Assembly (NCBI GenBank): GCA_025455045.1
Contig: JALONJ010000011.1
Location: 1 to 38,049 of the forward strand
Reading direction: 5' to 3'
Origin: Microscillaceae bacterium
GTDB lineage: Bacteria > Bacteroidota > Bacteroidia > Cytophagales > Microscillaceae
Length of the DNA stretch: 38,049 bases
Shown here in pieces: positions 1 through 38,049 of the stretch. How positions within the stretch are numbered: the stretch's first letter is position 1; each line of letters opens with the position of its first letter. The position numbers were made by a program, and so were the translations under genes. The notes beneath the pieces are model-generated. The model worked only from the letters and a program-made list of their open reading frames with translations. It was not told the DNA's origin and made no database searches.

Positions 1-571
1 TCAATTGTTTCAAAAATAAAATTGTATTATTTTAATATAATAAATATTTAATATGATTTTTGTAAAAATATATAAAATACTGATAACCAATTAGTTATTT
101 AAAAAAATTAAACCAATAAAAATAACACAAGTAAGTCATCTTGTAAGGAACTTTGTGGACTTTTTTCGCTTTTAAATAAAAGCACAATTTATTGATTTTC
201 AATTAATTACAGAAAAATTCTAAGAGGTAATAATTTAACAAAGTTCCACGCAGGATGACAGCTTGGGGGGGGGTGGATTGTTTTTTTAAAAATTTAATTT
301 TTTGTACTTTTTTAATATGTTTTAAAATATTCACGTTAAATTAGGCTCTGTAGTTAATTTGGTTAATTCATAGTAATTTTTCAAGATCATTTAAACCCTA
401 AGGGTTTTTAAAACCCTTAGGGTTTGGACTCAATCCCCAAATTAACGATTGAACCATAAATTAAAACTAAAAACTTTCGAGATGCTTGTTATAGAGTTAT
501 CAATAATTTGCAAAATGTTCAAACCTTCCCACATTTTTGCTGTATTTTAGACCGGTAAAATTATATTTTTT
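1..571. other. Left-edge intergenic region
   Basis: No gene is supported here. The stretch is very AT-rich and holds two diverged family A palindromes (around 74-99 and 184-210), a run of nine G at 265-273, a 10-bp inverted repeat (148-157 with 238-247), and one copy of the 112-bp miniature element (344-455), listed separately. An apparent reverse-strand frame over 500-904 is the antisense shadow of the reductase gene. Confidence 0.6.
344..455 (-). mobile_element. 112-bp MITE-like element, copy 1
   Basis: This is the reverse complement of 4168-4279, with about three differences over 112 bp. The ends form an imperfect 19-bp terminal inverted repeat (GGCTCTGTAGTTAATTTGG against GGTTCAATCGTTAATTTGG). 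The centre is a long palindrome built from AAACCCTAAGGGTTT and AAACCCTTAGGGTTT. The flanks are TTAAATTA (336-343) and ATAAATTA (456-463), a 7-of-8 match consistent with an aged 8-bp target duplication. It has no coding capacity, so any transposase must act in trans. Confidence 0.8.
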
Positions 572-1624
572 ATGAAAAATCTCCTTACACTCCAAGTAAA
601 AGCTATACGCGCCGAAACCAGCGATGCCAAGACTTTTGTTTTGCAAAGTGTTGATAATCAGATGATTAGATATGAAGCCGGTCAGTTTTTGACTTTTATA
701 TTTGCTACAAATAGTGGCGAAAAAAGGCGTTCTTATTCTTTGAGTTCTACTTTTGGAATAGATAATTTGCCCAGCATTACGGTCAAAAGAGTAAGCAACG
801 GTGAGATTTCGCGGTTTTGGTTGGATAAAATCCAAGTTGGCGATACATTGCAGGCTTTGCCCCCCGCCGGAAGATTTACTTTGACTACCGATAGTCAAAA
901 TCAAAGAGATATTTTTTTGTTGGGCGCAGGCAGTGGTATCACTCCTTTGTTTTCACTTTTAAAAAAGATACTACACCACGAACCCCAAAGCCGGATTCAT
1001 TTGATTTACAGCAATAAAAATGAATTACAAACCATCTTCTTTTCGCAATTGACACAATTACAGTCTCAATATGCTAATCAGCTCACTATCAATCATTTAT
1101 ATTCAAATCCCTTGCCCGAAAGTGGTCTTTTGCCCACCCACCTCAGCAATACCTATTTGGAAACTTGGGTAAAACAAGCCTTGCAATACGAGTCCTCAAA
1201 AGCCGAGTTTTTTCTTTGTGGTCCCGAAAACCTAATGCGTATGCAAAAAATGGTCTTAAGATTTATGGGTTTTCATCAGGAGCAAATTCATCAAGAAAAC
1301 TTTACCATTCCCGACATCAAGCCTTTGATTCCTTACAGCCCAACCCAAGATACTAAGCAAGTAATTATCAATTATCAAAGTGTAAGTTATTCATTGTCAG
1401 TGCCTTATGACAAAAACATTCTTGAAGCGGCACTTGCCCAAGGTATAGAATTGCCCTATAGTTGTCGGGGTGGCAGGTGCGCGACTTGTCAGGCAAAATG
1501 TACAGAGGGCAAAGTCAAAATGTCAATCAACGATGTACTTACCGAGCGCGAGCTTGCCGAAGGTTGGATTCTCACTTGCACGGCTTATGTGCAAACCCCA
1601 AAGGTCAGTTTGACAGTAGAATAA
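572..1624 (+). CDS. Ferredoxin-type NAD(P)H oxidoreductase with C-terminal 2Fe-2S domain (PaaE-like)
   Basis: A 350-residue protein with three domains in the order of PaaE, the reductase of phenylacetyl-CoA epoxidase. The FAD-binding barrel has RSYSLSS at 53-59. The NAD(P)-binding domain has GAGSGITP at 118-125 and CGPE at 216-219. The plant-type ferredoxin domain has cysteine ligands C298, C303, C306 and C336 (CxxxxCxxC followed by a distal Cys). Known family members pass electrons from NAD(P)H through FAD to the cluster and then to an oxygenase or desaturase. No paaABCD genes are nearby, so the electron acceptor is unknown; a fatty-acid desaturase or another oxygenase is equally possible. 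It has no signal peptide, so it is cytoplasmic. One exact TGATAATCA core (652-660) lies in its codons for Asp-Asn-Gln and may be a chance match. Confidence 0.9.
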   Translation: MKNLLTLQVKAIRAETSDAKTFVLQSVDNQMIRYEAGQFLTFIFATNSGEKRRSYSLSSTFGIDNLPSITVKRVSNGEISRFWLDKIQVGDTLQALPPAGRFTLTTDSQNQRDIFLLGAGSGITPLFSLLKKILHHEPQSRIHLIYSNKNELQTIFFSQLTQLQSQYANQLTINHLYSNPLPESGLLPTHLSNTYLETWVKQALQYESSKAEFFLCGPENLMRMQKMVLRFMGFHQEQIHQENFTIPDIKPLIPYSPTQDTKQVIINYQSVSYSLSVPYDKNILEAALAQGIELPYSCRGGRCATCQAKCTEGKVKMSINDVLTERELAEGWILTCTAYVQTPKVSLTVE

Positions 1625-1777
1625 AAACCGATAAATTGGCAAATTTACTTTAGAAATTAGAATTTTTTATAAGTAATTGATTTACAGATAGTTATGATAT
1701 TTTTGATACCAAAAATTTAAGCTGATTTTGAGCCAAGACCTCAAATTCAAAATTGTAGAGTATGTATCAAACCTCAA

Positions 1778-2203
1778 TTATGTGCGTTTGACACTAAAAG
1801 TTGCTCGACCTTCTGCCAAAATTTGCTCGGGTTGCGAAGGGTGAAAAGCCTGCATTTGAACAAAAATAACCCGATTGCCACTTTTGCGCACTTCGCCGGT
1901 TACAATTACATCTTCTTCGCCCACGGGCGACAAAAAATCGGTACGCAAGTCGATGGTTGCCAGTTTGTCTTTTTTGAGGTGGATAGTCGTAAAACTCGCC
2001 GCTCCTGCCACCGTATCCATTGCCGCCATCAGTACACCGCCGTGCATTCGCCGCTCTCGCACTTCGCCAATCAACTCATCACGAAAGGGTACTAATAGGC
2101 TGGCAAAGCCCAATTTTACTTCCAAAAGTTTAAAACCCATCAATTTGTTAAAAGGGATATTTTCTTCAAAAATAGTCTTGAGTAGCTCAAACGGAATTTC
2201 CAT
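1778..2203 (-). CDS. PaaI-like hotdog-fold thioesterase
   Basis: A 141-residue cytoplasmic protein of usual length for PaaI/YbgC-type hotdog thioesterases, which hydrolyse acyl-CoA or aryl-CoA thioesters. The HGG motif is at 54-56, followed by the central helix with MDTVAG (62-67), the region that carries the catalytic Asp in this family. The later strands (TIDLRTDFLSP, VTGEVRKSGN) fit the fold. It converges on the PaaE-like reductase, and the pairing hints at aromatic or acyl-CoA metabolism, but two adjacent genes do not establish a pathway. The start is the ATG complement at 2201-2203. Substrate is unknown. Confidence 0.85.
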   Translation of the reverse strand: MEIPFELLKTIFEENIPFNKLMGFKLLEVKLGFASLLVPFRDELIGEVRERRMHGGVLMAAMDTVAGAASFTTIHLKKDKLATIDLRTDFLSPVGEEDVIVTGEVRKSGNRVIFVQMQAFHPSQPEQILAEGRATFSVKRT

Positions 2204-2508
2204 TTTTTATGGTTTGGTTAATTATTTGTAAAACCTTCTGGAATGAATAGTGAATAATGTAAAATGAATGGTTTTAAGTATGTGAAACAAATTAACTGGT
2301 ATTATCAACTACTGCAAAATATTGATTATCAGTTATTTAACAAAATTGAATATTATCAATTAAATACTCCCTTGTACTTATAATTACCTGAAAATCAATA
2401 TGTTATCAAAAAATATTGTACGCAATTATTTTATTTTTGTTACTAAACTGAATAGTTTTTGAATGATTTGTAATCAATTGATTATCAGGTACTTACAAAT
2501 ATTGTAAA

Positions 2509-2620
2509 GGCTCTCGACATCTTTACAGGAATTGTTTATCTTAGTTGTGGTCTAAAGCCGCTTACGCGCGCAGGCTAGACAGCCCGCATTACAATTTTTC
2601 CCAAAAAGTGCTGAGGATTC
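2509..2620 (+). repeat. Family B dispersed repeat, copy 1
   Basis: A copy of the roughly 108-bp family shared with 7423-7533, 17137-17249, 24826-24935, 26812-26919 and 37813-37913. It starts at CTCGACAT, passes through the hairpin GCAGGCTAGACAGCCCGC (one mismatch from the family stem), and ends near AGTGCTGAGGATTC. Confidence 0.7.
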
Positions 2621-3043
2621 AAATATTTAAATTGTTGTTATTAAATTACACCTAATTCATTGATAATCAATTACTTATATGAAAGTTATTTGGCAAAAGG
2701 GTTGGTAGAAAACGTTTATACTCGTATAAAATTGGGTGTTTTAGGAAATCATTTTAAATGATTTGTATTGGCAAACATTGGGGTAAGTGATTGATTATCA
2801 AGTATTTACGCCACAGGGTGATTTTACCACAAAGTTCACAAAGGTAATCACAAAGAAGCACAAAGGTCTTGGTGGGCTTTGTGGGTATTTTCTTCGTGTT
2901 CTTGGTGGTTAAATAGTTTGTTGTTGAGCCACCTTTTGCAAATAAAATTCTATAAATACTTGATAAACAGATAGTTACAAATTTTTTTTAAAAACAACAA
3001 TTTAAAGTAATATAACCCCACAGACCGTGTCCACCTCTGGAAG

Positions 3044-3099
3044 ATTAGCACATCAACCCATCAGCACATTAGCACACCAACTCATCAGCACATTAGCAC
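3044..3099. repeat. 24-bp tandem repeat, 2.3 copies
   Basis: The unit starts ATTAGCACA and ends ATCAGCAC; two full units (3044-3067, 3068-3091) and a partial third abut the TAA of the TPR gene. A fragment with the same ATTAGCACATCAGCAC motif recurs at 4064-4080, so it is dispersed as well as tandem. Confidence 0.75.
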
Positions 3100-3858
3100 T
3101 TATGCTTTGTCCGAATTATTTTTTTTCCATTTCCCTTTTACAAAATCTAAAAATTCGCCAAAAGTTTGGCGAGAGGTAAACACCGCCTGAATGACTTTCA
3201 AATAGTCTTGAGGTTTGAATTTTTGTTGCTTGAGAGCCAAGGAGTCGGCTTGTTGTTGCAATATTTCGGTTTGGCTTTGTAGGGCTTTTTCTGCCTCATA
3301 ATTTGCCAAAATCTCATTCAAATCGGGTTTTACAAAGGTTTTGCCTTGGTCGGCAAGTTGATCGGCTTGGGCAAAGTTGGCTTGGGCAGAGGTTTGATAG
3401 CCGATTTTTTCTTCCAACAGCCCCAAATTATTGTACACAATGGCATCATCGGGGTCAAGAGCCAAAGCCTCTTTGTAGTCGTCAATTGCCCCCCATACAT
3501 CGCCAATGTGCGCGCGAATATACGCCCGACTAGAGTAGCGGTAGGGATTGCCCGGCTCAAGCTCCAATGCCTTGTCCAAATCTGCCAAAGCTCCGCGATG
3601 GTCGGCTAAGAGATGTTTGATAACTCCTAACTCGCTGTAAATCTGGGGGTTAAGTGGCGAAATTGAAAGAGCTTTTTCAAAATCAAGGCGTGCCAATTGA
3701 TACTCACCGAGTTGGGTATAAGCCATTCCTCGATTGAAAATGCTCTCGAGATGCGCCGGTTCAGTGTTTAGAACGCCGGTAAATAATTGAACTGCCTCCG
3801 AAAATCGGGCTTCTTCGCAAAGTTTTAAGGCTTGTATAAATTTTTGTTGAACTGACAT
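3100..3858 (-). CDS. Tetratricopeptide repeat protein
   Basis: A 252-residue protein starting MSVQQKF. The frame stays open for another 25 residues upstream, but that extension is translated from a dispersed repeat (MFTLHYSLFTIHYL), so I place the start at the ATG complement at 3856-3858. Residues 1 to about 175 form four to five consecutive TPR units with the usual alternation of small and aromatic positions (for example AIDDYKEALALDPDDAIVYNNLG). The last 75 residues are a charged helical tail with a lysine-rich end. TPRs are protein-protein scaffolds. There is no signal peptide, no lipobox and no catalytic domain, and the partner is unknown. Confidence 0.85.
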   Translation of the reverse strand: MSVQQKFIQALKLCEEARFSEAVQLFTGVLNTEPAHLESIFNRGMAYTQLGEYQLARLDFEKALSISPLNPQIYSELGVIKHLLADHRGALADLDKALELEPGNPYRYSSRAYIRAHIGDVWGAIDDYKEALALDPDDAIVYNNLGLLEEKIGYQTSAQANFAQADQLADQGKTFVKPDLNEILANYEAEKALQSQTEILQQQADSLALKQQKFKPQDYLKVIQAVFTSRQTFGEFLDFVKGKWKKNNSDKA

Positions 3859-4437
3859 TTTTTGGGAGATTAATATTTTTTGAAGTATATTTAAGTAATG
3901 AATAGTGAATAATGAATAATGTAGCGTGAACAATTTTTAATCATTTGAAAATTCGCCGGAGGCGAGACTGGTCAATAAGTTACCAAAAAATATTGTTTAG
4001 AAACAAGAATAAAATAAAGTAAACAATTGAATTTATGAATTAATTGATAATCAATGGATTACATTAGCACATCAGCACATCTTATAATTAACTCATTTAA
4101 GTGTAAAATACTTATGTTACAAAGCACTTAAATGTGCGCTAAATATTTTGATTCATTATTTTTAGTTGGTTCAATCGTTAATTTGGGGATTGAGTCCAAA
4201 CCCTAAGGGTTTTGAAAACCCTTAGGGTTTAAATGATCTTGAAAAATTACTATGAATTAACCAAATTAACCATAGAGCCTTTTAGTTTATATAAGCAACT
4301 GATAATCAAGCGATTATGTTTTAAATAATTCTTAAAGTTTTATGACTTTTGTGAGCTAAGTTTTTGATAATCAGGCTTTAGCAAAAAATAATCAGCCAAA
4401 TAAAACCCACAAACCCCAAAACCCCAATGGTTGTCCT
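3859..4437. repeat. Repeat-filled intergenic region
   Basis: No gene is seen. It holds a family C repeat (3897-4020) whose internal family A palindrome is interrupted by a 19-bp GC-rich insert (3953-3971), family A cores at 4045-4053, 4300-4308 and 4365-4373, an ATTAGCACATCAGCAC fragment (4064-4080), and the second 112-bp MITE-like copy (4168-4279). Confidence 0.7.
4168..4279 (+). mobile_element. 112-bp MITE-like element, copy 2, with perfect target duplication
   Basis: The element starts GGTTCAATCGTTAATTTGG and ends with the complement of GGCTCTATGGTTAATTTGG, a 19-bp terminal inverted repeat with 16 matches. It is flanked on both sides by TTTTAGTT (4160-4167 and 4280-4287), an exact 8-bp target duplication. 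It is inverted relative to 344-455. The perfect duplication implies a recent insertion. Confidence 0.88.
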
Positions 4438-5355
4438 ATGTTGAATTGTTATTGGTTTTTTTCCAAAATCGCCAATCCTTGCCTAACTTTGGCACTATTT
4501 TCAATTTTAATAACTGTGCAAAATCCGATTATCGCTCAAAATTATTCCGACACTCAGCCGGCAATTTTACAAAAAGAAATTGTCTTAAAATCAAAATATT
4601 TGCATCGCCAAGTGCATATTACGGTTTTGTTACCGCCTCATTATGAGCAAGATAACCATCATTTTCCGGTTTTGTATTTGAACGATGGGCAGGACTTGCC
4701 GAAGCTGGAAATGACTCGTATTTTGGCAGATTTGTATCGAGACAACACCATTCCCCCTTTTATACTGGTGGGTATTCACGCTGATAAACATCGGATTCAG
4801 GAGTATGGCACGGCTTCGCAAGCCGACTACGCCCAGCGCGGTGCCAAAGCCGCAGCGCATACGCAATTTGTACTGGAAGAATTGATGCCTTTTTTGCAAC
4901 AAAACTTTAGGACAAAATCGGAGGCTGAAAACACATTTTTTGCCGGATTTTCTTTGGGTGGTTTATCGGCAATGGATATAGTGTGGCACCACGCCGATAA
5001 ATTTTCGCGGGCTGGCGTATTTTCGGGTTCTTTGTGGTGGCGGAGCAAACCCTACGAGGGCGGCTACAACGAAGATACCGACCGTATTATGCATAATTTG
5101 GTGCGCGAAGGGCAGTACAAGCCTAATTTAAGGTTTTGGTTACAAGCCGGTACCGATGACGAAACCGCCGACCGCAATAACAACGGTATCATTGATGCCA
5201 TTGATGATACTTTGGATTTAATCAAAGAATTAAAAAACAAAGGCTACCACGATGAGCAAATTGTGTATTATGAAATGCAGGGTGGCACTCACGACCAAGC
5301 TACTTGGGCTAAGGCAATGCCGGTGTTTTTGCAATGGTTGTTCAAAAAATCATAA
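4438..5355 (+). CDS. Secreted alpha/beta-hydrolase, putative esterase family
   Basis: A 305-residue protein of the esterase D/Fes/IroE-like family (Pfam putative esterase). An N-terminal hydrophobic segment (about 14-34, ending IIAQ) looks like a signal peptide, which places it outside the cytoplasm. The nucleophile elbow GFSLGG puts Ser at 172; Asp240 or Asp241 (AGTDD) and His285 (GGTHD) complete a plausible triad in the expected order. Family members hydrolyse esters ranging from ferric enterobactin to feruloyl and other acyl esters; the substrate here cannot be read from sequence. The stretch DRNNNGIIDAIDD (245-257) resembles a calcium-binding loop. Downstream are the inverted heptad arrays. 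Confidence 0.88.
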   Translation: MLNCYWFFSKIANPCLTLALFSILITVQNPIIAQNYSDTQPAILQKEIVLKSKYLHRQVHITVLLPPHYEQDNHHFPVLYLNDGQDLPKLEMTRILADLYRDNTIPPFILVGIHADKHRIQEYGTASQADYAQRGAKAAAHTQFVLEELMPFLQQNFRTKSEAENTFFAGFSLGGLSAMDIVWHHADKFSRAGVFSGSLWWRSKPYEGGYNEDTDRIMHNLVREGQYKPNLRFWLQAGTDDETADRNNNGIIDAIDDTLDLIKELKNKGYHDEQIVYYEMQGGTHDQATWAKAMPVFLQWLFKKS

Positions 5356-5392
5356 ATTTGCGCTGTACTTGATTTTTTGCCGGTGAAGTTTT

Positions 5393-5510
5393 TAGTTCCG
5401 AGTTTCTGGTTTCTAGTTCCGAGTTTCTGGCTTCTAGTTCCGAGTTTCTGGTTTCTAGTTCCGAGTTTCTGGTTTCTAGTTCCGAGTTTCTGGTTTCTAG
5501 TTCCGAGTTT
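5393..5510 (-). repeat. Tandem heptad array, left (21-bp higher-order unit, 5.6 copies)
   Basis: Five full 21-bp units plus 13 bp. Read on the minus strand, each unit is three heptads: AACTCGG, AACTAGA, AACCAGA. Only one base differs between units, so the array has amplified or homogenised recently. It lies in the opposite orientation to 5670-5879. Confidence 0.92.
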
Positions 5511-5669
5511 GCCCTGCTAAAAAGTCGGAAAAGCTGAATTGGTTTATTATCAATACTACAGACAGTTTTTTGTAAGCAATTGACTGTGTCTGCCTCTGGC
5601 TGATAATCAACAGGTTATGTTACGTCAAGTGTTTTGTGTAAATAACTGATTATTAGATACTTAGTAAAT

Positions 5670-5879
5670 AACTAGAAACTCGGAACTAGGAACTAGAAAC
5701 TCGGAACTAGGAACTCGGAACTAGAAACTAGAAACTAGAAACTAGGAACTAGAAACTAGGAACTAGAAACTAGAAACTAGGAACTAGAAACTCGGAACTA
5801 GAAACTCGGAACTAGAAACTCGGAATTCGGAACTCGGAACTAGAAACTCGGAACTCGGAATTCGGAACTAGAAACTCGG
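5670..5879 (+). repeat. Tandem heptad array, right (30 units)
   Basis: Thirty consecutive 7-bp units with no indel, all matching AAYTMGR: AACTAGA, AACTAGG and AACTCGG, plus two AATTCGG. The order of the types is irregular, unlike the regular 21-bp period of the left array. The array ends about 43 bp before the first possible start codon of the aldehyde dehydrogenase gene, so it occupies that gene's promoter or leader region. It resembles in style the heptameric short tandem repeats described in cyanobacteria. Confidence 0.93.
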
Positions 5880-5922
5880 AACTGCCCGAACTATTGTCAT
5901 TACTAATTTGGGCTTTTAAATA

Positions 5923-7377
5923 TTGATACAAGTGAAAAAAATTCAAAACTTCGTCAATGGCGAATATACCGCCCCTTTTGCCAAACATTATCTCGATAAT
6001 TATAATCCGGCTACCGGCGAAGTATATAGCCTAGTGCCGGACTCGGACGAAAAAGATGTAGAAATTGCTATGCAATATGCCCAAGCTACTTTCCCCAAGT
6101 GGGCAAGTACTTCGGTTGAGGTTCGTTCACGTATTTTATTGAAAATCAGTGAGTTAATTGAGAAAAACTTAGACAAATTTGCCGAAGCTGAAAGCATCGA
6201 TACCGGCAAACCCATTAGTCTGGCTCGGCAAATGGATATTCCGCGTGCCGCTACCAATTTTCGTTTTTTTGCTACGGCTATTCAGCACTACGCAACTGCC
6301 GCCCACGCCACCGACCATATCGCCATCAATTATACTTTGCGCCAGCCTTTGGGAGTGGTGGTTTGTATTTCGCCTTGGAATTTGCCCCTTTATTTGTTTA
6401 CTTGGAAAATCGCCCCCGCGATTGCCGCCGGAAACTGTGTGATAGCCAAACCCTCCGAAACTACCCCTATGACCGCCTATTTGTTGGGGGAAATTTGTCA
6501 AGAAGCCGGACTACCCGCCGGAGTTTTGAACATTTTGCACGGCTTGGGTAATAAAGTAGGCACGGCTTTGGTGGCGCACCCCGAAGTCAAAGCGATTTCT
6601 TTTACGGGTAGTACAGCCACTGGGGCTACCATAGCCAAACTAACGGCACCCCAATTCAAAAAAATATCTTTAGAAATGGGGGGCAAAAACCCCAATATCA
6701 TTTTTGCCGATTGCGATTATGATAAAATGCTCGAGACTACTTTACGTTCTTCGTTTGCCAATCAAGGGCAAATATGCTTGTGTGGCTCGCGGATATTGGT
6801 CGAGAGTTCGTTGTACGAGCGATTCAAAGCTGACTTTGTTGCCCACACTCGCCAACTCCAAGTCGGCGACCCGGCTTTTCCGGTTACTCAACAAGGAGCA
6901 ATTGTTTCGTCAGCCCATTTCCAAAAAATAATGAGCTATATAGACCTTGCCCAGCAAGAAGGCGGCAAAATACTGTGTGGAGGAGAAGCCATCAAGTTCT
7001 CGGGCAGGTGCGCCGGTGGTTGGTTTATCGCGCCTACCATTATCGAGAATCTGCCTATCGATTGTCGCACCAATCAAGAGGAAATATTTGGTCCGGTGGT
7101 GAGCATTATGCCTTTTGATACCGAAGCCGATGCCCTCAAATACGCCAATGGAGTGCGTTATGGCTTGTCGGCTACCATTTGGACACAAAACACCGCCCGC
7201 GCCCACCGCCTAGCCGCCCAGATACAGGCAGGAGTCGTATGGGTCAATTGCTGGCTTTTGCGCGATTTGCGCACGCCTTTTGGGGGAATGAAAGACTCGG
7301 GCATTGGGCGCGAAGGCGGCTGGGAAGCCCTCAACTTTTTTACCGAAGCCAAAAATGTGTGTATCAAATACGATTGA
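5923..7377 (+). CDS. NAD-dependent aldehyde dehydrogenase, ALDH8 / 2-aminomuconate or 2-hydroxymuconate semialdehyde type
   Basis: A 484-residue cytosolic enzyme of full family length. Visible landmarks are PWN (Asn153), Lys176 in the cofactor loop, FTGS (227-230), EMGG with general base Glu251, and QGQIC with catalytic Cys285. The segments SIDTGKPISLA (91-101) and WVNCWLLRDLRTPFGG near the C-terminus are typical of the subgroup that oxidises 2-aminomuconate or 2-hydroxymuconate semialdehyde, in kynurenine or meta-cleavage degradation. No ATG start exists: the frame opens at TTG (5923), with a GTG at 5932 (VKKIQNFVNGE) as an equally good or better start. No other kynurenine-pathway gene is in the window. 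The heptad array directly upstream may affect its expression. Confidence 0.9.
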   Translation: MIQVKKIQNFVNGEYTAPFAKHYLDNYNPATGEVYSLVPDSDEKDVEIAMQYAQATFPKWASTSVEVRSRILLKISELIEKNLDKFAEAESIDTGKPISLARQMDIPRAATNFRFFATAIQHYATAAHATDHIAINYTLRQPLGVVVCISPWNLPLYLFTWKIAPAIAAGNCVIAKPSETTPMTAYLLGEICQEAGLPAGVLNILHGLGNKVGTALVAHPEVKAISFTGSTATGATIAKLTAPQFKKISLEMGGKNPNIIFADCDYDKMLETTLRSSFANQGQICLCGSRILVESSLYERFKADFVAHTRQLQVGDPAFPVTQQGAIVSSAHFQKIMSYIDLAQQEGGKILCGGEAIKFSGRCAGGWFIAPTIIENLPIDCRTNQEEIFGPVVSIMPFDTEADALKYANGVRYGLSATIWTQNTARAHRLAAQIQAGVVWVNCWLLRDLRTPFGGMKDSGIGREGGWEALNFFTEAKNVCIKYD

Positions 7378-8546
7378 AATTATGAGCTAATCAATTGATT
7401 TTCAAATATTTACAAGATTTTTGCTTCTTCGCTACTTTTTAGGAAAATTGTAACGCGAGCTGTCTAGCCTGCGCACGCAAATGAGTTTAGGTTTAGCATA
7501 AAGCTAGAGTTTCCTGAATATGGGTAAAGATTCGTTTTTTGATAATATACTGGCAACTACGGAGAAGTATTATAATTCATTGACCGTGTTCGCCTCTGGT
7601 GGATTTTAAGTTATGTATTGTATGTTTCTTTTACCACAAAGCCCACTAAGTTCACACAAAGATCACTAAGGAATGAATAGTGAATAATGTAGAGTGAATA
7701 ATTTTTTAATTACTTGAAAATCAAGACTTTATCAAAAATATTGTACGCATTATTTGGTTCTTGTTACTAACAATACTTCGGACAGATTTTTGTAAGTAAT
7801 TGATAATCAAGTAGTTATACTACTTCAAGTGTTTTGTGTAACTAGCTGATTATCAGATACTTAGTAAATAACTCGGAACAGAACCTCCGCCTCTGGCGGA
7901 GCAGGGGGCTTAGAAACTAGAAACTGTCCGAACTATTGTACTAAGTAATTTACTTGGTGAACCTTTGTGGGTATTTTTTAGTGAACTTGGTGGTAAATCA
8001 GCTTTTAAAATGGCTAATTGGGGCTTTCAAAAGTTCATTTTAGGGATATACAAATCGCTCTAGCGGCTAAATCATCAATTATTTGAGATTTCCGTAGTTG
8101 TCAGAATATAGGAAATTTGAAAAATTTGATAGCCGATAATTGTTTTGAAAAATCATTCCTAAATAAGCCAATATAAAATTCCCCATTCGGGAGTTAGGAG
8201 GCTTTAGCATTTTCTAAAATTTGTAAAAAAAATATTGAAAAAAATTATCTCTTTGGCTATCAAGTAGTTAAGAATATAAACAAAAACCTTCGATTGCAAT
8301 TTAGAGTTTTTATCAAGATATTTGTAAATGAATTTAGTAAATACGTAACTAACTGATTTTCAATTAGTTATATTATTTTTGTGTTTTTGAAAGTTTAAAT
8401 ATTAATTTTCAAATAATTGGCGCAATTGATATGCTTTTAAGCATCATTTTTGAACGAATAATGCGTAGTGTATAATCTTTAATGCTCAACAAACCCCTAA
8501 TTAAGTATTTGGTAAACGAAAAAACGATAAACGCATAAAAATAAAT
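7378..8546. repeat. Long intergenic region with nested repeats
   Basis: No gene is supported in 1169 bases. Contents: a diverged family A copy (7393-7415); family B in reverse (7423-7533); a family A copy with 20-bp cap insert (7571-7615); the two halves of a family D repeat (7629-7671 and 7955-8000) that look split by the material between them; family C (7672-7770); the second copy of the duplicated block (7771-7952) with family A cores at 7801-7809 and 7847-7855; and a diverged family A copy at 8345-8372. From 8000 to 8340 I see only AT-rich DNA without clear structure. Confidence 0.65.
7423..7533 (-). repeat. Family B dispersed repeat, copy 2 (reverse)
   Basis: Reads on the minus strand as the roughly 108-bp family: GAATCTTTACCCATATTCAG at one end, hairpin GCAGGCTAGACAGC in the middle, GTTACAATTTTCCT towards the other end. 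It lies about 45 bp downstream of the aldehyde dehydrogenase stop codon. Confidence 0.72.
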
Positions 8547-9527
8547 ATGAATCAAGTATTGTTAGAAGAACCTTTATTGCAAGAAAACAAAAGCCGTTTT
8601 GTGCTTTTTCCTATTCAACACAATGATATTTGGAAAATGTACAAGCAAGCCGAAGCCTCGTTTTGGACCGCCGAAGAAATCGACCTTGCCCAAGACCTCA
8701 AAGACTGGAACAACCTCAATGACGGCGAACGTCATTTTGTATCACACGTATTGGCGTTTTTTGCGGCGAGCGACGGCATTGTGAACGAAAACTTGGTAGT
8801 CAATTTTATGAAAGAGGTCCAATTGCCCGAAGCCCGTTGTTTTTATGGGTTTCAGGTAATGATGGAAAATATCCACTCCGAAACCTACTCTTTGTTGATT
8901 GACACTTATATCAAAAATACCGAAGAACGCAATTACCTTTTCAATGCCGTTGAGACCGTACCTTGTGTAAAGAAAAAAGCTGATTGGGCATTGAATTGGA
9001 TTGAAAGCCCCAATTTTTCGGAGCGTTTGATAGCTTTTGCCGCCGTAGAAGGAATTTTCTTTTCAGGAAGTTTTTGCTCGATTTTTTGGCTCAAAAAGCG
9101 CGGTTTGATGCCGGGCTTGAGTTTCTCGAATGAATTGATTTCGCGCGACGAGGGCTTGCATTGCGATTTTGCTTGTTTGTTGTACAACAAATATATTCAA
9201 AACAAACTGCCCAAAGAAAAAGTCTTACAAATCATCACCGAAGCGGTAGCCATCGAAAAAGAATTTATCACCGATGCTCTGCCGGTGGATTTGATAGGAA
9301 TGAACTCTCGCCTGATGACTCAGTACATTGAGTTTGTGGCTGACCGCCTCTTGCGCGAGCTAGGCGTGGGCAATTATTACAATGCGACCAATCCATTCGA
9401 CTTTATGGAAATGATTTCTTTGCAAGGTAAGGGAAACTTCTTTGAAAAACGCGTGAGTGAGTACCAAAAGGCAGGAGTAATGACCGGTGGGAAGTCAAAT
9501 GCCTTTAGTTTGGATGAGGATTTTTAG
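8547..9527 (+). CDS. nrdB: Ribonucleoside-diphosphate reductase, class I beta subunit (R2)
   Basis: A 326-residue R2 protein that houses the diiron centre and tyrosyl radical for deoxyribonucleotide synthesis. All canonical ligands are present with eukaryote-type spacing: Asp46 (AEEID), Glu107 and His110 (MENIH), Glu168 (AAVEG), Glu202 and His205 (DEGLH), with radical Tyr114 in SETYSLL. The overall sequence resembles the eukaryotic/Bacteroidota class Ia group more than E. coli NrdB. The large subunit gene nrdA is not adjacent on either side and must lie elsewhere. The upstream region is long and AT-rich; I see no convincing NrdR box. Confidence 0.97.
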
Positions 9528-10033
9528 AAGTTGGGTATCCTGAATTTTTGAACCGAAAGTCTAAAATTCACTTAGTCGCTTCGCTAAAGCTCCGCTTCAA
9601 AGTGAATTTTTACGACTTTTCACCCCGAAATTCTAGGGTTTCGCTAAGGGCAATTTAATGAGTGCTATTTTTATAAATATAAAAGTTAAAATATCAAACT
9701 TTTGTTCAATTATTTTATAGTGGGAATTGCTGGTTTATTTCCGAGTTGTTCGCTAACTGTTTGATAATCAGGTAGTTATAAAATATTTACGCATTTGTTC
9801 TAAATTGCAGAAATTTTTAAAAATGTTGTTGGTCTCGTTGTGCGGAGTTTGAATTGAAGATATTTCTTGAATTTAATCCGCCATTGCTAGTACCAACAAC
9901 GCAAAAGAAAGGTTGATTTCAAAAGCCTTTCTTCCTATGTCCTGCCTCCACCAAATTTATTAGCCAATTATTCCATTATAAATGCCTATTGAGTTTTCGC
10001 TGCGCATTTCTAGGCTTTTATTTTATCAAACCA
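9528..10033. other. Intergenic region downstream of nrdB
   Basis: No gene is seen. It has a long hairpin just after nrdB (listed as a terminator), a family A palindrome with exact core 9772-9780, an 8-bp perfect stem AAGAAAGG/CCTTTCTT (9910-9938), and an imperfect inverted repeat around GTTGTTGGT (9826) and ACCAACAAC (9891). The last two could be folded RNA, but nothing identifies them. Confidence 0.5.
9563..9610 (+). terminator. Probable terminator hairpin after nrdB
   Basis: A perfect 11-bp stem, AAAATTCACTT paired with AAGTGAATTTT, encloses a 26-nt loop that itself contains GCTTCGC/GCTTC complementarity. The stem ends in a short T run. It begins 35 bp after the stop codon. Confidence 0.5.
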
Positions 10034-10690
10034 TCATTTTTTTAAATATTGAAATTTTTGTGGTTTGCCTTGCGCATCGGTACAAGTAATGAAGTGTTTT
10101 GCGTGGTTGTTGATATTGTTTTCGTCATATTGCAGACTGAGCGTATAGATTTGTGTATCATTCGGAAACTTTACTTTGCATTTATCGCCCGCTTCTACAA
10201 TTTGCAAGCGAATTCTTGATTTTTGCTTGCTCGACGAGTACTCCACAATATACCAAGCGCCCATTCCCATCGCGTATTTTACATACAAAGTTTCTTTAAC
10301 TCCTTGATTATTAGATACATACACCGCAAAATCGCGCTCATCTACTACTTCACTAAAGATTTGTTCTTTGCCATCAGGATTGACACAGATAAGCTCGCCC
10401 ATAGCTGCCCCGTCCTTCAAAACATAGACTTGGGCATCGTTGGGAAATTTTACTTTAGTTTCGCCATCATTGGCTTTATCCAAATTTTGTAGTTCAATTC
10501 GCTTGGTTTGTTTATTATTTTGGTAGTAAATTCTTTGAATCATATCGCCTTTATCATTTGGCTCATATTCAATCCAAAGTGTTTCGATTGTGCCGTTGGC
10601 ACTTTGGTAAGTGTATTTTTTGGGTTCAAATTGCGCCCAAGCCCCCTCAATTCCCAGCAACAAGGCGATAAAGAACATTAATTTTTTCAT
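10034..10690 (-). CDS. Secreted protein of two tandem homologous domains, function unknown
   Basis: A 218-residue protein with a clear signal peptide (MKKLMFFIALLLGIEGAWAQ). The mature part is an internal duplication: each half runs ETLW/ETLY, then KVKFPNDAQVYVL or KVKFPNDTQIYTL, then a C-terminal CVNPDGKEQIF or CTDAQGKPQKF motif. The repeat of about 95 residues looks like a small beta-rich domain. I do not recognise the family. No catalytic motif, lipobox or T9SS C-terminal domain is visible, so a periplasmic or secreted binding role is possible but unproven. A candidate promoter lies at 10833-10861. Confidence 0.8.
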   Translation of the reverse strand: MKKLMFFIALLLGIEGAWAQFEPKKYTYQSANGTIETLWIEYEPNDKGDMIQRIYYQNNKQTKRIELQNLDKANDGETKVKFPNDAQVYVLKDGAAMGELICVNPDGKEQIFSEVVDERDFAVYVSNNQGVKETLYVKYAMGMGAWYIVEYSSSKQKSRIRLQIVEAGDKCKVKFPNDTQIYTLSLQYDENNINNHAKHFITCTDAQGKPQKFQYLKK

Positions 10691-10832
10691 TGAAAAAAGT
10701 GTAAGATTTAAAATGTAAACAATTGATAGTCAGTTGTTTATAAATTTTCTATTAAAACAAAAATAAAACTTGAATAATAAAAACTTAAAGATATTAACGA
10801 AAAATTTGGGAAAACCGCTAATTTTGCCCGCG

Positions 10833-10861
10833 CAAATTTAATGTAATTATTCAATAGACAA
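10833..10861 (-). promoter_or_regulatory. Candidate Bacteroidota promoter for the two-repeat secreted protein
   Basis: On the minus strand, TTG (10859-10861) and TAAATTTG (10833-10840) are 18 bp apart, matching the TTG-N17-23-TAnnTTTG form. It would give a leader of roughly 140 nt and sits at the very start of the divergent gene. Confidence 0.4.
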
Positions 10862-11785
10862 ATGGAATCGCAAAATCAAGAACGCAGACGATTTTTACTC
10901 ATATTTTTGATTGTAAGTTTGGTAACGGCTATTTTGGTCTTGTTGTACCTTATGCAACGCAATTATAACAGCCAAAAACAAGAGTATGAAAAACTGATGG
11001 CTGACCAAAAAAACACCTACGAAAAAGACTTGAAAAAGCTGCAAGATGACTTGCAGGAGCAAATTCAAAAAGCCCGCCGACTCGGCGAAGAAAAAGAAGA
11101 ACTGGTCGACTCTTTGCAAAAAGTATTTAAAGACATACAAGCCGACCGCAGCAACCTACGCCAAACGCTCCAGCTTACCCAATCGCAGGTAAAACAATAC
11201 AAAGACAAAATAGACGCTTACGAAATCCTCCTGCGCCAAAAAGACAAGGAAATTGAGAAGCTCCGCGAAACCGCCGATATTTTATACAAAGAAAATACGA
11301 AGCTCAAAGACGATAAAAACGAGATTTATTCCGAGCTTTCGGAGGAGAAAAAGCAACGCGAAAAACTGCAAGGCAAAATCGAGGAAGCCGCTATTCTTAA
11401 GGCCGAAAATATTCAAATCAATGCCCTGACAGGCAATGGCAAGGAAATAAGCGGACCACAGTTTCGCGCCAGTCGAATAGAAAAACTCAAAATTATTTTC
11501 AACTTAGCCGACAATAAAGTAGCCAAAATCGGCAACAAAGACATTTATATGCGGGTACTCGAGCCAGCAGGTACAATTCTTATCAATCCGAGTGGTTCGG
11601 GCGAGTTTCAAGTCGATGGGCAATCGATGCGCTACTCCTCACGTCAGCAAATATTGTTTGACAACTCTCGCCAAACCGTCGATTTTGAATTTGCTCGCAC
11701 CGGACAATACCAAGCCGGGCGGCACAAAATTGAGCTTTATTGTGATGGACAAAGAATTGGCTATGGTACTTTTGAGGTGCGCTAG
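10862..11785 (+). CDS. Membrane-anchored coiled-coil protein with C-terminal globular domain
   Basis: A 307-residue protein. An arginine-rich N-terminus (QERRRFLL) precedes one transmembrane helix at about 12-28, so the bulk is probably extracytoplasmic, although by the positive-inside rule the short N-terminal tail stays inside. Residues 35-185 are a long, highly charged coiled coil. From about 190 the sequence becomes a compact, beta-rich domain of about 115 residues (KIIFNLADNKVAKIGNKDIY, then EPAGTILINPSG). I do not recognise the family. The layout resembles cell-envelope tethers or sensors. It stands alone and is followed by a strong terminator. Confidence 0.75.
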   Translation: MESQNQERRRFLLIFLIVSLVTAILVLLYLMQRNYNSQKQEYEKLMADQKNTYEKDLKKLQDDLQEQIQKARRLGEEKEELVDSLQKVFKDIQADRSNLRQTLQLTQSQVKQYKDKIDAYEILLRQKDKEIEKLRETADILYKENTKLKDDKNEIYSELSEEKKQREKLQGKIEEAAILKAENIQINALTGNGKEISGPQFRASRIEKLKIIFNLADNKVAKIGNKDIYMRVLEPAGTILINPSGSGEFQVDGQSMRYSSRQQILFDNSRQTVDFEFARTGQYQAGRHKIELYCDGQRIGYGTFEVR

Positions 11786-11890
11786 GTTCAAAACGTTTCA
11801 ATTTTCTCAAAAATCAGCAATTCACTTTTGGCAAGAAGCGACAGTTTTTGAGAAACAATCTAATGTTGGCAATTTGTATCATTACAAATA

Positions 11891-11948
11891 CCCCCAAGAA
11901 ATGAAATGCCTACAAAGGCTTACGAAGTAAATCTCTTGGGGTTTTTTG
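11891..11948 (+). terminator. Intrinsic terminator after the coiled-coil gene
   Basis: CCCCAAGA at 11892-11899 pairs with TCTTGGGG at 11934-11941, with a nested GCC/GGC hairpin inside, followed directly by TTTTTTG. A T run after a GC-capped stem is the expected form. Confidence 0.75.
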
Positions 11949-12057
11949 TGTGAATTGTGTATTCTTTTTGAGAAAATATTAAGGATGTAACTTATTGAAA
12001 ATCAATTAGTTATAATTCATTTATACAATTATCACTATGTTATTTTGCCCTCATTCC

Positions 12058-12543
12058 TCAGCGTTGAAAATCGTCTTGCAAACGGACAATATCATTTTCG
12101 TCTGAGGGGTATTCAGGATTGGTGTGTTGCCAAATTTCGGCTACAATTCCCCAAGTATTCAAACCAATCAAGCGATGCCGCTCGCCTTGCCGAAGGGTAA
12201 TCAATTCGCCATTTTGGTAAGTTTTGGGTTCGGTTTGCTCATCAAAATCATTTTTAATAACCGCCACCGGTCCACTCACCACGCGCCAGACCTCAGCCCG
12301 CCGAAAGTGGTACTGCCACGACAGTCGTTGATGAGGAGCAACCACAAGAATTTTGGGACTCATTTTTTGGTTTTCGGGTAGGGAATTGACTAATTCAGGG
12401 AAATAGATTTGGGCAAACTCGCGGATTTGTGCTTCTTCAATCACAAAAAAACCTCCCCACGGGCGTTCAAAATCCGCACTCACTACCATTAAGCCTTGTT
12501 GCAAAAGTTGTTGAGAAACTTCGGAAAAAACTTCGTTTTGCAT
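12058..12543 (-). CDS. Cupin protein, type II mannose-6-phosphate isomerase family
   Basis: A 161-residue single-domain cupin. It has the features of the type II phosphomannose isomerase domain: RPWGGF near residue 23, the histidine-bearing strand LSWQYHFRRAEVW, VVSGPV, and the closing QHTNPEYPSDENDIVRLQDDF, close to the DDIVRxEDD end typical of the family. Full bifunctional enzymes also carry a guanylyltransferase domain, which is absent here. In this family the reaction is fructose-6-phosphate to mannose-6-phosphate, feeding GDP-mannose. The divergent neighbour is a Wzt-like exporter ATPase, so a role in surface polysaccharide precursor supply is a reasonable inference. Confidence 0.82.
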   Translation of the reverse strand: MQNEVFSEVSQQLLQQGLMVVSADFERPWGGFFVIEEAQIREFAQIYFPELVNSLPENQKMSPKILVVAPHQRLSWQYHFRRAEVWRVVSGPVAVIKNDFDEQTEPKTYQNGELITLRQGERHRLIGLNTWGIVAEIWQHTNPEYPSDENDIVRLQDDFQR

Positions 12544-12629
12544 AGTTTTGAAATGTTTTTATTTAGTTTGCAAATTAAATTGTTTTGCCTAACAATCCAG
12601 CATTGGGTATATAAAATTCTATAACTTAT

Positions 12630-12638
12630 TGATAATCA
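12630..12638. repeat. Family A palindrome core in the divergent cupin/ABC intergenic region
   Basis: Core TGATAATCA with arms TAACTTAT and AATTATTTA (element about 12620-12647). It is the only clear structure in this 136-bp divergent region, so it could overlap a control site of either gene. Confidence 0.8.
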
Positions 12639-12679
12639 ATTATTTAATTCATTTTTAAGTATTAATTTCTGAGCAATTG

Positions 12680-13894
12680 ATGGGCGAGGTAGTCATACAA
12701 ATAGAAGATGTTTGGAAAAAATACCGATTAGGGCTGACCAACTACACCACCTTGCAAGAGGAATGGGCAAATCTTTGGCAAAAAAAATCGGAGCGCGAAA
12801 CGATTTGGGCATTGCAAGCCATTGATTTGCAAATCAAACAAGGCGAAACCCTAGGGCTTATTGGCAAAAACGGCTCAGGCAAATCTACTTTATTAAAAAT
12901 TCTTTCGCGCATTACCTTGCCCACGCGCGGGCGAGTGTGCGTAAAGGGCAAAATGAGCAGTTTGCTTGAGGTAGGCACGGGTTTTCACCCCGAACTGAGC
13001 GGTAGAGAAAATATTTACCTCAATGGAGCTATTTTGGGTATGCGCAAGCAAGAAATAACTCAACAGCTTGCCGCTATTGTTGATTTTGCTGGGGTTGAGC
13101 CGTTTATTGATACCCCTATCAAACGCTATAGCTCGGGAATGTATTTGCGTCTGGCTTTTGCGGTAGCCGCCCATTTGCGCAATGATATTGTGGTGATTGA
13201 CGAAGTGTTGGCGGTTGGTGATTTGGAATTTCAAAAAAAATGTTTGGGCAAATTGCATCATTTGGCAGAAACCGGCAAAACCGCGCTGGTAGTTTCGCAT
13301 CAATTAGGCTTGATTGAAAATATTTGCAATCGAGTGGTGGTTTTGAATGAAGGCAAAGTTGCGTTTGAGAGCCAGCAAGCGATTTTGGCTATCCAACACT
13401 ATCAAAATATGGTGCTTAATTACATAGATGCCACCAACTTGGCTCAACGTACTGACCGACAACGCCACCCGCAGTTTTTATTGTATCAATTGGAATTATT
13501 GGACGAGCAAAATCAAGCTATTCAGTGTGCCACTACCGGCAAATATTTAAAAATCCGCTTTCGCTACCGTGCCGAGCGCGTTTTTTCAGAGGTCGGAGTG
13601 TCTATTCGTTTCAAAGACCTCAATGGGGCAACCAAAACCCTCTTGTGGACAAAACTTTTGAATCAAACTTATGAAACCAATACACCCGAGGGGTATTTTG
13701 ATTGCATAATGCCTAAGTTGGCACTTTCGGCAAGCATCTATATACTCAATGTATTGGTTGAGACTCCTTTTGAGAAATTGGATTGGATACAAAATGTGGA
13801 TAGCTTGTCGGTATTAGAAGGGCAGTATTATGAAAACTCGCCCATCAATAGCTTTCAGGAAGGTTTGGTTTTTACTGATTTTAGATGGGAATGA
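12680..13894 (+). CDS. ABC transporter ATP-binding protein, Wzt-like polysaccharide exporter with C-terminal extension
   Basis: A 404-residue ATPase starting at ATG 12680; a TTG sits just upstream. Counting from that TTG as residue 1, Walker A GKNGSGKST is at 63-71, signature YSSGM at 151-155, Walker B DIVVIDE at 170-176 and H-loop His208. The ATPase domain ends near 240 and is followed by about 160 residues of beta-rich sequence like the Wzt C-terminal domain, which in E. coli O9a recognises the capped end of O-polysaccharide before export. The partner permease (Wzm) is not in the window, which is unusual for the family. The stop codon overlaps the methyltransferase start (ATGA), so the two are translationally coupled. 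Confidence 0.92.
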   Translation: MGEVVIQIEDVWKKYRLGLTNYTTLQEEWANLWQKKSERETIWALQAIDLQIKQGETLGLIGKNGSGKSTLLKILSRITLPTRGRVCVKGKMSSLLEVGTGFHPELSGRENIYLNGAILGMRKQEITQQLAAIVDFAGVEPFIDTPIKRYSSGMYLRLAFAVAAHLRNDIVVIDEVLAVGDLEFQKKCLGKLHHLAETGKTALVVSHQLGLIENICNRVVVLNEGKVAFESQQAILAIQHYQNMVLNYIDATNLAQRTDRQRHPQFLLYQLELLDEQNQAIQCATTGKYLKIRFRYRAERVFSEVGVSIRFKDLNGATKTLLWTKLLNQTYETNTPEGYFDCIMPKLALSASIYILNVLVETPFEKLDWIQNVDSLSVLEGQYYENSPINSFQEGLVFTDFRWE

Positions 13895-14568
13895 TTAAAA
13901 ATATTCGGGCAATCGTTGATATTTTTTATTATCAACAAAAATATCGCAACAGCCTGACTAGCAGCCCGGTAGCTGATGAAGTACCGTGGATTACTTTTCG
14001 AGCATTAGACTTTTTACAAAAAATAATCCGTTCAGATATGCACGTTTTTGAGTATGGGATGGGCGGCTCTACCCTTTTTTTAGCCCCAAGAGTTCAAAAG
14101 CTCATTTCAATTGAACACGATATTGAATGGTATAATCAAATCAAGGACCAACTTCGGGCAAAAAACTTTCACCACGTTGATACGCAACTTTTTGTACCTC
14201 CCAAACTGGCAAGCAATGTCGTCAAAAATCCTCAAAATCCCCACGACTATGCGGCTTATTATATAAGTGAATGGCGAGGTTTTTCTTTTGAAAATTATGC
14301 CCAAGCCATAGAAAATTACCCTGACAACTCCTTTGACCTTATTTTGATTGATGGTAGAGCGCGCAATGCTTGCGCTATGCACGCGCATACCAAACTAAAA
14401 CTTGGAGGATATTTGTTATTAGATAATGCAGAAAGACCCAACTACGCTTATATTCATCAATTGATGAACCGAAAAAGCTATCAAGCCTATCATTTCTGGG
14501 GTATAGGAGGCTATGCTGCCAAGCCACAAAGGTTTTGGCAAACCAGCCTTTGGCAAAGGATTGATTGA
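13891..14568 (+). CDS. Class I SAM-dependent methyltransferase coupled to the Wzt-like ATPase
   Basis: A 225-residue protein. I chose the ATG at 13891 because it overlaps the upstream stop as ATGA; an ATG six bases earlier is in frame. The SAM-binding motif is FEYGMGGSTLFLA, followed by an acidic residue at the end of the next strand (LISIEHD), then LILIDGRAR and a later GGYLLLDN strand, as in small-molecule and sugar methyltransferases. Being coupled to an ATPase with a Wzt-type C-terminal domain, it may methylate the glycan that the exporter carries, comparable in logic to WbdD capping. The methyl acceptor is not evident from sequence. Confidence 0.85.
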   Translation: MIKNIRAIVDIFYYQQKYRNSLTSSPVADEVPWITFRALDFLQKIIRSDMHVFEYGMGGSTLFLAPRVQKLISIEHDIEWYNQIKDQLRAKNFHHVDTQLFVPPKLASNVVKNPQNPHDYAAYYISEWRGFSFENYAQAIENYPDNSFDLILIDGRARNACAMHAHTKLKLGGYLLLDNAERPNYAYIHQLMNRKSYQAYHFWGIGGYAAKPQRFWQTSLWQRID

Positions 14569-14588
14569 TTGCATACAATCAGTCGATT

Positions 14589-14624
14589 AAATCTTATAAG
14601 GTTTCTCACAACCTTATAAGATTT
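14589..14624. terminator. Perfect hairpin between convergent genes
   Basis: A 15-bp perfect stem (AAATCTTATAAGGTT with its complement) and a 6-nt loop, 21 bp after the methyltransferase stop and 86 bp from the M28 peptidase stop. It is placed to terminate both transcripts, though it lacks a long T run. Alternatively it is another small dispersed palindrome. Confidence 0.6.
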
Positions 14625-14709
14625 CCCACAACAAACTTTATTTTAAGCTGAAGAGTATGGTTTAATTTTTTATATAACCAACTCATTATCAGTATATTAG
14701 CAAATTAAT

Positions 14710-16080
14710 TTACAAACCATATTCAGCTATCAAATACACTAAGCCCGCCATAGCCGCCGCCCCTAATTGCAATTCGCGGAGATTGACTTTGTCAAAAGTA
14801 TCAATTTCGGTATGATGATAGTCAAAATAACGCTGAGAATCCACATTCAAACTCATTAAAGGTACTCCTTGATTGCGCAAAGGTGAAATATCGGCTCCGC
14901 CGCCTTGATTTTGAATCTCGACCATATAAGGGGCAAACAGTTTTGCCCAACGCTGATTGATAATCGCAAAGGCGGTTTCATCCCCAATTCCCAAGCCGCG
15001 CGGTGTGAAGCCCCCTCCGTCCGATTCTAGGGCGGCGATATGCTTTTCTTGATTTTGTTGGGCAATTTCGGCATATTTGATGCCCCCCCGCAAGCCGTTT
15101 TCTTCATTCATAAACATTACTGCGCGAATCGTGCGTTTGGGCTTGATGCCCAGAGCTTTGATGAGGCGAAGTACATCAATGGATTGTACGCAACCTGTAC
15201 CATCATCGTGCGCGCCTTGCGCCAAATCCCAAGAATCGAGATGCCCACCTACCACAATGATTTCTTCAGGTTTTTCGCTGCCTTTGATTTCACCAATTAC
15301 ATTGTAAGACACCGCATCGGGCAACATTTCGCAAGTAGTTCGAAAATAAAACCTCAAATTAGGTTCTTTTTGCAGCATTTGGCTCAGTAAATCAGCTCCT
15401 TGAGTACTGATAGCGACCGCCGGAATTTGGGCTACATTCAATTGATAAGCCAAAGCTCCGGTATGCGGAAAATTATCAATCGAGGTAGTCAAAGACCTCA
15501 CAACTACGCCCACCGCCCCGTATTTGGCGGCTTCCGAAGGGCCACTGCGGCGTTGGTCGCCGGCTCCGCCGTAGGCTTCGGAAGTGCGGATTTTGGTAAC
15601 ATCCATCGGGCGGTTAAAAAACACAATTTTTCCTTGAATTTTCTCTTTGCCCAACGTTGCCAATTCTTTGAGGCTTTTTACTTCAATGATGGGAGCTTCA
15701 ATACCTTTTTTGCCCGTACCTACGGCATTGCCCAGCGCAACTACCCGTACCGCAATTTTTTGCTTTTTGGTGGTAGTGATACGCCCGATTTCTTGGTCGC
15801 CACGTTTCCAATTGGGTACTTGTACTTCTTGCAAATACACGCGGTCAAGTTGCAAAGTATCCATAATTTTTTTGGTAAATTCTACGGCTTGCTGGGCTTG
15901 CGGCGAGCCGGATAAGCGTGCGCCCACTTTATAACACAAATATTCCAACCATTCGTAACCCTTGGGTTCGGAGAGTGCAAGGTTGTAAATTTTGCGCAAC
16001 AAAACGGAGTCGGTTTCAGATTGCGCATTGCCTTGATTCAGGCAAATAAAAATTAACATCAGGAAGTAAAAATGCTTCAT
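14710..16080 (-). CDS. Secreted M28-family metallopeptidase, carboxypeptidase Q-like
   Basis: A 456-residue protein with signal peptide (ending GNAQ at residue 20). A PA-type domain is inserted at about 130-235. The M28 zinc ligands are His280 (GGHLD), Asp292 (AHDDG), Glu326/Glu327 (NEENG), Asp354 (ESDGG) and His423 (YHHTEID). Spacing between these residues is very similar to human carboxypeptidase Q as I recall it. Such enzymes remove unsubstituted amino acids from dipeptides or peptide ends outside the cytoplasm. There is no lipobox and no T9SS domain, so a periplasmic location is likely. The gene is monocistronic and convergent with the methyltransferase. Confidence 0.93.
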   Translation of the reverse strand: MKHFYFLMLIFICLNQGNAQSETDSVLLRKIYNLALSEPKGYEWLEYLCYKVGARLSGSPQAQQAVEFTKKIMDTLQLDRVYLQEVQVPNWKRGDQEIGRITTTKKQKIAVRVVALGNAVGTGKKGIEAPIIEVKSLKELATLGKEKIQGKIVFFNRPMDVTKIRTSEAYGGAGDQRRSGPSEAAKYGAVGVVVRSLTTSIDNFPHTGALAYQLNVAQIPAVAISTQGADLLSQMLQKEPNLRFYFRTTCEMLPDAVSYNVIGEIKGSEKPEEIIVVGGHLDSWDLAQGAHDDGTGCVQSIDVLRLIKALGIKPKRTIRAVMFMNEENGLRGGIKYAEIAQQNQEKHIAALESDGGGFTPRGLGIGDETAFAIINQRWAKLFAPYMVEIQNQGGGADISPLRNQGVPLMSLNVDSQRYFDYHHTEIDTFDKVNLRELQLGAAAMAGLVYLIAEYGL

Positions 16081-17318
16081 TGGATATGGAGTAAAAAATT
16101 ACAAATTGAATTTTAAAATTATGGTGTATAAGTAAAAAAGTAAAAATGATTGGTCAAGAAGCCAAAATAGCAACTTGATTGGTAAAGCAAAGTAAAAACC
16201 ATCGATGATTGCTCAGCCGAATAATTTATGCCGGAAGTCTAAGTAAAATAAATATTTTTAAAAACCCGCGCTATCCCAAACCTAAAAAAATGTTAATATC
16301 CATAAGTATTTGATAATCAGGTAGTTGTGAATTTACTGAATTTTGAAAAATATTGTACGCTCAACCTTGGTTTGTGGCACATCATAGCTGAATATAATCT
16401 CCGAAAAGGTTTTGAAGAATCATTTTTCAAAAAGATACTTGCAATTAATTGGGGTAGATAAACCGCCCAATTAAGCATAGTAAGAGATACAAAATAAAGT
16501 AACACTTTTAAAAATATAATTAATGTGAAAATCCTCCAAAGGCGGACACCGTCAGGTAATTAAATAATTTCTAATTCCTAATTGTTAATTGACAATTCCA
16601 TATTTTGATGGCTGTCAAAATTTTATACCCGAAAAAACACAGTTTATGCCCCCAATTCAGCCGCTTATGCCTTTTGTTTGGAAGGTTCAAAATTCTTTTT
16701 CAAATTGCCGAACTAAACAATAGTTGGCAAATCATTCCAAATTATTGCAAATCAATGATAAAAACAAAGCCAAAAAGTTGAAGTTTGACGCTTTAAAATG
16801 GACATTAATCGAAAAAATCGCACTTTCTAGTATCTTAACTCGTTAATTGTTCCAATGCTTGAAAGACAAAAAGAATGAGATTTTATGGGTTAAATGGATT
16901 GGAAACAAATTGATAATTAATTGATTATCAGTTTATTACATATATTGAATATGAACTCAAATTGCTCACAGCCTTTGAGTGATTTGGAATTATGCTTATA
17001 TTATGTTTATTTTGCGACAAACTTGCATATTCCAACATTCTAATCCTCCACAAATAATCATTTTTTTAACTTTATATCCATAAGCAAAAAAAAGCGTTTG
17101 AGCAAATTATTTTAATAAATGAAATAACACCCTTTAGGTTCTCGACATATTTGCAGGAATTATTTAGCTTAGATTTGGGCTAAAAGCCGTTTACGTGTGC
17201 GGGCTAGACAGCCTGCGTTACAATTTTCCCCCAAAATGTGTAAAGAACCTGAATCTCTAAAATTTTGACAAGAAAAATCGCACCAATCTTTTAATACATA
17301 ATTATTTTAAATAAATTT
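16081..17318. repeat. 1.2-kb intergenic region upstream of the T9SS cargo gene
   Basis: No gene is supported; a 62-codon reverse frame at 16317-16505 has no recognisable features. It holds family A cores at 16311-16319 and 16922-16930, a family A palindrome split by a 20-bp GC-rich insert (16516-16562, insert 16532-16551), and family B (17137-17249). Between 16600 and 16900 a short ATG-less frame ending LSSILTR lies in otherwise featureless DNA; I cannot tell whether it is a gene remnant. Confidence 0.6.
17137..17249 (+). repeat. Family B dispersed repeat, copy 3
   Basis: Starts GGTTCTCGACATATTTGCAG and ends GTGTAAAGAACC, so the two ends are imperfect inverted repeats (GGTTCT with AGAACC, and AGGAATT with AATTTTCC further in). 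The central stem is GGGCTAGACAGCCTGC. It lies 69 bp upstream of the large cargo gene. Confidence 0.75.
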
Positions 17319-20300
17319 ATGAATTTACACTACTACCCACCACCACACTATTTAACACATTGTTTTTTAAGATTTAGACAGCAATGGGGCTTTTGGGTCG
17401 GACTTTTATTTTTATCGATTTTGAATGTTTCGGCTCAAGAAGGCACCAAGCAATTGATGCCCAATACCAATGACATTCTCTACATTGAACTCAATGCCGC
17501 CGGTAGCGACTTTGCTTCTTATACCTCACCCGAGCGCGAGCGACTATACATCTACCTCAAAGCTGGGGAAAAACTGCATTTGGGAATGAAAATGTCCGAC
17601 CCAATTGACGGAAGTGCCGGAGTTCCTGACAATACGACTTTTCGAATCAAAGACCCTAGTGGGGCAATTGCTTTCCCCCAGACCACTTTTCCGGCTTCAA
17701 CACGCCCTACAGGATTTATAGCCGATTATACCCAAGCTACTGCCGGACCAAATGGAGCAATTCTGAATGGCGTAGCCATCAGCACAGGTTACACTCCTTT
17801 CATATTTACGGCAACCACTACCGGCGACCATTACATTGAGTTTGAGACTTGGAATTTGACCAATCCGTTTCGCACCCCCAACAATCGCCGGACTTATATT
17901 GAGTTTTTTGATGCCACAGTAACCGATGCCGCCAACAATATCATCACTAACCCCAGCAACCCTAATCGCTCGGCGGGTCGGGTGTGGTCACGCCAGTGGG
18001 CATTGGTCAACAAAAGTTTTACGGCTAACCCTATCAAAGCCTCCTTTTATATTTATACGGATGATGGTTTTGTCAATCGAGTACAATATGATATGAGTAC
18101 TTTCTCGTATTTGTTTGTATCCAACACCTTTGGCGTACGCAAAACCGCCGATTCTTACATCAATCGCCAGAGTATTGTCGGCAATGCTTTTAACGCCCAA
18201 GACATAAGCCAACACAAGGTATTTCTCAATGACCCCGATTTGAGTGTTTATCCCAATTCTAGCAAAGAACCAACGGCTAAAATTTGGTTCAATAATCGGC
18301 AAATCTATGATTATCAACAGACTCGTAGTCCGCAGAGTTTGCCCCTCAATCCGGGGATTATTCCGTTAAATGCCAATCAAAATGGTTGCCCACATCCGAC
18401 TTACGCTATTTTTAGAATAGAATCCAACATTGCCGGACAACTCCAAGTCAATTTAGACTTAGATAACAATGGCTTCAATTTGGCGGGTGGTATAGATAGG
18501 GTCTTGTTTCAAGATGTAAAGTCCGATACTATAGCTTTTTTGACTTGGGATTTGAAAGATGCACTAGGGCAACCTATTCCGGCAGGGACTAATTTTAGTG
18601 CCAAAGCTATTTTCTTATTGGCTGGAATTACCCACTTTCCTATTTATGACGTAGAAACAATGAATAGTGTGCAAACCGAAGCTGTTCGCCCTTATAATCG
18701 CTTCAATCCGACTTTATATTGGGACGACTTGGATTTGCAAACCAGTGGGAGTACTTTGACTATTCACCCAACTTCTGCCGCCACCCAATTGATTCCCAAT
18801 GCCACCACCGCCCGAAGATGGGTCTATAATGGCAACAATAATTCATTTAACAATGGTAATTTGAATACGGTAAACTCTTGGTTTAGTGGTCTGGAATTGG
18901 TAACTGATTTTCAATATACCATCAATACCAGTGGATTGTGTATCAATGACAATTGCGACCAAGATAATATTCCCAATGTAAATGATACCGATGACGACAA
19001 TGACGGCTTGCCCGATATGGCAGAATATATCGTAAACATTGACCCTTACGGTGATGAAGACAATGATGGTGTTTTTAATTATCGTGATAGTAATTTAGTC
19101 GGTTTTATAGATGCCAACAATGACGGCATCAATGATGTATTTGACCAAGACAAAGACGGTATTATCAATTCTTGTGATTTGGACTCCGACAATGATGGTA
19201 TTTCGGATGTAATCGAAGCGGGTGGCGTTGATGCCAATAGCAATGGCTTGATTTATGACAATACCTTTACCGATATTGATTTAGATGGTTTGGAAGATAC
19301 CATTGACCCACTGGTTGTGGGTGGTACTGCCGGAACTCCGCTTCTCAATCTGGATAGTGATTTAGATGGCGTGAAGAATTTTTTGGATAAAGATACCGAC
19401 AGTGATGGGATTCCCGATAACCGCGAAGGGCAAACTACTCCGGGTTATAAAACTCCCCTCAGCTCAGGAACAATTGACAGCGATGGCGATGGCTTAAATG
19501 ATGCGTATGACCCATTTTTTAATGCCAATAATACCCTTGCGCCGTTTAGTGCTTTTGGAACAAGTATTGCCAATGGAACTTACCTTATTCCGGTCAATAC
19601 CGATAATCTAGCGGGAGATGCCCCCGATATTTTAGATGCCGACTCCGACAATGACCTCGCCCGCGACTGGGTAGAAGGCTTTGATGACAATGAAAACGGA
19701 GCAAGTTTAGAAGATTTATTGATTAGAGCTGCCGTATATGAAACGGTCAAAAATAACCCCGGGCATTATCCCAATACCGATGCCAATACCAATGGCTTAC
19801 CCGATTGGCTTGATGACCAAGATACTGACGGCGTACCCAATTATCAAGATGCCCAAAGCTCATTTTTTCGGGATACCGATAAAGACGGAATGATAGATTT
19901 GTACGATGAAGACGCTCAAGGCAAGGGTTATGGCAATACTACCATTCCTTTTGCCGAGCCGGATAACAACAACAACGGCGCGCCCAACTACCGCGATGTG
20001 CAAACGGTGGTGTGTTTACAAGCCCCAGTTACTACTTTCAGTGGCAACACTACGCTTTGCGAAGGCGAAAATTTGATTCTCACTGCTAATCAAGCCACTG
20101 CCATCAGTTATACTTGGCGCAAAGGCAATACAATAGTAGGAAATGCTAAAACCCTGACAATCAATGGAATAGCTCTTAGTAATGCAGGCAATGATTATAC
20201 CTTAGAGGTAGATAATGGGTCGTGTAAACAAATTTCCAACCTTTTTTCAGTAAGTGTTACAGTTGCTCCCGATATAACTTTTACCGGCGCAACTACGGCT

Positions 20301-22988
20301 TGCGAAGGCACTAATTTGGTCTTAACTGCCAATCAAAATCCGGCAGTAAGCTATACTTGGCGCAAAGGCAATACAATAGTAGGAAATGCTAAAATTCTGA
20401 CAATCAATAACTTAGCTAATACAGATGCCGGAAACGATTATACGCTTGAAGTGAATACCGGCAGTTGTGTGCGAACCTCCAATGCTTTTAGTATTGCGGT
20501 GAGTTCTCAACCTAAAATTGATTTGGCAGTCAGTGCCTTAAGCGCGAGTATTTGTTTAAATGCTTCGGGCATTGTTCAAATTGCTAATTCGGAGGCGGAT
20601 GTTATTTATCAATTAAAATTAAATAATACCAATATAGGTGCGGCAATCAATGGCAATGGCAGTACTTTGCCAATCAATACCGGCAATTTGAGTTCAGCAG
20701 GCGATTATGTGTATAGTGTAGAGGCTTTGCGAAGTGGGTGTACCTTAGTTGTCCTTACCCAAACTGCCACGATTACCGTGTTGGCGCAACCCAAAACTGA
20801 TTTGAACTTAAGTGCCGAAACTACTACACTTTGCGTAGGCAATACAGGTACTAATATTTTGATTCAAAATTCTGAAGCAGATGTTACTTATCAATTAAGA
20901 AACGGCACAACCAATCTTGGTACGGCTTTGAATGGCAATGGTGGAATTTTGGCTTTGCCTACAGGCGCAATTAATGCCAATACAACTTTTAATGTATTAG
21001 CGCAAAGAGGTAATTGTACTGCTATCCAATTAACTCAAACCGCCCAGGTAACAGTCAATCCTAATCCTGATTTACTTCTTTCAGTAAGTGTCTTAGAATC
21101 AATCCTTTGTGAAAATAATAGCGGTACAAGTGTCGTGATTAACAATACCCAAACTGATGTGAGTTATCAATTAAGAATCGGCATTAGCAATATAGGTAAT
21201 TCGGTTTCAGGTAATGGTGGAAATATTGAAATTCCTACCGGAGCTATCAGCACTACGACTGTTTTCAATGTATTGGCTACGCGAAATGGCTGCATACCTC
21301 AACAGTTAAGCAATACCGTTGAAGTGTTTGTCAACCCTTTACCAAAAATTAATTTAGTTGTAAGTCCCTCACAATCAATCATTTGTGGATTTGAAAATAC
21401 CGGCACGACCATCAAAATTGATAATTCGGAATTATTCGTCAATTATCAATTGCAAAGCGGTGGCAATGATATTGGAATGACCGTAGCCGGAACGGGTGGA
21501 ACTATCGAACTACCTACCGGCAAAGTATTGAACGAAGGACTAAACACTTATACCATTTTGGCAATCCGCCAAGCCTGCGAAGGAGTAGAATTGACTCAAA
21601 AAGCCGAAATTACTTTAGTTCCTGAATTAAATCTAGGTTTAGATGTTTCGGTTGATAATTCAGTGCTTTGTGGAGCAAACACCGGCACCAACCTCAATGT
21701 AATTGATTCTCAACTGGGAGTTAGTTATCAATTAAGAGTTGGTTTAATCAATCTCGGCAATCCAATGATTGGCACTGGCAATACGATTAGCTTGCCAACT
21801 GGCGCGATTACCGCGAATGGAATTACAACTTTCAATGTATTGGCAAGTCGCGCGGGTTGTACGGCTGCCCCTTTGACTGAAACCGTGGAAGTTTCTTTGA
21901 ACAAATTGCCCGAAACCAATTTAACGTTGCAAGTACAAAACCCTTCGCTGTGTGTGGGTAATACCGGCACTGACATTATTATTAAAAATAGCGAAGCTGG
22001 AGTTTTTTATCAATTGCAAGATAGCAATAACAATAACCTAGGTACTGCCCAAGCCGGAAATGGCGGCGATTTATTACTATCAACCGGTGTCATTACTAAT
22101 TTAGGCGCAAATACTTTTAAAGTAATGGGCGTGGTTACGAATTGTTCGCCGGTAAAAATTGCTAATGATTTGATTATCAATGTATTTAATAATATCATTC
22201 CCACAGTGAGTATTAGCGGTGGGCAAAGCGGAATATGCGCCGGACAGCCGACTGTTTTGGGAGTCAATGCTACTGATGCCGGTTTGAATCCGACTTATCG
22301 TTGGTTTTTGAATAATGTGCAAGTAGCTACTACTGCGACATTTAGCAGTAACCTGCTCAAAAACGGCGATAAAGTCAAAGTAGAAATGACTTCCTCGATT
22401 CCTTGTACTGCGCCGATAACTTCGGCAGAATTGACCATTCAAGTCAATCCTTTGCCCAATGTGCAAATTAAGGCGAAAACGACCGAAGGAGTGTTGGGTT
22501 GTGAATTAGAATTAACCGTCGAGGGCGCGCAAACCTACACTTGGACACCGTTGGCTTCTATCATCAATCTTTCGCCTTCGGGCAATCGCGTGGTTGTAAA
22601 ACCTACTCAAACTACCGAGTACATTGTAACCGGCACCGATGCCAATGGCTGTACGAACAAAGATACTTTGAAAATCACGATTTTGCCCAAAGAAGAATTG
22701 TTTGTACCTACTTTATTTACACCCAATGGTGATAAAAATAATGATGTGTTTATTGTTCACGCCGAGTGTATCGCTGATATTAATGTCAAGGTTTTTGACC
22801 GCTCAGGAAACCTCGTCTATGAAGCCCGGACGGTAGAGCAAGCTACCCAAATTGGTTGGGACGGCACTTTGGGAGGGCGCGAACAGCCCACCGGCAAATA
22901 CATTTGGCGAATTGAGGGCAAATGCGCCAATGGCTTACCGCTTTTGTATCAAGGCAAAAATTCAGGTACAATTAATCTATTTCGTTAA
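17319..22988 (+). CDS. Giant secreted repeat protein with type B T9SS C-terminal domain (adhesin-like)
   Basis: An 1889-residue protein. Signal peptide ends near residue 40 (NVSAQ). Order of parts: N-terminal region (about 41-540) of unknown fold; thrombospondin type 3-like Ca-binding repeats rich in DNDG/DSDGDG (about 545-890); two Ig/PKD-like domains with TYTWRKGN-type cores (about 892-1062); six tandem repeats of about 92-95 residues (about 1063-1625), each with a conserved Cys pair and a YQLR-type strand; two more Ig-like domains; and a C-terminal domain (about 1795-1889) with FVPTLFTPNGDKNNDVF, the type B gliding-motility CTD used by SprB-like cargo. By family knowledge it is exported by T9SS and displayed on the surface. 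The PorP/SprF gene 22 bp downstream fits as its dedicated partner. Two of the Ig domains share a 43-bp identical DNA stretch. Confidence 0.93.
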   Translation: MNLHYYPPPHYLTHCFLRFRQQWGFWVGLLFLSILNVSAQEGTKQLMPNTNDILYIELNAAGSDFASYTSPERERLYIYLKAGEKLHLGMKMSDPIDGSAGVPDNTTFRIKDPSGAIAFPQTTFPASTRPTGFIADYTQATAGPNGAILNGVAISTGYTPFIFTATTTGDHYIEFETWNLTNPFRTPNNRRTYIEFFDATVTDAANNIITNPSNPNRSAGRVWSRQWALVNKSFTANPIKASFYIYTDDGFVNRVQYDMSTFSYLFVSNTFGVRKTADSYINRQSIVGNAFNAQDISQHKVFLNDPDLSVYPNSSKEPTAKIWFNNRQIYDYQQTRSPQSLPLNPGIIPLNANQNGCPHPTYAIFRIESNIAGQLQVNLDLDNNGFNLAGGIDRVLFQDVKSDTIAFLTWDLKDALGQPIPAGTNFSAKAIFLLAGITHFPIYDVETMNSVQTEAVRPYNRFNPTLYWDDLDLQTSGSTLTIHPTSAATQLIPNATTARRWVYNGNNNSFNNGNLNTVNSWFSGLELVTDFQYTINTSGLCINDNCDQDNIPNVNDTDDDNDGLPDMAEYIVNIDPYGDEDNDGVFNYRDSNLVGFIDANNDGINDVFDQDKDGIINSCDLDSDNDGISDVIEAGGVDANSNGLIYDNTFTDIDLDGLEDTIDPLVVGGTAGTPLLNLDSDLDGVKNFLDKDTDSDGIPDNREGQTTPGYKTPLSSGTIDSDGDGLNDAYDPFFNANNTLAPFSAFGTSIANGTYLIPVNTDNLAGDAPDILDADSDNDLARDWVEGFDDNENGASLEDLLIRAAVYETVKNNPGHYPNTDANTNGLPDWLDDQDTDGVPNYQDAQSSFFRDTDKDGMIDLYDEDAQGKGYGNTTIPFAEPDNNNNGAPNYRDVQTVVCLQAPVTTFSGNTTLCEGENLILTANQATAISYTWRKGNTIVGNAKTLTINGIALSNAGNDYTLEVDNGSCKQISNLFSVSVTVAPDITFTGATTACEGTNLVLTANQNPAVSYTWRKGNTIVGNAKILTINNLANTDAGNDYTLEVNTGSCVRTSNAFSIAVSSQPKIDLAVSALSASICLNASGIVQIANSEADVIYQLKLNNTNIGAAINGNGSTLPINTGNLSSAGDYVYSVEALRSGCTLVVLTQTATITVLAQPKTDLNLSAETTTLCVGNTGTNILIQNSEADVTYQLRNGTTNLGTALNGNGGILALPTGAINANTTFNVLAQRGNCTAIQLTQTAQVTVNPNPDLLLSVSVLESILCENNSGTSVVINNTQTDVSYQLRIGISNIGNSVSGNGGNIEIPTGAISTTTVFNVLATRNGCIPQQLSNTVEVFVNPLPKINLVVSPSQSIICGFENTGTTIKIDNSELFVNYQLQSGGNDIGMTVAGTGGTIELPTGKVLNEGLNTYTILAIRQACEGVELTQKAEITLVPELNLGLDVSVDNSVLCGANTGTNLNVIDSQLGVSYQLRVGLINLGNPMIGTGNTISLPTGAITANGITTFNVLASRAGCTAAPLTETVEVSLNKLPETNLTLQVQNPSLCVGNTGTDIIIKNSEAGVFYQLQDSNNNNLGTAQAGNGGDLLLSTGVITNLGANTFKVMGVVTNCSPVKIANDLIINVFNNIIPTVSISGGQSGICAGQPTVLGVNATDAGLNPTYRWFLNNVQVATTATFSSNLLKNGDKVKVEMTSSIPCTAPITSAELTIQVNPLPNVQIKAKTTEGVLGCELELTVEGAQTYTWTPLASIINLSPSGNRVVVKPTQTTEYIVTGTDANGCTNKDTLKITILPKEELFVPTLFTPNGDKNNDVFIVHAECIADINVKVFDRSGNLVYEARTVEQATQIGWDGTLGGREQPTGKYIWRIEGKCANGLPLLYQGKNSGTINLFR

Positions 22989-23010
22989 TCGACATCAAAA
23001 TTGAAATAAT

Positions 23011-24504
23011 ATGAAATTATTATATAAGTCATTGAAAATCAATCTATTATCAATTCTTGCTGTTTTAGGAATTGGTATGATACAAGTACAAGCGCAAGCC
23101 GATTATAACTTAACCCAATTTCAAAATACCCCACTTTTGACCAATCCGGCAATGGTAGGTATGAGTAATGATACCCAATTTTCATTCAATTTTCGAAATC
23201 AGCCCAATGCGACCGGTGACAATTTTATGATTGGGATGTTATCAGCCACGCACGGCTTTGTCAATAAAAAAACTTGCAAACGTTGGGGAGGAATTGGTTT
23301 ATCCATTCTAAACGACCACGCCGGACAGTTTATCCGCACCAATGCCGGCATGTTAGCATTGGCATTGAACCAAAAATTGGGTTATAACCGATTAGGAAAT
23401 AATTTTTTGAGCTTTGGGATGCAAGGCGGCTATTTTCAACGCCGTTTAGACATTGAAGGCTTGACTACCTCGAGCCAATATCAAAATGGTAATTATAACC
23501 CGATTCTAAATTTGGGTGAAAATGTCGAGAATTTTAATCAAGGTTTTGGGGTAGCCAGTATGGGTTTGATGTGGTATGCTACGGATTCTTTGGGCAGACA
23601 AACCTTGTTTTTGGGCGTATCAGGAATGAATTTGAATGAACCGCGTACTTCGTTTTACAGTGCTACCCTTGACCGTTTGCCCCATCATCTCAATTTTACA
23701 GGCGGAGTGCGGGTTTTGAACACCGAAAGATTGTCGATTTTTCCAAATTTTCGTTGGGTACGGCGCACCGGCAACAATCAAGTCAATGCAGGTTCGTGGC
23801 TCAATTACCATTTATTGTCCGAAAATAATGGCTTCTTACGGCGTGGAATGGCGAGCGTAGGCTTGTGGTATAATTTTAACAATGCTTTTGTCGGGGCAAT
23901 TCAGCTTGAGCAACCTAAGTATTTTGCGACTTTGAGTTTTGACTTGCCCACCGCCGGAACTTCCAACTTATGGCAAGGCTCTAATGCTTTTGAAATTACG
24001 CTAGGCTATAAAATTCGCCGAGAGTGTGTAAATCGGGAAAGAATTTTTATTCCACCTTTGGAGAGAAATATTATTCCAATTGAAAATAACTTAACCAAAC
24101 CGCCATTTATACCCATTCCGCTTAATAAAAAAGTGAAGAAAAGACCCGAAACCAAGCCGGGCTTGGAAGATGGAGCTTTTCGTTTCAAATACAATAGTTC
24201 GGAATTAGATGATGCCTCCAAAATATTGTTGGATAGTGTGGCGCAAGTCTTGATGGAGTACCCCGAAGCGATTATTGAAGTAGCCGGACATACTTGCGAT
24301 ATTGGGACGGATGCCCGCAATTTGGAGTTGTCGAGAAATCGGGCGGAGTCGATGCGTAAGTATTTGGCGGATTATGACGGCATTGACCCTAAGCGCATTA
24401 CGATTGCGGCTTTTGGGGAGTCTCGCCCGCTCGTGCCGAATTTGAATGAAGATAATCGCCGAAAAAACCGAAGAGTGGCGTTTAAAATGAAGTTTCCTGA
24501 GTAG
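23011..24504 (+). CDS. PorP/SprF-family outer-membrane protein fused to OmpA-like domain
   Basis: A 497-residue protein. Signal peptide ends at about residue 29 (VQAQ). Residues about 30-335 match the PorP/SprF family, with the typical NPAMVG near the N-terminus and repeated amphipathic strands of an outer-membrane barrel. A proline-rich linker leads to an OmpA-type peptidoglycan-binding domain (about 385-497) with FKYNSSELDD, GHTCDIG, LSRNRAESMRKYL, FGESRP and NRRKNRRV. In type B T9SS loci a PorP/SprF protein is needed for secretion or retention of its neighbouring cargo, and here it follows that cargo with a 22-bp gap. The fused OmpA domain would tie the complex to the cell wall. The usual Asp after GHT is Cys. 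Confidence 0.92.
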   Translation: MKLLYKSLKINLLSILAVLGIGMIQVQAQADYNLTQFQNTPLLTNPAMVGMSNDTQFSFNFRNQPNATGDNFMIGMLSATHGFVNKKTCKRWGGIGLSILNDHAGQFIRTNAGMLALALNQKLGYNRLGNNFLSFGMQGGYFQRRLDIEGLTTSSQYQNGNYNPILNLGENVENFNQGFGVASMGLMWYATDSLGRQTLFLGVSGMNLNEPRTSFYSATLDRLPHHLNFTGGVRVLNTERLSIFPNFRWVRRTGNNQVNAGSWLNYHLLSENNGFLRRGMASVGLWYNFNNAFVGAIQLEQPKYFATLSFDLPTAGTSNLWQGSNAFEITLGYKIRRECVNRERIFIPPLERNIIPIENNLTKPPFIPIPLNKKVKKRPETKPGLEDGAFRFKYNSSELDDASKILLDSVAQVLMEYPEAIIEVAGHTCDIGTDARNLELSRNRAESMRKYLADYDGIDPKRITIAAFGESRPLVPNLNEDNRRKNRRVAFKMKFPE

Positions 24505-24825
24505 AAGCTTCCCCCCGTCCCCTCCGAAGGAGGGGAGAAATACAGCAGGGTGTTTTTTTAAGTAATTGATTATCTTTGACTTTTGACAAATAACATTGTA
24601 CCACAGCCTTTAGGCTGTGGGAGGCACAGCCTAAAGGCTGTGATACAATTTTTATAACTCATTGATAATCAAAGGTTTATAAAAAGCTGGATTTCTACGG
24701 AATGACAAAATAGATGGTTAGCCTGATGGCTATGGTGGCACGCATTCCCACAGCATTTCTGAAAAGTGGCAAGGATTTAGGGAATGTGTAACTAATTGAT
24801 AATCAGTTAGTTATGGATTTGTTTG

Positions 24826-24935
24826 GGTTCTCGACATATTTACAGAAATTATTTAGCTTAAATCTGGTCGGAAGCCACTTACGCGCGCAGGCTAGGCAGC
24901 CTGCGTTACAATTTTTCTGAAAAGTGGCAAGGATT
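24826..24935 (+). repeat. Family B dispersed repeat, copy 4
   Basis: Closest to copy 3: starts GGTTCTCGACATATTTACAG, central stem GCAGGCTAGGCAGCCTGC, then GTTACAATTTTTCTGAAAAG. A partial second right end (TTTCTGAAAAGTGGCAAGG) lies just upstream at 24763-24780, and a family A palindrome sits on each side. Confidence 0.72.
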
Positions 24936-25020
24936 TAGAAAAATATGTAATTAATTGATAATCAGTTAGTTATGAATTTGTTTGCTTTGCGCGCCGGATG
25001 GAAGCCTCTGGTAGAGACTC

Positions 25021-25094
25021 CGCTTGCGCGCCCACCCCATACATAGGGTAGGGTTTGCAAACCCTACCCTATGTATGGGGTGGGCGCGCAAGCG
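25021..25094. repeat. 74-bp perfect palindrome with no spacer
   Basis: Bases 25021-25057 are exactly complementary to 25058-25094, centred on TTTG/CAAA. The arms run CGCTTGCGCGCCCACC, then CCATACATAGGGTAGGG. Weaker complementarity continues outward on both sides. It lies 83 bp upstream of the FG-GAP gene start. Confidence 0.95.
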
Positions 25095-25177
25095 AGGCTC
25101 TATACACGACAGCCGGAAATCGCGCCCCAATGAATGTAAATACAGATAAAAAAAGATTGATTAGAAAAATAATGATT

Positions 25178-26671
25178 ATGAAAAAAAATACTTTTATACA
25201 TTTAACTATTTGGCTTAATCTATTGATTATCAATAGCTTACAAGCCCAATTTCGAGAAGTGCCAATTGAAGTAGTGGCGGTAAACAACAGTTCGGTATCG
25301 TGGGGCGATTTTGACAATGACGGCGACCTTGATATGTATGTGATGGGCTGGGACGGCAAAAAACGAGTTACGCGGATTTATGAAAATCAGGCGGGGGTGT
25401 TTAAGGATATTGAGGCGGATTTGGCGGGCGCGAATAGTATTGCTTGCAATAATTTGGCTTGGGGCGATTATAACAATGACGGCTTGCTGGATATTTTGCT
25501 TACCGGGCAAAACGGTATGGAACGAATGATGAAAATGTACCGCAATGATGGTAAAGCCGATTTTACGGAAGTAGATTGTGGTTTGGAGGGTGTGTTTGCG
25601 GCATCGGTGGCGTGGGGTGATTATGACAATGACGGGGATTTGGATATTTTGTCTACAGGCAAGTCGGACAAAACTGATGGGGGTATTGCCCATATTTATC
25701 GCAATGACAAAGGAACTTTTGTGGAAATAAAAGCCAATTTGGAAGGGGTAGAAGACGGCTCGGCGGCTTGGGGCGACTATGACAATGACGGGGATTGGGA
25801 TATTTTATTGACGGGGCGCGATAACTCGAGCAAGCTAAGGCATTCGGTAGCCAAGATTTATCGGAATGACCAGGGCATATTTACCGATGTAAATGCCAAC
25901 CTAGAGCCGGTGTCGCGGAGTGCGGTTACTTGGTCGGATTTTGACAATGACAATGACTTGGATATTTTGTTGGCGGGTTATACCGACAATGCCCAATGCG
26001 TGTCGCGCTTGTATCGCAACGACAATGGGAAATTTACCTTGATACCCTCGAGTTTGATAGGGATTCAACGGTGTGTGGCTACTTCGGGCGATTTTGACAA
26101 TGATTTTGATATGGATATTTTGTTGTCGGGGGTTACACTCGACGGGCGGCGGATTATTCGAGTGTATGAGAATAAAGGCGGATTTAGTTTTGTGGAATTG
26201 CCGTTTCGGTTTGCCGAAATATCGTCAGGTTCGGCGGCTTGGGGCGACTATAACCACGATGGCGATTTGGATTTAATCATCACGGGCGAAGACAAAGACT
26301 TTAGAATTTATACCAAATTGTACGAAAATACCCTCAACAAAGGCGCGAGTACTTTGGTAGCCACTCCCCAAAACCTCAAAGCAGACGTAAATGGTAATCA
26401 AGTAACCCTCAGTTGGAACAAAGCCCGCGAATCCGGCGTAACTTACAATGTGCGGATTGGGACTAAATCGGACGATGAAGATGTGTTTGGCTCGATGTCG
26501 GATTTGAAATCGGGTATTCGCAAACTTGCCGAAGATGGCAATACCGCCCACCACACTTCTTGGGTGGTCAAAAACTTAGCTCCCGGCACGTATTATTGGA
26601 GCGTACAAACGGTAAATGGGGCTTACAAAACCTCGATTTTTGCGCCGGAAATGGTATTTGTGGTGAAGTAA
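25178..26671 (+). CDS. Secreted FG-GAP/VCBS seven-repeat beta-propeller protein with C-terminal FN3-like domain
   Basis: A 497-residue protein. The frame is open from 25055, but that part comes from a palindrome; the ATG at 25178 starts a normal signal peptide (MKKNTFIHLTIWLN to SLQAQ). A further ATG at 25172 is possible. Seven repeats follow, each with a WGDYDNDGDLDILLTG-type calcium-binding core (first at VSWGDFDNDGDLD, last at AAWGDYNHDGDLD), fitting a seven-bladed propeller. Residues about 395-497 resemble a fibronectin type III domain (VTLSWNKARESGVTYNV, GTYYWSVQ). There is no recognisable T9SS C-terminal domain. Surface adhesion or ligand binding is the usual role of such proteins. A family A palindrome is embedded in the signal-peptide codons (25217-25240). 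Confidence 0.9.
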   Translation: MKKNTFIHLTIWLNLLIINSLQAQFREVPIEVVAVNNSSVSWGDFDNDGDLDMYVMGWDGKKRVTRIYENQAGVFKDIEADLAGANSIACNNLAWGDYNNDGLLDILLTGQNGMERMMKMYRNDGKADFTEVDCGLEGVFAASVAWGDYDNDGDLDILSTGKSDKTDGGIAHIYRNDKGTFVEIKANLEGVEDGSAAWGDYDNDGDWDILLTGRDNSSKLRHSVAKIYRNDQGIFTDVNANLEPVSRSAVTWSDFDNDNDLDILLAGYTDNAQCVSRLYRNDNGKFTLIPSSLIGIQRCVATSGDFDNDFDMDILLSGVTLDGRRIIRVYENKGGFSFVELPFRFAEISSGSAAWGDYNHDGDLDLIITGEDKDFRIYTKLYENTLNKGASTLVATPQNLKADVNGNQVTLSWNKARESGVTYNVRIGTKSDDEDVFGSMSDLKSGIRKLAEDGNTAHHTSWVVKNLAPGTYYWSVQTVNGAYKTSIFAPEMVFVVK

Positions 26672-26721
26672 AAATTTGAATTTTTGTTTAATTATATAAG
26701 TATTTGATAATCAGGTACTTA

Positions 26722-26757
26722 CAAAAAAACAAGCCATCGAGGTGGCTTGTTTTTTTG
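26722..26757. terminator. Strong bidirectional intrinsic terminator
   Basis: A 15-bp perfect stem, CAAAAAAACAAGCCA with its complement, around loop TCGAGG. The A and T runs give a poly-U tail in both directions. It lies between the convergent FG-GAP and M16 genes. Confidence 0.9.
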
Positions 26758-26811
26758 TTTTAAACAAAAATATTAAGTTATTGATAATCAATGAATTATA
26801 TGATAAATATG

Positions 26812-26919
26812 ATTCTTTACTCATTCTTAGGAAATTCTTACTTTATTCTAAGCTTAAACTCATTTACGCGGGCAGGCTAGACAGCCTGCGTTACAATTTT
26901 CCTGAAAAGTGGTAAAGAA
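26812..26919 (+). repeat. Family B dispersed repeat, copy 5 (well-preserved ends)
   Basis: Starts ATTCTTTACTCATTCTTAGG and ends CCTGAAAAGTGGTAAAGAA, so ATTCTTTAC-CA and AGGAAA are repeated inverted at the other end. The central perfect stem is GCAGGCT-AGAC-AGCCTGC. Confidence 0.78.
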
Positions 26920-26968
26920 GCATTTTTTATACCTAAGTTATTGATTGTCAATAATTTAGGCTAAAAAA

Positions 26969-29779
26969 TTACTTTTTCTCCGGCATCAACACTATCCGAA
27001 TGTACTCATTTTTGAGGTATTTGTTGGCAATTTTTTGCAGGCTTTCGGAGGTGAGCAAGTCCAAGTTTTTCTCCGAACTCAAAATATCTTCAGGATTGCT
27101 GCCTTCCCAATATGCCTTTTGTAGGTTGGTCAACCAAAAACGGTTTTGCTTCATATTGACTTCCAATTCGCGTTTTTGCTGTTCTTTTACTTTGGCAATG
27201 TCTTCGGGTTTTACACCCTCTTTTTTGATTTTTTCTACCACGCCAAATACATCTTTGCTCAGGCTTTCTACATTTTCGGGTCCGCACGGAAAGCTAATGG
27301 AAAAAGAATAACTTGGATAAGGGTATTTGGACAAACCGCCAAACGCGCCTACTCCATACACACCGGCTTTTTCTTCGCGGATAACTTCTACTAGCTTGAT
27401 ATCCAACAAGTTACCCAATGAACTCAACAAATAATTGTCTTTGGCGTTGTATTCGGCATCGCCGGTAAAGGTGATATTGACCGAGCTTTTGGGGTCAGTA
27501 CCTTTGTTGATTACTTTGTCCACCATTCCTTTGGGTGGGCGAATGCCTACATCTTTCCACATTTCTTGGCGACCGGTATTGGGCAAACTCGCCAAGTAAG
27601 TTTCTAAAAGTGGTTTGATTTTATCTACTTCAAAACTACCTACCAATAAAAAAGTAAAATCACCGGCGTTGGCAAAGCGGTCTTGGTAAAATTGAAAAGC
27701 TTTTTCGAAATCAATTTTATCCATTTCGGCGGCTTCGGGTATGCCTTGCGAGCGCGGGTGGTTTTGGGTCAATATTTTATTTTGCTCTTTAAAAAAGAAA
27801 AAGTTGGGGTCAGAACTCAAGTTTTGAAACAATTGTTTTTGCTTGGTAATGAATGAGTTGAAAGCATCTTTGTCTTTGCGCGGGTTGGTAAAGTACAAAT
27901 GCACCAATTGCAACATCGTTTCCAAATCTTTGGGCGAAGCACTACCACTGATACCTTCGGTCAATGGACCAATACTTGGATTGACTCTGACAATCTTGCC
28001 CGCCAACATTTTTTGCATATCTGCCATCGCAATATCCTTGATACCGCTTTGCCCTACTACGCCCGAAGCATTGCTTGCCGACATAAAATCGGCATCACTT
28101 GCCAAAGAATGACCGCCCGGACTGTAGGAAGAAAGCAAAATTTCATCATTTTTGAAATCGGTTGGTTTTAAAATGACTCTTAAGCCATTGCTCAAAGTCA
28201 AATCGGTCGTGCCTAATTTTTCATTTTTGATCTCTTTGACAATTGTTCCGGCTTTGATTTGCGAAGCTTCTACAAAGGAAGTTGCCAATATTTTTTCTTC
28301 GTAGGGTTTGACACTATTTAGGTCCACTTCTTTCAAGATTTTGCGAATTTCGTCTTCGGTCGGAATTTTCACGCCTTCTTTTTCGGGGGCATTGATGGTT
28401 ACAACTAGATTTTCTTTGGAAATCAGCTTTTCGGCTAAGGCGTTTACTTCTGCCAAAGTGATTTTGGGTAAATAATTTTTGACAAATTCATATTCAAATT
28501 CAATTCCGGGAGTGGCTTCATTTTGTAAAAAATAGGCAACCAATTCGTCCACCAAACTACCCGACTCGGTTTTGTCGCGTTCATTGTAGCGGCGTTCATA
28601 GCTTGCCAACATTTGTTTTTTGAAACGGTCAAATTCACCTTCGGTAAAGCCAAATTTTTTGACTCGTTTGTTTTCTTCCAACAGGGTTTTCAACCCTTTT
28701 TCAATGCCCGACTCACTCACATTGGCAAAGGCTTGATAGCCGCTTTTGGAGCGCGCCAAAGTACCGCCATAATAAGTACTTGCGCCAATAAAAGGCGGCT
28801 CAGCTTTGAGGCGCAATTCATTCAAGCGTTGGTTGAGCATACCGGTAAAAATCTGATAAAGTATAGATTTTTGATAATCTTGGGTGGTTTTGATGGTTTC
28901 AGCCGGTTTTTTATACATCAAACTCACTTGGGTAAATGGAGCTTCTTTGTCGCTGGCAATGGCAACATAGGTGTCGGCGTGGTCAGGCACATCAAAACCT
29001 TTGCGGAGGCGCGGTTTTTTGGGCATTTTGATTTTGCCAAAATATTGCTTGATTTTGGTTTCCATTTCGGCTACCTCTATATCGCCTACTACCACTACTG
29101 CCATCAAATCGGGGCGATACCAGTCTTTGTAAAAGCGTTTGAGGGCTTCGTGTTTGCCTTTCTCGATGATGTCAATTTTGCCAATCGGCAAACGGGAAGC
29201 ATACATCGAGCCTTTGTAGCCAATGGGCAAAGTTTTGTCTGACATTCTTTGAAAAGCCCCTTGCCCCAATCGCCATTCTTCTTTGATAACGCCGCGTTCT
29301 TTGTCAATTTCCGCGCCTTCAAAAGTTATATTGTGCGCCCAGTCTTCCAAAATTTGTAAGCCTTTGTCCACCAATTCGGGCTTGTCGGTGGGTACGGGCA
29401 AAATGTAAACCGTTTCGTCAAAACTGGTATAGGCGTTCAAATCTGCGCCAAATTGCACCCCAATTGATTGCAAATAACTTACCAACTCATTTTTGGGAAA
29501 GCGTTTGGTGCCATTAAAAGCCATATGCTCTACAAAGTGGGCAAATCCTTGTTGGTCGTCATCTTCCAAGACCGAACCCGCATTGACAGCGAGCCTGAGT
29601 TCTACCCGTTTTTCGGGTTTGGCGTTTTTGCGAATGTAATAAGTCAAGCCATTGGGCAATTTGCCGGTTTTGACTTGCGGGTCGAGCGGTAGATTGGCTG
29701 TATCTTGCGCTCCACCATAGCTAACTACCAAGAGCAGTAATAAACTCTTGATAATCAATGATTTAATTTTGAAATTCAT
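26969..29779 (-). CDS. Secreted M16-family zinc metallopeptidase (pitrilysin/insulinase type)
   Basis: A 936-residue protein, the usual length for two-lobed M16B enzymes. The signal peptide ends GGAQ at residue 25. The inverted zinc motif HFVEH gives His81, Glu84 and His85, with the third ligand Glu161 seventy-six residues later in DKERGVIKEEW. The second lobe shows the typical YQDRFANAGDFTFLLVGSF segment (about 700-720) without a zinc motif. Family members degrade peptides enclosed in a clam-shell chamber, and the bacterial secreted ones act in the periplasm or outer membrane. A good promoter lies at 29842-29873. Family A sequence forms part of the signal-peptide codons (29738-29765). Confidence 0.96.
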   Translation of the reverse strand: MNFKIKSLIIKSLLLLLVVSYGGAQDTANLPLDPQVKTGKLPNGLTYYIRKNAKPEKRVELRLAVNAGSVLEDDDQQGFAHFVEHMAFNGTKRFPKNELVSYLQSIGVQFGADLNAYTSFDETVYILPVPTDKPELVDKGLQILEDWAHNITFEGAEIDKERGVIKEEWRLGQGAFQRMSDKTLPIGYKGSMYASRLPIGKIDIIEKGKHEALKRFYKDWYRPDLMAVVVVGDIEVAEMETKIKQYFGKIKMPKKPRLRKGFDVPDHADTYVAIASDKEAPFTQVSLMYKKPAETIKTTQDYQKSILYQIFTGMLNQRLNELRLKAEPPFIGASTYYGGTLARSKSGYQAFANVSESGIEKGLKTLLEENKRVKKFGFTEGEFDRFKKQMLASYERRYNERDKTESGSLVDELVAYFLQNEATPGIEFEYEFVKNYLPKITLAEVNALAEKLISKENLVVTINAPEKEGVKIPTEDEIRKILKEVDLNSVKPYEEKILATSFVEASQIKAGTIVKEIKNEKLGTTDLTLSNGLRVILKPTDFKNDEILLSSYSPGGHSLASDADFMSASNASGVVGQSGIKDIAMADMQKMLAGKIVRVNPSIGPLTEGISGSASPKDLETMLQLVHLYFTNPRKDKDAFNSFITKQKQLFQNLSSDPNFFFFKEQNKILTQNHPRSQGIPEAAEMDKIDFEKAFQFYQDRFANAGDFTFLLVGSFEVDKIKPLLETYLASLPNTGRQEMWKDVGIRPPKGMVDKVINKGTDPKSSVNITFTGDAEYNAKDNYLLSSLGNLLDIKLVEVIREEKAGVYGVGAFGGLSKYPYPSYSFSISFPCGPENVESLSKDVFGVVEKIKKEGVKPEDIAKVKEQQKRELEVNMKQNRFWLTNLQKAYWEGSNPEDILSSEKNLDLLTSESLQKIANKYLKNEYIRIVLMPEKK

Positions 29780-30771
29780 AAAGATTTGTTTTGGTTAAAA
29801 AAGACAGTTTACTAATTAGCTTATTTGAATGATTTACTTGCCAAATATAAAGCACTGGAGATGAATATAGCAAGTTTTGGCGATATTTAATGTAAATATT
29901 TTAGAGATATTGAATGTAAATATTTTAGAGATTGGATTGAAATCATTTTGAGCTATTTTTTTAAAAATTTAGGGCTTCAAAATTTCATTTTTTAGTTAAG
30001 CGTCTCAACTAATTCAAGGTGAATATTTCTTGTAATCAACTGATTATCAAATACTTATGCTTGAAGGTTGAATGATTTTGAACTTTTATAAATTTTCAAC
30101 TTGTATTATTTTTAGCTATCAAACGATATTTCAATCAATTCAATCTATACCAAGTTTCCCTCAAAAGTAGTCTGTTCTCGCCAGAGGCGGATTGACTATT
30201 TTTGAGCAAGATTTGAGCATGTCAAATAGTCTTATTAAATTGTTGTTATTAAATAATATTTAACTTATTGATAATCAAATATTTACGAGTTATTTATTTT
30301 GCAAAATGGGTATCATTGATATTATTTAAAATTAGGATTGGGTGAAGAAACTTCCCGCAACCGATTTGGTAAATAACTGAAAATCAAACACTTACAAATA
30401 TCGGTTATGGGATGATTGACAAATGAAGTTTATGGTGCGCTTAAAATAACTTTTACTTTCTATCTTGGTAATAAGTGCCTGATTATCAGTTACTTGCAAC
30501 TAATATCACCCTAGTTTACCACAAAGTTCACTAAGTGAGGCACAAAGAAACACAAAGTTCTTCGTGTACTTTGTGGGCATTTTCTCAGTGTTCTTTGGGT
30601 TTAAATAGTTTATTTTTGGATTAGCTTTTGCAAATAAAATTTATACAAGTATTTGATTTACAGATGTTTATATCACTTTTAATAACTACAAATTAAATTA
30701 TACTTTTGGGTGTTAGTCAGTTATTTTTAAATCATTTTTAATTTATACTTGTCAATGCCTAATTCCTCAGC
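29780..30771. repeat. 1-kb intergenic region between M16 peptidase and methyltransferase genes
   Basis: No gene is seen. Contents: promoter for the M16 gene; a 24-bp direct tandem pair (29882-29905 and 29906-29929, one mismatch); family A cores at 30041-30049, 30269-30277 and 30480-30488, with diverged copies at 30370-30400 and 30645-30672; a GC-rich cap-like fragment (CGCCAGAGGCGGA, 30179-30191); and a family D repeat (about 30512-30610). Confidence 0.7.
29842..29873 (-). promoter_or_regulatory. Bacteroidota promoter for the M16 peptidase gene
   Basis: On the minus strand, TTG (29871-29873) is followed after 21 bp by TATATTTG (29842-29849), an exact TAnnTTTG box. The start codon lies about 60 bp downstream. 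Confidence 0.6.
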
Positions 30772-31521
30772 TCATTTTACTTCTCCTACTTTTAAATAAA
30801 TATCCCAAGTGGTAAGGTGCTGATTATCAGGGTTTTTCCAAACTTCGGTAAGTTCGTCACGAATCAAATCCAGGGGATTGGCAGTGTTTTTTTTGATATA
30901 ATTTTGCACACTTGACCAAGTATGCAGATAACCTATTAATTCGGCTAAGTTCCAATGTCTTTGAATTTTGAACTCGGGAGCAGGCAAAAGGGCAAACGGA
31001 AAAGGCAAAGTTTGGTAATGATTATCCAAATGCTTGCGCTCCTTGTCCCAGTAGGTGTCGCCCAAAATTTGATAATAAAGCCGATGAATGACTTGGTCAA
31101 TGGCTGGGCTAATTTGCATCAAGCCATAACCCCAAATCGCCAAAATGGCTCGTGGTTTGACAACCCGCCTGATTTCTTGATAAAAATTATCAAACTGAAA
31201 CCAATGCGCCGCTTGTGCCACAGTTACCAAATCAATTGAGGTATCTGGCAAGCCCGAGTTTTCGGCACTTGCCACCGCATACTGCACTTTGGGGTGAGCA
31301 AAAGCCTGCTCAATTTGTTTGGTACTGGCATCGGTGGCGATTACTTGGGCAAAATATTGGGTAAGCTCAACCGCCGTCTGCCCGTTGCCGGTAGCGCAAT
31401 CCCAAGCTACGCCACGATTTGGTGCCAAGTGAGCCACAAACTCAATCAATTCCGGCGGGTAGCTAGGGCGATATTTGGCATAATCGGAAGCTTGAATCGA
31501 GAAATTGTCTTTGTAATGCAT
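30772..31521 (-). CDS. Class I SAM-dependent methyltransferase (trans-aconitate/UbiE-like)
   Basis: A 249-residue soluble protein. Motif I is WDCATGNGQTA (about 39-49), motif II ends in an acidic residue (VIATDAS), the next motif is ASAENSGLPDTSIDLVTVAQA, and AAHWF followed by RVVKPRAILAIWGYG completes a pattern seen in the family that includes yeast Tmt1 and many bacterial small-molecule methyltransferases. In the glycine-rich motif the usual DxGxGxG is D-C-A-T-G-N-G, common in that subgroup. Substrate is unknown. It stands alone; the 88-bp MITE-like element lies upstream of its start. Confidence 0.88.
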   Translation of the reverse strand: MHYKDNFSIQASDYAKYRPSYPPELIEFVAHLAPNRGVAWDCATGNGQTAVELTQYFAQVIATDASTKQIEQAFAHPKVQYAVASAENSGLPDTSIDLVTVAQAAHWFQFDNFYQEIRRVVKPRAILAIWGYGLMQISPAIDQVIHRLYYQILGDTYWDKERKHLDNHYQTLPFPFALLPAPEFKIQRHWNLAELIGYLHTWSSVQNYIKKNTANPLDLIRDELTEVWKNPDNQHLTTWDIYLKVGEVK

Positions 31522-31597
31522 CAGCTTAAGGGCTTAGATTTGATTTATATTTTTTGTAAATGATTGATAATCAGTTACTTATACATCAAGTGAGATT

Positions 31598-31685
31598 GGG
31601 TGCATTTCAAATTTACGTTTTAAGACCTCACCCCTGCCCTCTCCTCTGAGAGAGGGAATCTAAGGAGTAAATTTGAAATGCACCC
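31598..31685. mobile_element. 88-bp MITE-like element with perfect 19-bp ends and 9-bp target duplication
   Basis: Both ends are GGGTGCATTTCAAATTTAC, perfectly inverted (31598-31616 and 31667-31685). AGTGAGATT flanks the element exactly on each side (31589-31597 and 31686-31694). The interior holds CCCTCTC-CTCT-GAGAGAGGG-like complementarity and no coding potential. The mobilising transposase is not in the window. Confidence 0.9.
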
Positions 31686-31868
31686 AGTGAGATTTGAGCC
31701 TATACGACTCATTGATAGGTTTTGCGTACAACCTCTAAGATGCAAAGTGTTGATAATCAATAACTTAATTTCCTTCGCCGCTTAATGGTTTAAAAAAAAG
31801 TATAGGAGTATTGTATCGCATTGTTTGAACCAATAATTGCCGCAGCAAATTATGAGTGAGTGTTCGAA

Positions 31869-31903
31869 CTAAAAACCTCTATTGCAAATCTACAATAGAG
31901 GTT
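31869..31903 (-). terminator. Terminator of the SiaB-like gene
   Basis: On the minus strand an 11-bp perfect stem, AACCTCTATTG with its complement, has an 8-nt loop and ends in a TTTTT run. It lies about 80 bp after the stop codon, with a family A palindrome between. Confidence 0.7.
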
Positions 31904-31979
31904 CGTTATGAAAAACTTATAACTTATTGATTATCAATGTATTAAAAAATAAGCTAAGATTCAAAGAGTGCATTTCAAA

Positions 31980-32534
31980 TTATTCTTCTTCGTGTTTCAT
32001 AATGCGCACTGAAAGCGAAAAGAAAGACAAGACTTCATCTACTTTGATATATTCCACTTTGAGGGGAGTGTCGGCTGTAAGTGCCACTTGAATCAAGCCA
32101 ATGCCTGCACCCTTGCTACGTTCTTTTTTGGGCGCACTGCGTTGCTCGCGCTTGTACTCACGCAAGGCTTCGCGGTTCATTGAGTTTACGATGTCGCAAC
32201 TATCCACCAATTCTTGAATATACTCGTTCTCGACCAAGTTGCCGCAAGAAAAAGTATAATGGTCTGAGGTTTCGGTAATCAAAATGGTGCCTACACTATC
32301 GTTATGTTCGCCAAAGCGAATTTTCTCGGCGGAGTAATAAAGTATATTTTGGGCTAACTCGATAAAGATTGCAAATACTTTGCGACTCACCTTGGGGTTT
32401 TCAGAAAACTTATTGCGGATATCGCGGCTGATTTCAGCCATAATTACATCTGTAACCGGACCTTTATAAGAAATCAAGACGTTTTTCTTATTGGTAAGGG
32501 TATAATAATCAAACAAACTAAATTCTTGTTCCAT
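31980..32534 (-). CDS. SiaB-like protein kinase (GHKL-fold family)
   Basis: A 184-residue protein resembling the SiaB family (formerly a domain of unknown function). It has a degenerate GHKL ATPase layout: an N-box-like helix FIELAQNILYYS (about 56-67) and a glycine-rich GAGIGLIQVAL (about 141-151). In Pseudomonas aeruginosa SiaB phosphorylates SiaC, which with phosphatase SiaA and diguanylate cyclase SiaD controls c-di-GMP and aggregation. Here no SiaC-, SiaA- or SiaD-like gene is adjacent. It has its own promoter and terminator, so it is a single-gene unit. It is soluble and cytoplasmic. Confidence 0.82.
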   Translation of the reverse strand: MEQEFSLFDYYTLTNKKNVLISYKGPVTDVIMAEISRDIRNKFSENPKVSRKVFAIFIELAQNILYYSAEKIRFGEHNDSVGTILITETSDHYTFSCGNLVENEYIQELVDSCDIVNSMNREALREYKREQRSAPKKERSKGAGIGLIQVALTADTPLKVEYIKVDEVLSFFSLSVRIMKHEEE

Positions 32535-32619
32535 AATCTATCGTAATTATTAAAGCTTCGAAATCAATCGGCTATGGTGAACTAATTAAGTGTTTTGAAC
32601 TCCAAAATGTTTTCGTATT

Positions 32620-32650
32620 CAAATATATATTAATTCGGTTTAAATTCAAA
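32620..32650 (-). promoter_or_regulatory. Bacteroidota promoter for the SiaB-like gene
   Basis: On the minus strand, TTTG (32647-32650) and TATATTTG (32620-32627) are separated by 19 bp, an exact match to the TTTG/TAnnTTTG promoter. The leader would be about 80 nt. Confidence 0.65.
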
Positions 32651-32810
32651 TAAGTTGGGGTGGTTTCTGTTTATGAGTTTTTAATTATTTTGTAAATATC
32701 TGATAATCAAATAATTACAAAAAAACAATCCATCATAACTCATTGGTTAATCCTTAGTAGAGAGTATAATTTAAAAAAATAGCAAGGCAGTGAGAGGTAA
32801 AAAATGATTG

Positions 32811-32840
32811 AAAAAGGGTCAAGTCTTTTTGACTCGACCC
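32811..32840 (-). terminator. Terminator of the AT-hook-like gene
   Basis: On the minus strand GGGTCGAGTC pairs with GACTTGACCC (one G-U pair) around an A-rich loop, followed by TTTTT. It starts about 10 bp after the stop codon. Confidence 0.85.
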
Positions 32841-32849
32841 TCAGAAATT

Positions 32850-33422
32850 TTATTTTTTGCTTTTTTTCTCTTTTTTGTCCTTTTTCTCTTTTTTTTCTTC
32901 TTTTTCTTCTTTGGGCGTTTCTTGCGCAGGGGCTTCGGCTTCTTCAAATTCTTTGAGTTCTTTTAACAAAGACTTTATCATTGCTTTGCCTTCTTTGGCT
33001 TTGGTTTTGAGGTCTTTGCGGGCTTTGTTTTTTTCGGCTAAAAACTTTTCAATTTGCTCGTCTATTTGTTCAATTTTTAGTTTGAGGGCTTGGCGATTTA
33101 GGCGGGCTTTGCTGAGTTTGCTCTCGATTTTTTCTTTTTCGCTCAATACTTTCTTTTCCGGTTCTTCGGCGGCAGTTTTTTTGGCGCGGCTTTTTGCCTT
33201 CACAGGATTGGTGCTGGGGGCGGTTTCAACAGATTCTACCGTGGCGGCTTCCTCGACAGTAGGGGTAGTTTTGGGTTTATTTTTACTGCCTTTGGTGCGC
33301 CCGCGTCGCCAAGTTTTGGCGGGTTCAAGGGCGGTTTCGGTTTCAGGGCTAGAGGCTTCAGGGGTGGTATTTTCTTGCGTAGTTGGTTCAAGGGTGGTAT
33401 TTTCGGTGTTTTCGAGACTCAT
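32850..33422 (-). CDS. Small AT-hook-like, lysine/glutamate-rich coiled-coil protein
   Basis: A 190-residue hydrophilic protein. Residues 1-36 are Thr/Glu/Pro-rich and acidic. Residues 39-49 (RRGRTKGSKNK) resemble an extended AT-hook, with Thr where the core GRP has Pro. A helical coiled coil spans about 94-162, and the last 20 residues are almost only Lys and Glu. A DNA-binding, nucleoid-associated role is suggested by the hook and by the AT-rich, repeat-dense genome, but it is inference; low-complexity sequence makes homology unreliable. It has its own terminator. A long open frame on the opposite strand (32857-33459) is a shadow of this biased composition. Confidence 0.72.
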   Translation of the reverse strand: MSLENTENTTLEPTTQENTTPEASSPETETALEPAKTWRRGRTKGSKNKPKTTPTVEEAATVESVETAPSTNPVKAKSRAKKTAAEEPEKKVLSEKEKIESKLSKARLNRQALKLKIEQIDEQIEKFLAEKNKARKDLKTKAKEGKAMIKSLLKELKEFEEAEAPAQETPKEEKEEKKEKKDKKEKKSKK

Positions 33423-33656
33423 AAAATTTAGTATTTCAATTAATTTTTTACGAAAATAGGTTTAAAAATAGATTAAATCGCAATATTTTTATTTTTTTAA
33501 CCAATCAAAGTGATTTTTGTTAAAAAAAATCAATAGCCAAAGATAAAAAAAACCAATAATTTTCGAGGGCAGGTCGATTAATATTTTTATTATTTTTAGT
33601 TTATTTGTAATAAATTAAAGAGTTTTTACAAGTAATCTCCTCGAAAATTAAATTCA

Positions 33657-35756
33657 ATGCCCAAAGATAAATTTTATCAAACAATTTTAGAAAATGCTTT
33701 CGATGGTGTGCATATTATTGATAATCAAGGGCTTATCTTGTATGTAAGCCCCAATGGGGCAAATATATTGGGTTATACTCCTGAGGAGGCTTTGGGCAAA
33801 AACTCACTCGATTTTGTGTGGCACAAAGACAAACCAACTATCTTGCACGCCTATCAACATTTTATTCAAACCCAACAAACTTCGCTTACTCTTGAAGCTC
33901 ATTTTTTGCATCGCTCGGGCAAACTGCTGTATATTGAGGCACGGGCTTATAATCTTTTGCAAAACCCAGAGATTCAGGGGATTGTGATTAATTTTCGAGA
34001 TATTAGCGAGCGCAAACTTGCCGAAGCAAACCAAGCCGAAATTCTCGCCAATATCCGAGCCATTTTGGACAATACCCAACATACTTTTTTTTTGATTGAT
34101 GTATCGGGCAAAGTTTTGCATTATAACCAAATTGCCGAAGATATGGCTTGGCACAAACTTGGGAAAAAATTATATGTAGGTATGTCGTTTGACGAATGTT
34201 TGGCGGAGTCAAAACAAGCCCAAGGGATAGAGGCTTGGCAACGAAGTATAGCCGGAGAGGTAGTGAGCTACGAAGCCGAAATCGAATACCCGAATGGTGA
34301 AAAATACTGCTATGAAGTGCTTTATTCGCCCATCAAAAATCAAGACAAAGTATGGGCGGTGGCTTTTTCCTCCATTGATATTAGTGAGCGCAAGTTCATA
34401 GAGCGTAAACTACACGAAAGCGAAAAACTCTACCGCGTGATTGCCGAAAACTCGCCCAAATCGAGTATCAATATTTTGGACCAAGAACTCAATATTCTCT
34501 TTACCGAAGGGCAAGTGTATGATTATTTGTCTATCAATCCCGAAGATTTTATTGGTAAAAATATTAGTGATTTCTTTCCCCCCCATATAATTGAGTACTT
34601 TAAAAGCCATTTGTTGCCGTCTTTTGCCGGTGAAGTACAAGTTTTTGAATATAAAAATCGCTTGGGTTATTTTTTGGCAACCTCCCTGCCTTTGCCAAAT
34701 GAAGCGGGCATAATCGATAGAATTTTGTTGATTTTTCAAGACATCAGCGACCTCAAAGCCAATGAAAAAGAATTGCAAACTCTTAATAATCAGTTGCTTG
34801 CCCAAACCGCAAAGTTGTCGCAGCAAAAAAACGAGCTAACCGAAGCAAACCTTAAACTCATAGAGCAACAAGAGTATTTGGCAAAATTGTTTCAAGAATT
34901 GCAAATACTCAATCAGCAATTGACGATTCGCAACCAAGAACTTTTTTTCAAAGAAGAAGAACTCGCCTCTGCCAACGAAGAACTGATTTCGCAACAAGAT
35001 GACCTCAAAATCATCAATGAACAGCTCCTCAATCACCAAGCTGAGTTGGAAATTACGCTACAAGAACTTTCGGACCGAAACTTTGAGCTTGACCAAATTG
35101 TCTATCGTACTTCACACGATATACGCTCGCCTTTGGCTTCGGTATTGGGGCTTATCAATGTAATGAAACTCGAGGGCATACCCACCGTTTTGGAAGACTA
35201 TGTCCATCGGATTGAGACCAGTATTCAAAAATTAGAAAGATTTGCCAACTCGATGCTCGACTTTGCCAAAGTAAGCCGAAGTGATAAAAAAAGCGATGTA
35301 ATTGATTTTGAAGAAGTGATTGAAAAATTTTGGGAGGATTTTCGCTACCTACCCAATTTTGACAAAATCCAGCGACAAGTCGAAATCAAAAAATTTGATG
35401 ATTTGCCCTTTGCCAGCGATTTGTTTAGAATTGAAATTATTTTTCGCAATTTGATAAGCAATGCCATCAAATATGCCAATCCGATGCAAGAGTTGAGTTT
35501 TTTAAAGATCCAAATTATGATTCAAAATCGTATTGCCGAAATTGAGATACAAGACAATGGCATAGGAATCAAACAAGAATATTTGGACAAGGTGTTTGAT
35601 ATGTTTTTTCGAGCTACCGAAAAATCGGAAGGTACAGGTCTGGGTTTGTATATTGTGAAGCAAACGGTGGACAAATTGAACGGCACGATTCACATTCAAA
35701 GTACTTTTGGCGAAGGTACTCACATACAATTAAGTTTACCGAGTTATCAGTCTTAA
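33657..35756 (+). CDS. Soluble PAS-domain sensor histidine kinase
   Basis: A 699-residue protein without transmembrane segments. Three PAS domains occupy about 1-120, 130-248 and 252-368; the RDISERK, IDISERK and QDISDLK ends mark their boundaries. A coiled coil (about 368-475) leads to the HisKA domain with phosphorylated His487 (SHDIRSPLASVLGL), then the HATPase domain with N box Asn602 (NLISNAIKYAN), DNGIGI (633-638) and GTGLGLYIVK (659-668). It therefore senses a cytoplasmic signal and should phosphorylate a response regulator, but none is adjacent. A TGATAATCA core lies in codons for Ile-Asp-Asn-Gln at residues 21-24. Confidence 0.94.
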   Translation: MPKDKFYQTILENAFDGVHIIDNQGLILYVSPNGANILGYTPEEALGKNSLDFVWHKDKPTILHAYQHFIQTQQTSLTLEAHFLHRSGKLLYIEARAYNLLQNPEIQGIVINFRDISERKLAEANQAEILANIRAILDNTQHTFFLIDVSGKVLHYNQIAEDMAWHKLGKKLYVGMSFDECLAESKQAQGIEAWQRSIAGEVVSYEAEIEYPNGEKYCYEVLYSPIKNQDKVWAVAFSSIDISERKFIERKLHESEKLYRVIAENSPKSSINILDQELNILFTEGQVYDYLSINPEDFIGKNISDFFPPHIIEYFKSHLLPSFAGEVQVFEYKNRLGYFLATSLPLPNEAGIIDRILLIFQDISDLKANEKELQTLNNQLLAQTAKLSQQKNELTEANLKLIEQQEYLAKLFQELQILNQQLTIRNQELFFKEEELASANEELISQQDDLKIINEQLLNHQAELEITLQELSDRNFELDQIVYRTSHDIRSPLASVLGLINVMKLEGIPTVLEDYVHRIETSIQKLERFANSMLDFAKVSRSDKKSDVIDFEEVIEKFWEDFRYLPNFDKIQRQVEIKKFDDLPFASDLFRIEIIFRNLISNAIKYANPMQELSFLKIQIMIQNRIAEIEIQDNGIGIKQEYLDKVFDMFFRATEKSEGTGLGLYIVKQTVDKLNGTIHIQSTFGEGTHIQLSLPSYQS

Positions 35757-35783
35757 ATTTTGTTGCTATTTTTTACAAATAAT

Positions 35784-35792
35784 TGATAATCA
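35784..35792. repeat. Family A palindrome between convergent kinase and lipoprotein genes
   Basis: Core TGATAATCA with arms CAAATAAT and CAATGAGTTATA; it starts about 15 bp after the kinase stop codon and is the only structure in this 115-bp convergent space. Confidence 0.8.
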
Positions 35793-35871
35793 ATGAGTTA
35801 TAATTTATCCAAAAGCCAAAAAAGCCCACAAAATTCTTGGCAAGATGACAGGCGGTCGACAGCCGATTTGT

Positions 35872-37416
35872 TTACTCAATTTTTTGCAACATATCGCGCA
35901 AGTCTTCCAAAATAGCCTTCATCAAATCGGTTTGGATTTGATATTTGGCTTCTCTTGCCAATTCAGTATCGGTTTTGATGGCTCTGGACTTCGCAAAGAG
36001 GCTTCGCCATTGGGTATCAACTGAGGGGCGATAGCTAGGGTTGGTTTGGGGATTATAAGCTAGTTTTTGTAAAGTTAAATCATTCAAATTGACATTGCTT
36101 GTCAATTCGTTGTAACTGACTTGGTCATTGGCTTCGCCTTTGAAAGAGCGCGGGGGGCGATTGGGGCTTAAATTGCCTTTGCCCCGAAACGAGTACGTAG
36201 CGCGGCAAGTAGCCGTTTTGCGCTCCTCAACTTCCTCATACACTACTTCATCTTCGGCAAAATATTTACGAACTTTCACCACCGTATTGCTGTCTTGGCG
36301 TTGTTCGGTCTCATAACTTTTGATTCTATAAGCCACTCGGCGATTGCGTTGCGCGTTTTGATTAGATACTTGATAGCGAAAGTCGGGCAAAACTCGATAA
36401 TTGGCATCAGGATATGAGCCTACCAATTGCATAAAAGGGTCGTTGATTTGGGTGCGAATATCTTTTTGGAGCAATTGCCCAAACTCGTCATCGGAAGTCT
36501 CGACAAATATTTTGACTTTGCCCAAGCGAATACAGTCCTCCATTTCTTCTTGCAATGCCGGGTAGCGTTGTAAGCCACCTCTATCCAACACCAATTTAAA
36601 ATATCGAAATGCCCCTCTGAATTTGTAAGCCAGTTTGGTCTGTTGCGCCGTTTCAAAATACTGGTCGGTTACTTTGTCGTAACAAATATGGCTCAAACTA
36701 TCAGCATTCTTATAATTCTCGACCCAATGCAAGGCGTTTTTAAAATTGTCATAAGCCTCCTGAAAGTGCTGGGCTTCGGCAAAAAGTTGTTGTCCGCGTT
36801 GGTAGTATTGCTCGGCTAAATTTTCTTTGATAACTTGAATATAATTGATACTTTCTTTGTAATCGGTTTGGCGTGCCTCTACCAACTTAAATTTATCGTA
36901 AGCATTTTCCAATTGCCCGGCTTGATATGTATCCACGGCTTCTTGATACATAGCCTCCGTAACGGCTTCAAACATATCGAGCAGGTAAGCCTCATCGCCC
37001 GACTGCCAAACGCGCCAATTGGCAGCTTGATTATTCAATTTGCTTTGAAAACTACTCACCATTTGCTCGCTCAAACCCTTGGCAAGGCTACACTCGGCAT
37101 AGGCTTTCTCAAACTCCTGCCGAGTGCGGGCTTGGCTGCCGATTTGTCGCGCCTGCCCCATATATTGGGCAATACATTGTTGTCCAAAGTCGTTTACAGT
37201 ATTTATCAATGCTTCTATTTGTTGATTGTCGGTTTTGCGATTGACTTTTACCGATTTCAGCTCTTGCACGGCTTCACAAGGTTTGCCTTGTTGGGCAAGT
37301 TCATTGGCACGACCAAAAATTTTGTCGGTAGATTTGCAAGCCCCGACCAGCCCGACCACCAGCCCAACGAGGCAATAATAAAAGGGTAAATAAAAATTTG
37401 ATTTTTTGTAAATCAT
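35872..37416 (-). CDS. Lipoprotein with TPR-like helical repeats, function unknown
   Basis: A 514-residue protein with a lipoprotein signal: hydrophobic stretch 9-26 and lipobox VGAC with Cys27. Residues about 30-300 are helical, with TPR-like signatures (for example YYQRGQQLFAEAQHFQEAYDNFKNALHW). The C-terminal 200 residues are charged and beta-rich (KVKIFVETSDDEFGQLLQKD, then YRVLPDFRYQV) and contain no motif I recognise. Location is presumably a membrane leaflet facing the periplasm. The ATG directly abuts a family A core (37417-37425), so the palindrome supplies the start codon and its context. Confidence 0.85.
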   Translation of the reverse strand: MIYKKSNFYLPFYYCLVGLVVGLVGACKSTDKIFGRANELAQQGKPCEAVQELKSVKVNRKTDNQQIEALINTVNDFGQQCIAQYMGQARQIGSQARTRQEFEKAYAECSLAKGLSEQMVSSFQSKLNNQAANWRVWQSGDEAYLLDMFEAVTEAMYQEAVDTYQAGQLENAYDKFKLVEARQTDYKESINYIQVIKENLAEQYYQRGQQLFAEAQHFQEAYDNFKNALHWVENYKNADSLSHICYDKVTDQYFETAQQTKLAYKFRGAFRYFKLVLDRGGLQRYPALQEEMEDCIRLGKVKIFVETSDDEFGQLLQKDIRTQINDPFMQLVGSYPDANYRVLPDFRYQVSNQNAQRNRRVAYRIKSYETEQRQDSNTVVKVRKYFAEDEVVYEEVEERKTATCRATYSFRGKGNLSPNRPPRSFKGEANDQVSYNELTSNVNLNDLTLQKLAYNPQTNPSYRPSVDTQWRSLFAKSRAIKTDTELAREAKYQIQTDLMKAILEDLRDMLQKIE

Positions 37417-38049
37417 TGATAATCAGCATTTTATATTTTTTATAAATCAATCCGACAATCCAAATAACTAGCCTAATTGAGCCGATAACTTTCGCTTGCA
37501 TATTCCAATCAATTGCGCAAGAATAATATGAATTTTTGGTTGATAATCAGTTTTTTTCGTAAAAAAAATTACAATATTTTTTTATTCTTCCGACTTCTAC
37601 GCCGTTGCTTGTGTCCTCACAAGCAACTATTGCAAACAAATGCGCTAAAAGTACAGCAGAACCAAAAAAATGTTTCTACCAAGACTCAAAACTATTCACT
37701 TCGAAACCGCGTTATCAATTCGAGATTTTATTCCTGATTTCAATTTTTTCAATATTTCCCAAATTTGCGCAACTCCATTGTTTGGGGAAACTTTTTAAAT
37801 TTATGAATTTTCGTGCCTTTTCAGAAAAATTGTAACGCAGGCTTCCAGCCTGCGCGCGTAAGCGAGTTTAGGCTTAGAATAAAGCTAGAATTTCCTAAAA
37901 ATGAGCAAAGAACTACTTAATGGATTTTTGAATTTTTGAACTTTCAATTTTTGGTTCTTCACCACTTTTCAGGAATTGCCGAAGGCAATTCCATTGAATT
38001 CTGAAAAGCTCTCGCTTTTCAGTGATTCTGAACATTACCAAGCAAAATG
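37417..38049. repeat. Right-edge intergenic region
   Basis: No gene is supported; short overlapping frames at 37513-37835 look random. Family A cores at 37417-37425 and 37541-37549, family B in reverse (37813-37913), and two perfect 9-bp hairpins in succession: GGAATTGCC-GAA-GGCAATTCC (37972-37992) and CTGAAAAGC-TCTC-GCTTTTCAG (38001-38022). The last two follow a sequence like the family B end (TTCTTCACCACTTTTCAGG). Confidence 0.6.
37813..37913 (-). repeat. Family B dispersed repeat, copy 6 (reverse)
   Basis: On the minus strand it starts GTTCTTTGCTCATTTTTAGG, runs through GCGCGCAGGCTGGAAGCCTG, and ends GTTACAATTTTTCTGAAAAG. The loop differs (GGA instead of AGAC) while the stem is kept. Confidence 0.72.

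Follow-up and report, generated by a model that had tools for sequence, protein, structure and literature searches.

The repeats studied here have their closest precedent in BrickBuilt, a MITE of Porphyromonas gingivalis that bears a minisatellite and has 19 copies, ends GAGACCTTCGCA, a 23-bp unit whose tandem repeat number ranges from 1 to 22.8, target duplications of inconsistent length in three of four copies, and promoter elements within its segments (PMC4596501). Heptamers of the form TAACTGA (AACTGAT) have been described in Beggiatoaceae, Cyanobacteria and five Bacteroidetes; in the Beggiatoaceae, they represent a single fixed unit in 2-6 copies, located on the sense strand and in most cases shortly before a start codon (PMC4679880). 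The GGGAATC and GGGGA(C/T)T heptamers of Xanthomonas and Nostoc are G-rich and quadruplex-forming (PMC4692102), and no heptamer class was found among the triplex repeats (PMC4666352). A literature search with the arrays' own sequences returned only primers and unrelated text. A preliminary description of this DNA stated that no equivalent was known from the phylum, which was too strong, given TAACTGA in five Bacteroidetes (PMC4679880) and BrickBuilt in P. gingivalis (PMC4596501).

The window, i.e., the whole stretch of 38,049 nucleotides that was analysed, is contig 204 in an assembly of 6.8 Mb and 697 contigs. The following features are of concern here:

4438-5355, plus strand: upstream esterase-family gene (PF00756, E 6.6e-37)
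5384-5509, minus strand: left heptad array with the 21-bp unit AACTCGG-AACTAGA-AACCAGA, outside the MITE (from the sequence)
5510-5550, no strand: unique sequence of 41 bp from the left array to the MITE (from the sequence)
5551-5896, plus strand: MITE copy of 346 bp with terminal inverted repeats (ends CAATACTACAGACAGTT / AACTGCCCGAACTATTG), including the right heptad array
5670-5883, plus strand: right heptad array, 30 AAYTMGR heptads and a terminal AACT, with AGTAAAT before it and the right terminal repeat after it
5932-7377, plus strand: aldehyde dehydrogenase gene downstream of the array (PF00171, E 3.6e-168; 61-68% identity to orthologues in relatives)
7771-7938, plus strand: second MITE copy of 168 bp with a TACTAA duplication and a palindromic insert within its heptad stretch

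The right array consists, as first described, of 30 AAYTMGR heptads in perfect register at 5670-5879 (13 AACTAGA, 10 AACTCGG, 5 AACTAGG and 2 AATTCGG), with the terminal AACT at 5880-5883. The order of the heptads had seemed free, but adjacent units differ more than in shuffled arrays (neighbour identity at lag 1 of 0.14 vs 0.31, with 99.5% of shuffles at or above the observed value), and since neighbours are seldom alike, this order fits growth from an alternating AACTCGG/AACTAGA pair. The left array is indeed of the complementary type and in opposite orientation, with the 21-bp unit present in 5.9 copies at 5388-5510 (some 18 heptads, degenerate at the ends, over 5384-5509); it contains AACCAGA units, which are missing from the right array. 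The two arrays are separated as reported, but the supposed 159-bp spacer in fact comprises a unique stretch of about 41 bp and the body of the MITE.

We consider it highly probable that the intergenic MITE at 5551-5896 has the right array as its own heptad tract, grown in place, with the left array being separate and the effect on the neighbouring gene passive. The first part, a MITE with an internal minisatellite, is very well supported. The array had originally been treated as free-standing; instead, it is the overgrown heptad bulge of an element whose ends are common to more than 100 copies. Terminal inverted repeats of CAATASTTCGGACAGTT occur at both ends of this element, and in the window copy 13 of 17 positions match as inverted repeats, with no clean target-site duplication (flanks TATTAT / TCATTA). 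The window copy shares its architecture with 118 further elements that have both ends in the sampled genome, giving 119 two-ended relatives in 0.9 Mb of loci, which were chosen for arrays, so that MITE and array counts are not unbiased genome densities; by extrapolation from this sample and about 200 array starts, the whole genome might hold hundreds. Standard copies are non-coding, about 128-138 bp long (consensus from aligned loci CAATACTTCGGACAGTTTTTATAAGTAATTGATTATCAGCTAGTTATG...ATGTAACTAGCTGATTATCAGATACTTAGTAAATAACTCGGAACTAGAAACTGTCCGAACTATTG), and carry 1-4 heptads flanked as in the window copy, the first heptad being preceded by AGTAAAT and the last followed by GTCCGAACTATTG at many loci. 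Target-site duplications of at least 5 bp (5-7 bp class) were found in 47 of the 119 elements (shuffled flanks: mean 1.5, maximum 6 in 1000 trials). The family has the terminal inverted repeats, target-site duplications and small, multi-copy form without coding capacity expected of a MITE. In a subfamily B, which has the ends CAATACTTCGTGGA...TCCACGAACTATTG, these heptads likewise precede the right end.

The number of heptads per MITE was 1-4 in 107 elements and at least 5 in nine (three unscored, n=119), and the 30 heptads of the window copy are the largest tract seen among the copies. The consensus element folds into a single hairpin (-50 kcal/mol, z -10) with near-perfectly paired arms, in which the heptads, normally AACTCGG-AACTAGA-AACT, are predicted to bulge from the 3' arm near the 3' end, and from this model an expansion of the bulge would leave the hairpin intact. 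In a few copies, and most in the window copy, slippage or unequal exchange probably lengthened the tract where it stood, by 7, 14 or 21 bp at a time, the heptads of long arrays descending from two founder units; the left array would have arisen as a separate expansion in opposite orientation, and the pair could then fold together. If arrays grew in place, each long array should have its own higher-order unit. Such private units were of 14 bp in L068 and L176 and of 21 bp in L060, L071, L126 and the left array of the window; they include AACTCGG-AACTAGA, AACTCGG-AACTAGA-AACTAGA and AACTCGG-AACTAGA-AACCCGA, and AACTCGG-AATCAGA in L154. Local slippage or unequal exchange accounts for the private units better than a spread of ready-made arrays would, and the comparison between copies suggests expansion in place. 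Three long arrays lie at contig ends, which fits the trouble of assembly with long repeats. One element family thus displays the stages from 1-4 to 30 heptads and can reveal the birth of a minisatellite inside a bacterial transposon.

A search of the genome for AAYTMGR arrays, suggested in the preliminary description, gave, far beyond chance, 404 matches to the three-heptad pattern and none to the reversed control pattern, and 160 of 161 arrays were located outside predicted genes (simple ORF caller). As tandem 7-bp units that are intergenic and genome-wide, the arrays also belong with the heptameric simple sequence repeats (STRR/LSSR class). They might be free-standing heptad satellites generated by polymerase slippage, one of which the MITE captured or was built on. 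The terminal motif CGAACTATTG directly follows 98 of the 161 AACT-type arrays (it precedes only one), but it is missing from the other 63, some of which may have no tie to a MITE. Assemblies labelled Nitrospiraceae, Verrucomicrobia and Prevotella contain the same 21-mer with no MITE, each time with an inverted heptad arm upstream. The MITE cannot, therefore, be the sole origin of the heptads. Of the 395 phylum genomes sampled, 168 had arrays of three AACTNNN heptads plus AACT, with varied NNN. However, the right array has the shared MITE ends, and AAYTMGR triplets turned up, apart from this genome, in only two genomes of the relatives search (37 with this one) and in two of the phylum (395 with this one), so that the abundance of the MAGR form is peculiar to this genome. 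The consensus MITE itself had nothing beyond short, weak matches when compared with the 56 other genomes of the relatives search. We regard an origin as free-standing satellites as possible, though rather doubtful for this locus, and continue to favour growth inside the MITE.

That the two arrays could pair, as had been proposed, is upheld in silico: the predicted RNA fold of 5384-5896 has -237 kcal/mol vs -129 for shuffled sequences (z -18.8), and the expanded bulge of the window copy would be able to pair with the left array instead of remaining a bulge. The inverted pair could have arisen as one unit, i.e., a long palindrome such as a terminator or a recombination product; arrays in opposite orientation within 600 bp of AACT arrays in this genome lie upstream in 19 cases and downstream in three, the same polarity as in compact hairpins elsewhere. 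We find such a joint origin improbable, however, for AACCAGA units are confined to the left array, the left end of the MITE sits between the arrays, and no compact three-heptad AGTT/AACT pair (loop of at most 30 bases) was found in this genome. The left array is better seen, if tentatively, as a separate expansion in opposite orientation, perhaps a decayed copy or relic of MITE subfamily B: AACTTCACCGGC at its 3' edge is similar to the right end of this subfamily in a decayed state (AACTTCACGAACTATTG), as it is to other decayed ends of subfamily B, e.g., AACTTCACAGGCTATTG in L090.

The arrays do lie upstream of an aldehyde dehydrogenase gene, and TTG 5923, at which translation could start at the earliest, is indeed located 43 bp past the right array, an alternative being GTG 5932 (MKKIQNFVNGEY...), which is the likelier start. 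With the array end only 43-52 bp from the start codon and strong pairing predicted, the arrays could be a cis-regulatory leader of this gene in which copy number or a hairpin of both arrays tunes transcription or translation. Expanded arrays face start codons more often than short ones (right end beside a start vs a stop codon: 28 vs 19 in expanded, 27 vs 54 in short arrays; Fisher p 0.005, uncorrected), and promoter elements are known in BrickBuilt segments (PMC4596501). By analogy, the MITE could carry a promoter. Against a leader, the upstream regions of orthologous aldehyde dehydrogenases had neither heptads nor MITE in 11 of 11 relatives, in which no esterase gene was found beside the orthologue either, and the same repeat family occurs at many unrelated loci, often by stop codons. 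The arrays are therefore not a conserved leader of the aldehyde dehydrogenase, and we reject this candidate; the right array, once presented as a feature linked to this gene, is one of a genome-wide family. A leader function in this genome seems unlikely to us, and conservation lends no support to a switch of expression by array length, possible though it is. Since the orthologues do without the repeats and the intergenic gap of 576 bp shrinks to about 104 bp (28 + 41 + 35) when they are subtracted, passive insertion is likelier than a dedicated switch: most likely, insertions widened the gap from about 100 to 576 bp and put a structured element before the gene. The right ends of short arrays tend to sit about 35 bp from a stop codon (loci L039-L181), and this could reflect target choice near transcript ends.

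In its non-coding, intergenic nature, inverted-repeat ends, imperfect internal tandem repeat of variable copy number and lack of an internal transposase, the family resembles BrickBuilt, but it differs in its 7-bp unit, CAATASTTCGG ends, duplications of 5-7 bp in many copies and the position of the heptads as a bulge of a hairpin arm. It does not belong to BrickBuilt, as the 23-bp repeat and the BrickBuilt ends are absent. No autonomous partner with the MITE ends was found among the PF01609 (DDE_Tnp_1) loci of the genome, the sole transposase family checked; five such loci were rejected as parents, their inverted repeats being different or none of them matching. REPs depend on RAYT transposases. 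REP/REPIN (PMC3116915) and BOX-type repeats are likewise dispersed, intergenic, hairpin-forming and non-autonomous but have no heptad tract. The TAACTGA repeats are also intergenic, contain AACT, mix several heptads in one array and, in some Bacteroidetes, form long arrays; no MITE is reported in the portion consulted (PMC4679880), and the window units (AACTAGA, AACTCGG, AACTAGG and AATTCGG) are not TAACTGA. The Xanthomonas and Nostoc heptamers are similarly genome-wide, intergenic and near gene ends, and vary in length between close relatives, but the window heptads lack G-tracts (PMC4692102). Read from AATC, however, GGGAATC becomes AATCGGG, which has the AAYYNNN form of the window heptads (PMC4692102).

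This form leads to a more general reading, to which we give slightly less than even probability: the window arrays could locally represent a widespread class of intergenic heptads that has gone undescribed (5' arm RRTTNNN, 3' arm AAYYNNN, period 7, one polarity), produced by an anchor-specific process (a binding protein or templated synthesis) rather than by plain slippage, with the unit having been taken up by MITEs of this genome. Heptads of these two forms were seen again in hairpins from many unrelated microbes, and the AAYYNNN unit fits this wider, cross-phylum set. In 2.9 million viral contigs, compact hairpins of repeated AGTTNNN followed by repeated AACTNNN had 52 matches (47-48 distinct ones, a few contigs being near duplicates) and the opposite polarity none; periods of 8 and 6 had four and two matches, respectively, vs 52 for period 7. 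GATT..AATC hairpins were as common (63 vs none in the opposite polarity), so that AACT as the only anchor is rejected; ACTT..AAGT hairpins had no match in these contigs, and the reversed control TTGA..TCAA had 18, in part related heptads read in a shifted register. One heptad further out on the right arm, at a place outside the selection, the anchor was kept (A 75, A 79, C 77 and T 81%), and the commonest base of the other three positions reached only about 33-40%, which points to an anchor-specific process and not to plain slippage; on the left arm, the anchor signal fades sooner outward. The hairpins are located mostly between co-directional genes, at a median of about 10-25 bp from gene ends. 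Hairpins of the type RRTTNNN..loop..AAYYNNN with absolute polarity and period 7 were observed in viral contigs L272-L323 and L341-L403, at about 30-69% GC.

Among 54 AACTNNN clusters, an inverted arm was found upstream in 24 and downstream in one (both arms of a pair counted separately). In 691 internal heptads of this genome (called by a match to AAYTMGR at five of seven positions), positions 1-2 are A (98-99%), position 3 is C/T, and position 4 is T/C with 2% A. The window arrays fit this grammar, with an AAYY anchor, three variable last positions and the AGTT arm 5' of the AACT arm. The kinship in kind with other bacterial heptamer repeats, of which the preliminary description named the cyanobacterial ones, also finds support. 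TAACTGA and GGGAATC fit AAYYNNN in a shifted register (GGGGA(C/T)T only as GAYTGGG). We found no published statement of a polarity or anchor rule in the open-access literature; such a rule would link heptamer repeats that were described separately. Slippage alone predicts neither that a 4-base anchor stays fixed next to three variable positions nor the zero count for the opposite polarity, and the preference of bacterial genomes for 7-base tandem repeats, so far ascribed to polymerase slippage, becomes testable. The general grammar is the more surprising part, and remains tentative: it needs an unbiased scan before being called a class. The reversed-pattern control of the AACTNNN search in the phylum was imperfect, because units such as AACTATC match the reversed pattern too. 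Some phylum genomes had dozens of AACTNNN matches (106 in G407; also G194, G254 and G226), with this genome at the top (346).

Other short repeats were seen along with the MITE family. Small palindromic inserts (of the CCGCCTCTGGCGG type, also GAACCTCCGCCTCTGGCGGAGCAGGGGGCTTAGAAACT) are nested inside MITE copies, some within the heptad tract (window 7771-7938; L042, L046 and L078). A palindrome YTGATWATCAR, followed by about four bases and TTA, occurs at very many intergenic sites inside and outside MITEs (L039-L078, e.g., L046:1459-1597; window 5551-5669) and could be a short repeat or terminator unit in its own right. A third heptad family, in which ATTATTTAATTACTTGATTTTCAATTAATTATATTTTTAAAA comes after AATTAGG-AATTAGA and the CGAACTATTG end is lacking, is present in the window at about 16565-16583 (minus strand) and among 65 AATT-type arrays, and is likely another dispersed element.
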